A stretch of 64,000 nt of DNA. It comes from Ruegeria arenilitoris. Its GTDB lineage: Bacteria; Pseudomonadota; Alphaproteobacteria; Rhodobacterales; Rhodobacteraceae. Made by a program: the position numbers and the translations under genes. How positions within the stretch are numbered: the first letter of the stretch is position 1; each line of letters opens with the position of its first letter. The DNA lies in NCBI RefSeq assembly GCF_013030985.1, contig NZ_WPYP01000004.1, positions 1-64,000 on the forward strand. Reading direction: 5' to 3'. Positions 1-64,000 of the stretch are shown here, piece by piece. Under the pieces are notes generated by a model, which saw nothing but the letters and a program-made list of their open reading frames with translations, did not search any database and was not told the DNA's origin.

Positions 1-59
1 AGCCCGTCGCAGTCGCCGGCATCAGCGCCGACGACATGACACCTCAGGCAGGGGTTTAA
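1..59 (+). CDS. 3' end of an upstream CDS (possibly xsc)
   Basis: An open frame enters from the left edge and stops at TAA 57-59, giving the last 18 residues, which end in DDMTPQAGV. It lies 5 bases before pta on the same strand and so is the preceding gene of that operon. In roseobacters the gene directly before pta in sulfonate operons is commonly xsc, encoding sulfoacetaldehyde acetyltransferase, which makes the acetyl phosphate that Pta consumes. That identity is inferred from context only, because the visible tail carries no diagnostic motif. Confidence 0.5.
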   Translation, partial: PVAVAGISADDMTPQAGV

Positions 60-64
60 TCCGC

Positions 65-1087
65 GTGAAGCCTCTGCGCGCCATTCTCGGGACGGCCAGT
101 GCCTCCGACAAGATCATCGCCCTGGCCGAGGGCGATGATCCCCGTGTGGTCGAAGGTGCGGTCATGGCCGTGAAAGAGAACGTCGCGCGGATCATTCTGA
201 TTGGCAGCAAGGCCGAGGTTTCGGCCCTGCTGGAGACCCATGAGGGCTACGACCCCGAGCGGATCGAAATCCACGATCCTGTTGATTCCGCACTGACACC
301 GGAACTGACGCAGGCGCTGTACGAACGGCGCAAGCATCGAGGTATGACCCTTGATAAGGCGCAGCAGCAGATCAAGAACCGTTTGACCTATGCCGCCTTG
401 CTGGTACAGCAGGGCTTCGCCGACGGCACTGTCGGCGGCGCGGTCGAAACCACATCCGACACCGTGCGCGCTGCGCTGCAGATCATCGGCACGGCCCCGG
501 ATGCGGCGATGGTCTCAAGCTTTTTCCTGATGCTGTTCTGCAAGGACCATCATGAGGTCAAAGGCGCACATATCTTTGCCGATTGCGGTCTGGTTGTTGA
601 CCCGGACGCACAGGAAATGGCCGAGATCGCCCGCGCCTCGGCCGCGTCCTATGAAACCCTGACTGGCGAAACCGCGCGGGTGGCGATGCTGTCCTTTTCC
701 ACCTCCGGCAGCGCCGAACATGCCAAAGTTTCCAAGGTCGTCGAGGCCACGCGTATTGCACGCGAAAAGGATCCGACCTTGCTGATCGACGGTGAGCTGC
801 AATTCGATGCGGCCTTCGTACCCGAGGTCGCGGCCAAGAAAGCCAAGGATTCGCCTCTCAAGGGTGAGGCGAATGTCTTTGTCTTTCCCAGCCTGAATGC
901 GGGCAATCTGGGATACAAGATCGCGCAGCGCATCGGCGGGGTCGAGGCGATCGGCCCGGTTCTGCAGGGGCTGGCCAAACCGGCAAACGACCTGTCGCGC
1001 GGCTGTTCGTCCGAAGACATTCTGCACATGATCGCCGTGACGGCCGTGCAGGCTCAACACATCGAGCCCAAGCCGGAGACGTATTGA
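65..1087 (+). CDS. pta: Phosphate acetyltransferase
   Basis: The 340-residue protein matches the single-domain PTA_PTB family, which converts acetyl phosphate and CoA to acetyl-CoA and phosphate in the cytoplasm. The length fits the short Pta form without the N-terminal DRTGG/BioD-like region of E. coli Pta. The start is GTG at 65; no ATG lies nearby. The stop overlaps the TTG start of the exporter gene in TTGA, which implies translational coupling. With the following exporter and SoeABC genes, the likely role is to recover acetyl-CoA from the acetyl phosphate released when sulfoacetaldehyde is split. A phosphate butyryltransferase or a malic-enzyme-derived PTA is less likely given these neighbours. 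Confidence 0.88.
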   Translation: MKPLRAILGTASASDKIIALAEGDDPRVVEGAVMAVKENVARIILIGSKAEVSALLETHEGYDPERIEIHDPVDSALTPELTQALYERRKHRGMTLDKAQQQIKNRLTYAALLVQQGFADGTVGGAVETTSDTVRAALQIIGTAPDAAMVSSFFLMLFCKDHHEVKGAHIFADCGLVVDPDAQEMAEIARASAASYETLTGETARVAMLSFSTSGSAEHAKVSKVVEATRIAREKDPTLLIDGELQFDAAFVPEVAAKKAKDSPLKGEANVFVFPSLNAGNLGYKIAQRIGGVEAIGPVLQGLAKPANDLSRGCSSEDILHMIAVTAVQAQHIEPKPETY

Positions 1088-2190
1088 CCCGGCCACCGAA
1101 GAACCCTGGCGACAATCCCGCCGGTACCGCAATTTTTTCCAGAAGGCATGTCGGGCAGATGCTGGCAAAGACCGAACTTACGTCTCTTTTTGGTGCAAAC
1201 GCCGCACAGAAGATCCGCACCCTGTTTCCCGGCGTGCTGGTGGCGATGACCGTTGCCGCAACGGCCAAGTTCCTGTCCGAGCACTATGCGACGCCAGCCA
1301 TGCTGATGGCGCTGTTGCTGGGCATCGCGCTCAGTTTTCTGGGGGAAGAGGGCAAAACCGTCCCCGGCATCGGCTTTGCCGCGAAATCTCTGCTGCGTCT
1401 GGGCGTGGCGCTGTTGGGTGTGCGGGTATCGATGACGCTGATGATGGGGTTGGGTTGGGACCTGATCGCCCTGGTCGTTGGCGGCGTGCTGGCCACGATT
1501 GCCTTTGGCCTGCTGATCGCGCGTTTCTTTGGCCACAAATGGCGCTTTGCCTTTCTGACCGCGGGATCGGTCGCGATATGCGGCGCCTCGGCGGCGATGG
1601 CGATCAGCGCCATCCTGCCCAAGGACGAGCGCTCCGAGGAACGGCTGATCTTTACTGTTCTGGGTGTCACCGTCCTGTCAACCATCGCGATGATCGCCTA
1701 TCCCATTCTGGTGCGCATGCTAGGCATGAGCGACGTGGCAGGCGGCGTGTTCCTGGGCGGTACGATCCACGACGTGGCGCAGGTGGTTGGTGCGGGATTC
1801 TCAATCTCGGAACAGACCGGCGACACCGCAACATTGGTGAAACTGTTCCGCGTGGCGATGCTGGCCCCGGTGGTTCTGGTCGCGTCGCTGATCATCCGTG
1901 GCGTCACTGACATGGACGAGGCGGGCAAGCGCCCACCGATCCTGCCCGGCTTTGTCATGGGCTTTCTGGTTCTGGCCGCGGCCAGTTCATTCGGCCTGAT
2001 CCCGCCGGTCATCTCGGACCTGCTGAGCCAGACATCCCGCTGGCTGCTGCTGATCGCCATCGCGGCGGTCGGTATGAAGACCAACCTGAAACAGATCCTG
2101 TCGGTCGGCGGCGCCGCAATCGCCCTGATCGTCGTAGAAACTCTTTTCATTGCAGGAGTTATCCTCGCCGGAATAACATTCCTGACCTGA
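1084..2190 (+). CDS. YeiH/TauZ-type putative sulfate (sulfite) exporter
   Basis: This is a 368-residue polytopic inner-membrane protein of the YeiH family (Pfam PF03601, UPF0324) with about ten hydrophobic segments from residue 40 to the C-terminus. The conserved loop CGASAAMAISA and the segment GGTIHDVAQVVGAG are family hallmarks. The preferred start is TTG 1084, overlapping the pta stop, with GGAG five bases upstream; ATG 1159 (residue 26) is the alternative. Family members encoded beside xsc-pta have been proposed to export sulfate or sulfite formed during taurine and other sulfonate degradation (TauZ). Here it sits between pta and the sulfite dehydrogenase genes, which fits removal of the end product. 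The transported ion is inferred. Confidence 0.82.
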   Translation: MTRPPKNPGDNPAGTAIFSRRHVGQMLAKTELTSLFGANAAQKIRTLFPGVLVAMTVAATAKFLSEHYATPAMLMALLLGIALSFLGEEGKTVPGIGFAAKSLLRLGVALLGVRVSMTLMMGLGWDLIALVVGGVLATIAFGLLIARFFGHKWRFAFLTAGSVAICGASAAMAISAILPKDERSEERLIFTVLGVTVLSTIAMIAYPILVRMLGMSDVAGGVFLGGTIHDVAQVVGAGFSISEQTGDTATLVKLFRVAMLAPVVLVASLIIRGVTDMDEAGKRPPILPGFVMGFLVLAAASSFGLIPPVISDLLSQTSRWLLLIAIAAVGMKTNLKQILSVGGAAIALIVVETLFIAGVILAGITFLT

Positions 2191-2217
2191 TACGCTGCCC
2201 CGACAGAAGGACGCCAG

Positions 2218-5037
2218 ATGACCATCCAGCAACCGAAGATCGACACCAGCCCCAAAGTCTCGGACGAGGTCCGGCGCACCACCTGTTACATGTGCGCCTG
2301 TCGCTGTGGCATCAACGTGCATATGAAGGACGGCAAGGTCGCCTATATCGAGGGCAACCGCGATCACCCGGTGAACAAGGGCGTTCTTTGCGCCAAGGGG
2401 TCGGCAGGGATCATGCAGGTCAACGCGCCGTCGCGCCTGCGCAAACCCCTGCGCCGGGTCGGGCCGCGTGGATCGGGGGAATTCCGTGAGATCGAGTGGG
2501 ATGAGGCGATCAGCACCGCAGTCGGCTGGCTGAACGAGCTGCACGAGACCGCACCGCAGAAGCTGGCCTTCTTCACCGGTCGCGACCAGAGCCAGAGCTT
2601 CACCTCTTTCTGGGCACAGAATTTCGGCACGCCAAACTATGCGGCCCATGGCGGGTTCTGCTCGGTCAACATGGCGGCGGGCGGCATCTACACAATGGGC
2701 GGAGCCTTCTGGGAGTTCGGCCAACCCGATTGGGAGCACACCAAGCTGTTCATGCTGTTCGGCGTGGCCGAGGACCATGACAGCAACCCGATCAAGATGG
2801 GTCTAGGCAAGATCAAGGCGCGCGGCGCGCGGGTGATCGGGGTGAACCCGATCCGTTCCGGCTATAACGCGGTGGCGGATGATTGGGTCGGGATCACACC
2901 CGGCACCGATGGGCTGTTCATCCTGTCGCTGATCCATGTGCTGATGAAGGCGGGCAAGATCGACCTGGATTACCTCAGCCGCTACACCAACGCGCCGGTT
3001 CTGGTGAATGCCACCGAGGGGCCTGAGAAGGGCCTGTTCCTGCGCGATGCCGACGGCAAGCCGCTGGTGATCGACCGCGTCACGGGTAAGCCCACCGCAT
3101 TTGACAAACCCGGGGTCCGCCCGGACCTGTCGGCCACCTACGAAAAAGACGGCGTCACCCATCGCCCGGTCTTTCACCTGATGGCCGAGAAATACCTGTC
3201 CGACGACCACGCGCCCGAGGCCATTGCCGAGCGCTGCGGCATCCCCGCCAGCCGTATCCGCGCCATCGCCACCGAAATCGCCCGCGTCGCCTTTGACGAG
3301 GCCATCGAGCTGGACCACGAATGGACCGACTTCCGGGGTGAGACGCACTCGAAAATGATCGGCCGCCCGGTCAGCTTCCATGCCATGCGCGGCATCTCGG
3401 CCCATGCCAACGGGTTCCAGACCTGCCGCGCCCTTCACGTGCTGCAAATCCTGCTGGGCACGGTCGAGGTCCCCGGCGGTTTCCGCTTCAAACCACCCTA
3501 TCCCAAACCGGTCGAGGCACATCCCAGCCCGCACGGTGACCGCCGGCCCGGACGCCCGCTGGAAGGTCCGCACCTGGGATTTGTGCGTGGCCCCGAAGAC
3601 CTGCTGATCGACGATTGCGGCACGCCACAGCGCATCGACAAGGCGTTCACATGGGAAAACCCGATGTCGGCCCACGGGCTGATGCATATGGTGATCTCGA
3701 ACGCCGCCGCCGGCGATCCTTACAAGATCGACACGCTGTTCATGTACATGGCGAACATGTCGTGGAACTCGTCCATGAACACCAAGGGTGTGATGGAGAT
3801 GCTGACCGCCCGCAATGAGGATGGCAAGTATACCATCCCGCGCATCATCTATTCCGATGCCTATTCCTCGGAAATGGTGGCCTATGCCGACCTGGTCCTG
3901 CCCGACACCACCTATTTGGAACGGCACGACTGCATCTCTCTGCTGGATCGCCCGATCTGCGAGGCCGACGCCGCCGCCGACGCGATCCGCTGGCCGGTGG
4001 TCGAACCCGACCGCGATGTGCGTGGGTTCCAGTCGGTGCTGATCGAACTGGCCAACCGCATGAACCTGCCGGGCTTCACCAACGAAGACGGCACGCCGAA
4101 GTGGAAGGACTACGCCGACTACATCGTCAACCATGAACGCAAGCCGGGCATCGGCCCGCTGGCCGGGTTCCGGGGCGAAAATGGTGACAAGGAAGGGCGC
4201 GGAGAGGTCAACCCCGACCAGCTGAACCGCTATATCGAAAACGGCGGCTTCTACGTCGCGCATATCCCCGAAGGCGCGGACTACTACAAGCCGTGGAACG
4301 CGGCCTATCAGGACTGGGCCGTGGGAATGGGCATCTATGACAGCCCGCAACCTTACCTGTTCCAGCTCTACTCCGAGCCGATGCGCAAGTTCCAGCTGGC
4401 CGCAGAAGGCCACGGCGACCGCCAGCCGCCCGAGCGCCTGCGCCAGCGCATCAAGGACACCATGGACCCGCTGCCGATCTGGTATGAAACCGATCAGCAA
4501 GGCAATGAGGGTTTCACTGTCAACGCCCTGACCCAACGCCCGATGGCGATGTATCACAGCTGGGGTACCCAGAACGCATGGCTGCGGCAGTTGCACGGCC
4601 GCAACCCGCTCTATGTGCCGACCAAATTGATGCGCGAACACGGGCTGCAGGACGGAGACTGGGCCAAAGTCAGCTCCCCGCACGGGGAAATCACCGTCCC
4701 GGTGATGGAGATGGCCGCGCTGAACGACAACACCGTCTGGACATGGAACGCCATCGGCAAACGCAAAGGTGCCTGGGCGCTGCAAGAGGACGCGCCGGAG
4801 GCGACCAAGGGCTTCTTATTGAACCACCTGATTCACGAACTGCTGCCGCCAAAAGGCGACGGGCAACGCTGGGCAAATTCGGACCCGATCACCGGGCAGG
4901 CCGCATGGTTCGACCTCAAGGTGAAAATCGAAAAAGCCGATCCCCCGAATGACGCCGAAAGCCAACCCGAGTTTGGCCCGATTAAGTCGCCGGTCGGAAC
5001 CGGCCCTAAAGACTTGGCTTGGAAGGTAGGCAAATGA
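2218..5037 (+). CDS. soeA: Sulfite dehydrogenase SoeA, molybdopterin catalytic subunit
   Basis: This is a 939-residue molybdopterin oxidoreductase of the DMSO-reductase superfamily. An N-terminal [4Fe-4S] motif is visible as C23, C26, C30 and C58, followed by the molybdopterin-guanine-dinucleotide domains and a C-terminal dinucleotide-binding domain from about residue 770 (TKLMREHGLQDGDWAKVSSP). There is no twin-arginine signal, so the enzyme should be cytoplasmic. The order molybdoprotein, four-cluster ferredoxin, DmsC-type anchor, together with pta and an exporter, matches SoeABC, which oxidises sulfite to sulfate and feeds electrons to the quinone pool. A PsrA/PhsA or DmsA homologue would normally carry a Tat signal. 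ATG 2218 follows a GAAGGA ribosome site. Confidence 0.85.
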   Translation: MTIQQPKIDTSPKVSDEVRRTTCYMCACRCGINVHMKDGKVAYIEGNRDHPVNKGVLCAKGSAGIMQVNAPSRLRKPLRRVGPRGSGEFREIEWDEAISTAVGWLNELHETAPQKLAFFTGRDQSQSFTSFWAQNFGTPNYAAHGGFCSVNMAAGGIYTMGGAFWEFGQPDWEHTKLFMLFGVAEDHDSNPIKMGLGKIKARGARVIGVNPIRSGYNAVADDWVGITPGTDGLFILSLIHVLMKAGKIDLDYLSRYTNAPVLVNATEGPEKGLFLRDADGKPLVIDRVTGKPTAFDKPGVRPDLSATYEKDGVTHRPVFHLMAEKYLSDDHAPEAIAERCGIPASRIRAIATEIARVAFDEAIELDHEWTDFRGETHSKMIGRPVSFHAMRGISAHANGFQTCRALHVLQILLGTVEVPGGFRFKPPYPKPVEAHPSPHGDRRPGRPLEGPHLGFVRGPEDLLIDDCGTPQRIDKAFTWENPMSAHGLMHMVISNAAAGDPYKIDTLFMYMANMSWNSSMNTKGVMEMLTARNEDGKYTIPRIIYSDAYSSEMVAYADLVLPDTTYLERHDCISLLDRPICEADAAADAIRWPVVEPDRDVRGFQSVLIELANRMNLPGFTNEDGTPKWKDYADYIVNHERKPGIGPLAGFRGENGDKEGRGEVNPDQLNRYIENGGFYVAHIPEGADYYKPWNAAYQDWAVGMGIYDSPQPYLFQLYSEPMRKFQLAAEGHGDRQPPERLRQRIKDTMDPLPIWYETDQQGNEGFTVNALTQRPMAMYHSWGTQNAWLRQLHGRNPLYVPTKLMREHGLQDGDWAKVSSPHGEITVPVMEMAALNDNTVWTWNAIGKRKGAWALQEDAPEATKGFLLNHLIHELLPPKGDGQRWANSDPITGQAAWFDLKVKIEKADPPNDAESQPEFGPIKSPVGTGPKDLAWKVGK

Positions 5038-5783
5038 CCCAACTCCCCCAATCCACCGAGCGCAAGATGGGTCTGGTCATCGACCTGGATACCTGTGTCG
5101 GCTGTCATGCCTGCGTGATCTCTTGCAAAGGCTGGAACACCGAGAATTACGGCGCACCCCTGTCGGATCAGGACGCGTATGGCGCGAACCCCTCAGGCAC
5201 CTTCCTGAACAGGGTCCACTCCTACGAAGTTCAGCCCGCCGAAGGCCACGCCCAGCTGATCCACTTCCCCAAATCCTGCCTGCACTGTGAGGACGCGCCC
5301 TGCGTCACCGTCTGCCCCACCGGGGCCAGCTACAAGCGGGTCGAGGACGGCATCGTGCTGGTCAACGAAAGCGACTGCATCGGCTGCGGCCTGTGCGCAT
5401 GGTCGTGCCCTTACGGCGCGCGCGAGCTGGACGTGGCCGAGGGCGTGATGAAGAAATGCACCCTTTGTGTTGACCGTATCTATAACGAGAACCTGCCCGA
5501 GGTGGACCGCGTGCCCTCCTGCGTTCGCACTTGCCCCGCCGGCGCACGTCATTTCGGTGATCTTGGCGATCCGAACAGCAATGTCAGCAAATTGGTGGCC
5601 GAGCGCGAGGGCATGGACCTGATGCCGGAAATGGGCACCAAACCCGTCAACAAATACCTGCCGCCACGGCCCAAGGATCAGATCGAGGACCAGATCGACA
5701 TTCTGGCACCCCTGCTTGCCCCGGTCGCCGAAGAGCCCAAAGGGTTCCTGGGCTGGCTCGACAAAACTCTGGAGAAGCTCTGA
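5034..5783 (+). CDS. soeB: Sulfite dehydrogenase SoeB, four-cluster ferredoxin subunit
   Basis: This 249-residue electron-transfer subunit belongs to the DmsB/NrfC/PsrB family. Four cysteine groups are readable: CVGCHACVISC near residue 25, CLHCEDAPCVTVC near 85, CIGCGLCAWSC near 120, and CTLC paired with CVRTC near 145-170. These would hold four [4Fe-4S] clusters passing electrons from SoeA to the membrane anchor. ATG 5034 overlaps the soeA stop as ATGA and has a GGAAGG ribosome site; an upstream in-frame TTG at 5019 lies inside soeA and is rejected. The C-terminal extension (residues 195-249) probably contacts the anchor subunit. Confidence 0.87.
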   Translation: MTQLPQSTERKMGLVIDLDTCVGCHACVISCKGWNTENYGAPLSDQDAYGANPSGTFLNRVHSYEVQPAEGHAQLIHFPKSCLHCEDAPCVTVCPTGASYKRVEDGIVLVNESDCIGCGLCAWSCPYGARELDVAEGVMKKCTLCVDRIYNENLPEVDRVPSCVRTCPAGARHFGDLGDPNSNVSKLVAEREGMDLMPEMGTKPVNKYLPPRPKDQIEDQIDILAPLLAPVAEEPKGFLGWLDKTLEKL

Positions 5784-6670
5784 TGCATCCGGCCCCATCT
5801 GTCATCATCTTCACAACCTGTTCCGGGCTGGGCTTCGGCTTGCTGTTTTTCCTTGGACTAGGCCAACCCGCGGTGACCGGTTTCGTCGCCTTTGTGTTCT
5901 ATGCCATCGCCTATGCACTGGCGGTGGGCGGCCTGCTGGCCTCGACCTTCCACCTGGGACATCCCGAGCGAGCCTGGAAAGCGTTCAGTCAATGGCGGTC
6001 GAGCTGGCTCAGCCGCGAAGGCTGGTGTGCGGTCACTGCCCTGATCGTCATGGGGCTATATGCGCTTGGCGCCGTGTTTATGGGCAGCCACTGGGCTGTA
6101 TTGGGGTGGGTCGGAGCGCTGCTCAGCCTGGCCACCGTATTTACCACCTCGATGATCTACACCCAGCTCAAGACCGTCCCACGCTGGAACATGAACCTGA
6201 CACCGGCAATGTTCCTGTCGTTCAGCCTGGCAGGCGGTGCGCTGTTGGCTGGCGCCGAGGCCCTGGCCCCGTGGCTGCTGGTCCTCGCAGGGGCGGTGCA
6301 GCTTGCCTATTGGGCCAAGGGCGACGGTGCGTTTGCCCGGTCCGGCACCAACTTGGGCACCGCCACAGGGCTTGGCGACCGAGGCGCCGTCCGCGCATTC
6401 GAACCGCCGCATACGGGCACCAACTATCTGCTGCGCGAATTCGTCCACGTGGTTGGGCGCAAACATGCGCAGAAATTGCGGGTGATTTCCTTTGGTCTGG
6501 CCTTTGTGCTGCCCTTGCTGCTGATCCTGATCCCGGTTTCGGGCGTTGCGATCAAACATATCTTTGCCCTGCTGGCCGTGCTGTCGCATCTGACCGGCGC
6601 CGTGGTGTCTCGCTGGCTGTTCTTTGCGCAGGCCGAACACGTGGTCGGGCTGTATTACGGCAAGCGTTGA
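5783..6670 (+). CDS. soeC: Sulfite dehydrogenase SoeC, DmsC-type membrane anchor
   Basis: The 295-residue protein is almost entirely hydrophobic, with about eight transmembrane helices, and belongs to the DmsC family of quinone-reactive anchors. The segment FHLGHPERAWKAFSQWRSSWLSREG is characteristic of the family; basic residues there face the quinone site. Its start overlaps the soeB stop by one base (TGATG). It should tether SoeAB to the cytoplasmic face of the inner membrane and deliver sulfite electrons to ubiquinone. A strong hairpin follows 19 bases after the stop and ends the operon. Confidence 0.85.
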   Translation: MHPAPSVIIFTTCSGLGFGLLFFLGLGQPAVTGFVAFVFYAIAYALAVGGLLASTFHLGHPERAWKAFSQWRSSWLSREGWCAVTALIVMGLYALGAVFMGSHWAVLGWVGALLSLATVFTTSMIYTQLKTVPRWNMNLTPAMFLSFSLAGGALLAGAEALAPWLLVLAGAVQLAYWAKGDGAFARSGTNLGTATGLGDRGAVRAFEPPHTGTNYLLREFVHVVGRKHAQKLRVISFGLAFVLPLLLILIPVSGVAIKHIFALLAVLSHLTGAVVSRWLFFAQAEHVVGLYYGKR

Positions 6671-6688
6671 AAAGTAGCCTCAAACGAA

Positions 6689-6723
6689 AATGGGCGGCAA
6701 TCTGAGATCAGAGGCCGCCCATT
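6689..6723. terminator. Bidirectional terminator between soeC and dapA
   Basis: A perfect 10-base inverted repeat (AATGGGCGGC at 6689-6698 and its complement at 6714-6723) lies between two convergent genes. On the minus strand the stem runs into a T-rich stretch (CATTTTCG), a good intrinsic terminator for dapA. On the plus strand it is followed by the weaker TAAATTT, so it may also stop soeC transcription. Confidence 0.8.
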
Positions 6724-6743
6724 AAATTTGATAATCTTTAAAG

Positions 6744-7616
6744 TCAGATCAGACCGGCATGAGCCATAGCAGCGTCGATGGCGGCCTTTGTGCTGTCTTC
6801 CAGCGGTGTCAGCGGCGAGCGTACCTCTTCACTGCACAGGCCCAGCTTGCTGAGCGCGTATTTTGCGCCCACCAGACCCGGCTCGATGAAGATCGCTTCG
6901 TGCAGAGGCATCAGGCGGTCCTGATACGCCAGCGCCTTGGCATAATCGCCCGCCAGCGTCGCCTGCTGGAATTCGGCACATAGCTTCGGCGCGACGTTTG
7001 CGGTGACCGAGATGCAGCCGACGCCGCCATGTGCGTTGAAGCCCAGCGCCGTGGCGTCCTCACCCGACAGTTGGCAGAAGTCGGACCCACAGGAGGCGCG
7101 CTGCTGGCTGACGCGGGCAAGATCACCGGTGGCATCCTTGACGCCCACAATGCGCGGCAGCTTGGCCAGCTCTCCCATCGTTGCGGGGGTCATGTCGATG
7201 ACCGACCGGCCGGGGATGTTGTAGATGATGATCGGAATATCGGCGCAGTCATGCAGCGCGCGGAAATGCGCGATCAGGCCCTTTTGCGTGGGCTTGTTGT
7301 AATAGGGTGTCACAACCAGCGCCGCGTCCGCGCCGATCCGTTCTGCGAATCGCACGAAGCGGATCGCTTCGACCGTGTTGTTCGAGCCCGCGCCCGCGAT
7401 CACCGGCACACGACCGGCAGAGGCTTTGACAACCTCTTCCACCACGGTTTCGTGCTCTTCATGGCTGAGCGTCGGGCTTTCACCGGTGGTGCCCACGGGA
7501 ACCAGCCCGGTCGAGCCTTCCTGAATCTGCCATTCCACCAAGTGTTTGAGTGTCTTCAGGTCCAACTCGCCGTTTGTGAACGGGGTGACGAGGGCTGGCA
7601 TTGAGCCTTTGAACAT
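6744..7616 (-). CDS. dapA: 4-hydroxy-tetrahydrodipicolinate synthase
   Basis: DapA condenses pyruvate with aspartate semialdehyde in the first committed step of lysine and diaminopimelate synthesis. The 290-residue length is typical. The TTGES motif (T43/T44), Y106, Y132 in YNIPGR and the Schiff-base lysine K160 in GVKDATG all fall where the E. coli catalytic residues lie. It is divergent from the lytic transglycosylase gene, which pairs precursor synthesis with turnover of peptidoglycan, although no co-regulation is visible. The gene has its own terminator at 6689-6723. Confidence 0.95.
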
Positions 7617-7740
7617 GACACGCTCCTTGGTGTGCGGTTAGCAGTTTTTGCACCTCGGGCCATCACAATCGTCGCGATGTGAGTTGATCCCGGCGGCGCA
7701 AGGTTTATCCTGAGTGGCTGTATCCTTGGTTGGTTGGGAA

Positions 7741-9714
7741 ATGCAAGGCATGACACGCGTTCTGGCACTTTTGATAGCGGTGATTCTGGGGCCAATCGGG
7801 CAAGCGCGGGCCGACGACGTGGGCGATCTGCGCGCAGGGATGTCTGAGATGCACAAGGGCGACTGGAATGCGGCCCTGCGTGTGTCGGGCAACCGAGGGT
7901 CGGTCAGCCGCGATATCATCGTCTGGCACTGGTTACGCCAGGGCTTTGGCAGCTCGGGCGATGTGTTGGTGTTTCTGGACCGCCGTCCGGACTGGCCCGG
8001 GCTGGCATGGCTGCGACGCAAAAGCGAACCCGCCTTCACCGGCGCCGAACCCGACCGTGTGTTGAAATTCTATGCCGGCCACCCGCCGCAAACGGCAGAA
8101 GGTGCGCTGAACTATGCCGTCGCGTTGAAGGCAAAAGGACGTCCGGGAGATGCCGAGGCCGATATCGTGGCCGCGTGGCGCACCATGCCGATGGGGTCCG
8201 GACTGCAAAAGGATTACCTTGAGAATTTCGGCAAGCTGCTGAAACCCCATCACGCCGCCCGGCTGGACCGGATGCTGTGGGATGGGCACCTTGTCAGCGC
8301 CGGTCAGATGCTGCCCTTGGTCAGCGCCGATCAGCGCAAGCTGGCCGAGGCACGGATTGCCCTGCAAAAACGCCAACCCGGTGTGGACAACAAAGTTGCT
8401 GCTGTCCCGGAATCGCTGACCGGATCTCCGGGGCTGGCCTTTGACCGGTTTGTCTGGCGCGACAAGAAGGAACTGGACGACAGCGCGATCGATCTGATGC
8501 TGGCCCGGTCGACCGGGCCGGATGCGCTGGGTGAGCCGGACAAGTGGGGCGAAGGCCGCCGCCGTCTGGCGCGGCTTGAAATGCGCAATGGCGATGCCAG
8601 CCGTGCCTACCAGATCGCCGCCAACCACCACATGACGCCCGAGATGGGCTACGCCTACGCGGATCTGGAATGGCTGGCCGGGTTCCTTGCGCTGCGCAAG
8701 CTGAATGACCCCGCCACGGCGGTGCGGCATTTCCAGAACTTCTCGGGCGCGGTGGAATCGCCGATCTCGAAAGGGCGCGGCGGCTATTGGCTGGGCCGGG
8801 CTCATGCAGCGCAGGGGGATGCCGACAAAGCTTATGACGCCTATGCGATGGGCGCGGACTATCAGACGTCGTTCTATGGCCTTTTGGCAGCCGAGAGGAT
8901 CGGACGACCCTTCGACAGTGAGTTGGCCAACCCGCGCCGGGCCCCGCATTGGAAACAGGCCGAGTTCGCCGATTCCAGTGTATTGGAGGCCGGGCTGTTG
9001 CTGCTGCGCGCAGGTGAAAACAATCTGTCTGAACGCTTCCTGACCCATCTGGTCGAAGAGCTTGATCAGGTGCAGGCCACGCAACTGGGCGATCTGGTGA
9101 TCGAACTGAAGGAACCGCATCTGGCGGTGATGATTGCCAAACGCGCCGCCAAAACCGGTGTCGTGCTGCCCGCCGCCTATTACCCGGTGCACCCGGTGGC
9201 CGATATGGGCCTGCCCATGGCCAAAGAGATGACGCTGGCCATCGCCCGCCGCGAAAGCGAGTTCGACCCGGTGGTGGTCAGCGGTGCAGGCGCACGCGGT
9301 TTGATGCAGGTGATGCCCGCCACGGCCAAGCTGGTGGCCAAGGAGCTGGGCATCCTCAGTGGGCACAAGACGCTGAAACTGACCTCGGACTGGCAGTACA
9401 ACGCCAAGCTGGGTGCAAATTACCTGTCCGGACTGGCCGCGGATTTCAACGGCAACGTGGTGATGATGGCCGCAGGCTATAACGCCGGGCCGCGGCGTCC
9501 GATCTCGTGGATGGAGCGCTATGGCGACCCCCGCGCCGGTGAGATTGACGTGGTCGACTGGATCGAGACGATCCCCTTTAGCGAAACCCGTAATTACGTG
9601 ATGCGGGTGGCGGAAAGCCTGCCGGTCTATCGCGCGCGGCTGGGTCAGCCCGCGCTGCCGGTTCCCTTCTCGCAGGAGTTGGTTGGCTCAACCCTGGCTT
9701 CGTTCGCGCCATAG
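7741..9714 (+). CDS. Soluble lytic murein transglycosylase, Slt70 family
   Basis: The protein is about 657 residues from ATG 7741. An N-terminal signal peptide ends in AXA (GQARA|DDVGD), so the product is exported to the periplasm. Helical repeats resembling the Slt70 U-domain fill residues 60-440, and the C-terminal SLT domain carries the catalytic glutamate E505 in RRESEFDP, then GLMQVMPATAK and YNAGP. It cleaves the MurNAc-GlcNAc bond to form 1,6-anhydro-muropeptides. ATG 7750 is an equally good start; the frame opens at GTG 7714, but that would bury the signal peptide. Its last 27 bases overlap the convergent DMT gene. Confidence 0.9.
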   Translation: MQGMTRVLALLIAVILGPIGQARADDVGDLRAGMSEMHKGDWNAALRVSGNRGSVSRDIIVWHWLRQGFGSSGDVLVFLDRRPDWPGLAWLRRKSEPAFTGAEPDRVLKFYAGHPPQTAEGALNYAVALKAKGRPGDAEADIVAAWRTMPMGSGLQKDYLENFGKLLKPHHAARLDRMLWDGHLVSAGQMLPLVSADQRKLAEARIALQKRQPGVDNKVAAVPESLTGSPGLAFDRFVWRDKKELDDSAIDLMLARSTGPDALGEPDKWGEGRRRLARLEMRNGDASRAYQIAANHHMTPEMGYAYADLEWLAGFLALRKLNDPATAVRHFQNFSGAVESPISKGRGGYWLGRAHAAQGDADKAYDAYAMGADYQTSFYGLLAAERIGRPFDSELANPRRAPHWKQAEFADSSVLEAGLLLLRAGENNLSERFLTHLVEELDQVQATQLGDLVIELKEPHLAVMIAKRAAKTGVVLPAAYYPVHPVADMGLPMAKEMTLAIARRESEFDPVVVSGAGARGLMQVMPATAKLVAKELGILSGHKTLKLTSDWQYNAKLGANYLSGLAADFNGNVVMMAAGYNAGPRRPISWMERYGDPRAGEIDVVDWIETIPFSETRNYVMRVAESLPVYRARLGQPALPVPFSQELVGSTLASFAP

Positions 9715-10557
9715 GGTGAACAGGCCCGCAGCCACAACCAATGCGGCCCCGAGGATAACCGCGGGCCGCAACGCCTCACCAAAGACGGAAATGCCTATGA
9801 TGGCCGTCCAGACCAGATGGAAATAGGCAAAGGGCTGAACCGCGCTGGCCTCGGCCATTTCATAGCATTTGATCAGCAGCCAGTGCCCCAGAACGCCACT
9901 GACGCAGAGCACCGCCATCCACGCCCAATCCGCGCGCGCCATCGGCTCCCAGAACCACATCCCCACCAGCGTCATCGCGACGGCCCCGGCCACCCCGGTC
10001 CAGAAGAAGCTGGTGGCGGCGCTATCCTTGCGGGCCGCATAGCGGGTCAGCAACCCATAGAGCGCGAACAAAAACGCGGAAATCAGCGGGATAATGGCCC
10101 ATGGGTTGAACACACCCACACCCGGTTGCAGGATGATCAGAACGCCGACGCAACCCACGCCGATCGCCACCCAGCGCCGCCAGCCGACCGCTTCGCCCAG
10201 AACCGGCCCGCTGAGTGCCGCGACCAGCAATGGGTAACAGATAAACACCGCCATGCTGTCGATCAGACCCAGCACGGTAAAGGCGTAAACGGCGACGCAA
10301 ATCTCGGCCGCCAGAAGAACTCCTCGGAACACCTGCAAACCCAATTGGCTGGTCTGGGTCGCGGCGCTTAACCCTCCGGGCGCGCGCGCGGCCAGCGCGA
10401 TCACGAAGGCGGCAAAGAACCAATAGCGGATCATCACGACCATGTAGGTGTTATAGGTCCCCGCCAGATGGCGCGAGATCCCGTCCTGCAGCGCAAACAC
10501 AACCGTCGCCGCGATCATCAGCGCAATACCCGCACGGGTGTTGTTCTGCTGTGTCAT
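9688..10557 (-). CDS. DMT/EamA family transporter
   Basis: This 289-residue inner-membrane protein has ten predicted helices arranged as two EamA halves (residues 8-140 and 150-280), typical of the drug/metabolite transporter superfamily. The substrate is unknown. The start ATG 10557 overlaps the mnmD stop as ATGA; the upstream in-frame sequence to 10791 is mnmD coding DNA in another frame and is not included. The gene ends inside the convergent lytic transglycosylase gene. It is probably co-transcribed with mnmD, but no functional link is evident. Confidence 0.88.
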   Translation of the reverse strand: MTQQNNTRAGIALMIAATVVFALQDGISRHLAGTYNTYMVVMIRYWFFAAFVIALAARAPGGLSAATQTSQLGLQVFRGVLLAAEICVAVYAFTVLGLIDSMAVFICYPLLVAALSGPVLGEAVGWRRWVAIGVGCVGVLIILQPGVGVFNPWAIIPLISAFLFALYGLLTRYAARKDSAATSFFWTGVAGAVAMTLVGMWFWEPMARADWAWMAVLCVSGVLGHWLLIKCYEMAEASAVQPFAYFHLVWTAIIGISVFGEALRPAVILGAALVVAAGLFTLWRERSQG

Positions 10558-11219
10558 ACCCGGATCGCCCGGGTCATATGGCGCTTGCGGCCATATCCGG
10601 GGGTGCGAGTGACGGTGAACCCTGCTTCCTCCAGCCCACGCCGCACGAAGCCGGCGGCGGTATAGGTCGCCGCCGTGCCGCCCCTGGCCGTGTGGGCGGC
10701 CACCTTCTGCATCAGGTCCGCCCCCCAAAGTTCGGGGTTCTTGGCGGGGGAAAAACCGTCCAGGAACCAGGCATCGGCCTCGCCAGCCCATGAAGGCAAT
10801 GTCTGACGCGCATCGCCTTCGATCACCTCAAGATGCAGGGTGCCCAGATCGCAAGAGCCGCCCTCCCACCGGGCCAGAAAGCGGTCGGCCCAAGGCGCAA
10901 GCTCGGGGAAGGCCGCCAGGGCGCGGGCCATGTCCTCGGGCACCATAGGGAAGGCTTCGAAACTGGTGAAGGTCAGGGGGGTGGTTTGGCCCGCCTTCTC
11001 CCACTCGGACCAAACGGTCAGCATGTTCAGACCGGTGCCGAACCCCAGTTCGGCAATGCGGAACCCCGGCGCGAACCGTGCAGGCAGGTCGTTGCCCGCC
11101 AGGAACACATGCCGCGTCTCTTCCAGCCCGTTTTGCAACGAGAAATACGGATCGTCGAAACGGTCCGAGACCGGAATCTGATCCTCGGTCCATGTCAGTT
11201 CAGCGCGCTGGTCTGCCAT
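10554..11219 (-). CDS. mnmD: tRNA 5-methylaminomethyl-2-thiouridine methyltransferase MnmD
   Basis: This 221-residue SAM-dependent methyltransferase (DUF752/Methyltransf_30) performs the last methylation of mnm5s2U at tRNA position 34. The AdoMet loop ELGFGTGLN spans residues 57-65, and the later DAWFLDGFSPAKNPELW block is diagnostic of MnmD. In E. coli this activity is the N-terminal half of bifunctional MnmC. Here it is a separate protein, and the oxidoreductase half lies divergently at 11269. The 49-base gap between the two genes should hold both promoters. Confidence 0.9.
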   Translation of the reverse strand: MADQRAELTWTEDQIPVSDRFDDPYFSLQNGLEETRHVFLAGNDLPARFAPGFRIAELGFGTGLNMLTVWSEWEKAGQTTPLTFTSFEAFPMVPEDMARALAAFPELAPWADRFLARWEGGSCDLGTLHLEVIEGDARQTLPSWAGEADAWFLDGFSPAKNPELWGADLMQKVAAHTARGGTAATYTAAGFVRRGLEEAGFTVTRTPGYGRKRHMTRAIRV

Positions 11220-11268
11220 CGGGGAATCCTGTAGCTAAGCGGCGCGACACTGAACAAGGAAAAGGGGA

Positions 11269-12309
11269 ATGGCAATGGTCGATGTAACGGTGCGCGGTGC
11301 GGGTATCTTTGGCCTGTCCATCGCCTGGACCTGCGCCCGGCGCGGCGCCAAGGTTCAGGTCGTCGATCCGTTTGGTGCCGGCTCAGGCTCCAGCAGCGGG
11401 TTGGTCGGTGCGTTGGCCCCTCATGTGCCCGAGAATTGGAACGCCAAGAAGGCCTTTCAGTTCGACAGCCTGATCATGGCCGAGCCGTTCTGGAAACAGG
11501 TCGAGGCGACCGGCGGTGTTTCCCCCGGATATGCGCGTCTGGGCCGGTTGCAGCCCATTGCTGACGCCCGCACGCTGGAGCTTGCCCATGCCCGCGCGAT
11601 CACCGCTGCCGAACTATGGCAGGACCGCGCCGAATGGCGAGTGGTCGAGGCCAAATCACTCGGCTCATGGTGCCCGCCCAGCCCGACCGGTTTCGTTATC
11701 CACGACACGCTGAGCGCCCGGATGCACCCCCGTCGCGCCTGTGCCGCACTGGTTTCGGCGTTGGCAGTGATGGGAGTGGACGTGGTGGCGGAAGCGCCGG
11801 ACCAGGGTCAGATCGTCCATGCCACCGGTCTGGCTGGGTTGCAGGAGTTGAACCAGGCCTTTGGCAAAACCGTCGGCAATGGCGTCAAGGGACAGGCCGC
11901 GTTGCTGCGCTTTGATGCGGGTGAAGTGCCGCAACTGTTCGCAGATGCAATCCACATCGTACCCCATGCAGATGGCACGTTGGCGATCGGATCGACCTCG
12001 GAACGCGACTATGACGACCCATCCAGCACGGATGCCGCGCTGGACGACGTGCTGGAGCGCGCCACACGGGCGGTGCCTTTGCTGCACGGTGCCGAGGTGA
12101 TCGAACGGTGGGCCGGGGTCCGCCCCCGCAGCAAAAGCCGCGCCCCGATGCTGGGTGCACATCCTTTGCATCAAGGGCAGTTCATTGCCAATGGTGGCTT
12201 CAAGATCGGTTTCGGCATGGCCCCGAAAGTGGCCGAGGTCATGACCGATCTGATGCTGGACGGGCGCGATTCGATCCCCGAGGATTTTCGGCCCGAGGCG
12301 TCTTTGTGA
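11269..12309 (+). CDS. FAD-dependent oxidoreductase, MnmC C-terminal-domain-like
   Basis: The 346-residue protein is a DAO-fold flavoprotein with the N-terminal FAD motif GAGIFGLSIAW (from residue 10) and a C-terminal GGFKIGFGMAPKVAEV block. Its position beside a stand-alone mnmD makes it the best candidate for the FAD domain that converts cmnm5s2U to nm5s2U before MnmD methylates it. A glycine or D-amino-acid oxidase-type function cannot be excluded from the fold alone. ATG 11269 or 11275 can start the gene. Its stop overlaps the GTG start of the following GNAT gene. Confidence 0.75.
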   Translation: MAMVDVTVRGAGIFGLSIAWTCARRGAKVQVVDPFGAGSGSSSGLVGALAPHVPENWNAKKAFQFDSLIMAEPFWKQVEATGGVSPGYARLGRLQPIADARTLELAHARAITAAELWQDRAEWRVVEAKSLGSWCPPSPTGFVIHDTLSARMHPRRACAALVSALAVMGVDVVAEAPDQGQIVHATGLAGLQELNQAFGKTVGNGVKGQAALLRFDAGEVPQLFADAIHIVPHADGTLAIGSTSERDYDDPSSTDAALDDVLERATRAVPLLHGAEVIERWAGVRPRSKSRAPMLGAHPLHQGQFIANGGFKIGFGMAPKVAEVMTDLMLDGRDSIPEDFRPEASL

Positions 12310-12782
12310 ACACCGATAAAACTCCTATACGCCTGATGCCAGACAGCGCGCGCCTGACAGAGGTCTTGCACCTGATCCGCGAGACTTTTGCCTATATGGA
12401 GGGCCGCATCGACCCGCCCTCCTCAATGCATCGCCTGACCATGGAAGAGCTTCAACGTCAGGCGCGTGACGGTGAGATTTGGGGGATAGGAGACCGGCCC
12501 GATGCAGTCGTCTTTCTGACGCCCAAGCCGGACTGCCTGTATCTGAGCAAACTCGCCGTTGCCCAAAACAAACGTGGTCAGGGGCTGGCCCGACGTCTGG
12601 TGGAAGTGGCCGAACGACGGGCCCGTGCCAAAGGGTTTCGGGCCTTGGAATTGCAAACCCGAATTGAACTTGTTGAAAATCATGCGACCTTCGCACGTCT
12701 GGGATTCGCGGTAACCAGAGAGACAACCCACCCCGGTTATGATCGAACAACCTCGCTTACGATGCGGAAGCGGCTTGAGTGA
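12306..12782 (+). CDS. GNAT family N-acetyltransferase
   Basis: The 158-residue protein has the GNAT acetyl-CoA-binding motif near residues 86-95 (NKRGQGLARRLVE) and the usual LxxRxELVENHATFARLGF segment in the C-terminal half. The acceptor is unknown. GTG 12306 overlaps the preceding stop as GTGA, with GAGG just upstream; the longer in-frame extension to 12108 lies within the neighbouring gene and is rejected. Coupling with the MnmC-like gene suggests co-expression, but the family is too broad to infer a tRNA role. Confidence 0.85.
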   Translation: MNTDKTPIRLMPDSARLTEVLHLIRETFAYMEGRIDPPSSMHRLTMEELQRQARDGEIWGIGDRPDAVVFLTPKPDCLYLSKLAVAQNKRGQGLARRLVEVAERRARAKGFRALELQTRIELVENHATFARLGFAVTRETTHPGYDRTTSLTMRKRLE

Positions 12783-12815
12783 TACCCGACCCAAAGAAAC
12801 TGCTTCTGGAGTAGT

Positions 12816-13358
12816 TCAGAATCCCGCCTCGGCCCGCAATTTCTCCATCAGCACCCGCAAACTGCTTTCATAGCGGTCGCTGGACAGTTTCCCCTGCTCG
12901 TCAAACTCGTTCGAACTGTCGGCCAGATGGATTTCCGGCCCCTGCAGGATGCGCGGCTGGAACGGCACCATATAGCTGCGCAACACCATCTGCGCCCGTT
13001 CCCCGCCCGCACGCCCGGCGGCGGCCGACATCACGGCAACCGGTTTATCGGCCCATGGGCGGCCCTCGGTCCGGCTGACCCAGTCCAGCGCGTTTTTCAG
13101 AACACCCGATGGGCCCTTGTTGTATTCCGGTGTGGAAATGATCACCGCATGGGCTTGCGCGATCTGATCGGCCAGCGTCTGGACCGCCTGCGGAATGCCT
13201 TCGCCATCTTCCAGATCACCGTCATAAAGCGGCAGGTTCAGATCGGCTTCGATATGGGTGCCGGGGTTGAACAGCCGCGCCGCCTCGCGCAGCAGTTTGC
13301 GGTTGGTGGCATTTTGGCGCAACGAGCCGGAGAGGCTCAGCAGGATCGGTTCGGACAT
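12816..13358 (-). CDS. NAD(P)H-dependent FMN reductase family protein
   Basis: This 180-residue flavodoxin-fold protein (NADPH_dep FMN_red) shows the phosphate-binding loop SGSLRQNATNRKLL at residues 10-23 and the flavin-contacting STPEYNKGPSGVLKNALDW segment at 75-93. Relatives reduce FMN, azo dyes, quinones or chromate using NAD(P)H and are usually cytoplasmic dimers. The physiological substrate is unknown. It is a single gene, separated from the neighbouring OmpA-like gene by about 110 bases that include that gene's terminator. Confidence 0.85.
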   Translation of the reverse strand: MSEPILLSLSGSLRQNATNRKLLREAARLFNPGTHIEADLNLPLYDGDLEDGEGIPQAVQTLADQIAQAHAVIISTPEYNKGPSGVLKNALDWVSRTEGRPWADKPVAVMSAAAGRAGGERAQMVLRSYMVPFQPRILQGPEIHLADSSNEFDEQGKLSSDRYESSLRVLMEKLRAEAGF

Positions 13359-13441
13359 CGGGGAACTCCGTCATGGTGTTTCCCAATAGCTAGCCCAAAG
13401 GCCGCACGCGCCAAAGCCCAGTTGACGCGCAGTCAATGTGC

Positions 13442-13466
13442 AAAAAGGGGCACCTGCAGGTGCCCC
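13442..13466 (-). terminator. Intrinsic terminator of the OmpA-like lipoprotein gene
   Basis: A perfect palindrome at 13447-13466 (arms GGGGCACCTG and CAGGTGCCCC) is followed, in the minus-strand direction, by five T residues. It lies 7 bases past the stop of the gene at 13473, the textbook layout of a Rho-independent terminator. Confidence 0.88.
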
Positions 13467-13472
13467 CTCGCA

Positions 13473-14144
13473 TTAAACGCTACCGTTCGGGATGATCTCG
13501 ATATCGACCCGGCGGTTGCGGGCCTTGCCCTCGGGCGTCAGGTTCGACGCGGCGGGTCGGTTCTCACCCAGGCCGACCGTGCTGATCCGTGCGCTGCTAA
13601 CACCATTGGCTTGCAGGATATCCGCCACCGACCGGGCGCGGCGTTCGGACAGGGCCTGATTATAGGACGCCTCGCCATCGCTGTCGGTATGGCCAACGAC
13701 CTGGACGCTCGAATTGGGATACCGCGTCAGGTTCTGACCCACCCGCACCAGATCGGCGCGCAGCGCCGGACGCACGGTCGCGCTGTCGGTATCAAAGGAG
13801 ATATCATTCGGAACGGTGACAATCAGACGGTCGCCCGCATTGGTGACGGTGATGCCCTGATTGGCCAGTTGCTGACGCAGCTCGGCCGCTTGACGGTCCA
13901 GCTGATTGCCGATCAGACCGCCACCGGCGGCACCCACCGCAGCCCCGGCCAATGCGCCCAGACCCGGGTTCGAGTTATTGGCGATCGCACCGACACCAGC
14001 CCCGACCAGACCACCCAGAAGCGCGCCCTGTTTGGCGTTCTGACTGGGATCCGCTGGCAGGTTCAGCGTCGCGGGATCCGTGCAAGCCCCCAGAAACAAG
14101 GCCGAGCACAGCCCGGCGGACAGTACAAATTTGGAAATCGTCAT
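13473..14144 (-). CDS. OmpA-domain outer-membrane lipoprotein with glycine-zipper
   Basis: This 223-residue protein has a lipoprotein signal peptide with lipobox LGAC and modified cysteine C21. Residues 38-80 form a glycine-rich zipper (YMGG-like: GALLGGLVGAGVGA, GAAGGGLIGN), and residues 105-220 form an OmpA C-terminal peptidoglycan-binding domain ending in NRRVDIEI. It should be anchored in the outer membrane and bind peptidoglycan non-covalently, as in the YiaD/Pal group. It is not the tol-pal Pal gene, because no tol genes are nearby. It has its own terminator at 13442-13466. Confidence 0.9.
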   Translation of the reverse strand: MTISKFVLSAGLCSALFLGACTDPATLNLPADPSQNAKQGALLGGLVGAGVGAIANNSNPGLGALAGAAVGAAGGGLIGNQLDRQAAELRQQLANQGITVTNAGDRLIVTVPNDISFDTDSATVRPALRADLVRVGQNLTRYPNSSVQVVGHTDSDGEASYNQALSERRARSVADILQANGVSSARISTVGLGENRPAASNLTPEGKARNRRVDIEIIPNGSV

Positions 14145-14262
14145 GATATCACCTTCTGCTCCGGCACCCGTTTACCGGGCGCGTTTTATTTGGTGCAGTT
14201 TATCACGCCGCTTGCAGGTGTTCTCAAGCAACAATCCGGTGAAATCGGCAAATACCTGCCAC

Positions 14263-14955
14263 TTAGGACGCCTGTGCCGAGGTATCCCAACGGTTCTGCT
14301 CCTGCCACAGCGCCCGCAGAGGTTCGCCCTGCCCGCAAAAGTGATCCTCGATCATCTCACAGGCCCAGATACGGTCGGTGCGGAAATGGCGGAACCCGTT
14401 GCGCAGTTCGCACCAGGCGGCCAGCAGGGTGCATTCGATGTGATAGATCAGCGCCACTGGGCGGACGATCCGGTCAGTCCGTTCGCCTTCGGCGTTCACA
14501 TAGGTGATACGGATTTTGCGCTCATCCCGGATCGCTTCGCGGTAGTTCACCACCGGAACGCAGCCTTTTTCGGGATCATCCATCGGGGCACCCCACGGGG
14601 CCACCTGCAACCAGTCGGCGGGCTCGCGCAGCGCTTCGATCTTGCGGCACACCCGGTCGGCGGCCTGTTGCAACGTGCTGTCCCCGGTGCGCGCAAGCAT
14701 CGACAGGCCGACCCACAGCGCCTCGACCTCTTCGGGATCAAAATTCAGCGGCGGCAGGTCATAGCCGCGCCGCATCAGATACCCGACACCGGCCTCACCC
14801 TCAATAGGGGTGCGTTGCGCCTGCAGAGCCGCGATATCGCGGTAGACCGTGCGCGCTGACACTTCGAGTTTTTCGGCCAGCATTTCAGCCGTCACCGGCG
14901 CTTCGGCAGAGCGCAGAATCTGGATGATTTCGAACAGGCGAGTGGAACGGCGCAT
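14263..14955 (-). CDS. YafY-type WYL-domain transcriptional regulator
   Basis: The 230-residue protein has an N-terminal winged helix-turn-helix of the HTH_11/DeoR type (residues 5-60, with VSARTVYRDIAALQ as recognition region) and a C-terminal WYL domain (about 130-215), which in other WYL regulators senses a ligand or nucleic acid. ATG 14955 is preferred because GGAG lies 6 bases upstream and homologues begin at MRRSTRLFEIIQ; ATG 14982 would add nine residues. A palindromic site with direct TGACA repeats lies 19-62 bases upstream of this start and recurs at 15798, so autoregulation is likely. The effector is unknown. Confidence 0.88.
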   Translation of the reverse strand: MRRSTRLFEIIQILRSAEAPVTAEMLAEKLEVSARTVYRDIAALQAQRTPIEGEAGVGYLMRRGYDLPPLNFDPEEVEALWVGLSMLARTGDSTLQQAADRVCRKIEALREPADWLQVAPWGAPMDDPEKGCVPVVNYREAIRDERKIRITYVNAEGERTDRIVRPVALIYHIECTLLAAWCELRNGFRHFRTDRIWACEMIEDHFCGQGEPLRALWQEQNRWDTSAQAS

Positions 14956-14973
14956 GGGTTTCTCCGGTTCATC

Positions 14974-15017
14974 TGCTGACACTTTAGCACACCCCCCTGA
15001 CAGCGTGGTGTCAGGAG
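14974..15017. promoter_or_regulatory. Candidate WYL-regulator operator, copy 1
   Basis: The site reads TGCTGACA, 14 bases, CCTGACA, 6 bases, TGTCAGG, then AG. The last two blocks form a 7-base inverted repeat (14996-15002 and 15009-15015), and the first block repeats the same half-site directly. It sits just upstream of the WYL regulator start. The same 44-base arrangement recurs at 15798-15841 with 32 of 44 identical positions and identical spacing. Binding by the neighbouring regulator is inferred. Confidence 0.65.
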
Positions 15018-15797
15018 ATTCAAACCATTAGCATCAATAGATTTTCCCGAGAGATTTCTGCCAGTGGCGCAAGTTTTGGTCTGTTTTCCTTGTGAAAAGT
15101 ACCCGGGGGCACCTGTGACCAACCGTTGGCTACAGAGTTCGCTCGATCTTTATACGCTGGCTTAAGGTTTGTTTCTTATCAGGTGGTTAACCGAATTTTC
15201 GGGCGGTAACGACTTGGTAAGCAAAATGATAAAATTTATTACAAATACACTCAAAATCCTTCTGTTGATCGGAGCAGGCATCATCGCAGCACCCAGCCGG
15301 TCAAATAATTGGGCACCTCCTGAACCTCCTGCGATGCCAGAAAACAAGTCGGGTTGCCCCGTGAGGCAGGTGGATTCAAACAAAATCTCAAAACGACATA
15401 CTCCAATCGGCTCAACGAATACGGTGGACCACGGAATGAAGAAGAAGCGGCTTGAGGCACTCAACATGCGTTCACCCGTGCCAGAAACGCTAATAGAAAA
15501 ACGTCAGTTCAGTGGTCCCAAATCAGGGGTCCAGACACTTTGAAAGTGGGGAAACAATTGGCGGAAATCGAGCTGTGACTGACGGCCAAAACTCGTTGGA
15601 TGCGATTTTGAGGGCTATCTGGCAGATCGTGCCCTCAGCTTCAGGTGTTGAGAGTTCTTGGGCTTGCATCGAGTTGGTCCATTTTCCGGCTCAATAGTCT
15701 TCAGTGGCCAACTGGGGTTTCCTTGAACGCGGGATGACCCCCAATCGAAGCGTCGTGATATCCAATATTAACAATGATTTACCAAGGTTTTGGATGA
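15018..15797. other. AT-richer segment between two operator copies
   Basis: This stretch is visibly richer in A and T than its neighbours and lacks the strong third-position GC bias of surrounding genes. It holds one weakly supported small reading frame (15226-15543) and otherwise only short frames without recognisable motifs, including a 61-codon frame at 15512-15697 that I do not accept. No integrase, transposase, tRNA fragment or terminal inverted repeat was seen. Because the same operator flanks it on both sides, it looks like an insertion between a regulator and its target. Confidence 0.5.
15226..15543 (+). CDS. Small hypothetical protein with signal-like N-terminus
   Basis: The 105-residue frame starts at ATG 15226 with a hydrophobic N-terminus (KILLLIGAGIIAAPS) resembling a signal peptide or single membrane anchor, followed by a proline-rich, basic tail. 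I recognise no family. Its codon usage is AT-leaning and unlike its neighbours, and the ribosome site is weak (GGTAAG), so it could be a recently acquired gene, a gene remnant or not expressed. A longer version from 15169 is possible. Confidence 0.3.
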   Translation: MIKFITNTLKILLLIGAGIIAAPSRSNNWAPPEPPAMPENKSGCPVRQVDSNKISKRHTPIGSTNTVDHGMKKKRLEALNMRSPVPETLIEKRQFSGPKSGVQTL

Positions 15798-15882
15798 TGC
15801 TGACAAAGGAAGAAACCCCCCTGACAAAGCCCTGTCAGGAGTGATGGGTGAAGCTTGGCGTCAGATGAGAAGGAGAGCACCG
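15544..15882. other. Non-coding stretch before the 48-residue gene
   Basis: No convincing gene is seen in these 339 bases. The only structured element is the second operator copy at 15798-15841. The rest shows no clear terminator, tRNA or repeat. A ribosome site (GAAGGAG) for the following small gene lies at its right end. Confidence 0.5.
15798..15841. promoter_or_regulatory. Candidate WYL-regulator operator, copy 2
   Basis: This is the second copy of the operator, again TGCTGACA, 14 bases, CCTGACA, 6 bases, TGTCAGG, AG. The inverted repeat occupies 15820-15826 and 15833-15839. It ends 41 bases before the start of the 48-residue gene on the plus strand, a usual place for a repressor or activator site. 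Conservation is confined to the half-sites and the C-run, while the spacers differ, as expected for a protein-binding site. Confidence 0.62.
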
Positions 15883-16029
15883 ATGCCAAGCCTCGACAAT
15901 CACGTGATGATGACCCTGAAACTGGGCCCTTGGGCGCAGGATCACACCCTGCGCAGCTTTGAGATCGAGCGCGAAATCATGGCCGCCCGCCACCCCTGCG
16001 CCCCGCGCAAACGCCGCTGGCGATTTTAG
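15883..16029 (+). CDS. Conserved-looking 48-residue protein, WYL-regulator target
   Basis: The frame encodes 48 residues from ATG 15883 with a good ribosome site (GAAGGAG, spacing about 7). The protein is soluble, has no cysteine pair or signal peptide (HPCAP carries the only cysteine), and ends in a strongly basic tail (RKRRWRF). I do not recognise the family. The upstream operator shared with the WYL regulator implies it is the regulator's target. The frame stays open upstream to 15790, but that would put the operator inside the gene. Small size makes this a moderate call. Confidence 0.5.
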   Translation: MPSLDNHVMMTLKLGPWAQDHTLRSFEIEREIMAARHPCAPRKRRWRF

Positions 16030-16071
16030 CTGGGTAACCTGAAGATGCTGTGGACGAGTAGCGCCTGAGGG

Positions 16072-16719
16072 TCAGAATTCCGCCTTGGCGCGGAACTTCA
16101 TGGACACCCCACCTTCGGGGTTCTTCAGGCGCAATTCCTCGGAATGCAGCATCAGGCGCGGGAAATCCCGCGCTGCGCCCTCAGCATAGAACGGGTCACC
16201 CAGGATCGGGTGGCCCAGCGCCTGCATATGCACCCGCAACTGATGCGACCGCCCCGTTTTCGGGAACAGGCGCATGCGGGTCGTTTCACCCTCGTGCTTC
16301 ACAACTCGCCAGTCGGTGACGGCGGGCTTGCCCGTCTCGTGACACACCATCTGGCGCGGACGGTTGGGCCAGTCCACGATCAGCGGCAGATCCACGGTTC
16401 CGGCTCTCGGCGCGACCTTGCCCCAGACACGGGCAATATAGGTCTTGCGTGTCTGGCGGTTCTCGAACTGCATACTCAGATGGCGCTGCGCATGGGGGGT
16501 CTGGGCAAAGACCATGACACCGGACGTATCCCGGTCCAGCCGGTGCACCAGCAGCGCCTGCGGAAAGGCCGCCTGCACCCGGGTCAGCAGGCAATCGGCC
16601 AGATGCTCTCCCCGTCCCGGCACTGACAACAGTCCCGAGGGTTTATTCACCACAATCAGTTGCGCGTCCTCATACAACACGTCCAGAGGGGTCTTCGGGG
16701 GATCATAGGTCTCGCTCAT
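16072..16719 (-). CDS. RluA-family RNA pseudouridine synthase
   Basis: This 215-residue enzyme isomerises uridine to pseudouridine in rRNA or tRNA. The catalytic aspartate D62 lies in HRLDRDTSGV, and the later RLFPKTGRSHQLRVHM and PILGDPFYA blocks are family signatures. There is no S4 domain, and the length matches RluA itself (23S U746 and tRNA U32 in E. coli) rather than RluC or RluD. ATG 16719 is chosen; the in-frame extension upstream to 16857 overlaps the divergent gene. The exact target nucleotide is not deducible here. Confidence 0.88.
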   Translation of the reverse strand: MSETYDPPKTPLDVLYEDAQLIVVNKPSGLLSVPGRGEHLADCLLTRVQAAFPQALLVHRLDRDTSGVMVFAQTPHAQRHLSMQFENRQTRKTYIARVWGKVAPRAGTVDLPLIVDWPNRPRQMVCHETGKPAVTDWRVVKHEGETTRMRLFPKTGRSHQLRVHMQALGHPILGDPFYAEGAARDFPRLMLHSEELRLKNPEGGVSMKFRAKAEF

Positions 16720-16816
16720 GCGCGCCTGCCTATCGCAGCGCGCGACCTCCCGCAACGTCGGGCTTGCCTGAACGGAACGGTTCAGCAACTCTGCCCCCAA
16801 AGCGGAAGGAGAACCC

Positions 16817-17227
16817 ATGCACCCCACGATCAAACATATGCAGGAGGTGGTCGCCAAAGGCGATGAGAGCCTGATCCACGAATTGCTGGCCGAGGATGTG
16901 CGCTTTTCCCCACCTACCTATTACAGCACCTGGACCGGGCGCGAACCGGTGGCGGCTGTGCTGGGCCATGTGGGGCAAGTTTTTTCGGATTTCCGCTATC
17001 GCCGCGTGATGGGTGAGGGCAAGGACTGGGCGCTGGAGTTCCAATGCAAGGTCGGCGATCTGGACGCTGTGGGTGTCGATCTGATCACGCTAAACGATGA
17101 CGGGCTGATTCAGGAATTCGAAGTCGTCATGCGCCCCTATAAAACCATCGGCGCCCTGCGCGAAGCGATGATGGCCCGCGTCATGACCGACCCGCGGTTC
17201 CTCGAATACAAGAACGCGCTCGGCTGA
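16817..17227 (+). CDS. NTF2-like / SnoaL-fold protein
   Basis: The 136-residue protein has the pattern of the NTF2-like alpha+beta barrel (starting MQEVVAKGDESLIHELLAEDVRFSPP, ending FEVVMRPYKTIGALREAM). Members include ketosteroid isomerase, SnoaL cyclases and many proteins of unknown function, so no reaction is assigned. ATG 16817 has a strong AGGAGA ribosome site. The SGNH hydrolase gene follows after two bases, so both are probably translated from one mRNA. Confidence 0.75.
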   Translation: MHPTIKHMQEVVAKGDESLIHELLAEDVRFSPPTYYSTWTGREPVAAVLGHVGQVFSDFRYRRVMGEGKDWALEFQCKVGDLDAVGVDLITLNDDGLIQEFEVVMRPYKTIGALREAMMARVMTDPRFLEYKNALG

Positions 17228-17229
17228 CC

Positions 17230-17934
17230 ATGCCTATCGCTGCCGATCAGCTGTTGCGTGTGCCATTGCTGCCAGTTCTGGCAGCCCAAGGCCTGTCGGT
17301 GCGCCGCAACGCCCAAATGCTGCCGGAACCCATCGGCCCGCGCGAAGGGCGCATGGGGAGAGGGCCACGGCGGCGTCTTCTGATCGCAGGCGACAGTTCC
17401 GCCGCAGGGGTCGGCGCGGGAACGCAGGCGCAAGCGCTGTCAGGCTACCTCGTGGCCCGGCTTGCCAAGCACTATACGGTCGAATGGCGACTTGAGGCCA
17501 CGACCGGGCACACAACACAGGACACGATTGACCGACTGCGCGGCTTGAGCGGCCAATTCGATATGGCCGTCACTGCGCTCGGCGTGAATGACGTGACCCG
17601 TGGCGTGACGCGTCAGCAGTTCACTGAGCGCCAGACCCAATTGCTGGAGCTTTTGACCGGTCCTCTGGGCGTGCGGCGGCTGGTGGTCACGGCCGTGCCG
17701 CAGATGCACCTGTTCCCGGCCCTGCCGCAGCCGCTGGCCTGGGTTCTGGGGCGTCAGGCCGCACGGCTGGATCGCGGCTTGCAGCAGGTCGCGGCCCGCT
17801 TTCCACAGGTAAAGCATCTTCAACTGAATCTGCCCGAAGACCCTGCGCTGGCCGCGCCGGACGGCTATCACCCCAGCCCGAAAACCTATGCCCTCTGGGC
17901 CGAAGAGGCCGCCCGCCTTTTGCGTCAGGCCTGA
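17230..17934 (+). CDS. SGNH/GDSL-family hydrolase
   Basis: The 234-residue protein has the SGNH blocks in order: GDSS with nucleophile S56, GVND with N120, and DGYHPS with D211 and H214. Family members are esterases, lipases or acetyl-transferring hydrolases. No cleavable signal peptide is obvious, although the N-terminus is moderately hydrophobic. The substrate is unknown. It follows the NTF2-like gene closely, and its stop overlaps the convergent rarD gene by ten bases. Confidence 0.85.
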   Translation: MPIAADQLLRVPLLPVLAAQGLSVRRNAQMLPEPIGPREGRMGRGPRRRLLIAGDSSAAGVGAGTQAQALSGYLVARLAKHYTVEWRLEATTGHTTQDTIDRLRGLSGQFDMAVTALGVNDVTRGVTRQQFTERQTQLLELLTGPLGVRRLVVTAVPQMHLFPALPQPLAWVLGRQAARLDRGLQQVAARFPQVKHLQLNLPEDPALAAPDGYHPSPKTYALWAEEAARLLRQA

Positions 17935-18830
17935 GCCCGCATCTGCCGGATCATCGGAATCGAATAGACAATCAGCGCCGTCCAGATCAGTGGGAATGCG
18001 ATCATGCGCCCCCGGTCGATCTGTTCACCGAACACGGTGATGGCCGTAATGAAAATCATGGTCGGCGCGATATATTGCAGGATACCCATGGTCGACAGCC
18101 GCACCAGTTTCGCCCCGTTGGCATAAACCAGCAGCGGCACCGCCGTCACAACGCCTGCGCAAGCCAGCAGCATGGTGTCAGTTGCCCCCACACCGAAATG
18201 CCCAGTGCCCTGCACGCCTAGCCACGTCACATACATCAGTGCCGGGATCAGCAGAATCAGAACCTCAAGCAGGAACCCCTGATTTGGACCAATCGGCAAC
18301 GACCGCTTGAAAAACGCGTAGAACCCCCAGCTGACCATCAGACCCAGCGCAGGCCACGGCAGGCTGCCTGCCTCGACCACCAAAACCAGCACGCCCAGCG
18401 CGGCAATTGCCACTGCAGCAAGTTGGATTTTCGTCAAAGGCTCACGCAACAGAACCGCGCCCAGAGCGATACTGAAGAGCGGGTTGATATAATAGCCCAG
18501 CGCTGCGTCCAATGCCCGGTCATTGGCAATCGCCCACACATAAATCGCCCAGTTCACCGAGATCAGCGCGGCCGTTATGCAAGCCATCCCCAACATCTTC
18601 GGGTTCGCCAATGCCGCTTTCAAGTCCCGCGTGCGCCCCAAGGCCACCAGCAGCAGACCCGCCACCGGAACTGACCAGATGACGCGGTGCGACACGAGTT
18701 CGATTGGTCCCACATGAGACATCGCCTTCATGTAAAGCGGCAGAAAGCCCCACAGGACATAAGCCGTCACGGCCAGCGCCAGCCCTTTCGGCGTGTCTTC
18801 TCTGTTCGGTGGTATGGGGGTATCTGCCAC
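17925..18830 (-). CDS. rarD: RarD-type EamA family transporter
   Basis: The 301-residue polytopic membrane protein starts with TPKGLALAVTAYVLWGFLPLYMKAM, the RarD signature, and has about ten helices. E. coli RarD is of similar length (296) and is annotated as a chloramphenicol-sensitivity or permease protein; its substrate is not firmly known. GTG 18830 is preferred because GGAG lies 7 bases upstream; the frame stays open to 18911 at an ATG that would add a charged, non-homologous tail. It converges on the SGNH hydrolase gene. Confidence 0.85.
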   Translation of the reverse strand: MADTPIPPNREDTPKGLALAVTAYVLWGFLPLYMKAMSHVGPIELVSHRVIWSVPVAGLLLVALGRTRDLKAALANPKMLGMACITAALISVNWAIYVWAIANDRALDAALGYYINPLFSIALGAVLLREPLTKIQLAAVAIAALGVLVLVVEAGSLPWPALGLMVSWGFYAFFKRSLPIGPNQGFLLEVLILLIPALMYVTWLGVQGTGHFGVGATDTMLLACAGVVTAVPLLVYANGAKLVRLSTMGILQYIAPTMIFITAITVFGEQIDRGRMIAFPLIWTALIVYSIPMIRQMRAQA

Positions 18831-18950
18831 GGCGAGTCTCCGACTGATATCGGGCTTGTCTACGGCAAACCAGACCGCCTTGGGAACTGCGAAAACTGTG
18901 AAGCAGGCCATCAGAAATTCTGATACGTCGCGGTTGCCACCGGCAACCCC

Positions 18951-18981
18951 AAGAAAAGAGCCGGGGCGCCACAGCGCCCCG
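18951..18981 (-). terminator. Intrinsic terminator of the one-carbon operon
   Basis: An 8-base stem (CGGGGCGC at 18962-18969 and GCGCCCCG at 18974-18981, loop CACA) lies 9 bases past the stop of the last operon gene at 18991. On the minus strand it is followed by CTCTTTTCTT. It closes the eight-gene operon that begins at 28467. Confidence 0.8.
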
Positions 18982-18990
18982 ACAATTTGA

Positions 18991-21444
18991 TTATACTTTC
19001 ACCCGCTCGGATTTCGGGTCGTACATCGGCTTCAACGATGCCTCGGCTTTGACCTTCACACCGCAGACGTCGATCTCATAAGTCGAGGCCAGTACATCCG
19101 CCGCCTTTTCACCCTCGCACGGCACGTAGCCCAGACCGATGGCGCCGCCCAACGTGTGGCCATAGTTGCCCGAGCTCAGATAACCGACATATTCACCATC
19201 CCGGATGATCGGCTCATTGTGGAACAGCAGCGGCTCGGCATCGGTCAGTTTGAACTGAACCAGGCGGTTCTTGGGTCCGCTTTCCTTGCGTGCAATCACC
19301 GCCTCACGGCCAATGAAATCACTGCCTTTGTCGACCTTGACGGCAAAGCCCAGCCCCGCATCGACCACGTGGTCTTCGCAGGTGATGTCATGGCCAAAGT
19401 GGCGGAAGCCCTTCTCGATCCGGCAGCTGTCCATCATGTGCATCCCGCACAGCTTCAGCCCCATATCCTGCCCCGCCTCATGCAGCGTTTCGAACGCGTG
19501 GCCCGCCATGTCGGACGAGACATAGATCTCCCACCCAAGCTCACCCACATAGGTGACGCGGTGGGCACGAGCGAGGCCCATGCCGATCTCGATCTCTTGC
19601 GCGGTGCCGAACGGGTTGGTCGCGTTCGAGAAGTCGTTTGGCGATACCTTTTCAAGCAGCGCGCGCGCATTGGGCCCCATGATCGCAAGAACGCCTTCGC
19701 CCGCTGTTACGTCAGTGATGACCACGTTAAAGTTGCCCGCATGGCGCATCATCCAGGTCTGATCAGCCAGACGCGTCGCGGCCGGTGTCACCACCAGATA
19801 TGATGTCTCGGTCAGGCGGGTAACGGTCACATCCGCCTCGATCCCGCCGGTACGGTTCAGAAACTGAGTGTAGACGATCTTGCCATTGGGCACTGAGTAA
19901 TCGCCACCGCCGATATAGTTCATGAACGTCTCGGCATCGGGTCCTTCGACACGAATCTTGCCGAAGGACGACATGTCGTACATGCCGACATTTTCGCGCA
20001 CAGCACGGTGTTCGGCCGCCGAGTTTTCGAACCAGTTCTGGCGCTTCCAGCTGTATTGGTATTCGCGCTCCTGCCCTTCAGTGGCAAACCAGTTGGCGCG
20101 CTCCCAACCGGCGATCTCGCCCATGACAGCACCCTGTTCCAGCAGGTGGTGGTGGAACGGCGTGCGGCGCACACCTCGTGCAGTCGCCTTCTGGCGGTAA
20201 GGGTAGTGGTCGGCATAGAGCAGACCCAGCGTTTCCTTGGACCGTTCGAACAGGTATTTCTTGTTGCCCTGAAACGGTTGCATCCGGCCGATATCCACGT
20301 CGCCCAGATCAAACGGTTTCTCACCGCTGTCCATCCATTCGGCCAAGGCCATGCCTGCGCCACCGGCAGACTGGATACCAATCGAGTTGAAGCCGGCTGC
20401 GACCCAGACGTTGTCCATCTCGGGCGCCAGACCCAGATGATAGGCGTCGTCGGGCGTAAAGGACTCGGGGCCGTTGAAGAAGGTGTGAATGCCGGCCTCA
20501 GCCAGCATCGGCATCCGGTTGCAGGCCGCTTCGAGGATCGGCTCGAAGTGGTCGAAATCCTCGGGTAGTTGGTCAAACTCAAAGGTGTCCGGAATACCAC
20601 CCATGCCCCAGGGTTTGGCATTAGGTTCAAATGCGCCCAGAAGGATTTTGCCCGCGTCTTCTTTGTAATAGGCGCACTCATCCGGAACACGCAGCACCGG
20701 CAATTGGGTCAGACCGTCGATGCCTTCGGTCACGATGTAGAAGTGTTCGCACGCGTGCAGCGGGACATTTACGCCCGCCATTTTGCCGACCTCGTGACCC
20801 CACATTCCGGCACAGTTCACCACCATGTCGCATTCGATATGACCCGAGGCGCTGCCGTCATCGGCAACCCAATCCACACCGGTCACCTTGCGGCCTTGCT
20901 TGACGATATCGGTGACCTTCACGCGCTCCTTGACGATACCGCCACGCTGACGCGCACCTTTGGCCAGCGCCAGCGCAATGTTAGCCGGATCGCCCTGCCC
21001 GTCCAGCGGCAGGTACACTGCGCCTTTGACGTCTTCGATGTTCAGATGCGGATACAGTTCGGCCACACGCTCGTTCGAGATTTCTTCGACCTCAACCCCA
21101 AAGGCGCGGGCCATCGCGGCCTGACGATAGATCTCTTCCTTGCGCTCATCGGTCAGGGCAACTGTGATCGAGCCACAGCGTTTGAACCCGGTGGCAACAC
21201 CTGTCTCTTCCTCAAGCGCGCCATAAAGCTCCTGACTGTATTTCGCCAGCTTGGTCATGTTCGCCGTTGCGCGCAGCTGTGCGATCAGACCCGCCGCGTG
21301 CCACGTGGTACCGCTGGTCAGCTGTTTACGCTCCAGCAGGACAACATCGTTCCAGCCCTTCTTGGTCAGGTGATACGCGACCGAGCATCCGATGACGCCG
21401 CCGCCGATGATGACCACTCGGGCCTTGCTGGGAAGATCAACCAT
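18991..21444 (-). CDS. FAD-dependent oxidoreductase with GcvT domain (dimethylglycine/sarcosine dehydrogenase family), paralogue 1
   Basis: This 817-residue protein has an N-terminal DAO-type FAD domain (GGGVIGCSVAYHL from residue 14) and a C-terminal aminomethyltransferase (GcvT) domain from about residue 430, including GELGWEIYVSSD. H49 in TTWHAAG matches the histidine that carries covalent FAD in mammalian dimethylglycine dehydrogenase. Such enzymes oxidatively demethylate N-methylated amines and pass the one-carbon unit to tetrahydrofolate. The exact substrate is not fixed by sequence. The ribosome site is GGAGATTTCAGG before ATG 21444. It is the last gene of the operon and may also have its own promoter in the 89-base gap. 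Confidence 0.82.
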   Translation of the reverse strand: MVDLPSKARVVIIGGGVIGCSVAYHLTKKGWNDVVLLERKQLTSGTTWHAAGLIAQLRATANMTKLAKYSQELYGALEEETGVATGFKRCGSITVALTDERKEEIYRQAAMARAFGVEVEEISNERVAELYPHLNIEDVKGAVYLPLDGQGDPANIALALAKGARQRGGIVKERVKVTDIVKQGRKVTGVDWVADDGSASGHIECDMVVNCAGMWGHEVGKMAGVNVPLHACEHFYIVTEGIDGLTQLPVLRVPDECAYYKEDAGKILLGAFEPNAKPWGMGGIPDTFEFDQLPEDFDHFEPILEAACNRMPMLAEAGIHTFFNGPESFTPDDAYHLGLAPEMDNVWVAAGFNSIGIQSAGGAGMALAEWMDSGEKPFDLGDVDIGRMQPFQGNKKYLFERSKETLGLLYADHYPYRQKATARGVRRTPFHHHLLEQGAVMGEIAGWERANWFATEGQEREYQYSWKRQNWFENSAAEHRAVRENVGMYDMSSFGKIRVEGPDAETFMNYIGGGDYSVPNGKIVYTQFLNRTGGIEADVTVTRLTETSYLVVTPAATRLADQTWMMRHAGNFNVVITDVTAGEGVLAIMGPNARALLEKVSPNDFSNATNPFGTAQEIEIGMGLARAHRVTYVGELGWEIYVSSDMAGHAFETLHEAGQDMGLKLCGMHMMDSCRIEKGFRHFGHDITCEDHVVDAGLGFAVKVDKGSDFIGREAVIARKESGPKNRLVQFKLTDAEPLLFHNEPIIRDGEYVGYLSSGNYGHTLGGAIGLGYVPCEGEKAADVLASTYEIDVCGVKVKAEASLKPMYDPKSERVKV

Positions 21445-21459
21445 CCTGAAATCTCCGCT

Positions 21460-21485
21460 GTGTCAGGTTTTGTGCAAAATGACAC
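21460..21485. promoter_or_regulatory. Imperfect dyad upstream of paralogue 1
   Basis: GTGTCA, GG, TTTTG, then TG, then CAAAA, TGACAC forms a dyad with two unpaired bases. It lies 16-41 bases before the start codon of the oxidoreductase gene, inside the longest gap of the operon. It is a candidate operator, perhaps for the GlxA/AraC-type regulator encoded just upstream. Binding is not shown by the sequence. Confidence 0.4.
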
Positions 21486-21533
21486 GGAAGATCGACAGTA
21501 AATGCACCAAAAACGTCACAGGATCGATGATTT

Positions 21534-22502
21534 TCACCGATGTGTCGCCGCCCGCTTTTCGCGGCGGACAACAAAGGGGGTGACGCCGAAAAAGCTTTTG
21601 TAAACAGAGGAAAAACCGTTCGGAAACCCGCAGGCCAGACCTATCTCACGGACGCTCATGGTGGTGTTGAGCAGCAGATTATTGGCCTTGGCTAGCCGCA
21701 TTTCGCGATAAAACCCGTTCGGCGTGGTGCCGAAATAGTTTTTGAATTTCCGCTCAAGCGACCGGTTTGACAGGTGCAGCGATTCGACGATTTGGTGGAT
21801 CGGCAGCGGGTCTTCGATATTGGCCTGCATCAGCTTGATGCACTGATCCAGTTTGGCGTCTCCCGTTGCGGTCTGTTTGGCCCCGGAAAACGGCTGCATC
21901 GAAGCAAAGTCGCGGATGTTTTCATGCAGCATGATATCGGCAACCGTCATCTTGGCCGGTCCCGAGATATGCCGCCCGATCACCGCCAGCGCCACATCCG
22001 TCGTTGCCTCCATCCCGGCGCAGGTTACAACCGCGCCCTGTTCGGTCGCAATCGACAGCTTGGCCTCGAACCGGGCCCCGCGTTCGCGCAGGAATGAGGC
22101 GTTTTCCCAATGGGTCGCCATATCGTCGGTGCCTTGCTCGTCGATATAGCGGCTGGCGGCCTCGGCCAGCAAAAACACCTTGGCCCCTCGGAACGTGTAG
22201 TCCGACACCACCCGCCCCAAAGACAGGTTTGGGTGATCCGGGTCGGAATTACCGATCACGAACAGGTAATCCGCCTTGGGCTGCGCTTGCACAGGTTCGG
22301 TTTGCACCACCGCATCGCTGCTGCTGGCAATCGGGCCGCCTTTCAGCGAACGATAGGTATAGGTGAACGGAGGGCTCGGACACACACGATTGGCCAGCCG
22401 CAGCACTTCGACCAGCGAGGCCAGTTCCAATAGCACGTATCCCGGGGCAACCAGGATATCGAATTGGAACTGATCTGAATTGTCCGCAGGTTTCCGCATC
22501 AT
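21534..22502 (-). CDS. GlxA-family AraC-type transcriptional regulator
   Basis: This 322-residue regulator has an N-terminal DJ-1/PfpI-like domain (about 12-180, with FDILVAPGYVLLELASLVEVLRLAN) and a C-terminal AraC helix-turn-helix pair (about 215-315, with LHLSNRSLERKFKNYFGTTPNGFYREMRL). Characterised relatives, GbdR, SouR and CdhR of Pseudomonas, activate glycine-betaine, sarcosine and carnitine catabolism. Placement between two GcvT-type oxidoreductases and a methyltransferase gene supports a similar role. The inducer is unknown. It follows the homocysteine methyltransferase gene by 7 bases. Confidence 0.88.
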   Translation of the reverse strand: MMRKPADNSDQFQFDILVAPGYVLLELASLVEVLRLANRVCPSPPFTYTYRSLKGGPIASSSDAVVQTEPVQAQPKADYLFVIGNSDPDHPNLSLGRVVSDYTFRGAKVFLLAEAASRYIDEQGTDDMATHWENASFLRERGARFEAKLSIATEQGAVVTCAGMEATTDVALAVIGRHISGPAKMTVADIMLHENIRDFASMQPFSGAKQTATGDAKLDQCIKLMQANIEDPLPIHQIVESLHLSNRSLERKFKNYFGTTPNGFYREMRLAKANNLLLNTTMSVREIGLACGFPNGFSSVYKSFFGVTPFVVRREKRAATHR

Positions 22503-22509
22503 TTACACC

Positions 22510-23403
22510 TCAGACGATCTGGTGACCGGCTGCACGCAATCGGTTGGCCAGGGTTTCGATGTGATCCGGGCCGACCTCGCAGCAGCCGCCGACTACGGTC
22601 GCCCCTTGCGCAACCCATGCCATCGCATGATCGGCATAGGCCTCGGGGCCCAGATCCTGACGTTGCTCCAGCGCGTCTACGGTGGGCGCGTCTTCCAGAA
22701 ACTTCTGAGTGATCCCGGTGAACCCGTTGGCATAGGCCCCATATGGGCGATCAAATTCAGCAATGATATCCAGCGCGGCAGGAATGGCCTCAGGGCGTGA
22801 GCAGTTGATCAGCACAGCTTCGGGCGCAAAACGGTCCACCACCGGCGCGATTTCGGACAGTGGCTCGCCAGACCGCAGGCGCGTGCCATCGTCGTCCATC
22901 ACCGTCAGCGCCAGCCAGACAGGTTTGCCGCCTCCCGCCGCGCCGCGCAAAGCACCTTCCGCCTCCTGAACCGAGGACACGGTTTCGATCAGGAAAAAGT
23001 CCACGCGATCCGCCATCAACTTGGCCAACTCAGCGAACTTCTCGGCCGCCTCGGCCACATCAGGGTTCAGGTCAGGCCGGTACGAGGCCAGAAGCGGCCC
23101 AAGCGCCCCGGCAATGCGCCCCCCGTTTGAGCCGCGCGCTTGCTCGGCTTGCGAAACTGCAGCGTCGACCAGACTGTAAAGCTGATCATCCATCCCTTCC
23201 CGCACCAGCCGTGACCGATGCAAGGCATATGTGTTCGTGGTGGCAACCGTCGCGCCGCGACGGAAATACTCGGCGTGGACGTCCCCGACCAGTTCGGGGC
23301 GGTCGATCATCACCCGGGTCGACCACAAAGGCGTGGGCCGGTCACCGCTGCGTTTGACCAGTTCCTGCCCGATTGAGCCATCCAGAAGAGTGATATTTGC
23401 CAT
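22510..23403 (-). CDS. Homocysteine S-methyltransferase family protein
   Basis: This 297-residue protein of the Pfam S-methyl_trans family is related to betaine-homocysteine and S-methylmethionine-homocysteine methyltransferases. The zinc ligands are visible as C201 in NCSRPEA and C274/C275 in GGCCEVGPDH. It should move a methyl group from a methylated donor to homocysteine, giving methionine. In this operon a betaine-type donor is plausible, since removal of one methyl group from glycine betaine yields dimethylglycine, a substrate type for the adjoining FAD/GcvT enzymes. ATG 23403 is chosen over an upstream in-frame start that overlaps the MDR gene. Confidence 0.85.
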   Translation of the reverse strand: MANITLLDGSIGQELVKRSGDRPTPLWSTRVMIDRPELVGDVHAEYFRRGATVATTNTYALHRSRLVREGMDDQLYSLVDAAVSQAEQARGSNGGRIAGALGPLLASYRPDLNPDVAEAAEKFAELAKLMADRVDFFLIETVSSVQEAEGALRGAAGGGKPVWLALTVMDDDGTRLRSGEPLSEIAPVVDRFAPEAVLINCSRPEAIPAALDIIAEFDRPYGAYANGFTGITQKFLEDAPTVDALEQRQDLGPEAYADHAMAWVAQGATVVGGCCEVGPDHIETLANRLRAAGHQIV

Positions 23404-23416
23404 TTCCCCAACCCTT

Positions 23417-24469
23417 TCACGGAATAAGAACAAGCTTGCCCGGAAACGCCTTGGATTGAAAATCCGCCTGCGCCGCCGCAATGTCCTTGAGCGAATAAGT
23501 ATTTGAGATCAAGGGCCTGATCCGGCCGGCATTGATCATCTCGACCAACCTCCCGAACACCTCAAAGGCCTGATGGGTGCAGCCGTGGATGGTGATGTCG
23601 CGCAGATAGATATCGCGCAGATCGGCCTGAACGATCGGTCCCGCGATTGCGCCCGACACAGCATAGTGCCCGCCCGGCTTCAGGGCCAGGATCAGGCGGG
23701 ACCACGCCGGGCCGCCCACGACGTCGATCACCACATCGAACATATCCGCAGGCAGCGCCGCATCACGTGCAAAGGTCTCTGCCGCACCTTGCCCTTTGAC
23801 CACCTCGGCCTTGGCCGGGCTGGTCACACCCCAGACAGTCGCGCCCCGCAGCGCCGCCAGTTGCACCGCCGCCAGACCCACACCACCGGACGCACCCGTA
23901 ATCAGCACTTTTTGCCCCGAAGTCACGCCTGCGCGGGTCAGCAGGTTCTCGGCGGTGCCAAATGCACAGGGGATGGCGGCGATTTCGACATCCGACAGGG
24001 GTGAGGCGGTCACGTCATACAGGTCATCTGCCTCAACCACACAGTACTGCGCAAACGCGCCATCCATTTCGGACCCCAAGGCGATGAACCCAGTCGAATG
24101 GCCCGGACGTGGACGCGGCAGGTTGATCGGGCAGGTCACCCGCTGACCCGGTTTGAAACCCGTATCAGGCGCGGCAACCTCGACAATACCGCACAGATCA
24201 CCGCCTTGGATGCGTGGGAAGTGCAGCGCGCCGCCCCAGCCTCCGGCCTCGACATCCTGATCAACGGCATCGGTCGCGCCGGTCACGTCAGAGGAATACC
24301 AGCCAACACGCGTGTTGATATCGGTGTTGTTCACCCCCGCGGCGAGAACCCGAACCAGCACCTGCCCCGGTCCGGGCTGGGGCACCGGTATATCCTCGCG
24401 CCAGTCCAGCGCCTCTGGCCCGCCGTGTTGGGTCAGGTAAACGCCAGACATTGTATTGGGGAGTGTCAT
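23417..24469 (-). CDS. MDR-superfamily zinc-type alcohol dehydrogenase / quinone oxidoreductase
   Basis: The 350-residue protein has a GroES-like N-terminal half and a Rossmann NAD(P)H domain with GASGGVGLAAVQLA near residue 190. The structural-zinc cysteine cluster of classical alcohol dehydrogenases is absent, so it resembles quinone oxidoreductase or enoyl reductase members. A role in reducing or oxidising a carbonyl product of the pathway is possible but unproven. It lies 12 bases after the cupin gene and 13 bases before the methyltransferase gene, firmly inside the operon. Confidence 0.82.
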   Translation of the reverse strand: MTLPNTMSGVYLTQHGGPEALDWREDIPVPQPGPGQVLVRVLAAGVNNTDINTRVGWYSSDVTGATDAVDQDVEAGGWGGALHFPRIQGGDLCGIVEVAAPDTGFKPGQRVTCPINLPRPRPGHSTGFIALGSEMDGAFAQYCVVEADDLYDVTASPLSDVEIAAIPCAFGTAENLLTRAGVTSGQKVLITGASGGVGLAAVQLAALRGATVWGVTSPAKAEVVKGQGAAETFARDAALPADMFDVVIDVVGGPAWSRLILALKPGGHYAVSGAIAGPIVQADLRDIYLRDITIHGCTHQAFEVFGRLVEMINAGRIRPLISNTYSLKDIAAAQADFQSKAFPGKLVLIP

Positions 24470-24481
24470 GTGATGCCGCCT

Positions 24482-24958
24482 TCAGGTCAGATCGTCCGGA
24501 TGTGGCGGAACCGGACCCATCGGGATGATGTCATATCGGGCGTTCAGTTCGGCCATCTTTGCCTCATCTGCGAAATCGGCCTGGCTCATTGCCGCAAGCT
24601 CTGCAAGGAAACCGTCAAACCCCGAGGGCTGAAAGATCATCAGCATCCGCGCAGGTGCGCCTCCGGCCACGCGGCACGCGTGCGGCACCCCCGGCGGGAC
24701 ATGCATCGTGGTGCCTGCCGTGCACCGGTGCCAATCGCCATCGACGTAGAAATCCACCTCACCTTCCAGAAAGTAAAAGGTCTCGGCATGGCTGTCATGG
24801 CGATGAAGGCCAAGCGCGAAGCTGGCCTTCAGATTGTCTTCCATGAGCGTATAGGCTCCACCTGAGTCCTGACCAGAGACCTTGACGAAGGTGTGGTCGT
24901 TTTCCCAGTCATAGTTGGGGCCCTCACCGGGCCCCAGTTTGGAGTATCGCTTGCTCAT
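24482..24958 (-). CDS. Cupin-domain protein
   Basis: This 158-residue single-cupin protein has motif 1 around HRHDSHAETFYFLEGEVDF (residues 52-70) and motif 2 VPPGVPHA (about 87-94), providing histidines and a glutamate for a metal site. The C-terminal tail (110-158) is helical and is not part of the cupin barrel. Such proteins may be dioxygenases, isomerases or ligand sensors, and the reaction is unknown. It is encoded between the second FAD/GcvT oxidoreductase gene and the MDR gene with 12-17-base gaps. Confidence 0.78.
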   Translation of the reverse strand: MSKRYSKLGPGEGPNYDWENDHTFVKVSGQDSGGAYTLMEDNLKASFALGLHRHDSHAETFYFLEGEVDFYVDGDWHRCTAGTTMHVPPGVPHACRVAGGAPARMLMIFQPSGFDGFLAELAAMSQADFADEAKMAELNARYDIIPMGPVPPHPDDLT

Positions 24959-24975
24959 GGCACCTCCGTCCGGGG

Positions 24976-27423
24976 TTATGCGCGCAGCCGCTCGTTTGCC
25001 GGATCCCAGAGCGGTTGGTCCTCTTGTACCACAGCGCGGTATTTCTGACCGTAGATTTCCACCTCTAGCTCGGTGCCCGGGTTGGCGGCTTCGGTCCTGA
25101 CCATGCCCAGCGCGATGGACTTGCCAACGCGGTAACCCCAGGCACCCGACGTGGTCTCACCGACAATCTCGCCGTTCTGCGAGATGCAGGACATGTAGGG
25201 CGCATCGCAGTCACCAGCCTCAACGGTCAGCGTGACAAAGGCTTTCTTAACACCCTGCTGCTTTTCGTTCTGGATCGCGGCCTTGCCGGGGAAGTCCTGC
25301 GGCTTGTCCAGCTTGACGAACCGTCCCAGACCACCTTCCAACAGCGAGTAGTCACTGGACAGATCGCCCTTCCAGGTGCGGTAGCCCTTTTCGATCCGCA
25401 GCGCGTTCAGCGCATACATACCGAACGGCGTTGCACCTGCACCGAGGATCGCGTCGTAGATGGCGGGCATGTCCTCGTTCAGGGCGTGCACTTCCCAGCC
25501 CAGTTCACCGGCGAAGGAAACACGGATCAGGAAGGCCGATTTCCCGGCAACGGTTGCCGCCTGATGGGTCAGCCAGCCGGTGGACAGGTCCGCGTCGCTC
25601 AGACCCGACAGGATCTCACGCGATTTCGGGCCGGTCACGATCAGCGTGTCGCGGGTGGTAGTGACATCCTCGACCGAGACGTTGGCGGGCATCGCCTTCG
25701 TCAGGAGGTCGCGGTCATGCCACTGAGCGGTGGCGGCGGTGATCATCATGAACTCATCCTCGCCCAGACGGACGCAGGACATTTCTGTCAGGATGCGGCC
25801 CCGGTCGTCCGAGACGTAGACCAGGTTGATGCGGCCAACCTTGGGCAGGCCCCCGGTGATCAGGCCGCGCAGCGCTTCGGCCGCGCCTTCACCTTTGACC
25901 ATGAAGCGCGAGAAGCCCGGCAGGTCGAGCACGCCGCAATGATCGCGAACGGCTTCACACTCTTCCTTGATGCGCTGTTCCCACGGGCCGGACCGGCCCC
26001 AGGTGTGGGTGGCGTCTTCGGAGGTGTTGTCGCCCGGCTTGGCAAACCAGTTGGCACGCTCCCAACCGTTATACGCCCCCATGACGCCGCCCAGTTCCTT
26101 GACCTTGGCATGGACCGGAGACAGCTTCTTGTCGCGCGCTGCAGGCCATTCGTGGTGCGGGAAATGCATGGCGTATTCGTTGCCATAAACTTCCATGCCT
26201 TTCTGGTTGCAGTAATCCTGATCGGTGTAGTCGGTATAGCGGCGCGGATCGACGGCCCACATATCCCATTCGGTGTGGCCATCAACGATCCATTCAGCCA
26301 GCACCTTGCCTGCACCACCGCCCTGCGCGATGCCGAAAGTAAAGCTGTGGGCCTCGAACGCATTTGCCACGCCCGGCATCGGGCCGATCAGCGGCAGACC
26401 ATCGGGCGCATAGGGGATCGGGCCGTTGATAACGCGGCCAACACCCGAGGTCGCCATCAGAGGCACCCGTTCCATCGCGTCGGTGACGATGTCCTCGATA
26501 CGGTCCAGATCGTCATTCCACAGCTGGAAGCTGAAATCCTCGGGCATCGGGTCATCTTCGGTCATCCAGTGGCCCTTGCAGTTGGGCTCGTAGGGACCGA
26601 GGTTGAAGCCGTTCTTTTCCTGACGCAGGTAGTAAGAGATATCCACGTCGCGCAGCAGCGGCAGCTTGCCACCGTTCTCTTTCGACCAAGCCTCGACCTC
26701 GGGCACTTCGTCGGTCAGCAGGTACTGGTGGCTCATGACCATCGCAGGCACGGTACGGCCGCCGTACGGCTTGAACATCTCGCCCACGCGCTGCGCGTAA
26801 TAACCCGCGGCGTTCACCACATAGTCACAGGCGATGTCGCCTTTTTCGGTGTGAACGGTCCAAGTTCCGTCGTCATGCTGGGTCACGTCTGTGGCCGGGC
26901 AGAATCGGATGATCTTCTGGCCCATATCGCGGGCACCCTTGGCCAGCGCCTGCGTCAGCTGCGCCGGGTCGATGTCACCGTCAGTGGGGTCATACAGCAC
27001 ACCTTCAAGGTCATGGGTTTCAAGGAACGGATAGCGTTCCTTTGCCTGTTCCGGGGTCCACATTTCCATCGGAATGCCCTGGTACTTGCCCATTGCCATG
27101 GCGTGTTCGAATTCCTGCATCCGCTCTTTGCTGTGCGCCAGACGGATCGAGCCCGAAACATGATAGTTCATCGGGTAGTCGACCTCTTCGGCCAGACCCG
27201 AATACAGCTCGGTTGAATAGCGCTGCATGTTCATGATCGCCCAAGAATTCGAAAACGTGGGGACGTTACCCGCAGCGTGCCATGTCGAACCGGCGGTCAG
27301 TTCGTTCTTTTCCAGCAGAACGCAGTCGGTCCAGCCCTTCTTGGCCAGATGATACAGGGACGAACAGCCAACGACGCCGCCGCCGATGATGACCACACGG
27401 GCCTTGGTTGGAAAATCACTCAT
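24976..27423 (-). CDS. FAD-dependent oxidoreductase with GcvT domain (dimethylglycine/sarcosine dehydrogenase family), paralogue 2
   Basis: The 815-residue protein has the same architecture as the product at 18991: FAD domain with GGGVVGCSSLYHL, H49 in STWHAAG at the covalent-FAD position, and a C-terminal GcvT domain with GELGWEVHALNED. The two share domain order and length but differ widely outside the motifs, so they probably act on different methylated substrates or successive steps. Start ATG 27423 fits the conserved N-terminus (MSDFPTKARV); the upstream extension has no homologous features. It follows the Gfa-like gene by 16 bases. Confidence 0.82.
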   Translation of the reverse strand: MSDFPTKARVVIIGGGVVGCSSLYHLAKKGWTDCVLLEKNELTAGSTWHAAGNVPTFSNSWAIMNMQRYSTELYSGLAEEVDYPMNYHVSGSIRLAHSKERMQEFEHAMAMGKYQGIPMEMWTPEQAKERYPFLETHDLEGVLYDPTDGDIDPAQLTQALAKGARDMGQKIIRFCPATDVTQHDDGTWTVHTEKGDIACDYVVNAAGYYAQRVGEMFKPYGGRTVPAMVMSHQYLLTDEVPEVEAWSKENGGKLPLLRDVDISYYLRQEKNGFNLGPYEPNCKGHWMTEDDPMPEDFSFQLWNDDLDRIEDIVTDAMERVPLMATSGVGRVINGPIPYAPDGLPLIGPMPGVANAFEAHSFTFGIAQGGGAGKVLAEWIVDGHTEWDMWAVDPRRYTDYTDQDYCNQKGMEVYGNEYAMHFPHHEWPAARDKKLSPVHAKVKELGGVMGAYNGWERANWFAKPGDNTSEDATHTWGRSGPWEQRIKEECEAVRDHCGVLDLPGFSRFMVKGEGAAEALRGLITGGLPKVGRINLVYVSDDRGRILTEMSCVRLGEDEFMMITAATAQWHDRDLLTKAMPANVSVEDVTTTRDTLIVTGPKSREILSGLSDADLSTGWLTHQAATVAGKSAFLIRVSFAGELGWEVHALNEDMPAIYDAILGAGATPFGMYALNALRIEKGYRTWKGDLSSDYSLLEGGLGRFVKLDKPQDFPGKAAIQNEKQQGVKKAFVTLTVEAGDCDAPYMSCISQNGEIVGETTSGAWGYRVGKSIALGMVRTEAANPGTELEVEIYGQKYRAVVQEDQPLWDPANERLRA

Positions 27424-27439
27424 GAGTTTGGATCCTCTT

Positions 27440-27820
27440 TTACTGTGCCCGTTGGGGCAGATCGTCTGTGATGTCGTAGTAGTCGCCCTTGTCGGCCACA
27501 AAGATGTGCCGGGCGAGGTTCAGTCCGGTGGGTTCGCTCAGAGCGCCCATGGAAATGGAAATCGTGTCCTCGTCGTTGTGCTGCCAGAACAGGAACGAAC
27601 CGCACGCACTGCAAAAGCCGCGTCGCGCTGTCTCTGACGCCCGGAACCAGCGCAGCGTGTCGCTGGCGGTAAAGCTGAGGTTGTCCTGATGGGTCGAGGT
27701 CGAAGACCAGAAATGGCCCGACTGTTTGCGGCACTGGCCGCAATGGCAGGCCGAAGGCGGCGACAGGTCGCCGTCGATGGCAAACGAAACAGCGCCGCAA
27801 AGGCAGGAACCTGTGCGCAT
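27440..27820 (-). CDS. GFA/CENP-V family protein (glutathione-dependent formaldehyde-activating type)
   Basis: This 126-residue zinc protein has the family cysteine pattern: CLCGAV at residues 6-11, CHCGQC around 30-35 and CSAC around 77-80. The namesake Gfa of Paracoccus speeds formation of S-hydroxymethylglutathione, although that activity has been questioned and most members are uncharacterised. Placement ahead of a demethylase-type oxidoreductase makes formaldehyde handling a reasonable hypothesis. Start ATG 27820 is chosen because the conserved sequence begins at MRTGSCLCG. Confidence 0.82.
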   Translation of the reverse strand: MRTGSCLCGAVSFAIDGDLSPPSACHCGQCRKQSGHFWSSTSTHQDNLSFTASDTLRWFRASETARRGFCSACGSFLFWQHNDEDTISISMGALSEPTGLNLARHIFVADKGDYYDITDDLPQRAQ

Positions 27821-27897
27821 GTGACTACCTCCTTGCTGCTGGCGAATGGGCAGGCATCGGCCCCACGCCACAAATGGTGGATGCAGGACCCGACATG

Positions 27898-28467
27898 TCA
27901 GTACACCGGCGGTGCGATGACCCAGATGGCCACTGCGTGTTCTTCATAGGGGTTGGCCCATTGATAGGGTTCGTTCTTGATGCGGAAACTGTCCCCCGGA
28001 CCAACCGAAAACACCCGCCCCCCGATCACCAAATCCAAACGACCTGACACGATATAGCCGACCTCTTGCGTGGGACGATTTGCGGGTGTCTGCATCTTTG
28101 AGAACGGCTCGAACGTGGAATGTACCATTTCGAAGTCATCGGTCAGATCGGGTGACAGCAGCTCTTCGATCAGCCCTTCCTCGCCCGAGCCCATCGGGCG
28201 GCGCGACCCGGCGCGCACGACATATCCCTGCTCGTCTGCTGGTGAAGAGGAATGCGCGAACAGCATCGACATCGGCACACCCAAGCATTCGGCGATCTGG
28301 CGCAGGTCCGAGATCGAAGGGTCCGACATGTCCCGCTCAACCTGGCTGAGCCATCCGACCGAGCGGTTCAGACGCTCGGCTATTTCGGTCAGCGTCAGCC
28401 CACGCGCTTTGCGCAGGGCACGGATATCCGCACCGAGTGTCGCGCTGTGGGGGGCCTGAGTGTTCAC
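27898..28467 (-). CDS. XRE-family regulator with C-terminal cupin
   Basis: The 189-residue regulator has an N-terminal Cro/CI helix-turn-helix (about 12-65, LTLTEIAERLNRSVGWLSQVERD) and a C-terminal cupin_2 sensor domain (about 105-180). This is the PuuR/SutR/YdcN architecture, often controlling amine or amino-acid catabolism. GTG 28467 is preferred because GGAG sits six bases upstream; the frame also opens at GTG 28509, which would overlap the presumed operator. It is the first gene of the eight-gene operon and probably its local repressor or activator. Confidence 0.85.
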   Translation of the reverse strand: MNTQAPHSATLGADIRALRKARGLTLTEIAERLNRSVGWLSQVERDMSDPSISDLRQIAECLGVPMSMLFAHSSSPADEQGYVVRAGSRRPMGSGEEGLIEELLSPDLTDDFEMVHSTFEPFSKMQTPANRPTQEVGYIVSGRLDLVIGGRVFSVGPGDSFRIKNEPYQWANPYEEHAVAIWVIAPPVY

Positions 28468-28484
28468 TTGCCGCTCCGATTCTG

Positions 28485-28533
28485 GTGAAATTTCTCTCTG
28501 GTTTTTCACGATGACTTAGTTTCGTGAAATTTC
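28485..28533. promoter_or_regulatory. Candidate operator of the XRE-cupin regulator
   Basis: The decamer GTGAAATTTC occurs twice in direct orientation (28485-28494 and 28524-28533), and TTTCACG at 28504-28510 pairs with CGTGAAA at 28523-28529 as an inverted repeat with a 12-base spacer. The cluster lies directly upstream of the regulator start and within the divergent region before the DUF1294 gene. Repeated, AT-rich sites in this place are typical for autoregulated XRE-cupin proteins. Confidence 0.55.
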
Positions 28534-28583
28534 CAAGAGTTTTTTCATTTGCGCGCAAACACGTGCCAGTTTATGCCAAGGCC

Positions 28584-28865
28584 ATGTGGATTGCAGTGAT
28601 CTATCTTTGGGCGATCAACGCCCTGACGCTATTGGCCTTTGCGTGGGACAAAGCCCGAGCGCGGCGGCGCAAAGGCAGGGTTCCGGAACGACGGCTGCTA
28701 TGGCTGGCCGCACTTGGCGGCAGCCCCGGTGCAGTGTTGGGGCGCTGGATGTTCCGCCACAAAACCCGCAAGAGCGGGTTTTCCATGTGGCAGTTTGCGA
28801 TTCTCGGGGTGCAGGCTACGATAATCTACTTGATTGTGACAAAGGGTTATTTCGGCTGGCTGTAG
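28584..28865 (+). CDS. DUF1294 family small membrane protein
   Basis: The 93-residue protein starts at ATG 28584 and has two or three hydrophobic segments (residues 2-20, 40-52 and 72-90) around a conserved basic core (DKARARRRKGRVPERRLLWLAALGGSPGA), the DUF1294 signature. Function is unknown; in other bacteria the domain is sometimes fused to a cold-shock domain. A GTG at 28524 in the same frame would add 20 residues and overlap the repeat cluster, so the shorter form is preferred. It is divergent from the XRE-cupin gene. Confidence 0.8.
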   Translation: MWIAVIYLWAINALTLLAFAWDKARARRRKGRVPERRLLWLAALGGSPGAVLGRWMFRHKTRKSGFSMWQFAILGVQATIIYLIVTKGYFGWL

Positions 28866-28924
28866 CCTAAACAGACTAAAGCACGCGTGTGAAAGGAAAG
28901 AAGCTCACAAAACCACCCTTACCG

Positions 28925-29578
28925 TCAGCTTTCCCTGAAACCTGCCTCCTGCAGGGTAATTGGTCGCTTACCCAACCCCAGTAAGGTTCGATTGATTTTC
29001 CGAATGTTCTCCCGTGCAACTCTTTCGTGCGGTATCGTTGGGTTCTGACGCGGAACCGATTGATCCGGGATTTGCCTGTTGGTCAGCTTCGCTATCGCGT
29101 CCAACATCTCAGGCGAGCCAATCTCGACATCGATGAGTTGGTTCATGGCGCCAGCTTCGCCAAAATGCGCGCGGACCTCTTTCAGGTGGTTATTATATCG
29201 GGTCAGGTAGTGTTCTTCGAAACCGTGTGGGAACTCGGTCCCGTATGTGGCTTGCCGAATCGATTGGGTCCGAGCGCTAAGAGAGTAGCGTTTGATCGAC
29301 GCAAGCCAGGCTTCCGGGGAACTGCGCCGCGTCAGAACGAAGACGGCGTCGTCCCCGAACTCCTGCAAAAGCTCGCGGTACAGAAACGGCCAAGGCCAGT
29401 CATCGAAGGCGTCATGCCGGTCGATTGCACGACGAATACTCGGACCGATCCCGCCTTCATCCAGGTATTCGTTTAACAGCTTTCCAGAATACCCATGGGT
29501 CTTGTAGACAATGCTGCCCATGAGGCTGTTAAAAGACGTGGTTCCGGTTTTTGTGAGCCCGATACAGAAAAACTTCAT
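28925..29578 (-). CDS. Sulfotransferase family protein
   Basis: This 217-residue cytoplasmic protein starts MKFFCIGLTKTGTTSFN, whose GLTKTGTTS loop (from residue 7) matches the 5'-phosphosulfate-binding site of PAPS-dependent sulfotransferases. A downstream VFVLTRRSSPEAWLAS block fits the 3'-phosphate site. It would transfer sulfate to a carbohydrate or small-molecule hydroxyl; the acceptor is unknown. No glycosyltransferase genes adjoin it, so it stands alone between a DUF1294 gene and msrC. Base composition is somewhat lower in GC than its neighbours, which may mean acquisition by transfer. Confidence 0.75.
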   Translation of the reverse strand: MKFFCIGLTKTGTTSFNSLMGSIVYKTHGYSGKLLNEYLDEGGIGPSIRRAIDRHDAFDDWPWPFLYRELLQEFGDDAVFVLTRRSSPEAWLASIKRYSLSARTQSIRQATYGTEFPHGFEEHYLTRYNNHLKEVRAHFGEAGAMNQLIDVEIGSPEMLDAIAKLTNRQIPDQSVPRQNPTIPHERVARENIRKINRTLLGLGKRPITLQEAGFRES

Positions 29579-29655
29579 CCCGTTAAATCCTTGCGTTTCA
29601 ACGCAGATGCCCTCTGAATTGCGGGGCTCCGTTCCTGAGCTCCAGAGCAATCGCG

Positions 29656-30111
29656 TCAAGCATGCGCAAAGACCCGTGAGAGAATGGCACTCAGCATCTC
29701 CTCATCCTCGTCCCGGAATGCGTCAGGCTGGTCGCTGTCGATGTCGAACACGGCAATGATATCGCCCGCCGCATCCCGCACCGGCAACACCAATTCAGAT
29801 CGGGTGGACGAGGCACAAGCGATGTGGCCCGGAAACGCATTCACGTCGGGCACCAACTGAGCCTCGCCGGTGCGCGCCGCGGCCCCACAGACGCCTCGTT
29901 CGAAGGGGATGACCAGACAGCCGTGACCGCCCTGATAGGGGCCAATCTTCAGCACGCCTGGTTCAGTCACCCGGTAAAACCCGGTCCAGTCGAAGCGGTC
30001 GTCGGCGTGGTGCACCTCGCAGGCAATCGTCGCCATGAGGGCGACCTGATCCGTTTCGCCTTCGGTCAGAGCGGAAATGGTCTTGGCGAGTGTGTCGTAA
30101 TCAACGGTCAT
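29656..30111 (-). CDS. msrC: Free methionine-(R)-sulfoxide reductase, GAF type
   Basis: This 151-residue GAF-domain enzyme reduces free methionine-R-sulfoxide. Cysteines C65, C75 and C99 show the spacing (10 and 24 residues) of the three catalytic cysteines of fRMsr, within GCLVIPFERGVCGAAA and HIACASSTRSELVLPV. It works in the cytoplasm with thioredoxin as reductant. ATG 30111 is chosen; an upstream extension runs through a repeat element. It probably forms its own unit behind the thiolase gene. Confidence 0.88.
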   Translation of the reverse strand: MTVDYDTLAKTISALTEGETDQVALMATIACEVHHADDRFDWTGFYRVTEPGVLKIGPYQGGHGCLVIPFERGVCGAAARTGEAQLVPDVNAFPGHIACASSTRSELVLPVRDAAGDIIAVFDIDSDQPDAFRDEDEEMLSAILSRVFAHA

Positions 30112-30130
30112 GGTCAGTCTTTTCCGGGCT

Positions 30131-30180
30131 GGGCGGGGGCGCTGCCCCCAGACCCCGAAGTATTGGGAAAAGGATGAGGC
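30131..30180. repeat. REP-like intergenic element
   Basis: A short hairpin GGGGGC, GCT, GCCCCC at 30135-30149 is followed by AGACCCCGAAGTATTGGG and AAAAGGATGAGG, filling the gap between the thiolase stop and msrC. Elements with a GGGGCGCTGCCCC hairpin followed by a GACCCC...GTATTT...AAAA...GATGA tail recur between genes in Rhodobacteraceae chromosomes, as I recall them. I see only this copy in the window, so membership of a repeat family is inferred. Confidence 0.45.
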
Positions 30181-30181
30181 G

Positions 30182-31354
30182 TCAAACGCGTTCGATGGCG
30201 ATGGCTGTGCCTTCACCCCCGCCGATGCAGATGGCGGCCACACCGCGCTTGAGGTTTCGCTTTTCCAACGCGTTCAGCAGCGTGACCATGATCCGCGCGC
30301 CCGACGCGCCGATCGGGTGGCCCAAAGCGCAAGCGCCACCGTTCACGTTCACCTTGTCCCGCGGCAGGCCCATTTCGTGCATGAAGGCCATAGGGACAAC
30401 GGCAAAGGCCTCGTTCACTTCCCACAGGTCCACATCGTCTTTGGACCAGCCAATGGCCGCGAGCAGCTTTTGCGCCGCCGGAACCGGAGCGGTCGTGAAC
30501 AGGCCAGGGGCTTGCGCATGGCTGGCATGGCCAACGATCCGGGCGCGCACGGTCAGACCCTGCGCCTCGGCAGCGTCGGCCGAGGCCAGCACTAGTGCTG
30601 CGGCTCCATCGGAGATCGATGAGGAATTGGCCGCCGTCACCGTGCCGTCCTTGCGGAAGGCGGGTTTCAGGGTCGGGATTTTGTCGGGCCGCGCAGATTG
30701 CGGTTGTTCGTCAGCGGCCAAGGTAACCTCACCCTTACGGGTCCGAATGGTCACAGGTGTAACCTCGCCCTCAAAGGCTCCACTTTCCTGTGCGGACAGG
30801 GCATTGGACAGCGATTGCAACGCGTATTCGTCCTGTGCCTCGCGGGTGAATTGGAAAGATTCGGCACAATCCTCGGCGAAGGTGCCCATCAGGCGACCCT
30901 TGTCATAGGCGTCCTCAAGCCCGTCCAGAAACATGTGGTCCACCACCTGACCATGCCCGATCCGCGCACCACCACGCATCTTGGGCAGCAGGTAGGGGGC
31001 GTTGGTCATGCTTTCCATGCCGCCTGCAATCATCGTATCCGCATGACCCAAAGCGATCTGGTCAAAGGCCATCATGGCGGCTTTCATCCCCGATCCGCAC
31101 ATCTTGTTCAGGGTCGTCGCGGGCACCTCTTCACCCAGACCCGCCGCGAACCCGGCCTGCCGCGCTGGCGCCTGGCCCTGACCGGCGGGCAGAACGCATC
31201 CCATCAGCACCTCATCCACCGTTTCAGCGCCTGCGCCCTTCAGAGCCGCTCGGATGGCGGTTCCGCCCAGCTCGGCGGCAGCCACACCGTCAAACATTCC
31301 CTGAAACCCTCCCATGGGTGTGCGTGCGGCCCCGGCGATAACAACCTGTTTCAT
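30182..31354 (-). CDS. Acetyl-CoA acetyltransferase (thiolase)
   Basis: This 390-residue thiolase condenses two acetyl-CoA molecules or cleaves 3-ketoacyl-CoA. Catalytic C86 lies in NKMCGSGMKA, H346 in CALGHPIGASG and C376 in CIGGGEGTA. The length and motifs match biosynthetic thiolases (PhaA/AtoB type), but no phaB or phaC adjoins it. Start ATG 31354 corresponds to MKQVVIAGAARTPMG; the longer frame to 31507 overlaps the divergent STAS gene region and is rejected. Possible pathways are polyhydroxyalkanoate synthesis, the ethylmalonyl-CoA pathway or amino-acid breakdown. Confidence 0.92.
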   Translation of the reverse strand: MKQVVIAGAARTPMGGFQGMFDGVAAAELGGTAIRAALKGAGAETVDEVLMGCVLPAGQGQAPARQAGFAAGLGEEVPATTLNKMCGSGMKAAMMAFDQIALGHADTMIAGGMESMTNAPYLLPKMRGGARIGHGQVVDHMFLDGLEDAYDKGRLMGTFAEDCAESFQFTREAQDEYALQSLSNALSAQESGAFEGEVTPVTIRTRKGEVTLAADEQPQSARPDKIPTLKPAFRKDGTVTAANSSSISDGAAALVLASADAAEAQGLTVRARIVGHASHAQAPGLFTTAPVPAAQKLLAAIGWSKDDVDLWEVNEAFAVVPMAFMHEMGLPRDKVNVNGGACALGHPIGASGARIMVTLLNALEKRNLKRGVAAICIGGGEGTAIAIERV

Positions 31355-31456
31355 CGGCGTGTTCCTCCTCTTTTTCCATCCGATGGATACCGAATGGTAA
31401 GATTTGCCGTCTAGCGTATTTCTACCAGCGATTTTCAGATTAGAGGACCGTCGCGC

Positions 31457-31795
31457 ATGGCCCTGACCAGCACAACGACCGACGCAACCCAGATTATCAA
31501 AGTACATTCAGACCGGATCGATGCGGCCATGGCTATCCAGTTCAAGGAAGACATGCGCAACGAGGCCGAAGGCGGCGCCATACGGGTGGTGCTGGACCTG
31601 AGCAGCGTGGAGTTCATCGATTCAAGCGGGCTGGGCGCCATCGTCGCCTCGATGAAACAGCTTGGCAACGACCGAAGGCTGGATCTGGCCGGGTTGCATC
31701 CCTTCGTCGAAAAGGTGTTTCGGCTGACCCGTATGGACACGGTTTTCAAGTTGTACCCGACTCTGGATGACGCCTTGTCGGCCACCGCCAACTGA
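31457..31795 (+). CDS. STAS-domain anti-sigma factor antagonist
   Basis: The 112-residue single-domain STAS protein resembles SpoIIAA/RsbV. The phosphorylatable serine (S56 or S57) sits in EFIDSSGLGAIVASMKQLG. Unphosphorylated it should bind and neutralise an anti-sigma kinase, releasing the kinase's partner. The kinase-like protein is encoded 26 bases downstream, making a two-gene partner-switching unit. A GAGGA ribosome site precedes ATG 31457. No sigma factor or PP2C phosphatase gene is present nearby. Confidence 0.88.
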   Translation: MALTSTTTDATQIIKVHSDRIDAAMAIQFKEDMRNEAEGGAIRVVLDLSSVEFIDSSGLGAIVASMKQLGNDRRLDLAGLHPFVEKVFRLTRMDTVFKLYPTLDDALSATAN

Positions 31796-31821
31796 CCCTT
31801 CCGACTATCTGAATAGGCCCA

Positions 31822-32268
31822 ATGCCCATGTGTGACGGCAAATGTTTGGATCTGAGCTTTGCAGCGACCGAGTCTGAGGCCAGCGCCGGTATTGCGCAGC
31901 TCAGCAGATGTCTGGCGACGCAGGGGTTGCCGCAGCACAAGGCGAGTGACGTGAAGATTGCCTTAGCCGAGGCGATCAACAACGTGGTCGAACATGCTTA
32001 TGCCGATGTGACGCCCGCCAAGGTCAAGGTGCGGTGCCGTCTGCACCGGAACTGGCTGGATATCCTGATCTCGGACACCGGTAACCCCCTGCCCGGATTT
32101 CGGGTGCCCGACGGCGTTCCGGCACCGCTGGGATCAACCATTGAAGACCTGCCCGAAGGTGGATTCGGCTGGTACCTGATCCACAAATTGACCAGCGACA
32201 TCCGGTATGAACGCTCCGATGGTTGCAACCGATTGTCACTGCGGTTTGACTTTCCTGATCCAGCCTGA
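31822..32268 (+). CDS. Anti-sigma regulatory kinase, HATPase_c_2 type (RsbW-like)
   Basis: This 148-residue GHKL-ATPase-domain protein shows the N-box LAEAINNVVEHAY (residues 51-63), the G1 box SDTGNPLPG and the G2 region GGFGWYLIHKL. RsbW-like proteins phosphorylate their STAS antagonist and hold a sigma factor or other regulator inactive. An MCDGKC segment at the N-terminus (residues 3-8) holds two cysteines, unusual but not clearly functional. It is co-directional with the STAS gene and is the last gene before a 212-base gap. Confidence 0.86.
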   Translation: MPMCDGKCLDLSFAATESEASAGIAQLSRCLATQGLPQHKASDVKIALAEAINNVVEHAYADVTPAKVKVRCRLHRNWLDILISDTGNPLPGFRVPDGVPAPLGSTIEDLPEGGFGWYLIHKLTSDIRYERSDGCNRLSLRFDFPDPA

Positions 32269-32358
32269 CTGCAAGAAAACGTCACAATAAGGCCCAGATC
32301 GAACCATTGTGGCGCCGCAAACACCGGACAAAAAGGTACTTGTAGCTCAGATAGCTTC

Positions 32359-32405
32359 CCTCGGCGCCATGTGTCACAGCCCCCACCCAGTGAACGGCGC
32401 CGAGG
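32359..32405. repeat. Long-loop inverted repeat in the ggt leader
   Basis: A perfect 10-base inverted repeat, CCTCGGCGCC at 32359-32368 and its complement at 32396-32405, encloses a 27-base loop. It lies 76 bases before the gamma-glutamyltransferase start, in the 212-base gap after the anti-sigma gene. No T-run follows on either strand, so it is a poor intrinsic terminator; it may be a structured 5' leader or an operator. Its function is unknown. Confidence 0.4.
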
Positions 32406-32480
32406 AACTTCTCCCTCATGTGACTGGACAAGTTCTGACCGCGCGATACCTTCGGCGCGTTCAAATCGGGGAATAGCATC

Positions 32481-34058
32481 ATGCGGGATTTTCACACTCC
32501 GGGCCGGTCCGAAGTTCTGGCGACCGAAGGGATGTGCGCCACGTCGCACCCTCTGGCGGCGAAGGTGGCCGTGGATATTCTTGCACGGGGCGGCAACGCG
32601 ATGGATGCAGCCATTGCCGGGGCGGTCCTGCTGGGCATTTGCGAACCGCAGATGACGGGGTTGGGGGGCGATTGCTTTGTCCTCTATAACCGAGCCGGAG
32701 AGGATGAGATCCGCGCCCTGAATGGTTCGGGCCGTGCGCCTGCCGCAGCCGATGCGGAAAAACTGCGGGCGCAAGGGCTGAATTCGGTGCCCCAGAATAC
32801 CGCGGTCGCCGTGACCATCCCCGGCGCCGTCGATGCGTTTTGTCATCTGGTGGAAGCCGAGGGCAAGCTGGGTCTGGACGCCATCCTGCAGCCCGCCATT
32901 CACTATGCCGAAGCCGGCGTGCCGGTCGCACCGCGGGTCGCTTTGGACTGGGCGACCGGGGCGACCACCCTGCAAGGCGCGGCGCGGGCGCATTATCTGA
33001 TCAATGACAAAGCGCCGAATGTCGGGCAGATTTTTCGTTCCCCCGGTCAAGCTGAGGTTCTGCGCCGGATTGCCCAAGACGGGCGGGACGCGTTTTATTC
33101 CGGCGACATCGCCGAGGACATGATCGCGGCGCTGACCGAACGGGGCGGCACCCACACGGCTGAGGATTTTCGGGCCACTGCCTGCACCAAAACCCTCCCC
33201 GTCAGCGGCCCGTATAATGGGCTGGATCTGGTCGAGCATCCGCCCAACGGCCAGGGTGCTACCGCGATTTTGCTGCTGAACATCCTCAAGAATTTCGACC
33301 TTGCCAGCATGGACCCGTTCGGAACCGAGCGCCTGCATATCGAGGCCGAGGCCTCAAAGCTGGCCTATGACGCCCGCAACCGGTTCATTGCCGACCCCGA
33401 TCACACAACCCATGCAGATCGGTTCCTGGATCAAGGCGTGGCCGACAAGCTGGCCGCGCTGATTGACCCGAAGCGCGCGATGCCTGCTGCGGCCCCTCTG
33501 ACCGAGGCCATTCACAAGGACACCGTCTATATCACCGTGGTGGACCGGGACAGGATGTCGGTGTCCCTGATCTATTCGATCTTCCACAGCTTCGGCTCGG
33601 GGATAGCGTCCGAAAAATATGGCATTCTGCTGCAGAACCGGGGGGCTGGCTTTACCCTACAGGCGGGCCATCCCAATGAGTTCGGCGGCGGCAAACGCCC
33701 CATGCACACGATCATCCCCGGGCTTCTGAAACAGAATGGCCGCGTCCTGATGCCGTTCGGAGTGATGGGAGGTGCCTATCAGCCCACCGGTCATGCCCGG
33801 TTCGTGTCAAACCTGACCGACCACGGGCTGGGCATGCAGACCAGCATAGATGCACCGCGTGCTTTTGCGGACAATGGTGTTTTGAAGCTGGAACGCGAAA
33901 TTTCGCCCAAGGTGACTCAACAATTGTGCGAAATTGGACACACTGTTGAAATCCCAGAAACGCCACTGGGCGGCGCACAGGCTATTCGAATCTGTGAAAA
34001 TGGTGTTCTGAAGGGCGCAAGTGACCCGCGAAAAGACGGCTGCGCGCTGGGGTATTGA
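32481..34058 (+). CDS. ggt: Gamma-glutamyltransferase family protein (Ntn hydrolase)
   Basis: The 525-residue protein is colinear with gamma-glutamyltranspeptidase, which self-cleaves before a threonine and transfers or hydrolyses gamma-glutamyl groups, classically from glutathione. The expected nucleophile is T348 in DTVYITVVDRD, aligned with the TTHYSVVD region of E. coli GGT. HPLAAKVAVDILARGGNAMDAAIAG near the N-terminus is a family signature. There is no clear signal peptide, unlike E. coli GGT, so the enzyme may be cytoplasmic. Relatives with this N-terminus are sometimes oxamate amidohydrolases or cephalosporin acylases, so the substrate is open. Confidence 0.82.
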   Translation: MRDFHTPGRSEVLATEGMCATSHPLAAKVAVDILARGGNAMDAAIAGAVLLGICEPQMTGLGGDCFVLYNRAGEDEIRALNGSGRAPAAADAEKLRAQGLNSVPQNTAVAVTIPGAVDAFCHLVEAEGKLGLDAILQPAIHYAEAGVPVAPRVALDWATGATTLQGAARAHYLINDKAPNVGQIFRSPGQAEVLRRIAQDGRDAFYSGDIAEDMIAALTERGGTHTAEDFRATACTKTLPVSGPYNGLDLVEHPPNGQGATAILLLNILKNFDLASMDPFGTERLHIEAEASKLAYDARNRFIADPDHTTHADRFLDQGVADKLAALIDPKRAMPAAAPLTEAIHKDTVYITVVDRDRMSVSLIYSIFHSFGSGIASEKYGILLQNRGAGFTLQAGHPNEFGGGKRPMHTIIPGLLKQNGRVLMPFGVMGGAYQPTGHARFVSNLTDHGLGMQTSIDAPRAFADNGVLKLEREISPKVTQQLCEIGHTVEIPETPLGGAQAIRICENGVLKGASDPRKDGCALGY

Positions 34059-34083
34059 CCGGCAAACGCGCGGTCAGCGGGTC

Positions 34084-34410
34084 TCAGTTCAGATGGAAGT
34101 GCAGCGGGTAGGACCCGTTTTCGAACGGCCCGAACATATCGGGGATATCCGGGTGCTCGACCGGTTCGCCCGACTGATCCGCGACCAGATTTTGTTCTGA
34201 AACATAAGCGACATAGAAGGACTGATCGTTTTCCGCCAACAGGTGGTAAAACGGCTGATCCTTGATCGGGCGGCTGTCTTCGGGGATGGCCTGATACCAC
34301 TCTTCGGTATTGGAAAACTCTGCATCCACGTCAAATATCACCCCTCGGAAGGGATGTTTCTTGTGACGGACCACCTGACCCAGGCGGTACTTGGCATGTG
34401 TCTTCAGCAT
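34084..34410 (-). CDS. hspQ: Heat shock protein HspQ (YccV)
   Basis: The 108-residue protein has the HspQ/YccV-like hemimethylated-DNA-binding domain (KYRLGQVVRHKKHPFRGVIFDVDAEF near the start and FYHLLAENDQSFYVAYVSEQNL in the middle). In enterobacteria HspQ acts as a Lon enhancer and affects degradation of mutant DnaA, and the family length is about 105. ATG 34410 has GGGGGCAG upstream; TTG 34425 is a weaker alternative. It is a single gene converging with ggt and divergent from the AEC transporter. Confidence 0.9.
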   Translation of the reverse strand: MLKTHAKYRLGQVVRHKKHPFRGVIFDVDAEFSNTEEWYQAIPEDSRPIKDQPFYHLLAENDQSFYVAYVSEQNLVADQSGEPVEHPDIPDMFGPFENGSYPLHFHLN

Positions 34411-34490
34411 TGTTTCTGCCCCCAATAGTCTTACTACCTGTTTCCGCGCCGAAATGCCAATAATTGATCCGAATTTAAGGGAAACAGTCT

Positions 34491-35372
34491 GTGAACCTCT
34501 TGCTGACAGTGTTCGAAATCGTGGCGCCGGTCTTTCTTTTGGCGGGGATCGGATTTGCCTGGGTCAAGCTGGGATTCGAGTACCGGTTGGAGTTTGTCAC
34601 TCGTCTTGGCGTGACGCTTGCGGTGCCCAGTCTGATCTTTGTGGCCCTGATGCAAACCGAAATACCGCCCGGAGATCTGACACGCTTTACACTGGCCGCC
34701 ATTGCCGGACATGTCGGGCTGGCAATCGTTTTCGAGGTTTTCGTACGCCTGCGTGGATTGGACCGAAGAACCTACCTGTCTCCGCTGATTTTCGGGAACA
34801 CGGGCAATTTGGGCCTGCCATTGTGCATCTTTGCCTTTGGGCAGGCCGGACTGGGCTATGCGGTCATTTTTCTGGCCGTCACTGCCCTGTTGTCTTTCAC
34901 TTACGGCATCTACCTGGTGGCCGGGAAAGGCGGGTTCGGCAAAGCGGCACGGGAACCGATGGTCTGGGCGACGCTGTTGGGGGCCTTGTTCCTTTGGCGC
35001 GGCTGGCAAACCCCGGTCTTTTTGACCAACACACTGGAACTGTTGGGGCAGATGGCCATTCCGATGATGCTGATCACAGTCGGGGTCGCAATCGCCCGCC
35101 TGACGACACAGAAAATAGGGCAGGCTGTCTGGCTATCGCTGATCAAACTCGTCGTGTGCTTTGCCTTGGGATGGGCTTTGGCCGTCTTGTTCGGCCTCGA
35201 TTCCATAGCGTTTGGCGTAATGGTCATGCAAATATGCACACCGGTTGCCGTGACGTCCTACATTTTGGCGGAACGGTTTGAGGCGGATGCAGACGCAGTG
35301 GCAGGGATGGTCATGATCTCGACAATCCTGTCTGTCGCGGCGTTACCTCTCATTCTAGCTATTGTTCTGTAA
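34491..35372 (+). CDS. AEC-family (auxin efflux carrier type) transporter
   Basis: The 293-residue inner-membrane protein has about ten helices in two five-helix halves, typical of the Mem_trans/AEC family. The central IFGNTGNLGLPLCIFAFGQAGL motif is diagnostic. Bacterial members export malate, malonate or other dicarboxylates, and the substrate here is unknown. It starts at GTG 34491. It is followed after 60 bases by the lytic lipoprotein gene, with no visible terminator between them, so read-through is possible. Confidence 0.88.
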   Translation: MNLLLTVFEIVAPVFLLAGIGFAWVKLGFEYRLEFVTRLGVTLAVPSLIFVALMQTEIPPGDLTRFTLAAIAGHVGLAIVFEVFVRLRGLDRRTYLSPLIFGNTGNLGLPLCIFAFGQAGLGYAVIFLAVTALLSFTYGIYLVAGKGGFGKAAREPMVWATLLGALFLWRGWQTPVFLTNTLELLGQMAIPMMLITVGVAIARLTTQKIGQAVWLSLIKLVVCFALGWALAVLFGLDSIAFGVMVMQICTPVAVTSYILAERFEADADAVAGMVMISTILSVAALPLILAIVL

Positions 35373-35432
35373 CGATTGTGATTTCCTAAAAGCTCAATCT
35401 GCGCTAGAATAAAAGAAAAAGGCACGAGGCAC

Positions 35433-36014
35433 ATGAGCAGAATTCTTATCGTACTCTTCGGGGTGCTGCTTTTGGCATCCTGTGGGGGTGGATCCAAGCA
35501 GCCGCCCAGCAAGCTGAATGACGCGTGCAGCATTGCGCGCGAACGGCCCGAATACATGAAGGCCTTCAAAAACACCGAGCGGAAATGGGGCGTTCCGGTC
35601 CATGTGCAGATGGCGACGATCTATCAGGAAAGCCGTTACAAGCACGATGCCCGCACGCCGCATCAATACGTTCTGGGTGTGATCCCGATGGGCCGCCAAA
35701 GCAGCGCCTATGGCTTCAGCCAGGCACTGGACGGCACGTGGGAGCAATATCAGAAAGAAACCGGCAAGCGCCGCGCCAAGCGGGATCGTATCCGCGATGC
35801 GTCGGATTTCATCGGCTGGTATATGAACAAAAGCTACCAGCGGAATGGCATCCACCCCAGCGACACGCGCAACCAGTACCTCGCCTATCACGAGGGGCAC
35901 ACCGGTTACGCGCGCGGCAGCCACTATAGCAAGACGTGGCTGTTGAATGTCGCCAATGACGTGGACGCGCGCGCCAAGCTGTATCAGGCGCAACTGTCCG
36001 GTTGCCGCTACTGA
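35433..36014 (+). CDS. Lytic-transglycosylase-like lipoprotein
   Basis: The 193-residue protein has a lipoprotein signal peptide with lipobox LLASC and modified C17. An SLT-like domain follows, with the putative catalytic glutamate E66 in ATIYQESRY and a downstream AYGFSQALDGTWEQY block, plus a C-terminal YHEGHTGYARG segment that replaces the usual YNAG motif. It is likely an outer-membrane-anchored murein hydrolase or a divergent relative. It has a terminator at 36022-36046 that lies within the convergent lolA gene. Confidence 0.82.
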   Translation: MSRILIVLFGVLLLASCGGGSKQPPSKLNDACSIARERPEYMKAFKNTERKWGVPVHVQMATIYQESRYKHDARTPHQYVLGVIPMGRQSSAYGFSQALDGTWEQYQKETGKRRAKRDRIRDASDFIGWYMNKSYQRNGIHPSDTRNQYLAYHEGHTGYARGSHYSKTWLLNVANDVDARAKLYQAQLSGCRY

Positions 36015-36021
36015 AGGGCTA

Positions 36022-36050
36022 GCGGGTCAGCGGTTGCCTGACCCGCTTCT
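36022..36050 (+). terminator. Terminator of the lytic lipoprotein gene
   Basis: A 9-base stem (GCGGGTCAG at 36022-36030 and CTGACCCGC at 36038-36046, 7-base loop) begins 8 bases after the stop. It is followed by TTCTGTTCGATTTT, a weak T-rich tail. Part of it overlaps the end of the convergent lolA gene, so it may stop transcription from both sides. Confidence 0.65.
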
Positions 36051-36623
36051 GTTCGATTTTGTAAACAGGTCCCGACTCAGGTTCTTGCCTGTGTCCAGCT
36101 GCCCCAGCAGCACGGTGGTCTGGGTCCCTGCATTGTCGTGAATGACCCATTTGCGCAACTCGACCGGGTTGTCGGTGAACATCAGCTCGATCCGACCTGA
36201 TTCAGGATTCTTGGGGTCCTGAGCTGTGACGACGGTCGCGGTGCCGTCGAAATCGTGGCCAACGACCATATTCGCCTGCCCCAGATTCACATTGCGCGCC
36301 AGCACCAAAGACAGCGGCGTCCGGTTCAGCGGGTATTGCTCGGGCGGCTGGTTCGATTTGGGGTCAAAGATCTGCACGGTGCCCGTGTTGGCCAGAACAA
36401 CGGCGCTGCTGGGCGGATCATATTCGAACCGCATCTTGCCCGGCCGCTGTAACCACAGCTTGCCGGTGCTCAGCGAGCCGTCATCATTGACCTGAGTGAA
36501 TGTCGTCTGAACGGTCTTCAGACCGTTCAGATAGTTGGAAATCTGCGACAGCGGCAGTTTTTCGGCCGCCCAGGCCGCCGGAGCGGCCAGGGTCAGGGCA
36601 AGGGCAAAAGCAATCTGTTTCAT
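36027..36623 (-). CDS. lolA: Outer-membrane lipoprotein carrier protein LolA
   Basis: The 198-residue periplasmic chaperone carries lipoproteins from the LolCDE complex to the outer membrane. A cleavable signal peptide ends in AWA|AEK. The body shows the LolA half-barrel pattern, including NGLKTVQTTFTQVNDDGSLSTGKLWLQRPGKMRFEYDPP. It lies 39 bases behind ftsK on the same strand, the ftsK-lolA order found in many alphaproteobacteria. Start ATG 36623 is well placed. Confidence 0.93.
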   Translation of the reverse strand: MKQIAFALALTLAAPAAWAAEKLPLSQISNYLNGLKTVQTTFTQVNDDGSLSTGKLWLQRPGKMRFEYDPPSSAVVLANTGTVQIFDPKSNQPPEQYPLNRTPLSLVLARNVNLGQANMVVGHDFDGTATVVTAQDPKNPESGRIELMFTDNPVELRKWVIHDNAGTQTTVLLGQLDTGKNLSRDLFTKSNRSGSGNR

Positions 36624-36662
36624 GGCTCACAGATAGGCGCTCTGCCCTTGTTATTAAATATC

Positions 36663-39557
36663 CTACTGCTCGGGGACGAGGATTTCCCGCTTACCGACGT
36701 GATTTGCCGCCGATACAACGCCTTCGTCCTCCATCTGCTCAACCAGCCGCGCCGCCTTGTTGTAGCCGATGGCGAGTTTCCGCTGGATATACGAGGTCGA
36801 GCATTTGCGATCCTTGATCACAATCGCCACCGCCTGATCGTACAGAGCATCCTCTCCGTTCGTGTTGCCACCGGTGTTCAGGCCCAGAACCGCGTCGATA
36901 TTTTCAGCCTTTTCCTCGGCCGGGCCATCGACCACGCCGCTCATGTAATCGGGCGGACCGAATTGTTTCAGATGGTTGACGATTTCCTCAACCTCTTCGT
37001 CCGAGACAAAGGGCCCGTGGCAACGGGTGATCTTGGCGCCACCCGCCATGTACAGCATGTCACCCTGCCCCAGCAGCTGCTCGGCGCCCATCTCACCCAG
37101 AATGGTGCGGCTGTCGACTTTCGAGGTCACCTGGAACGAAATCCGGGTCGGGAAGTTCGCCTTGATCGTGCCTGTAATCACATCGACCGAGGGGCGCTGT
37201 GTGGCCATGATCAGGTGAATACCCGAGGCCCGCGCCATCTGCGCCAGACGCTGAATGCAGGCTTCGATTTCTTTGCCCGCGACCATCATCAGGTCGGCCA
37301 TCTCGTCGACGATGACGACGATATAGGGCATCGCCTCGGGGGCGAATTCTTCGGTCTCGAACACGGGCTCGCCGGTTTCATCGTCAAACCCGGTCTGAAC
37401 CGTGCGGCTGAACAGCTCACCCTTGTTCAGCGCGTCTTTCACGCGGCCGTTGTAGCCTGCGATGTTGCGGACGCCCATTTTGGACATCTTGCGGTAACGA
37501 TCCTCCATCTCGCCCACGACCCATTTCAGGGCGACAACCGCCTTTTTCGGGTCGGTCACAACGGGGGACAGCAGGTGCGGAATGCCGTCATAGACAGACA
37601 GCTCCAGCATCTTGGGGTCAATCATGATCAGGCGGCATTCATCCGGTGTCAGTTTGTACAGCAGCGACAGGATCATCGTGTTGATTGCCACCGATTTGCC
37701 GGACCCCGTGGTCCCCGCGATCAGCAGGTGAGGCATTTTCGCAAGGTTCGCCACCACGGACTCACCACCGATATCCTTGCCCAAGGCCAGCGGCAGCGCG
37801 TGGTTGCCATCGCCGAAATCGCGGCTGGCGAGGATCTCGCGCAGCACCACCATCTCGCGGTTTTCGTTGGGCAGTTCGATCCCGATCACCGAGCGGCCCG
37901 GCAGGGTCGAAACCCGCGCCGACAGCGCCGACATCGAGCGCGCGATATCGTCCGCCAGACCGATCACACGGCTGGCTTTCAGGCCCGGGGCGGGTTCCAG
38001 TTCGTACATGGTGACAACCGGGCCGGGACGAACACTGACGATCTCACCCTTCACACCGTAATCATCCAGCACGTTTTCAAGCATCCGCGCGTTTTCTTCC
38101 AGCGCCTCATCACTGAGGTGATGACGTTGGATACTGGCCGGGTTTGACAACAGGCCCAAAGGCGGCAGTTCGAAATCGGAATGCCGGTCTTCGAACGACA
38201 GCGCGGGCTGAGCCTCGGCCTGAGCGCGGCGCGAAGGCGGTGGAGTGCGCCGCACGGGCTGCGCCACCACCGGTTTGCGCGGCTCGGCCACCGGGATTTT
38301 CATCGCCGGGCGCGGCTGCGGTTCGGGTTCGGGCATCGGGGTATCCTCGAACACCGCTTCGTCTTCGAAATCCGGCTCGGGCGCGAAATCCTCGTGCAGC
38401 GGCTCCTGCTGCCATTCGGGCGCAGGCTCTGCCGTCAGCATCGGTTCAGGCGGCAGACCGGCCGACGTCATCGGCGGTTCGGGCGGTAGCTCTTCCCCAC
38501 CTCTGGGGTTCAGGATCAGCGGGTCCGGGCCACGACCCCGCCCCTTGGTCAGCGGCAGGTTCGGGTCATGCTCGGGCGCCATCTCGCCCGCGGCGACCTT
38601 GCGGTTGCGCACGGCGGCGGAAATCTTGGACCGGATACGGTCCTCGCCCGGCATCTCGTCAAAACCCGCAACGGGCTCGAGATCGACCAATTCGGGTTCG
38701 GGCATCGGCTCGGGACGGCGGATCAGGCTGGGCATCCGTGCCAGCAAACCGGTTTTTGCAGGCTCGGGTTCATCGAATTCCGGCTCTTCGAAGATCGGGT
38801 CATCGAAAGCGATTTCATCATCGAATACGGCATCCGCGCGGGCGGTCTTGCGTTCCTCCCACTGCGTGCGACGGTCGCGGGCGGCCTGCGCGGTGGCGGC
38901 AGCGCCACGGCCCAGCAAGTTCATCAGCATGTCATACGACATCACCAGACCCAGCAGGAAGGCGCGGAAACCTTTGCGCACATCAGCCTTGGTGAAACCG
39001 AGTACAAAGACACCCAGCACCAGCATCCCGGCGGCCATCGCCAGTGACATCAGCTTGACCATGAAATGCGAGGAAATCGGCAGCAATGTCAGAAGCGCGC
39101 CCATGACGGTATCGCCGAACAGTCCACCCAGACCAAAGCTGTGTGTCGCGCGCCATGCCTCACCCGGCACCAGCGTCGCGGCGTAGACCGAGACAACAGC
39201 AATCCAGATCGGGGCAAAGATCAGGCGGGCGACCGCGCGTTCTGCGCCGAAATGGCCGGCAAAGCGAACGCCCCAGCCAATCAGCACCAGCGCGATGCTC
39301 CAGCTGCCCCAGCCCACGATCATGAACAAGGGTGCCGCAATCGAGGCACCAATCCGGCCCATCCAGTTCTGTACCGGCGCGTCGGTCGAGACCATCCAGT
39401 TCGGATCATCCGGCGTGTAGGACCAGATCATTGCGGCAGCGGCCAGCCCCAGCAGGATCAGGGCGATTCCGATCAGTTCCTTGCTGCGCCGCTCAATCGC
39501 GGCCTGAGTCGTGCTGTCCAACAATGGATCGCGGTTGCGCGCGTTCAATGATGCCAT
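36663..39557 (-). CDS. ftsK: DNA translocase FtsK
   Basis: The 964-residue cell-division DNA pump has an N-terminal membrane domain with four helices (residues 25-195), a long acidic, Pro/Glu-rich linker (about 200-470), and a C-terminal RecA-type motor with Walker A GTTGSGKS followed by the Walker [11 protein letters not shown] block. The C-terminal gamma winged helix ([25 protein letters not shown], from about 910) reads KOPS sequences. The linker is repetitive in PEP/EPE and poorly conserved between species. Start ATG 39557 has GAGGGC upstream. It lies 14 bases behind the aminotransferase gene and ahead of lolA. Confidence 0.95.
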
Positions 39558-39571
39558 TTTGCCCTCGTACC

Positions 39572-40753
39572 TCACGAATAGATGCAGTCGCGGAGCTTGA
39601 TCAGCCCTTGCTGCAACTCTGTTTTTGGGGCCACCAAAGCGACCCGGATAAATTGCTCGCCCGGGTTTTGCCCCGGATCACCTTGAGAAAGATATGCGCC
39701 CGGCAGCACCCGAACACCGGTTTGCTTCCAGACCTTCAATGCAGTTTCTTCACCGTTTTCGACCGGCAGCCACAGGAAAAACCCGGCCTCGGGCGGCATA
39801 TAGCCCTGAAGACCCGCGAAGACCTGATCGGCAATCGCGTATTTTTCCTGATAGAGCGCACGGTTCTCGGCAACGTGTTCTTCATCCGCCCAAACCCGGG
39901 CAGCCGCGGCCTGCAACGGCAGCGGCAGCGGTGCGCCAGCATAGCTGCGCAACTGTTTGACCCGTTTGATTGTCTCGGGGCCACCGGCGATCAGGCCCGA
40001 TCGCAGGCCAGCCAGATTTGACCGTTTCGACAGGGAATTGAACAGTGTCACCCGCTCAGGATCAGCACCCAGCTCTTGCGCCACGGTCAGCGCCCCCGTG
40101 GGGACCTCATCGCGGTAGATCTCGGAATAGCATTCGTCAGCGAAGATGCGGAAATCGTATTTCTCGGCCAGTTGGATCAGTTCGACCCAATAGTCGTGCG
40201 AGGCCACCGCCCCCTGTGGGTTTGCAGGCGAACAGATATAGGCCGCGACGGTGCGGTTCAGGACATCCTCGGGCAGGCTTGCATAGTCCGGCAGATGGCC
40301 GGTGGCGGCCGTGGCAGGCACGAAAACCGGCTCGGCCCGGACCGAGATCGAGGCGACCATATAGACCTGATAGAACGGGTTCGGGCACAGGATGGCCGGT
40401 TTCTGGCCGTTCTTTTCCTCGGGGCACAGCGCCATGGCGGCGTTGTACAGCCCTTCGCGCGTGCCGTTCAGGGCCATCACGTTGGTCTCGGGGTCCATCG
40501 TGACGCCATAGCGGCGGCTGATCCAGTCGGTGATCGCGCCCCGCAGCTCGGGCGAGCCTTCATTCGGCGGATAGCCCTGAAACCCGGCGGCGTTTTCGGT
40601 GATCACATCCGTCACCCACGCCGGAAAATCATGCATCGGCGCACCGATGGTCATGTGAATCACGTCGCCGCCCGGCTGATGGTGGTCCAACAGGGTGCGC
40701 AGACGCGGGAATGCGTATTCCGGTAGGTTCGAAAACCGCTCGGGGAAGTTCAT
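39572..40753 (-). CDS. Class I/II aminotransferase (possible succinyldiaminopimelate aminotransferase)
   Basis: This 393-residue PLP-dependent fold-type I aminotransferase has the lysine K243 in [14 protein letters not shown] and the ADECYSEIY block that holds the pyridine-nitrogen aspartate. The [12 protein letters not shown] context resembles DapC-type N-succinyl-LL-diaminopimelate aminotransferases, fitting the neighbouring division and cell-wall genes, but general aspartate-family aminotransferases are also similar. ATG 40753 has GAGG upstream; the extension to 40813 has no homologous content. It is probably co-transcribed with ftsK and lolA. Confidence 0.85.
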
Positions 40754-40862
40754 AACTGCTGCCTCAATATCGGGATCATTTTCGCCCCGTTTTTTTGGCA
40801 GGTTACAGATCACACCCCGCTTCGTCCAGACAAAGAGGCGCCGAATCAGGGGATTGTGACAT

Positions 40863-42191
40863 TCAGGCCAAAGCCGCCTCGGCCGCTGATCCCAGCCGTA
40901 ACAGAGCCTCTTCCGACCCCGGATAGCCCATCATCATCAGCCCGCAACCGGGTGTTCCGGTGGGCAATGTCAGCGCTGCCAGCCCCATCAGGTTGCCAAT
41001 CCGCGTGTTGCGCAGGGCCAGCAGGTTTTCGGTCACATAATAATCGTGGTCGCTCATCAGCCGGTCCAGATTCGGCGGCAGGATGGGTGCCGTCGGGGCC
41101 AGAACCGCGTCAAACCCGGCGGTGGCTGCGTCCCACGCGGCGCGGATGGCCTTCAGCTTGGACCAGGCGGCGATATAGTCAGGACCAGAGGCGTTTTTGC
41201 CCGAGCGGAACCGCTCCAGAATTTCCGGATACATCGCGTCCGGGTTGGCCTCGATCACGTCGCGCCACAGCCCGTAGGCTTCGGTTGTGTAGAGGATACC
41301 GGACAGACCCATCGCCTCGTTCAGTTCGGGCACCTCAAGGGGCACAATCTCGGCCCCGGCATCCCGCAGACGATCCAGCGCTCCGTCGAACGCCTTGCCC
41401 GGGACATCCCGCAAATCATCCTTTGCGACGTTCTGAAGATCAGCAAAGCGGCGACCTTTCAGACTGGCCCCGCGTAGATCGGCCGGCGTGTTCCCTTCCA
41501 TCATCGCCAGCAGATGGGCCGCGTCCTCGACCGACCGGGCCAGAGGGCCAGCGGTATCGAAACGCAAACACAAGGGCACCACACCTTCCAGACTGACCCG
41601 CCCGGCGGTTGTCTTCAACCCGACCAGATTGTTCCAGGCCGCCGGGATGCGCACCGACCCACCCGTGTCCGAGCCGATCCCGCCCGCCGCCAGGCCCCAG
41701 GCCACCGACGCACCGGCCCCCGAGGAAGATCCGCCCGGAACCGCTTCTTCATCGTTGATACAGGGCGGCGTTCCGGTGATCGGGTTCAGGCCCAGCCCGG
41801 AAAAGGCCAGCTCGCTCATATGGGTTTTGCCCAGACAAACGGCCCCCATCCCAGTGGCGTTGCGCAAAACGACCGCATCAGCCTCGGGCACGCGGCCCTT
41901 CAACAGGGCCGATCCGGCCTCGGTCGCGGTTCCCGCCGTATCGAACAGGTCTTTCCAGCTGATTGGCACGCCATCCAGCAGCGACCGGCGCAGGCCCAGC
42001 TTGGCGCGTTCTTGCGCGGTCTTTGCCTCGGCGCGGGCGCGGTCGTGAGTCACGCGGGCATAGATTCGATCGCTGTGGGGATGGGCGTCGATAGCCGAGA
42101 GGTAAGCCTCGGTCAGTTCCACCGGATCGATACGCCCCATGCCGATACCCCGGCCCAGATCACACGCCGTCATGGTCAGCCAGTCCTGCAT
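40863..42191 (-). CDS. Amidase-signature family amidase
   Basis: This 442-residue enzyme has the Ser-cisSer-Lys triad: K80 in SWKDLFDTAG, the cis-serine in GGSSSGAG (155-157) and nucleophile S179 in GSDTGGSVRIPA. It hydrolyses an amide bond; the substrate could be an aryl or aliphatic amide, allophanate or a similar small molecule. It is not GatA, since gatB and gatC are absent and it is shorter than usual. A 109-base gap separates it from the aminotransferase gene, so an operon is uncertain. Confidence 0.87.
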   Translation of the reverse strand: MQDWLTMTACDLGRGIGMGRIDPVELTEAYLSAIDAHPHSDRIYARVTHDRARAEAKTAQERAKLGLRRSLLDGVPISWKDLFDTAGTATEAGSALLKGRVPEADAVVLRNATGMGAVCLGKTHMSELAFSGLGLNPITGTPPCINDEEAVPGGSSSGAGASVAWGLAAGGIGSDTGGSVRIPAAWNNLVGLKTTAGRVSLEGVVPLCLRFDTAGPLARSVEDAAHLLAMMEGNTPADLRGASLKGRRFADLQNVAKDDLRDVPGKAFDGALDRLRDAGAEIVPLEVPELNEAMGLSGILYTTEAYGLWRDVIEANPDAMYPEILERFRSGKNASGPDYIAAWSKLKAIRAAWDAATAGFDAVLAPTAPILPPNLDRLMSDHDYYVTENLLALRNTRIGNLMGLAALTLPTGTPGCGLMMMGYPGSEEALLRLGSAAEAALA

Positions 42192-42244
42192 CCCCGCCCC
42201 CCGAAAAAATTCTGCTGCATCGGACGGTAGCGACAGGACCGCAC

Positions 42245-43507
42245 ATGGACAATCCCGAAAGGCCGCGCATATTGCGAGGCATGGAACAGAAGACCGATAT
42301 CCTGATTGTTGGCGGCGGGCTGAACGGCCCGGCCCTGGCCTTGGCTCTGGCGCAGACGGGGCATTCCGTCACCGTGATTGACGCCTTGGCCGAGAAGGTG
42401 CGCAAGAATGCGGCCTTTGACGGGCGCGCCTATGCGCTGGCGCTGGCCTCGCAACGCCTGCTCGACGCAGTCGGGGTATGGGATTGGGTCGCCGAGCATG
42501 CCCAACCGATGTTAGAGATCAAGGTCACCGACGGGCATGCGGGTGCAGGACCGTCTCCCTTCTTCATGCATTTCGATCACGCCGAGATCGAAGAAGGCCC
42601 GATGGGGTATATGGTCGAAGATCGCCACCTGCGCCGCGCCTTTCTGGACGCAATGGCCGAGGAAACGGGCATCACCCAGATCAATGGCCGGACGGTCGTC
42701 GCGCAAGAGGCTGACGCAACCAGTGTGACCCTGACGCTGGACGATGGCAGCATCGTCACCGGTGGCCTGTTGGCAGGCTGCGATGGACGCCGCAGCGGCA
42801 CCGCAGCGCGCGCGGGCATCAAGCGCACCGGCTGGGATTACGGCCAAACCGCGTTGGTCTGCGCCATCGAACACGACCTGCCCCATCACGGCATCGCACA
42901 TCAGTTCTTCATGCCGCCCGGTCCGCTGGCCATCCTGCCGCTGACCGGCAACCGCAGCTCGATTGTCTGGAGCGAGCGGTCTGAGGCCGCACAACGCATC
43001 AATGCCCTGCCCGAAGAAGAGTATTTGCAGGTTCTGCGCCCCCGGTTCGGGGATTTTCTTGGTAATATCCACCTGCAGGGCGACCGGTTCACCTATCCGC
43101 TGAACCTGACCATCGCCAATTCCTTTATCGGAGACCGCATGGCTCTGGTCGGAGACGCCGCCCACGGCATGCACCCGATTGCCGGGCAAGGTCTAAATGC
43201 GGGCCTGCGGGACGTAGGCGCGCTGGCCGAAGTGCTGACGCTGGCCGGACGACGGGGCGAGGATATTGGCTCGGTTCTGGTCTTGGAGCGCTATCAGGAA
43301 TGGCGTCGCTTTGACACCGCCGCGCTTGCGATGGCAACGGATGTGTTCAACAAGCTGTTTTCCAACGACAATCCGCTGCTACGCGTGGGGCGTGATATTG
43401 GAATGGGGATTATCGGCTCTCTGCCCGGACTACGCCGGGGCTTTGTGCGCGAGGCCGCCGGGTTGACCGGAGACCTGCCGAAACTGCTGCAGGGCCGCCC
43501 GATTTAA
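42245..43507 (+). CDS. UbiH/UbiF/COQ6-type FAD monooxygenase
   Basis: This 408-420-residue class A flavin hydroxylase is of the ubiquinone-biosynthesis family. It has the FAD motif [17 protein letters not shown], the [13 protein letters not shown] loop, and [21 protein letters not shown], which binds the ribityl chain. It would hydroxylate the aromatic ring of a ubiquinone precursor; which carbon cannot be told, because alphaproteobacterial UbiL/UbiM/UbiH types differ. ATG 42245 has AGGA at good spacing, while ATG 42281 fits the usual N-terminus. It is divergent from the amidase gene. Confidence 0.88.
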
Positions 43508-43689
43508 TCCAGCTGGCGCGCCTCGTCCACCAGCATCACCGGGATACCGTTGCGGATCGGGAAGGCCAGACCAGCGGCCTTGGACACCAGTTCCTGCTTT
43601 TCGGCATCGTAGTGCAGCGTGGTATGGGTCTGCGGACAGATCAGCGCCTCAAGCATGTGGCGATCAAAGAGGTGTTCGGGGTCGGTCAT
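43504..43689 (-). CDS. Trm112/UPF0434 family small zinc-ribbon-like protein
   Basis: The 61-residue protein shows the Trm112p fold pattern ([43 protein letters not shown]). The usual zinc cysteines are reduced to one here (C18), as in many bacterial members. Eukaryotic Trm112 activates methyltransferases; the bacterial role is unknown. Its start overlaps the stop of the Lon-domain gene by four bases, and its stop overlaps the convergent UbiH-type gene by four. Confidence 0.85.
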
Positions 43690-44327
43690 TGTAGTTTTTC
43701 CTCATTCGTTCCGCCGCGCATGGCGAATTCTATCAGTGTCACCAAAGTCTCGCGCCGGGTACGCAGGCACGGGGCTTCTAGCAGTGCCTGTTTTTCTTCG
43801 GGGTCGAAATCCAGCAGCATCGACAACGAGTTGACCAGCAACTCGTCATCGGCGTCTTTCAACGTATCCCAGTCCGTTGAAAGCTGGCGCGAAGCAAAAA
43901 AACGTTCCAGCAGGTACAAAAACTGCGAGCGGTCGAACCCGTCGTCCAGTTCGGCCTTGCCCAGATCGCGGTCAAACCCGCCCCATGACACGGCGCAGCG
44001 CCGATAGGGTGTAAAGGCGTCCAGCTCTGACGTGATGCGGAACCGTGAAATACCGGTCAGCGTGATCAGATACCTGCCATCTTCGGTTTCGGAAAACTGC
44101 GTCACCCGCCCGGCGCAACCGATCTGGTGCAGTTTGTCCTCATCGCTCTGACTAGGGTTCGGCTGTACCATGCCGATCAGGCGTTCCTGCGTTTTCAGGG
44201 CGTCGTCCAGCATTTGCAGGTAACGCGGCTCGAAAATATGCAGCGGCAGACGGGAACGGGGCAGCAGCAGCGCCCCGGGCAAAGGAAAAACGGATACCGT
44301 TTCCGGCAGATCAGCGGGATGCATCAT
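43686..44327 (-). CDS. Lon N-terminal (substrate-binding) domain protein
   Basis: The 213-residue protein consists of the Lon peptidase N-terminal domain alone ([32 protein letters not shown] near the start), without ATPase or protease domains. Such proteins are widespread and unassigned; a role in substrate recognition or quality control is suggested by the domain and by the thioredoxin-type chaperone gene directly upstream. It overlaps the Trm112 gene by four bases and follows the thioredoxin gene by 27. Confidence 0.88.
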
Positions 44328-44354
44328 GTACCCGAGTGTAGCTCTGATCCGGGA

Positions 44355-45269
44355 TTAGGCAAATATCATCGAGCTGAGTTTGCGCCGCCCGTTCAGAACA
44401 ATCGGATCGTTGGGCTTGAGCGCGTCGAAGATGGTGAACAGCTGCGTCTTGGCGGCGCCGTCATTCCACTCACGGTCGCGACGGAACAGGTCCAGCAGTT
44501 GCGCAACAGCCTCTTCTACATCGCCGTTGGCGTGCAGGGCCTGCGCCAGATCGAAACGGGCCTGATGGTTGTCGGGCTCGGCTTCGACCGCTGCGGTCAG
44601 CTCGGCCACAGGACCCGCATCAGCGGCCTGTTTGGCCAGCTCCAGCTGCGCATGGGCGGCTTCCAACTCGGGTGACGAGGAAATCTCGGCCGGTGCACCG
44701 TTCAGGATCGCCTCGGCCTGTTCCAGATCACCTGCCGCAATATGGGCACGCACCAGCCCGCCATAAGCACCGGCATGGTTGGGGTCTTCACCCAGAATGG
44801 CGGCAAAGGTCTGGGCTGCGTCACTGGCGGCGCCCTCAGACAGCATCTCTTCGGCGGCGGCAATGGCGTCGTCCAGTTGCCCACCGGGGCTTTCACCGCC
44901 CGCGGCTTCGATCACGCGGTCGACAAATGCCTTGATCTCGGAGCCCGGCTGCGCGCCCTGAAACCCGTCCACAGGCTGACCCTTGAAGAATGCATAGACG
45001 GTCGGGATCGACTGGATGCGCAGTTGCGCGGCGATCATCTGCGCCTCGTCCACATTGATCTTGACCATCTTCACCGCGCCCTTGGCGGCGGTCACTGCTT
45101 CTTCCAGCAGCGGACCAAGCGTCTTGCAGGGGCCGCACCACGGCGCCCAGAAATCCACGATCACCGGAATCTCCTGCGAGGTTTCGACCACGTCGGCCAT
45201 GAACGTGGCCTCGGTTCCGTCCTTGATCAGGTCGGCGTCTGGGCTGGCTGCGGCGTTCAGAAGGTCCAT
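44355..45269 (-). CDS. Thioredoxin with TPR-like tail (CnoX/YbbN family)
   Basis: The 304-residue protein has an N-terminal thioredoxin domain (about 15-120) with the active site WCGPC (C45, C48) and a C-terminal TPR-like helical region (about 130-300). E. coli CnoX (YbbN) has the same layout, protects proteins during oxidative bleach stress and hands them to GroEL, but lacks the full active site. The intact CGPC here suggests real oxidoreductase activity, as in the Caulobacter type. ATG 45269 is preferred; GTG 45278 is too close to GGAGA. Confidence 0.88.
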   Translation of the reverse strand: MDLLNAAASPDADLIKDGTEATFMADVVETSQEIPVIVDFWAPWCGPCKTLGPLLEEAVTAAKGAVKMVKINVDEAQMIAAQLRIQSIPTVYAFFKGQPVDGFQGAQPGSEIKAFVDRVIEAAGGESPGGQLDDAIAAAEEMLSEGAASDAAQTFAAILGEDPNHAGAYGGLVRAHIAAGDLEQAEAILNGAPAEISSSPELEAAHAQLELAKQAADAGPVAELTAAVEAEPDNHQARFDLAQALHANGDVEEAVAQLLDLFRRDREWNDGAAKTQLFTIFDALKPNDPIVLNGRRKLSSMIFA

Positions 45270-45345
45270 GGTATTCACTCTCCGGTTCGAACTTGCGCCC
45301 TATATGCAACCGCTGGCTGCGGAAACCAAGGGCAGAGTTTAGGGG

Positions 45346-46134
45346 TCACAGGTCGAATGTCGCAAAAACGGGGGCGTGGTCGCTGGGTTTCTCCCACCCG
45401 CGCGCGTCGCGCAGGATACGACTGGAATGGCCCGCGTTGGAAATGTCAGGCGTGGCCCAGACGTGATCCAGCCGCCGTCCCTTATCCGCCGCGTCCCAAT
45501 CGCGGGCGCGATAGGACCACCAGCTGTAAAGCTGCCCTTCGGGGATGTCCTGGCGCGTGATATCTACCCAGCCGCCCGCGTCCTGCGTCTCGGCCAATTG
45601 TTCAACCTCGATCGGTGTGTGCGACACCACCTTGAGCAGCTGTTTGTGCGACCACACGTCATCCTCACGCGGAGCGATGTTCAGGTCGCCGACCAGAATC
45701 GATTTCTCGGGCTTTTCCGCATGGAACCAGTCGCGCATGTCGGTGAGGTAATCGAGCTTTTGGCCGAACTTCTCATTCACCTCGCGATCCGGTACGTCAC
45801 CGCCTGCGGGGACGTAGAAGTTGTGGATGGTAACACCATTCTCCAGCCGCCCAGCGATGTGGCGCGCGTGACCAAGACCGGCGAAATCCTTGTCACCCAC
45901 CTCTTCCATCGGCAGGCGCGACAGGATGGCGACGCCGTTATAACCCTTCTGGCCCCGCGCAACCATGTGGGTGTAGCCCAGTTCCGCAAACCCCTCCGTG
46001 GGGATCTTTTCGACCGGCGACTTGCACTCTTGCAGACACAGAACATCCGGCGCCTCTTCCTGCAGCAGTTTCAGCACGATGGGCTCGCGCAGGCGGACCG
46101 AGTTGATGTTCCAGGTGGCAAGGGTAAAGGGCAT
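45346..46134 (-). CDS. xth: Exodeoxyribonuclease III
   Basis: The 262-residue AP endonuclease / 3'-5' exonuclease belongs to the EEP superfamily. Readable blocks are TWNINSVRLRE (N7 region), LQECKSPVEKIP (metal-binding E), ILVGDLNIAPREDDVW (catalytic D and N) and SDHAPVFATFDL (catalytic H) at the C-terminus. It repairs abasic sites and 3'-blocked ends in the base-excision pathway. It lies 76 bases ahead of the thioredoxin gene, so it may share that transcript. Confidence 0.92.
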   Translation of the reverse strand: MPFTLATWNINSVRLREPIVLKLLQEEAPDVLCLQECKSPVEKIPTEGFAELGYTHMVARGQKGYNGVAILSRLPMEEVGDKDFAGLGHARHIAGRLENGVTIHNFYVPAGGDVPDREVNEKFGQKLDYLTDMRDWFHAEKPEKSILVGDLNIAPREDDVWSHKQLLKVVSHTPIEVEQLAETQDAGGWVDITRQDIPEGQLYSWWSYRARDWDAADKGRRLDHVWATPDISNAGHSSRILRDARGWEKPSDHAPVFATFDL

Positions 46135-46357
46135 GGGGGATTCCTCTGTCGCGGTTGGCGCAGACTAGCGTGACGTTTCGCCCGGCACCATGGGAAATGA
46201 CAGAGACAATTGTGTTTTGAAATCCACACCGCGGCGAGCGCTTGGACCGCGATTTCTTCTATATGGAGCGTAGATGAAATTGCCTTTATGTATCAACGCC
46301 CGCATAGAAATCGAAGTCTCCGCCCCCAACATCTATGGAAAGAATATGGAGGAGATC

Positions 46358-46813
46358 ATGACCAACTTTAAGACACTTGGCGCCGCCGCTCTGGCCAGCA
46401 CCTTTGCTTTTGCCACCCTTGCGGCCGCCGAAAACGCACCCGACCTGCGCGGGATCTGGAATGGCACCCACACAGTTGCCGCCCTGCCCAACGAACACAG
46501 CGACGGGGCACCGCGTTTCAATCAGTCCGAATGGGTTCTGGAGATAAAAGAACAACAGGACAATGCATTCTGGGGTACCAGCAAATGGAGCCGCATCGGT
46601 TCGGATCGTTGGAACGAAGGTCAGGTGACCGGAACAATCAGCCGGGATGGTTCAGGTACGATTGCCATGGTCGAAAGTCGCACTGGCGAAGACCGCAAAG
46701 TGAACGGTCTGATTGATGCCACCTTTGAAGATGGCAAAATCTATGCTGATTTCCGCAGCCTCCGCAGTGGCATGACCTACGGCACTATCCTGGAGAAAGA
46801 TGGAACCAGTTAA
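46358..46813 (+). CDS. Secreted hypothetical protein
   Basis: The 151-residue protein has a cleavable signal peptide (to about residue 24, LAAA|ENAP) and a mature part rich in beta-strand and polar residues (RGIWNGTHTVAALPNEH; GQVTGTISRDGSGTIAMVESRTGEDRKVNG), suggesting a small periplasmic beta-barrel domain. I do not recognise a named family. ATG 46358 has a perfect GGAGG ribosome site; the open frame upstream to 46274 lacks a signal peptide. It is monocistronic, with a 223-base gap upstream. Confidence 0.75.
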   Translation: MTNFKTLGAAALASTFAFATLAAAENAPDLRGIWNGTHTVAALPNEHSDGAPRFNQSEWVLEIKEQQDNAFWGTSKWSRIGSDRWNEGQVTGTISRDGSGTIAMVESRTGEDRKVNGLIDATFEDGKIYADFRSLRSGMTYGTILEKDGTS

Positions 46814-46861
46814 CCTTTTCCCCGAGGTGGCAGATTTGCTTTCTCGTCAAAGAATTTAAAG

Positions 46862-46889
46862 AAAAAAAAGCCGGGCCATCAGGCCCGGC
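46862..46889 (-). terminator. Terminator behind cenR / small RNA
   Basis: A perfect 8-base stem (GCCGGGCC and GGCCCGGC, loop of four) at 46870-46889 is followed on the minus strand by eight T residues. It is the strongest intrinsic terminator in the window. It lies 105-132 bases after the cenR stop, far for a plain operon terminator, leaving room for a separate transcript. Confidence 0.9.
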
Positions 46890-46934
46890 AGTCCAACAGG
46901 GAGGTGCATGTCATAACCCGGACATGCGCGGGTT
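46862..46934 (-). ncRNA. Candidate FNR-controlled trans-acting small RNA
   Basis: This is a minus-strand RNA of about 73 bases downstream of cenR. It has a 5' element in which AACCCG can pair with CGGGTT, or GCATGTC with GACATGC (two competing stems), then an unpaired CACCTCCCTG that resembles an anti-Shine-Dalgarno site, then a GC-rich terminator and eight T residues. An FNR-type box at 46969-46982 and a TAATTA -10-like hexamer lie upstream at the spacing of a class II activated promoter. Transcription and function are inferred; it may also be only the 3' UTR of cenR. Confidence 0.4.
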
Positions 46935-46944
46935 GGGAGCAATC

Positions 46945-46982
46945 TAATTACACATCCAGAGTATCACTTTGATCCACGTCAA
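46945..46982 (-). promoter_or_regulatory. FNR/FnrL-type box with -10-like element
   Basis: On the minus strand TTGAC, GTGG, ATCAA occupies 46982-46969; the FNR consensus is TTGAT-N4-ATCAA, so nine of ten defined positions match. TAATTA follows at 46950-46945. A start near 46934-46938 would place the box centre at about -37 to -41.5, as in class II FNR-activated promoters. The only downstream candidate is the small RNA ending at 46862. Confidence 0.45.
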
Positions 46983-46993
46983 TCCACAACCAG

Positions 46994-47680
46994 TTAAGAG
47001 ACGAGCCTATATCCACCCGATTCTGTGACCAAAAGGCGCGCATTGGACGGATCGGGCTCAATCTTCTGGCGCAGGCGATAGATGTGCGTTTCAAGTGTGT
47101 GGGTGGTGACACCGGCGTTATATCCCCAGACCTCATGCAGCAGCACGTCGCGGGCAACCACGCCATCGGTCGAGCGGTACAGGAACTTGAGAATATTGGT
47201 TTCTTTCTCGGTCAGGCGGATTTTGCGATCGTCTTCGGTGATCAGCATCTTCATCGCAGGCTTGAAGGTATAGGGCCCCAGAACGAACACCGCGTCCTCG
47301 GACTGTTCGTGCTGTCTCAGCTGCGCCCGGATACGGGCCAGCAGGACCGGGAATTTGAACGGTTTCGAGACATAATCGTTGGCGCCCGCATCCAGACCCA
47401 GGATGGTATCCGCGTCGCTGTCATGGCCGGTCAGCATCAGAATCGGGCTTTTGACGCCCTGCTTGCGCATCAGGCGGCACAGCTCGCGCCCGTCGGTATC
47501 CGGCAGTCCAACGTCCAGAATGACCAGATCGTAGATCGCTTCGCGCGCGCGCTCCATCGCGGATGCCCCGTCTTGGGCTTCGAACACGTCGAAATCCTCG
47601 GTCATCACAAGTTGCTCGCTGAGCGCCTCGCGCAGATCTTCGTCGTCATCCACCAGCAGGATTTTCTTGAGCTGAGCCAT
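46994..47680 (-). CDS. cenR: OmpR-family response regulator, CenR-like
   Basis: The 228-residue regulator has a receiver domain (residues 5-118, phosphoacceptor D56 in ILDVGLPD) and a C-terminal winged-helix DNA-binding domain (about 130-226). The GYNAGVTTHTLETHIYRLRQKIE block is characteristic of alphaproteobacterial CenR, which with histidine kinase CenK controls cell-envelope integrity and is essential in Caulobacter and Rhodobacter. No kinase gene is adjacent, as is usual for cenR. ATG 47680 has a strong AGGAGGA site; the extension to 47728 is not used. Confidence 0.78.
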   Translation of the reverse strand: MAQLKKILLVDDDEDLREALSEQLVMTEDFDVFEAQDGASAMERAREAIYDLVILDVGLPDTDGRELCRLMRKQGVKSPILMLTGHDSDADTILGLDAGANDYVSKPFKFPVLLARIRAQLRQHEQSEDAVFVLGPYTFKPAMKMLITEDDRKIRLTEKETNILKFLYRSTDGVVARDVLLHEVWGYNAGVTTHTLETHIYRLRQKIEPDPSNARLLVTESGGYRLVS

Positions 47681-47776
47681 GTCCGGTCCTCCTAAGCCTT
47701 TTCCACCACTTGCGCGCGGAAGATGCAATCAACAAGGTTTGCTGCAACGGTTTCACGCCCTCGTGTCTGACGCAGA

Positions 47777-47795
47777 GGAAATGTTTCACATTTCC
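47777..47795. promoter_or_regulatory. Palindromic site between cenR and ribA
   Basis: GGAAATG, TTTCA, CATTTCC forms a 7-base inverted repeat with a five-base centre. It lies 47 bases before the ribA start and 97 bases upstream of cenR. As a symmetric operator-like site in a divergent intergenic region it could serve either gene; the regulator is unknown. Confidence 0.4.
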
Positions 47796-47841
47796 GTCTT
47801 ATCAGGCTACAGGAAGGCCGGATGGTTACAGGGTAACACAG

Positions 47842-48936
47842 ATGAGTCTTGTCCCGGATATTTCAGAATTGCTGGCGCGGGCCCGCGCGGACCTGCGCAT
47901 GGGGGTCCCGGTTGCCCTGACCGATGACAGCGGATTCAGTGTGCTGGCCGTTGCCACCGAAACGCTGAGCGCCCAGCGGCTTGCGGATCTGCGTGGCCTT
48001 GGCGGCGAGCCGGTCGTCGCCGTCACCGTGCGCCGGGCCGAGACGCTGAAGGCGCGGGCCTATGATGGCGATCTGGCGCGGGTGATCATTCCGGCCGACG
48101 CGGATATTGCATGGGTTCAGGCCGTGGCCGATCCCTCGGACGATCTGAACGCTCCGATGAAGGGTCCCCTGATGACAGAACGTCAGGGCCACGCCAACCT
48201 GCACCGCATTGCCATCGCCCTGACCAAATCGGCGCGCCTGTTGCCTGCGGCGGTTGTTCTGCCCATCGAGGACGGGCACAGTTTTGCGGCGGCACATGGG
48301 CTGACATGTATCGACCACACTCGCGCTGCGCCGCATCTGGCCGATCGCAGCGAACTGCACGCGGTGGTCGCCGCCCGCCTGCCGATGGAAGTGTCCGAAG
48401 CCGGGCGACTGCACGTATTCCGCCCCGACGATGGCGGCGAAGAGCATTACGCCGTCGAAATCGGCCGCCCGGATCGTGACAAACCGGTTTTGGCGCGGCT
48501 GCATTCGGCCTGTTTCACCGGCGACCTGATGGGCAGCCTGAAATGCGATTGCGGTCCTCAGTTGCGGGGCGCGCTGGCGCAGATGGGCTCGGAAGGGGCC
48601 GGGGTTCTGCTGTATCTCAACCAAGAAGGGCGCGGGATCGGTCTGGCCAACAAGATGCGCGCCTATTTCCTGCAGGACCAGGGATTCGACACAGTCGAGG
48701 CCAATCACCGGCTAGGGTTCGAAGACGATGAGCGGGACTTCCGGCTGGGTTCGGACATTTTGAAATCGCTGGGATTCAGCTCGGTTCGGCTGCTGACCAA
48801 TAACCCCGCAAAAATCGCGATGATGGAGAATACCGGCATCGCCGTGACCGAGCGTGTTCCGCTGAAAGTCGGCGAAACCGCCCATAACCGCGGATATCTG
48901 GCGACCAAGGCGGCGAAGTCAGGGCACCTGCTGTGA
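47842..48936 (+). CDS. ribA: GTP cyclohydrolase II with N-terminal extension
   Basis: The 364-residue protein has a C-terminal GTP cyclohydrolase II domain (about 170-360) with zinc cysteines C224, C235 and C237 in HSACFTGDLMGSLKCDCG and the NQEGRGIGLANKMRAY active-site block. It opens GTP to 2,5-diamino-6-ribosylamino-pyrimidinone phosphate, the first step of riboflavin synthesis. Residues 1-150 loosely follow the order of a DHBP synthase (RibB) domain (RADLRMGVPVALTDDSG) but lack its metal-binding residues, so they look like a degenerate RibB half. ATG 47842 is chosen. The GTGA overlap couples it to the next gene. Confidence 0.88.
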   Translation: MSLVPDISELLARARADLRMGVPVALTDDSGFSVLAVATETLSAQRLADLRGLGGEPVVAVTVRRAETLKARAYDGDLARVIIPADADIAWVQAVADPSDDLNAPMKGPLMTERQGHANLHRIAIALTKSARLLPAAVVLPIEDGHSFAAAHGLTCIDHTRAAPHLADRSELHAVVAARLPMEVSEAGRLHVFRPDDGGEEHYAVEIGRPDRDKPVLARLHSACFTGDLMGSLKCDCGPQLRGALAQMGSEGAGVLLYLNQEGRGIGLANKMRAYFLQDQGFDTVEANHRLGFEDDERDFRLGSDILKSLGFSSVRLLTNNPAKIAMMENTGIAVTERVPLKVGETAHNRGYLATKAAKSGHLL

Positions 48937-49433
48937 CGCCGGATGATCTGGTGCTGACCCCGCGCGGTGTTCGGTTTGCCGGTCGGGTCTTTCCCAGTTC
49001 CATCGGCAAAGGCGGGCTGACCAATACCAAACGCGAAGGTGACGGTGCCACACCCTCTGGCGTGCATCATATCGTCGGTATGTTTTATCGGCCCGACCGG
49101 ATTGCGAAGCCGGCTGAATGGGCGATTCCCATCGGCCCGCGCGACCTGTGGTCAGATGACGTCCGGGACGACGACTATAACCATCTGGTCACCGCGCCCT
49201 ATGCCTTCAGCCATGAAAAGCTACGCCGCGCCGATCCGCTGTATGATCTGGTGCTGATCACCGACTGGAACTGGCCCAATGCCGTGCCCGGTCGCGGATC
49301 GGCGATCTTCATTCACCAGTGGCGGCGCCCCGGCTATCCGACCGAGGGCTGCGTTGCCTTCCGTCGCGACCACCTGCATTGGATCGCGGGCAAGGTGTCT
49401 CTGGGCGCGCGGCTGATTATTCCTGAGGCTTGA
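48933..49433 (+). CDS. L,D-transpeptidase (YkuD) family protein
   Basis: The 166-residue YkuD-domain protein has the catalytic histidine H128 in IFIHQW and the cysteine C140 in TEGCVAF. Classical L,D-transpeptidases cross-link peptidoglycan or attach lipoproteins, but no signal peptide is seen here, so export is not evident and a cytoplasmic or unusual role is possible. It starts at GTG 48933, overlapping the ribA stop. The stop overlaps the convergent yggS gene by 17 bases. Confidence 0.85.
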   Translation: MTPDDLVLTPRGVRFAGRVFPSSIGKGGLTNTKREGDGATPSGVHHIVGMFYRPDRIAKPAEWAIPIGPRDLWSDDVRDDDYNHLVTAPYAFSHEKLRRADPLYDLVLITDWNWPNAVPGRGSAIFIHQWRRPGYPTEGCVAFRRDHLHWIAGKVSLGARLIIPEA

Positions 49434-50076
49434 CCCGCTCTCCGAATATGGCAGACCCGACGCGCACATGGGTTGCCCCAAGCGCAATGGCCTGTTCGAA
49501 GTCGCCGCTCATGCCCATTGAAAGGCCCTGAAGACCGTTGCGCTCGGCGATCTTGGCCAGCAGGGCAAAATGCAGCGCGGGTTCTTCGTCGACCGGCGGG
49601 ATGCACATCAACCCCTGAACCGGCAGGTCCAGGTCACGACATTCTTTAATGAAGTCGTCGGCATCAACAGGCAGGATACCGGCCTTTTGCGCCTCTTCCC
49701 CGGTGTTGACCTGAATGAACAGGTCCGGGCAGGTGCCGACCTCTTGCGCCAGTCGGGCCAGCGTCTTGGCCAGCTTGGGCCGGTCGACGGAATGGATGGT
49801 GCTGAACAACTCCATCGCCTGCCGGGCCTTGTTGGTTTGCAGCGGACCGATAAGGTGCAGATCGACATCCGGGAACTGCGCAGTAAACCCCGGCCATTTG
49901 CCCGCAGCCTCTTGCACCCGGTTTTCCCCGAAACACCGATGCCCCTGATCCAGAACGGCCTGCACACGCGCGTCCGGCTGCACTTTGGAGACCGCGATCA
50001 ATTTGACGGTCCCTGCGGCCCGCCCGGCGGCGGTTTCGGCTTTTGCGATACGGGCAGTGATATCTTGCAGCGACAT
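49417..50076 (-). CDS. YggS-family pyridoxal-phosphate homeostasis protein
   Basis: The 219-residue protein folds like the N-terminal barrel of alanine racemase and binds PLP via K31 in LIAVSKVQP. The FGENRVQEAAGKW and HLIGPLQTNKARQA blocks are family signatures. YggS/PLPHP proteins buffer PLP levels and influence amino-acid and keto-acid balance without known catalysis. ATG 50076 is chosen over an upstream in-frame start at 50115. A porin gene lies behind it, separated by that gene's terminator. Confidence 0.9.
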   Translation of the reverse strand: MSLQDITARIAKAETAAGRAAGTVKLIAVSKVQPDARVQAVLDQGHRCFGENRVQEAAGKWPGFTAQFPDVDLHLIGPLQTNKARQAMELFSTIHSVDRPKLAKTLARLAQEVGTCPDLFIQVNTGEEAQKAGILPVDADDFIKECRDLDLPVQGLMCIPPVDEEPALHFALLAKIAERNGLQGLSMGMSGDFEQAIALGATHVRVGSAIFGERVKPQE

Positions 50077-50123
50077 TGGATTCCTCAATCTGCTTTGAGC
50101 GCAGGAAAACACCATGTCGGCGC

Positions 50124-50155
50124 AAAAGAAAAGGGCAGGTCCGAAGACCTGCCCT
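50124..50155 (-). terminator. Porin terminator
   Basis: A 10-base stem (AGGGCAGGTC at 50132-50141, loop CGAA, GACCTGCCCT at 50146-50155) lies 25-48 bases after the porin stop. On the minus strand it is followed by TTTTCTTTTG, a clear intrinsic terminator. Confidence 0.87.
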
Positions 50156-50179
50156 AAAACCTTGCGGTTTCAGATCAAC

Positions 50180-51199
50180 TTAGAAGTTGAACTGAGCACC
50201 GAAGTCAGCAACGATCGACGAGTCCGTGCAGATGTCGCAGTCGTTTACGCCGATACCACCGCGCAGCGATGCACCGCCACCCAGGTCGTAGATGGCACCC
50301 AGAGCAACCTGCTGCAGGTCAGCGTCTGCGTTACCGTCACCGTAGGTGAACAGCAGGGTGGTTGCGGCGCCCAGGTTGTAGGAAGCCGACAGACCCCATG
50401 CGGTGCCGTCAGTCAAAGCAACTTCGGTTGCGTCGTCTGCAACAAACAGAGTACCGCCGAAGTCGCCCCATTCGCCACCCAGGGTCAGAACGGTCAGGCT
50501 TGGATCGCTTACACCGGCAACACCGGAGTCGGTCTGACCGTATGCAATTGCAGCAGTGATGTTGTTGAAGGTGTAAGTCGCGCTCACGTCCCAACGGTCG
50601 GCGTCAACAGTCGTACCACCACCCGGGAACAGGGTCCGCTGGTCATACGATGCGCCAAAGGCGAAGTCGCCAACTGCGTACTGGAAGAACACAGCGTTCG
50701 CACCCGAACCGGTCGAGGAGTACGCCAGGAAGTCGTAGTTAACGCCCGAGTACTGACCTGCGAACAGTTCCAGACCAACTTCGTTACCGTAGTAGTTTGC
50801 CAGGTTGTCGAACGAACCTGCTACGTTGCCGGCGTCAACACGCAGACCACCGTAGATGACCGAGAAACGTGCGCCGTTCAGGCCAGCCGAGTTGGCTTCG
50901 CCGGTGCCGCTGTCTTCGTCGGCTTGCAGACGAACACGGCCTTCAAAGCGAACGCCACCGTCGGTTTCGGTGAAACCGTCAATGTTCAGACGGAAGCGCG
51001 AGACCAGGATCGCGTCGTCGGTTTGTGGGTTGTTTACGTTGACTGCACCGCCTGTGGTGGTGGTGGTGGTGAGGATCGAACGATCTTCAACATAGCCAAT
51101 ACCAAAACGACCGTAACCGCTCAGATTTACACCGGACTCAGCCGCGGCCATACCGGCAGTTGCGATCAGAGCGGTCGATGCGAAGAGAACTTTTTTCAT
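50180..51199 (-). CDS. Outer-membrane porin
   Basis: The 339-residue protein has a signal peptide (MKKVLFASTALIATAGMAAA) and a mature sequence rich in alternating beta-strand patterns (GVNLSGYGRFGIGYVED; RFRLNIDGFTETDGGVRFEGRVRLQADED) ending in a terminal phenylalanine (AQFNF), the classical sorting signal of trimeric porins. It belongs to the Gram-negative porin family close to Rhodobacter porins of similar length. It has high, even codon bias. The unusually long gap upstream (283 bases) leaves room for regulation, and a tandem repeat lies in the leader. Confidence 0.9.
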   Translation of the reverse strand: MKKVLFASTALIATAGMAAAESGVNLSGYGRFGIGYVEDRSILTTTTTTGGAVNVNNPQTDDAILVSRFRLNIDGFTETDGGVRFEGRVRLQADEDSGTGEANSAGLNGARFSVIYGGLRVDAGNVAGSFDNLANYYGNEVGLELFAGQYSGVNYDFLAYSSTGSGANAVFFQYAVGDFAFGASYDQRTLFPGGGTTVDADRWDVSATYTFNNITAAIAYGQTDSGVAGVSDPSLTVLTLGGEWGDFGGTLFVADDATEVALTDGTAWGLSASYNLGAATTLLFTYGDGNADADLQQVALGAIYDLGGGASLRGGIGVNDCDICTDSSIVADFGAQFNF

Positions 51200-51236
51200 C
51201 TTGTTTCCCTCGGTTTCAAAAGTTTTTCTACTCGAC

Positions 51237-51260
51237 ACATGCCTCAGCACATGTCTCAGC
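51237..51260. repeat. Tandem 12-base repeat in the porin leader
   Basis: ACATGCCTCAGC at 51237-51248 is followed directly by ACATGTCTCAGC at 51249-51260, with one mismatch. It lies 38-61 bases before the porin start codon on the template side. It may be a duplicated regulator or translation-control site; no function is known. Confidence 0.5.
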
Positions 51261-51482
51261 ACGGGAACCGTTTCGCTCTTTTTGCCCCTGACGCGCAAGC
51301 TTGGCATAAATGAATTGTCCGCATTGGAAGAAAATTGGTGCAAGGATGCCACAGTCCGTTTTCCACACCGGACCGACGCTCAACCCACGTAAAAGCGACA
51401 ATAATAGGGTTGTTGCTGAACGGGTCCTTGTCTAGGAGTAACGTCAGACAACGTAGACCCAAGTGAACAGGACCAGTCGACA

Positions 51483-51968
51483 ATGCGCCTGCAGACGATT
51501 TTCGGTTTGATCATAATGACTGCTGCCGTGTCGGCTTGCGGAGAGAATCGGGGGGCGTCGCCCAATCCGAACGTTGTCGCCACGGGCGGCAATTCTGATG
51601 AACAAGAGTTCAACGATCCGGATCGTTCGACCATTTGGGATTTGTTCGGCGACCGAAATTCCGAGCAGATCACAAATGTGAATCGTTACTTGTGGGCTGC
51701 TTCGCTTGATGTGCTGGATTTCCTGCCCGTGCAGGAGGTCGACCCGTTTACCGGCGTGATCGTAACGGGTTACGGCACACCTCCGGGTGGCGGGCGCCAG
51801 TATCGCGCGACCGTACATATCAGTGACCCGGCGCTGGCGGCGCGCTCTTTGTCGGTGTCTCTGCAGACCAGCGGCGGCGCTCCGGTCAGCGCGGCAACAG
51901 CGCGGGCGATCGAAGATGCCATCCTGTCCCGCGCCCGTCAGTTGCGCATTGCGGACAACAAGCTCTAG
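51483..51968 (+). CDS. DUF3576 family lipoprotein
   Basis: The 161-residue protein has a lipoprotein signal peptide with lipobox VSAC (C19) and belongs to the alphaproteobacterial DUF3576 family (STIWDLFGDRNSEQITNVNRYLWAASLDVLDFLPVQEVDPFTGVIVTGY). Function is unknown; proximity to leuS, lptE and holA is common in Rhodobacteraceae, which hints at an envelope role. It is divergent from the porin gene and closed by a terminator at 51997-52020. Confidence 0.85.
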   Translation: MRLQTIFGLIIMTAAVSACGENRGASPNPNVVATGGNSDEQEFNDPDRSTIWDLFGDRNSEQITNVNRYLWAASLDVLDFLPVQEVDPFTGVIVTGYGTPPGGGRQYRATVHISDPALAARSLSVSLQTSGGAPVSAATARAIEDAILSRARQLRIADNKL

Positions 51969-51996
51969 CCAGCCGCAGAAAATCACAATATTACCA

Positions 51997-52020
51997 CGCC
52001 GGGTTCACGCCCGGCGTTTT
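51997..52020 (+). terminator. Terminator of the DUF3576 gene
   Basis: A 7-base stem (CGCCGGG at 51997-52003 and CCCGGCG at 52010-52016, six-base loop) is followed by TTTT. It lies 28 bases after the stop and ends 20 bases before leuS, so leuS transcription must either start inside or read through it. Confidence 0.78.
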
Positions 52021-52040
52021 CATTCACGAAGGACCGCACG

Positions 52041-54578
52041 ATGTCTCGCTACTCGGCCAATGAAATCGAAGCAAAATGGCAAGAGGCCTGGGACAAGGCC
52101 GGAATCTTCACTGCCAATCGCAAGGCGGACAAGCCGAAATATTATGTGCTTGAGATGTTCCCCTACCCCTCGGGGCGAATCCATATGGGGCATGTGCGCA
52201 ACTATACGATGGGCGACGTAATCGCGCGGCACAAGCTGGCGACCGGCCACAACGTGCTGCATCCGATGGGCTGGGACGCGTTCGGGATGCCTGCGGAAAA
52301 TGCCGCGATGGCCATTGGCGGCCACCCCAAAGACTGGACCTATGGCAACATCGCCGACATGCGTGGGCAGATGAAGCCGCTGGGGCTGTCGATCGACTGG
52401 TCCCGTGAATTTGCCACCTGTGACCCGGAATATTACGGCCAGCAGCAAGCGCTGTTCCTGGACATGCTTGAGGCCGGGCTGGTTTACCGCAAGAACGCCG
52501 TAGTGAACTGGGACCCGGTCGATATGACCGTTCTGGCGAACGAACAAGTGGAGAACGGGCGCGGTTGGCGCTCGGGAGCGCTGGTGGAACGCCGCGAGCT
52601 GACACAATGGTTCTTCAAGATCTCGGACTATTCCGAAGAGCTGCTGGATGCACTGGACACGCTGGAAAACTGGCCCGCCAAGGTGCGCCTGATGCAGGAA
52701 AACTGGATCGGCAAGTCGCGCGGCCTGCAATTCGGTTTTGAACGTACCAATGGCGGTGAACCGATCACCGTCTATACGACTCGCCCCGACACGCTGCTGG
52801 GCGCGTCCTTTGTAGGTATCTCGCCGGACCACCCGATTGCCAAGCAGCTTGAGGCCGAAGACCCCAAAGTTGCCGAATTCGTGGCTGAATGCCGCAAGGG
52901 CGGCACCACCGAAGAGGCAATCGAGACCGCCGAAAAGCTGGGCTATGACACTGGTATCAAAGTCAAACACCCGCTGGACCCGAACTGGGAACTGCCGGTC
53001 TGGATCGCGAACTTCATCCTGATGGATTACGGCACTGGCGCAATCTTTGCCTGCCCGGCACATGACCAGCGCGATCTCGATTTCTGCCGCAAATACGGGC
53101 TGCCGGTGGTAGATACCTTCTTTGGGCTGGACGATGACACTCCGGTCGACAAGATCGCCTTTGTCCCGCCGAAAACTGAAAAAGTCCGCTGGGTGAACCA
53201 TTTCGCGGGCCTGACCGAGGCGACAGGCGACGAGGCTATCAACGCCACCGTGGATTTTGCCGAAAAGGCAGGCTGGGGCGAAGGCGTCACCAAATACCGC
53301 CTGCGGGACTGGGGCCTGTCCCGCCAGCGCTATTGGGGTTGCCCGATTCCCGTTGTCCATTGCGACAGCTGCGGTGTGGTGCCCGAGAAGAAAGAGAACC
53401 TGCCGGTCCGCCTGCCCGATGATGTCACCTTTGACAAGCCGGGCAACCCGCTGGACCGTCACCCGACCTGGCGCGACTGTTCCTGCCCGAACTGCGGCGC
53501 CCCGGCCAAGCGCGAAACCGACACGATGGATACGTTTGTCGATTCGTCGTGGTATTTCGCCCGCTTCACCGCCCCGCACGCCGAAACACCCACCGATCTG
53601 GCCGAGGCCGAATACTGGATGAATGTGGACCAGTATATCGGCGGCATCGAGCACGCGATTCTGCACCTGCTTTATTCCCGCTTCTTCGCGCGAGCGATGA
53701 ACATCACGGGCCATCTGCCGAAAAAAGCCATCGAACCGTTCGATGCGCTGTTCACCCAAGGCATGGTGACCCACGAGATTTACCAGACCCGCGACGACAA
53801 CGGCCGCCCGGTCTATCACCTGCCCGAGGACGTGACCGACGGCAAACTGGCAGACGGCACCGAGGTCGAGATCATCCCTTCGGCCAAGATGTCGAAATCC
53901 AAGAAGAACGTGGTCGACCCGGTCAGCATTATCTCGGCGTTCGGTGCCGACACCGCGCGCTGGTTCGTGCTGTCCGATTCGCCGCCCGAGCGCGATGTGG
54001 AATGGACCGCATCCGGGGCCGAGGCCGCCTATAAGCATCTCAACCGGGTGTGGAACCTCTGCGACAAGATCGGGGCCATGAACCCCGCAGCCGAAGGGGA
54101 AGGCGATCAAGAGCTTTTGCGCGAGATGCACAAGACCATCCACGACGTAACCCTCGGCGTTGAGAGCTTTGGCTTCAACGCAGCGATCGCGAAACTCTAC
54201 GCCTTCACCAATACGCTGGCAAAATCCAAAGCTGGCGCTGCGGCGCAAAAGCAGGCAATAAAAACGCTGGCACAGCTGATGTCGCCGATGACGCCGCACC
54301 TTGCGGAAGATATCTGGGCACATCAAGGCGGCGAAGGCTTGGTGGCGGTAGCCCCATGGCCCGTTGCGGATGAGGCGATGCTTGTCGACGATACCGTCAC
54401 TCTGCCGATCCAGATCAACGGCAAGCGCCGCGCGGAAATCAGCGTGGCCAAGGATTTGGCCAAGGACGAGGTTGAAAAAATCGCGCTCAGCACCGAAGCT
54501 GTGCAAAAGGCGCTGGACGGTAATGCGCCGAAGAAGGTGATTGTTGTCCCGGGCCGGATCGTAAATGTCGTTGTTTAA
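52041..54578 (+). CDS. leuS: Leucyl-tRNA synthetase
   Basis: The 845-residue class I aminoacyl-tRNA synthetase has the HIGH-type motif HMGH at 48-51 in [14 protein letters not shown], a CP1 editing domain in residues about 220-420, and the KMSKS loop at 616-620 followed by NVVDP. It charges tRNA-Leu and edits mischarged products. Only 20 bases separate it from the previous terminator; AAGGA precedes ATG 52041. It overlaps lptE by 14 bases and is the first gene of the leuS-lptE-holA operon. Confidence 0.97.
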
Positions 54579-55056
54579 CCGCAGAACCCTGTTGTTGATG
54601 CCGTTGGCTCTTGCAGCCTGCGGCTTTGAACCGGTTTACGCGCCCGGGGGTTCGGGCGCGGCCCTGAATGGTCAGGTCGCTGTGTCGGCCCCCAATTCGG
54701 TCGACAGCTATATGCTGGTCCAGAATCTGGAGCAGCGTCTGGGGCGCAGCGCTACTTCGGGCAACGAATATAATCTGGATGTGAACGTATCTACCGCGTT
54801 CCGCGCGGCGGCTATCACCACAACGAACGAGACCAATCGCTATACCATCGAAGGCAGCGCGAATTACGCGCTCAGATCGAATGCGACCGGTCAGGTCATT
54901 GCATCCGGCACGGTGAACAATTTTGTCGGCTATTCGGCCGCCGGATCGACCGTATCCACCTTGGCAGATGAACGCGACGCCAGAGAACGGCTGATGGTGA
55001 TTCTATCGGATCAGATCATAGCCGAGCTCTACGCCGCGCCGGGTCTTGGTACATGA
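54565..55056 (+). CDS. lptE: LPS-assembly lipoprotein LptE
   Basis: The 163-residue outer-membrane lipoprotein has a signal peptide with lipobox LAAC and modified C19, followed by [10 protein letters not shown], the motif seen in LptE/RlpB proteins. LptE plugs LptD and helps insert lipopolysaccharide in the outer leaflet. The start overlaps leuS by 14 bases, and the stop overlaps holA as ATGA. The mature sequence is poorly conserved, so identification rests largely on the N-terminal motif and the leuS-lptE-holA order. Confidence 0.88.
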
Positions 55057-56081
55057 AGCTCAGCCCGCGCGAGGCTGAGGGGTATTTCGCCCGACCAGAC
55101 GCCGACAAGGCCGGGCTGCTGATCTATGGCGCGGATGCGATGCGCGTCGCGCTAAAGCGGCAGCAGGTTCTGGCCGCCCTGCTGGGTCCCACTGCCGAAG
55201 AGGAAATGCGCCTGACCCGTATGCCGGGCTCGGATCTGCGCGGCGACCCGGCGCTGCTGCTGGACGCGGTCAAGGCGGTGGGGTTCTTCCCCGGCCCGCG
55301 CGCCGTTTTTGTCGAAGACACCACCGATGTGGCCGCCCCCGCGATTCTTGCCGCGTTCGAGGACTGGGCACCGGGCGACGCCCAGATCATCGTCACCGCC
55401 GGGCAACTGAAAGCCAGCTCGAAAATCCGCAAGGCATTCGAAGCGCACCCAGCGGCCTATGCGGTCGGCATTTACGACGATCCTCCCTCGCGTGGCGAGG
55501 TCGAGCGGATTCTGACCGAGGCCGGGGTGCAGAAGATTCCCCGCGATTCGATGTCGGCAATCACTGAGCTGGCCACCGGGATCAGCCCCGGAGATTTTGC
55601 GCAGACCATTGAAAAACTCTCTCTCTACAAACGCGGTGACAGTTCAGAGCTGACCATCGAGGATATCGAAGCCTGCGCGCCCCGTTCGACCGAGGCGGCG
55701 CTGGACGATGTCTTGAATGTGGTGGCCGAAGGCCGCGCGGGCGAGATCGGCCCGCTGATCCGGCGTCTGCAATCGCAGGGCACCAATGCGGTCACTCTCT
55801 GCATCGGAGCAACCCGGCATTTCCGGACTTTGTACACCTGCGCGTCCGACCCGGGCGGAGCGGCGCAGGGAATCGGCAAGCTGCGGCCGCCGGTTTACGG
55901 CAAACGCCGCGACCGGATTCTGCGGCAGGCGCAGGGCTGGGGCGCGCCGAAACTGCAAACGGCTCTGACCGTCCTTACCGATACCGACCTGTCGCTGCGG
56001 TCGGCGGGTCAGACCGCCCCCGCGATGGCGCTGGTCGAACGCGCGATGATTCGTCTGGCGATGCTGGCCCGGTCACGCTGA
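55053..56081 (+). CDS. holA: DNA polymerase III subunit delta
   Basis: The 342-residue clamp-loader subunit binds and opens the beta sliding clamp. The N-terminal half follows the HolA pattern (LLIYGADAMRVALKRQQVLAALLG; DLRGDPALLLDAVKAVGFFPGPRAVFVEDTTD), and the C-terminal domain carries the KRRDRILRQAQGWGAPKLQTAL block. It is the last gene of the operon started by leuS. Its stop overlaps the convergent flavoprotein gene by nine bases, leaving no room for a terminator between them. Confidence 0.93.
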   Translation: MKLSPREAEGYFARPDADKAGLLIYGADAMRVALKRQQVLAALLGPTAEEEMRLTRMPGSDLRGDPALLLDAVKAVGFFPGPRAVFVEDTTDVAAPAILAAFEDWAPGDAQIIVTAGQLKASSKIRKAFEAHPAAYAVGIYDDPPSRGEVERILTEAGVQKIPRDSMSAITELATGISPGDFAQTIEKLSLYKRGDSSELTIEDIEACAPRSTEAALDDVLNVVAEGRAGEIGPLIRRLQSQGTNAVTLCIGATRHFRTLYTCASDPGGAAQGIGKLRPPVYGKRRDRILRQAQGWGAPKLQTALTVLTDTDLSLRSAGQTAPAMALVERAMIRLAMLARSR

Positions 56082-57257
56082 GCGGTTCACCCACTCTGCT
56101 GCAGATCGCCCGGCCCATCTCCCGGTCGCCATGCAGGCTGTCAGCAGATAGCCCCCGGTCGGGGCCTCCCAATCCAGCATCTCACCGGCGCAGAACACGC
56201 CCGGCAGCGCGGTCAGCATCAAACCATCGTCCAATGCGGATTGCCTGACACCACCTGCCGTTGAAATGGCTTCATCCATCGGACGCAATCCCGCGTGGTG
56301 GATCGGGAGGTGTTTCAGGGCATCACGCCATTGCGCCTTCGGTAAGGCGCTGGCCTTGGTCATCTCGTGAAACAGCGCAACCTTCTGTGGCGGCAGGCCG
56401 AGCGACTTTTTCAACCATTGCGACAGCGTTGTCTTGGATTTCTTCGAAGACAAACGGGCCTTTAGAACCTCAGCGTCCAAATCAGGCAGCAGATCCACAA
56501 AAAGAGGCGCCCCGCCACGCAAGGTCGGGGTCAGAGTGTACAACCCTCCGCCTTCGAGGCCTTTTGCCGATATCGTGGCTTCACCCCGGCTTTCCAGATC
56601 TCCAGCCATCCAGCGCACCGACTTCAAAGCCGCGCCGAAATGGGGCTGCATATGAGGGCTCCAATCGACCGATAAGGCTGAGTTCGAAGGTGCAAACGGC
56701 GCAAGGTCTACACCTTTCTCCCGCAAGGTTTGCGCCCACTGGCCATCTGACCCAAGCCGCGCCCAACTGGCTCCGCCCAGCGCAAGGATTGTGATGTCCG
56801 GCGTGATACTTCTCTGATCGTCAGGAGTTTCGAACACGAGGGCATTTCCATCCCAACCCAACCAACGCCAGTGGGTTTTGACCTGCACGCCAGTGCCCTC
56901 AAGCCGCCTCAGCCAGGCGCGCAACAAAGGCGAGGCTTTCATGACCGTGGGAAACACCCGCCCGGTCGAGCCCGTGAACAATTCTTGCCCCAAACCCTGC
57001 GCCCAGCCCTGCACTGCGGTGGCGTCAAACGCGGCAACCATCGGGCGCAGCCAGCCTGACGCGTCACCATAGGCCTGCAGCAGGGTCTCGAACGGCTCGT
57101 CCCTGGTCAGGTTCAGACCCGACTTTCCGGCCATCAGAAACTTGCGCGCGACCGAAGGTTTAGCTTCGGCCACCAGAACATCGCGGCCAGCAGCGGCAAG
57201 CTCCTCAGCCGCCATCAGGCCTGCGGGTCCGGCTCCGATAACCACTGCCTGCGCCAT
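56073..57257 (-). CDS. HI0933-type flavoprotein (TIGR03862 family)
   Basis: The 394-residue flavoprotein has an N-terminal FAD motif VVIGAGPAGLMAAEELAAAG, a middle GKSGLNLTRDEPFE block and a C-terminal AISTAGGVRQSALDDGLML, GVFCAGEMLDWEAPTGGYLL block. These are signatures of HI0933-like NAD(P)/FAD-dependent oxidoreductases whose substrate is unknown. ATG 57257 is the preferred start, giving the conserved MAQAVVIGAG. It converges on holA. Confidence 0.85.
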   Translation of the reverse strand: MAQAVVIGAGPAGLMAAEELAAAGRDVLVAEAKPSVARKFLMAGKSGLNLTRDEPFETLLQAYGDASGWLRPMVAAFDATAVQGWAQGLGQELFTGSTGRVFPTVMKASPLLRAWLRRLEGTGVQVKTHWRWLGWDGNALVFETPDDQRSITPDITILALGGASWARLGSDGQWAQTLREKGVDLAPFAPSNSALSVDWSPHMQPHFGAALKSVRWMAGDLESRGEATISAKGLEGGGLYTLTPTLRGGAPLFVDLLPDLDAEVLKARLSSKKSKTTLSQWLKKSLGLPPQKVALFHEMTKASALPKAQWRDALKHLPIHHAGLRPMDEAISTAGGVRQSALDDGLMLTALPGVFCAGEMLDWEAPTGGYLLTACMATGRWAGRSAAEWVNRSA

Positions 57258-57305
57258 ACCCGTCCTCTTGCTTTCCACGCCATCCGGCGCAAATTAGTCT
57301 CTGCC

Positions 57306-57602
57306 ATGCCGACCAGCGACCCGATCTGCCCGCTCTGTGACCGCCCCATCCCGGATGGGGACGGCAGCCTGCACCATCTGATCCCAAAACTCAAAGGGGG
57401 CAAGGGCGGACCCACGGTTTTGCTGCACATAATCTGCCACAAAGAGGTTCACGCTACCCTGTCCGAAGCCGAACTGGCGCGCGCGTTCAACACGGTCGAG
57501 GCCCTGCGCGCCCACCCGCGGTTGGAGAAATTCCTGAATTGGGTCCGCAAACGCCCACCCGGATTTCGCTCGAAAGTGCCGGGCAAACGGCGTGGTCGGT
57601 GA
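57306..57602 (+). CDS. Small stand-alone HNH-domain protein
   Basis: The 98-residue protein has CPLCDRP (C8, C11) and a second pair at HIICHKEVH (C44, H49) around a His-His motif (SLHHLIPKLKGGKGG), the zinc-stabilised HNH/beta-beta-alpha pattern. It is too short for a restriction enzyme and has no DNA-binding extension, so nuclease activity is uncertain. It stands alone with no methylase gene beside it and abuts the convergent VOC gene at its stop. Confidence 0.78.
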   Translation: MPTSDPICPLCDRPIPDGDGSLHHLIPKLKGGKGGPTVLLHIICHKEVHATLSEAELARAFNTVEALRAHPRLEKFLNWVRKRPPGFRSKVPGKRRGR

Positions 57603-58340
57603 TCAGGCTGGCCGCACCGGGTCGCCAAAGGCATCGCGGAGGGATTCCGTCAACCCCTGAACCTCCAGCCCGCGATAATCCGGTGCCGGTGCGAATTGCG
57701 CCCCGGCAAGATGTTGAAATTCCAAAGTGGTATAGGGGCGTTTCCACAACCATTCCCGGTTCTCAACCGCCCAGAGGTCCGCATTCGGCGGTTCCTCATC
57801 GGTGAAGGCATAGAAATGCAGATCGAACCCGTATTGGGCCACATCCTGCACCGACAAAAGGCGCATTCCCTGCGCGCGGCAGAACGCGTCCTCGGCGGCG
57901 ATATCCCCGGTGCGCAAGGTGATCTGGCCGATACAGGCATGGGCGAACGGGTCGCCCGGATCGGCGGCATTTTCGGGGCGGTTGCCCTGGAAGTCATGCT
58001 GTAGCAGCTCGATCACAAACCCTTCGGGGTCTTTCAGGTGGCACATATAGCCTATGTCGAGAAACTGTTTCGGGTCCGAGACCTCAACCCCTTTCTGGCG
58101 CAGATACGCGACAGCCAGATCGACATCCGGCACGGTGACGCCGATCTTCCAATACCTCTGCCCACCGTCATGGGTATAACCGCCGCCGCCCGGCATCAGC
58201 AGCAAGTCCGCATCCTGCCCGCCATAGCCAACGCGGCGGTTCGGCCCCTGCGCCCGGCCGGTCATGCCCAGAACATCCGCATAAAACGCGGTCAGCCGGT
58301 CCGGATTGGCAACACGGAGCAAAACAGCAGACAATCTCAT
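57603..58340 (-). CDS. VOC-superfamily protein with two glyoxalase-like domains
   Basis: The 245-residue protein has two vicinal-oxygen-chelate modules, one near residues 3-125 (LSAVLLRVANPDRLTAFYADVLGMTG) and one near 135-240. Members include glyoxalase I, extradiol dioxygenases, methylmalonyl-CoA epimerase and resistance proteins; the reaction is unknown. ATG 58340 overlaps the stop of the crotonase-fold gene as ATGA, so the gene belongs to the SDR/crotonase/VOC operon; GTG 58346 is an alternative start. Confidence 0.82.
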   Translation of the reverse strand: MRLSAVLLRVANPDRLTAFYADVLGMTGRAQGPNRRVGYGGQDADLLLMPGGGGYTHDGGQRYWKIGVTVPDVDLAVAYLRQKGVEVSDPKQFLDIGYMCHLKDPEGFVIELLQHDFQGNRPENAADPGDPFAHACIGQITLRTGDIAAEDAFCRAQGMRLLSVQDVAQYGFDLHFYAFTDEEPPNADLWAVENREWLWKRPYTTLEFQHLAGAQFAPAPDYRGLEVQGLTESLRDAFGDPVRPA

Positions 58341-58945
58341 CGGCACATCCCTGCGATTCCGGCGGCAATCCGGGGGTCGGCGGCCAGACTGTCCGCCACC
58401 AGTTCATGCGCCGTTTGCATCAACCTGTCGGGGTCAACCACGCGATCGACCAGACCGAAGGTATAGGCCTCATCGGCAGTGATCTTCTGCCCGGACATCA
58501 AAATCATCTTGGTACGCGACGGTCCGATCAACGCGGCCATCCGCACCGGGTCCGACGGTTGCGGCAGAAAGCCCAGCTTCATCACAGGATAGAAGAACTT
58601 TGCCTGCGGCACTGCGATCCGAATGTCACAGGCCAGCGCCATCCCGTTGGCCCCGCCCGCAAGTGTTCCGTTCAAGGCGGCAACCGTCAGGCACGGCAGA
58701 GCGGCGATCGCACCCGAAAGCCTCTCCCACACATCCGAGGTCGCCAGTCCGGCGCGTGCCTCGTCCAGATCGGCCCCGGCGCTGAACACCTTGCCCGTAC
58801 CTGTCAGGATCACAGCGCGGGCCTCGGTCGCGGCCTCGGCAATCTCGGCCAGCTCGGTCAGCATCGCCCCGGTCAATGCGTTGGCTTTTTGCGGGTTGTT
58901 CAGCGTGACGGTCCACAACCCGTCGTCTTTGGTCAGTTCGATCAC
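58337..58945 (-). CDS. Crotonase-fold (enoyl-CoA hydratase-like) protein, short and lacking both catalytic Glu
   Basis: The 202-residue protein matches the crotonase fold (MIELTKDDGLWTVTLNNPQKANAL; FSAGADLDEARAGL; LAGGANGMALACDIRIAVPQAKF). It is about 55 residues shorter than usual because the C-terminal helices are missing. The two catalytic glutamates of hydratases (E144 and E164 in rat) are replaced by G in GGANGMALACD and V in PVMKLG, so a hydratase reaction is unlikely; a related isomerase, dehalogenase-like or hydrolase activity is possible. It is coupled by ATGA to the SDR gene upstream and the VOC gene downstream. Confidence 0.8.
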   Translation of the reverse strand: MIELTKDDGLWTVTLNNPQKANALTGAMLTELAEIAEAATEARAVILTGTGKVFSAGADLDEARAGLATSDVWERLSGAIAALPCLTVAALNGTLAGGANGMALACDIRIAVPQAKFFYPVMKLGFLPQPSDPVRMAALIGPSRTKMILMSGQKITADEAYTFGLVDRVVDPDRLMQTAHELVADSLAADPRIAAGIAGMCR

Positions 58946-59685
58946 GTCAGACCTACCCTTTTCCGGATATCCTCGCGCCGCAGCGAGATTTCGGTGCCCA
59001 AAAACTCATCCGCATCCGGGCTGCACATCCACAGCAGAGCCCGCGCCGGCCAGTCGGCGGGGATGTGATCGCTCCAATCCAGCTGGCTGACCGCGTTGAT
59101 GCCACTGGCCTTGATGACGCGCTGCATGTCGGTGGCCACTGTGCCCGGCGACAGGCCCATAGCGCGGATGCCGTGGATCGACTCCTCAAGATGCAGGCAT
59201 TCGGTCAGCATCTTGGCCCCCGCCTTGGAGGCGCAATAATGGCTCCAGGCCTCGATCGGGTTGGACGCGGCCCCCGAGGACACCGTGATCACCGTGCCCC
59301 CGCCTGCGGCGCGCATGACGGGCAAAGCCGCACGCATCCCGTAGAAAACGCCCTTGAGGTTGATATCGATGGCCGCGCTCCAGGCCGCGACATCGGCATT
59401 GGACAGATGGAAGATCGGGTCGATGACGCCCGCATTTCCGATCAGAACGTCCAACCCGCCGAACCGGTCGACACAATCCGCAACCGCCTGTTCGACCTGT
59501 GCGAAATCACTGACGTCGCATTGCAGCGCGATCGCGTTTTCGCCCAGCGCGTCAGCCAGCGCCCCGATCTGTTCACGATTGCGTGCGACCAGCGCCACAT
59601 TCGCACCGGCTGCGGCAAATACGCGCCCCGCCTCGGCACCGATGCCGCGACTGGCCCCTGTTATCAGTACAGTTTTCCCCTGCAT
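58942..59685 (-). CDS. Short-chain dehydrogenase/reductase
   Basis: The 247-residue classical SDR has the NAD(P) motif TGASRGIG (9-16), the NAG motif (84-86) and the catalytic Ser (137/138), Tyr150 and Lys154 in YCASK. It oxidises or reduces a carbonyl; the substrate is unknown. ATG 59685 is chosen; the upstream frame has no homologous content. Its stop overlaps the crotonase-fold gene, heading a three-gene operon with the VOC gene. Confidence 0.87.
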   Translation of the reverse strand: MQGKTVLITGASRGIGAEAGRVFAAAGANVALVARNREQIGALADALGENAIALQCDVSDFAQVEQAVADCVDRFGGLDVLIGNAGVIDPIFHLSNADVAAWSAAIDINLKGVFYGMRAALPVMRAAGGGTVITVSSGAASNPIEAWSHYCASKAGAKMLTECLHLEESIHGIRAMGLSPGTVATDMQRVIKASGINAVSQLDWSDHIPADWPARALLWMCSPDADEFLGTEISLRREDIRKRVGLT

Positions 59686-59824
59686 ATGACCCCTGTAGCT
59701 CCGTTGTTTTGAGATTGTGTGAATCTCTACCGCGCCAACGGGGAACGGGTCCAGCCCTTGCCCCTTGACGCCCGGGGCCGCAGACACGACGATGCCCGCA
59801 AAATTGATCAAGAAGGGTTCTCAA

Positions 59825-61348
59825 ATGTCCGTTTTCGTTCGTCGCAGTTGCGGCGCAGTCTTGGCTTATGCCGTCATCACCCAGGGTGCACTTGCCGATG
59901 TCACCGCACAGCAGGTTTGGAATGACTGGCAGGCCTACCTGACACAGATGGGATACACGGTTTCGGCCGAACAATCCGTATCGGGCAATGTGACCACCAT
60001 CTCGGATATGAGCGTGGCCATGACGGTTCCGGACAGCGAAGGAGCATTCCAGGTCACCGTACCGCAAATGACCCTGACCGAAAACGGCGACGGCACGGTC
60101 AGCATCGACCTGCCTGAAAACTTCCCCATGACCGTAACGGGCGAGGAAGCGGACGAGGCGTTTGCCGTCGACATCGAGTATTATCACAAGGGTCTTGAAA
60201 TGGTCGTCTCGGGCGATCCGGACGACATGACCTATGACTATTCCGCGCCAACTCTGGGCGTGAAGCTGGGCGGCCTGACGGTTGACGGAGAATCCGCACC
60301 CGAAGACCTTCTGGATATGGATTTCGAACTGAGCAACCTTGCGGGCAGTTCGCGGATGAAAATCGGTGAAAACCGCGAGGTCGATCAGAAATTTACTGCT
60401 GATGGGCTGACCTATGACCTCATGTTCAACGATCCGGAAGGGTCGGATGACGGCAAGATCGTCGGATCGATGGACAAACTGGCCTTTGAAGGCCTCAGCG
60501 TGATCCCGTCGGATTTCGATGGCTCGGACCCCGCTAGCTTTTTCCAGGGCGACACCTCGTTTTCGGGCCTGTTCACCTATGGCTCGGGGAACACCGCCAT
60601 TGACGGGACCAGCGAAGGTCAGGCGTTCTCGATGGGCAGCGAATCCCAGGGCGGCCGGTTCGGGGCCAGCCTGGACGAACAGCGCCTTGCCTATGACATC
60701 GAGCAGAACAACGCGAAACTGGCGGTCACCACCGCTGACCTGCCGTTCCCGATTGAAATCGCGATGGCCAAGACCGGCGTGAGCTTTGAGTTCCCGCTGA
60801 AGCAATCCGAGGAGGAGCAGCCCTTTGGTTTCGCCATAAACCTGACGGATTTCACCATGTCGGACGTGTTGTGGAGCATTTTCGACCCGGCCGGAGCGCT
60901 GCCGCGTGACCCCGCGACCATCGCGCTGGACACCACCGGCACCGCCAAAATCCTGACCAATTTCTTCGATCCGGCTTCGATCGAAGAGTTGGAGGAATCC
61001 GGTGACGCACCGGGTGAGCTGAACTCGCTGAAAATCAACGAATTGCTGGTTTCTCTGGTCGGCGCAAAGCTGACGGGTGACGCGGACTTTACTTTCGACA
61101 ATTCGAACACCGAAGAGTTCGACGGAATGCCCGCACCGGCGGGCGTGGCGAACCTGCAGCTGGTGGGGGCCAATGCGCTGATCGACAAGCTGATCGGCAT
61201 GGGTCTGCTTCAGGAAAGCGACGCGATGGGTGCCCGAATGATGATGGGCCTGATGGCGGTACCGGGGGATGAGCCCGACACGCTGAACTCGAAAATCGAA
61301 TTCACCAAAGACGGCCAGATCCTGGCCAATGGTCAACGCATCAAGTGA
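59825..61348 (+). CDS. DUF2125 family exported protein
   Basis: The 507-residue protein has a signal peptide (MSVFVRRSCGAVLAYAVITQGALA, cut near residue 24) and belongs to the alphaproteobacterial DUF2125 family. The mature part is rich in acidic residues and beta-strand patterns and has no enzyme motif. Relatives are predicted periplasmic or outer-membrane proteins, possibly AsmA-like. ATG 59825 has AAGAAGG upstream; the open frame to 59765 would hide the signal peptide. A GC-rich hairpin follows the stop. Confidence 0.78.
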   Translation: MSVFVRRSCGAVLAYAVITQGALADVTAQQVWNDWQAYLTQMGYTVSAEQSVSGNVTTISDMSVAMTVPDSEGAFQVTVPQMTLTENGDGTVSIDLPENFPMTVTGEEADEAFAVDIEYYHKGLEMVVSGDPDDMTYDYSAPTLGVKLGGLTVDGESAPEDLLDMDFELSNLAGSSRMKIGENREVDQKFTADGLTYDLMFNDPEGSDDGKIVGSMDKLAFEGLSVIPSDFDGSDPASFFQGDTSFSGLFTYGSGNTAIDGTSEGQAFSMGSESQGGRFGASLDEQRLAYDIEQNNAKLAVTTADLPFPIEIAMAKTGVSFEFPLKQSEEEQPFGFAINLTDFTMSDVLWSIFDPAGALPRDPATIALDTTGTAKILTNFFDPASIEELEESGDAPGELNSLKINELLVSLVGAKLTGDADFTFDNSNTEEFDGMPAPAGVANLQLVGANALIDKLIGMGLLQESDAMGARMMMGLMAVPGDEPDTLNSKIEFTKDGQILANGQRIK

Positions 61349-61357
61349 TGATCATGC

Positions 61358-61382
61358 GGCGGGGCGGATATTCTGCCCCGCC
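61358..61382 (+). terminator. Hairpin behind the DUF2125 gene
   Basis: An 8-base GC-only stem (GGCGGGGC at 61358-61365 and GCCCCGCC at 61375-61382) lies 10 bases after the stop. No T-run follows, so it may be a weak terminator or a Rho-assisted site. Confidence 0.5.
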
Positions 61383-61503
61383 TGCCCCCCCTGTGTCCTG
61401 GCCCGAGCGCCACTCACCCTAAAATGCATCCTCCAATACAACCGCAGGTCTTGCGGGTCGGGCGGTCCAAGGCTAGGTCCAATGGGTAAAGACCGGAGGC
61501 CGC

Positions 61504-62850
61504 ATGACCCGTACACCCGAAGAGATCAGCCAAGCCCTGTTGGGCGCAGCCCGCACAGCCGGGGCGGATGCGGCGGATGCCATCGTGATCGACGGCTCTT
61601 CTGTCTCGGTCGAGGTGCGGGGCGGCGCGCTGGAACATGCCGAACGCTCGGAAGGCACCGATTTGGGCCTGCGGGTGTTCCTGGGCCAGCGACAGGCGAT
61701 TGTCTCCAGCTCGGACAGTCGGCCTGAGACCCTGACCGCGATGGCCGAACGCGCCGTGGCCATGGCGCGCGAAGCGCCCGAGGACCCGTTCACCGGTCTG
61801 GCCGATGCGGACCAGTTGGCCAACGGCTGGGACCTGCCCGCGCTGGAACTGTTCGACCCGGCCCCGGAACCGGCGGCCGAGGATTTGAAGCGCGACGCGC
61901 TGGAGGCCGAGGCCGCCGCGCTGGCGGTTCAGGGGGTTTCGCAGGTTTCCGACGCGTCGGCGGGGTATGGCACCCATCGCGTGCATCTGGCGGCGACCAA
62001 CGGCTTTTCCGGCGGCTACGCCCGCAGCAGCCGCTCGACCTCTTGCGTGGCGATCTCGGGCGAAGGCACCGGGATGGAGCGCGATTATGACGGTGACAGC
62101 CGCACCTTCCAAAGCGACCTGCGCAACCCCGAGGAAATCGGCCGTACCGCAGGCGAACGTGCCGTGTCACTGGTGGGCGCGCAAAAGCCAGCAACCGGAA
62201 CCTTTCCGGTGCTGTTTGACGAACGCATTTCATCCTCGCTGATCGGTCACCTGCTGGGGGCCAGCAACGGGGCCGCCATCGCGCGGGGTGCCTCTTGGCT
62301 AAAGGATTGTCTGGGCGAACAGGTATTGCCCGAACACCTGTCGCTGATCGAAGACCCGCACCGCCCGCGTATCGCAGGCTCGCGCCCCTTCGATGCCGAG
62401 GGTCTGGCGACCCGGCGTCGTGCGATTGTTGAAAACGGCATTCTGACCGGCTGGACCCTGGACCTGTCCAGCGCGCGAAAGCTGGAGATGAAATCAACCG
62501 GCAACGCAGCACGCGGCGTATCCGGGCCGCCATCGCCAAGCAACTGGAACCTGAGCCTGACGCAAGGCACTCAAAGCCGCGAAGACCTGCTGCGCGACAT
62601 GGGCACCGGGCTGCTGGTGACCTCGATGATCGGCTCCACCATCAACCCCAACACGGGCGATTATTCGCGCGGCGCCTCGGGGTTCTGGGTGGAAAACGGT
62701 GAGATCACGCATCCGGTCAATGAATGCACCATCGCGGGCAATCTGCGCGACATGCTGAAACGGATCATCCCGGCAAACGATGCGCGGCCCTACCTGTCGC
62801 GGGTAGTGCCCTCGGTGCTGATCGAAGGAATGACGCTTGCCGGCAACTGA
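61504..62850 (+). CDS. pmbA: TldD/PmbA family metalloprotease-related protein (TldE-like)
   Basis: The 448-residue protein resembles PmbA/TldE (GTDLGLRVFLGQRQAIVSSSDSRPETL near the start; GDYSRGASGFWVENGEITHPVNECTIAGNLRDMLKRI near the end). TldD and PmbA form a heterodimeric protease that acts on modified peptides such as microcin B17 and CcdA. The TldD partner carries the HExxxH metal site; PmbA does not. No tldD lies in the window. It overlaps cysQ by 14 bases. Confidence 0.87.
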   Translation: MTRTPEEISQALLGAARTAGADAADAIVIDGSSVSVEVRGGALEHAERSEGTDLGLRVFLGQRQAIVSSSDSRPETLTAMAERAVAMAREAPEDPFTGLADADQLANGWDLPALELFDPAPEPAAEDLKRDALEAEAAALAVQGVSQVSDASAGYGTHRVHLAATNGFSGGYARSSRSTSCVAISGEGTGMERDYDGDSRTFQSDLRNPEEIGRTAGERAVSLVGAQKPATGTFPVLFDERISSSLIGHLLGASNGAAIARGASWLKDCLGEQVLPEHLSLIEDPHRPRIAGSRPFDAEGLATRRRAIVENGILTGWTLDLSSARKLEMKSTGNAARGVSGPPSPSNWNLSLTQGTQSREDLLRDMGTGLLVTSMIGSTINPNTGDYSRGASGFWVENGEITHPVNECTIAGNLRDMLKRIIPANDARPYLSRVVPSVLIEGMTLAGN

Positions 62851-63637
62851 CCTGCCCCTTTTGATCGACGCCGCGTTAGAGGCCGGAAAGATCGCCACCC
62901 GATACTCGGGCGCCACGGCACAGCGTTGGGACAAGCCCGACGGCGCGGGCCCGGTGACCGAGGCCGATCTGGCGGTCAATGCCATGCTGGAACAGCGCCT
63001 GCCCTCGGCCCGGCCCGGCTATGGCTGGCTGAGCGAAGAGACCGAGGATTCCACCGCCCGGCTGACCCGCGACCGCGTGTTCATCATCGATCCGATCGAC
63101 GGCACCCGCAGCTTTGCCGAAGGGTCCCGCACCTGGGCGCATTCGCTTGCCGTCGCCGAAGGGGGCGAAGTCACCGCTGCGGTGATTTACCTGCCACAGC
63201 GCGATCTGCTTTTTGCCGCCGCCAAAGGCGAAGGCGCGACCCTGAACGGAGCGGCAATCCGGGTGTCCGGCGTCTCGGATATTAGATCGGCCGAGATTCT
63301 GGCGGCCAAGCCCAATCTGGACCCGCGCCATTGGTTGCAAGGTCAGGTGCCCGAGTTCAAACGGGTCTATCGCCCCTCACTGGCCTATCGCATGGCCACA
63401 GTCGGCCAGGGTCGGTTTGACGGGATGCTGACGCTGCGCCCCAGCTGGGAATGGGATATTGCAGCCGGAGACCTGATAATCCGCGAGGCGGGCGGCACCT
63501 GTTCGGACCGGTTGGGCCAGCCCCTGCGGTTCAACAACCCCCATCCACGTCTGAACGGCGTGATCGCGGCGGGTCCGTTGCTGCACGATGCCCTGCGCGC
63601 CCAGCTTGACCCGGACAGCGCCGGTATTCGCCCATGA
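62837..63637 (+). CDS. cysQ: 3'(2'),5'-bisphosphate nucleotidase CysQ-like (inositol monophosphatase family)
   Basis: The 266-residue Mg2+-dependent phosphatase has the metal motif DPIDGT (D85, D88, T90), an upstream EET pair (E67, E68) and the C-terminal WDIAAGDLIIREAGG block. CysQ removes 3'-phosphoadenosine phosphate left by sulfate transfer; myo-inositol-1-phosphatase is a close alternative. The best start is TTG 62837, with AAGGA eight bases upstream and a 14-base overlap with pmbA. It overlaps the KDO-transferase-like gene as ATGA. Confidence 0.82.
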   Translation: MPATDLPLLIDAALEAGKIATRYSGATAQRWDKPDGAGPVTEADLAVNAMLEQRLPSARPGYGWLSEETEDSTARLTRDRVFIIDPIDGTRSFAEGSRTWAHSLAVAEGGEVTAAVIYLPQRDLLFAAAKGEGATLNGAAIRVSGVSDIRSAEILAAKPNLDPRHWLQGQVPEFKRVYRPSLAYRMATVGQGRFDGMLTLRPSWEWDIAAGDLIIREAGGTCSDRLGQPLRFNNPHPRLNGVIAAGPLLHDALRAQLDPDSAGIRP

Positions 63638-64000
63638 GCAAGCCGCGCTCTCTCAGCCTGGCCGCGTATCGGGTGCTGTCCTGGGGCGTGCCCAACACGG
63701 CAAACCGGCCCGACCAGCCTCGCCCCGAAGGTGAGCTGATCTGGGTTCATATCAGCGTTCAGAACCGCCAGCGTGCGGTGACCGATTTCTGCCGCAGGCT
63801 ACAACTGGCCCGCCCGTCCCTGAACGTGTTGCTGACGGCCCCGCCCGAGGCCGATCTGCGCCGCTGGGATCAGGGTGACTATCCGCTGGTAAACCTGCCT
63901 TTGGAACAGACCGGTGCCGCGCGGGCGTTTCTGGATCACTGGCGCCCCGATATCGGCCTCTGGGTCGGGGGCGGGCTGATGCCCAACGTCATCACCCGTG
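63634..64000 (+). CDS. KDO-transferase (WaaA/KdtA)-like glycosyltransferase, 5' part
   Basis: The gene runs off the right edge after 122 codons. The visible N-terminal domain fits the KDO transferase (GT30) pattern, including the HWRPDIGLWVGGGLMPNVI block that aligns with the HWRPD...WPNLI region. The usual catalytic ASVGE motif reads ISVQN here (E to N), which in WaaA would remove the essential glutamate. It may be a divergent paralogue or a non-catalytic protein. ATG 63634 overlaps the cysQ stop. The C-terminal CMP-KDO-binding half is not visible. Confidence 0.65.
   Translation, partial: MSKPRSLSLAAYRVLSWGVPNTANRPDQPRPEGELIWVHISVQNRQRAVTDFCRRLQLARPSLNVLLTAPPEADLRRWDQGDYPLVNLPLEQTGAARAFLDHWRPDIGLWVGGGLMPNVITR

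Follow-up and report, generated by a model that had tools for sequence, protein, structure and literature searches.

Behind cenR, on the minus strand of the 64-kb stretch of Ruegeria arenilitoris DNA analysed here (the window), lies a compact element that ends in a strong terminator, and the question it raises is which RNA is made there and from which promoter. The RNA is sorX, the orthologue of Rhodobacter sphaeroides SorX, and occupies positions 46934-46862. The match to SorX (RF02784) scores 77.9 bits against a gathering score of 46.6 and covers model positions 1-73 of 73, and SorX is the only Rfam family found at gathering thresholds in the window. The RNA lies 3' of cenR/RSP_0847, as expected of SorX, and its folding is more stable than that of any of 200 dinucleotide shuffles (z = -3.44). 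SorX is present in all 54 Ruegeria genomes and in 134 of 198 genomes of the family (E <= 1e-12 for the latter). The elements that the earlier note had described behind cenR are all present; being a SorX orthologue in the expected place, the RNA does not constitute a new family, a candidate ruled out by the match at full model length. Two other assignments were rejected: SorY (RF02651) reaches 29.7 bits where its gathering score is 111, and FnrS, which is a family in Rfam, is absent among the six matches obtained around the locus at E values up to 1. The new part of this locus is the promoter; the RNA itself is already known.

The arrangement of the locus agrees with this identity. There are 104 bases between the cenR stop (46994) and the terminator stem; this gap, counted earlier as 105 bases and regarded as hard to explain, no longer is so because the known SorX gene fills it. 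The box described below ends 11 bases from the cenR stop region, and the SorX RNA begins 59 bases past the stop. The predicted 5' end near 46934 coincides with position 1 of the Rfam model, and both the unpaired anti-Shine-Dalgarno stretch and the terminator with eight T residues are found as proposed. The best NCBIfam matches of the cenR product are OmpR-family regulators, with none over its cut-off among the best 25 of 99, and the protein is 98-99% identical to CenR of named Ruegeria records; RSP_0847 has been equated with CenR (PMC9275681). On the opposite strand an open reading frame of 179 amino acids (46274-46813, plus strand) heads towards sorX and ends 48 bases short of the terminator T run.

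Table. Features of the sorX locus, in coordinates of the window
Feature	Position	Strand	Basis
cenR, OmpR-type response regulator, orthologue of RSP_0847	46994..47680	-	Open reading frame; its 3' end bears sorX
FNR-type box TTGACGTGGATCAA	46969..46982	-	Centred at -41.5 from 46934; kept in 37/133 genera and 48/48 Ruegeria loci examined
-10 element TAGATT	46941..46946	-	T-12 in 29/37 and A-11 in 28/37 box-aligned genera
Transcription start, predicted	46934	-	Spacing of box and -10 element, start of the Rfam SorX match; equals model position 1
sorX small RNA	46862..46934	-	RF02784, 77.9 bits, 46934-46864; T run to 46862
Pseudoknot helix S1, 5' strand CCCG	46929..46932	-	Pairs with 46920-46917; covariation
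Pseudoknot helix S1, 3' strand CGGG, in hairpin loop	46917..46920	-	Covariation
Helix S2, 5' strand GCATGTC	46921..46927	-	Rfam structure line, minimum-energy fold
Helix S2, 3' strand GACATGC	46906..46912	-	Rfam structure line, minimum-energy fold
Single-stranded seed ACCTCCCTGTTGGACT, anti-Shine-Dalgarno	46890..46905	-	Unpaired in centroid fold; retained in relatives
Intrinsic terminator (8-bp stem, T run of eight)	46862..46889	-	Terminator stem all G-C

The FNR-type box on which an oxygen-regulated promoter would depend is present and is conserved in relatives. Its occurrence in the window, taken alone, is weak evidence: the pattern TTGAYNNNNRTCAA is found once, and shuffled windows hold 0.22 copies on average, with at least one copy in 21 of 100. 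Since a single box per 64 kb is unremarkable, conservation is the test. The family was sampled evenly (198 genomes, 134 with SorX) and reduced to one genome per genus, which left 133 after the second Ruegeria genome (G042) was dropped; where a genome had two SorX copies, one was kept. In the 150 nt ahead of SorX, 32 of the 133 genera have a perfect TTGAYNNNNRTCAA, against 0.11 in shuffles (100 rounds, maximum 1), and 41 have a box that agrees at 9 or more positions out of 10, against 2.29 (maximum 8), figures that ignore kinship among the genera. At 38-60 nt upstream, 37 genera hold a box of at least 9/10, 29 of them a perfect one, against 0, 0, 0 and 1 boxes in control windows of equal length at 61-83, 84-106, 107-129 and 15-37 nt; the control windows between 61 and 129 nt often fall inside the cenR coding sequence, and the Y/R consensus of the box was chosen after the sequences had been looked at. 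A chance origin of the conserved box was rejected on both comparisons. Within Ruegeria, all 48 loci examined (of 54) keep a box of at least 9/10, which is perfect in 39, and 46 of the 48 share an identical distance from box to seed. The decisive evidence for the box is thus its conservation at fixed spacing in relatives.

This conservation does not extend to the whole family. Among 80 named cenR loci, a SorX seed lies within 330 nt of the stop in 64, of which 31 possess a box of at least 9/10, and no seed is found within that distance in the other 16. No box of at least 9/10 is encountered at 38-60 nt in 96 of the 133 SorX genera, most of which have FnrL, so that the promoter does not characterise the family as a whole. 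On a tree of the 64 named CenR loci, 30 of them box-bearing, 14 changes are needed to explain the box label (21.7 on average after shuffling, none of 500 shuffles as low), and the starred branches force at least 7 label changes, with a bootstrap that is not settled. The box is clustered on the CenR-locus tree, yet it has been repeatedly gained or lost.

Box and start are arranged as in a class II FNR promoter. The box is a palindrome of the TTGAT-N4-ATCAA type, and with its centre at 46975.5 and the SorX start at 46934 it lies exactly at -41.5, which bears out the class II spacing claimed for it. When the 37 genera are aligned on the box, conserved columns appear at A-34 (29/37) and G-33 (33/37) and at T-13 (29/37), T-12 (29/37) and A-11 (28/37), and the last three are a -10 element at the distance of class II FNR promoters. 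Projected on this locus, these columns fall on TAGATT, with the start at 46934. The earlier note had pointed to a TAATTA element, which is present at 46950-46945 of the minus strand, but TAGATT is the better position for the conserved -10 hexamer. A scan of positions 45000-49000 for the sigma-70 consensus yielded no promoter match; a class II FNR promoter can do without a -35 element. In Dinoroseobacter shibae, a position 41.5 bp upstream of the start has been described as almost optimal for Fnr-dependent promoters (PMC5398030).

A class II promoter of this kind requires an FNR-type protein with cluster cysteines, and the genome encodes FnrL (NF045989, 454.9 bits against a cut-off of 300) with a cysteine-rich N terminus. 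The pattern with AAAG, TTGAYNNNNRTCAAAG, is found 8 times in the 4.76-Mb genome, against 0 for the reversed-pattern control. Two copies (L241 and L242) precede genes with starts that match ccoG (C9:28701) and ccoN (C9:33492), both named from protein fragments with scores below the whole-protein cut-offs; ccoN and ccoG are known FNR targets in relatives. The copy on the ccoN side is about 1.3 kb from fnrL, and five more copies (L239, L240, L243, L244 and L246) occur elsewhere in the genome. Among the 133 SorX genomes, 122 possess an FnrL-like protein (E <= 1e-45, 49-100% identity). The box is found in 34 of 99 genomes with an FnrL at least 65% identical and in 3 of 34 others (Fisher p = 0.0037, relatedness ignored), and one of these three (G150) is only 84% complete. 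For R. sphaeroides, the link between FnrL and SorX has been published in part: FnrL ChIP-seq named a site in the presumed promoter region of RSs2461, with an effect that could not be established (PMC4263372), and RSs2461 was later renamed SorX (PMC5036791).

The 5' part of the RNA had been described as two competing stems. Both exist, namely AACCCG/CGGGTT (6 bp) and GCATGTC/GACATGC (7 bp), and the conserved part of the former is CCCG/CGGG (S1); however, they follow each other in the order a-b-a'-b' and can form together. Pairing was counted in 110 genera, that is, the 133 less 5 that could not be parsed and 18 without an 8-nt loop, R. sphaeroides being misparsed among the latter. In 98 of the 110, the first four loop bases show 4/4 Watson-Crick pairing with the 5' flank, compared with a mean of 52 and a maximum of 70 when loops were dealt out among genera (2000 rounds), 4.65 (maximum 11 in 300) when flank letters were shuffled and 8 after a one-base slide. 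When identical rows were merged, 50 of 62 were fully paired against 25 in the control (maximum 37); relatedness of the genera was left in all these controls. The pair types are CCCG/CGGG (62), CCCC/GGGG (30) and CCCT/AGGG (3), with TCCC/GGGA, TCCG/CGGA and GCCG/CGGC once each, so that two types carry most of the covariation signal. Most of the 98 paired rows have 1-2 nt in the first loop, 4 bp in S1, 4 nt in the third loop and 7-8 bp in S2, and such a geometry suits an H-type pseudoknot. From sequence comparison, the two stems are thus better read as an H-type pseudoknot. That they are instead alternatives acting as a switch, never pseudoknotted in one molecule, is the less favoured account: the nested minimum-energy fold contains only the 7-bp stem, the Rfam structure line as shown gives the second helix only, and S1 is here extendable to 6 bp, which would leave a third loop of 2 nt, while the order of the strands and the loop and stem lengths in the 98 rows speak for the pseudoknot. 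Nothing on SorX in connection with a pseudoknot was found in the literature searched, and for this known family the pseudoknot amounts to a specific prediction of structure.

The preferred reading, held with a probability of about 75%, is that sorX has here an additional class II promoter of the FnrL type that would serve at low oxygen. It rests on the identity of SorX, the box and -10 element at fixed spacing, the covariation of S1 and the presence of an FnrL gene. In the inferred mechanism, FnrL with an intact iron-sulphur cluster would bind TTGAC-N4-ATCAA, centred at -41.5, when oxygen is low; bound FnrL would contact RNA polymerase at TAGATT, and transcription would begin at about 46934 in vivo, yielding SorX in finished form with no need for RNase E. 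A second SorX pool probably comes from cenR read-through, as in R. sphaeroides. The RNA would consist of the H-type pseudoknot first, ACCTCCCTGTTGGA exposed as a single strand and the terminator hairpin last, and would block the ribosome-binding sites of target mRNAs, probably those of transporters. According to the central claim of the earlier note, a small RNA is made here from an FNR-type class II promoter of its own and exposes an anti-Shine-Dalgarno sequence; this claim is supported in that box, spacing, loop and terminator are all conserved in relatives.

Three other readings of the locus have to be weighed. SorX might be only the processed 3' UTR of cenR, with a box that is due to chance or is without effect; in R. 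sphaeroides SorX has been published as a processing product, and the 96 genera without a box still keep SorX behind cenR. This is nevertheless improbable given the box and -10 element at fixed spacing over 37 genera, the box in every Ruegeria locus examined and the excess of perfect boxes over chance. Somewhat easier to entertain, though still unlikely, is a real promoter read by another Crp/Fnr protein of the Dnr, NnrR, FixK or CrpK type, in which case the signal would be nitric oxide or redox state rather than oxygen. Several further Crp/Fnr-type genes are present in this genome, Dnr and Anr sites are reported to share the palindrome (PMC5398030), and the CrpK and FnrL regulons are described as overlapping in R. 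sphaeroides (PMC4263372). The genome, however, encodes a clear FnrL equivalog, genomes with a close FnrL more often have the box, and it is FnrL whose ChIP-seq names the R. sphaeroides locus (PMC4263372), although a second protein may share the site. Finally, the element as a mere cenR terminator that gives no regulatory RNA is hardly credible: the terminator behind cenR is strong, but the match is full-length to an experimentally described sRNA family that is present throughout Ruegeria and in most of the family genomes sampled.

The seed can pair with purine-rich ribosome-binding sites. Five 13-mers with one mismatch are found in the genome, two of them 5 nt ahead of an ATG. Shine-Dalgarno sites complementary to the seed at 12 of 13 positions belong to an ABC-type solute-binding protein (C23:57991, PF01547, SBP_bac_1) and to a TRAP DctP-type solute-binding protein (C29:60885, PF03480, gene at C29:59644-60879), for which duplexes of -24.2 and -24.3 kcal/mol, respectively, are predicted; the two sites are a lead. 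Upstream of the TRAP gene, CAGGGAGGT is kept in 28 of the 30 orthologues read (of 45 found) and the full AACAGGGAGGT in 10 of 30; as the whole upstream stretch is conserved, conservation of the seed site does not discriminate there. Repression of potA is among the traits of SorX; in this genome four potA-family genes score over the cut-off, one with ACAGGGAG before a candidate start (-16.9 kcal/mol) and another with -17.2 kcal/mol, both being raw energies at candidate starts. Allowing two mismatches gave 119 matches against 52 in the reversed control, largely noise, of which 12 were looked at, and most of the matches listed for the genus-wide target pattern look like the antisense strand of sRNA genes. 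Transporters are published targets of both SorX and SorY, and the complementarities suggest that the targets of SorX here are probably transporters as well.

Further SorX-like sequences are found outside this locus. A second SorX-like RNA lies outside the window (L002, G000:C1:440360-440422) and scores 46.8 bits, just over the cut-off; it has the same ACCTCCCTGTTGGACT seed and a different 5' part, and no FNR box is found in the 150 nt upstream of it. Each of the 54 Ruegeria genomes contains 2-6 SorX matches (E <= 0.001). In five genera (G200:C3, G075:C183, G234:C35, G242:C76 and G236:C1), a single contig carries two neighbouring matches, separated by between about 70 nt and 1 kb, as tandem or duplicated sorX.

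A more comprehensive model, advanced tentatively, is that SorX has two inputs: oxidative stress, acting via cenR read-through and RNase E, and low oxygen, acting via a separate FnrL promoter that has been gained or lost repeatedly in Rhodobacteraceae. Processed and primary forms with nearly the same 5' end would then occur, the conserved H-type pseudoknot would cap and protect that end, and the targets would include ABC and TRAP solute-binding proteins. In reviews, SorX exemplifies the sRNAs of the photo-oxidative stress response that derive from a 3' UTR. If many relatives do use such a promoter, the family would offer naturally occurring loci that have an internal promoter next to loci that lack one, in which the start of the class II FNR promoter falls where processed SorX begins elsewhere, and the way in which a 3' UTR RNA turns into an independent gene becomes testable. 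Oxygen limitation would also be tied to transporter control in marine bacteria, and the FnrL ChIP-seq site at RSs2461 of R. sphaeroides would gain a meaning. Apart from that site, no link between SorX and FnrL was found in the literature searched; nor was a claim that SorX has its own promoter, which is no proof of absence. SorX, Fnr and oxygen were not found in the main text consulted of a paper on Ruegeria pomeroyi sRNAs (PMC4809877), and no mention of sRNA or small RNA was found in the consulted parts of the D. shibae paper on FnrL and Dnr (PMC5398030).

Several known small RNAs can be compared with this one. FnrS of enterobacteria would resemble it, as a short trans-acting RNA with FNR-type activation, only if the sorX promoter functions, and the sorX locus has no sequence or structure match to FnrS. 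PcrZ of R. sphaeroides is an sRNA reported to be under FnrL, together with PrrA and AppA, but is set apart by its description as a 136-nt RNA with photosynthesis targets (PMC8307010). SorY (RF02651) has the ACCTCCCTGTTGGACT seed in common and also has a transporter target in R. sphaeroides, but it differs in its score of 29.7 bits against 111 and is described as having its own promoter in that species. SorX of R. sphaeroides belongs to the same family and shares the place behind cenR/RSP_0847, the seed and the terminator. There it is reported as a 75-nt RNA that RNase E cuts from the 3' UTR of cenR (RSP_0847), RNase E-dependent processing from a precursor and Hfq binding being its described traits; an RpoHI/II promoter is described as driving it together with RSP_0847, and both singlet oxygen and superoxide induce it (PMC3320616). 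The R. sphaeroides locus (G103) differs from the present one in possessing no 9/10 FNR box at 38-60 nt, its only candidate being TTGCGTGAGATCAA (8/10), centred 70 nt upstream of SorX and overlapping the cenR stop, and its RNA is released from the cenR co-transcript by RNase E.
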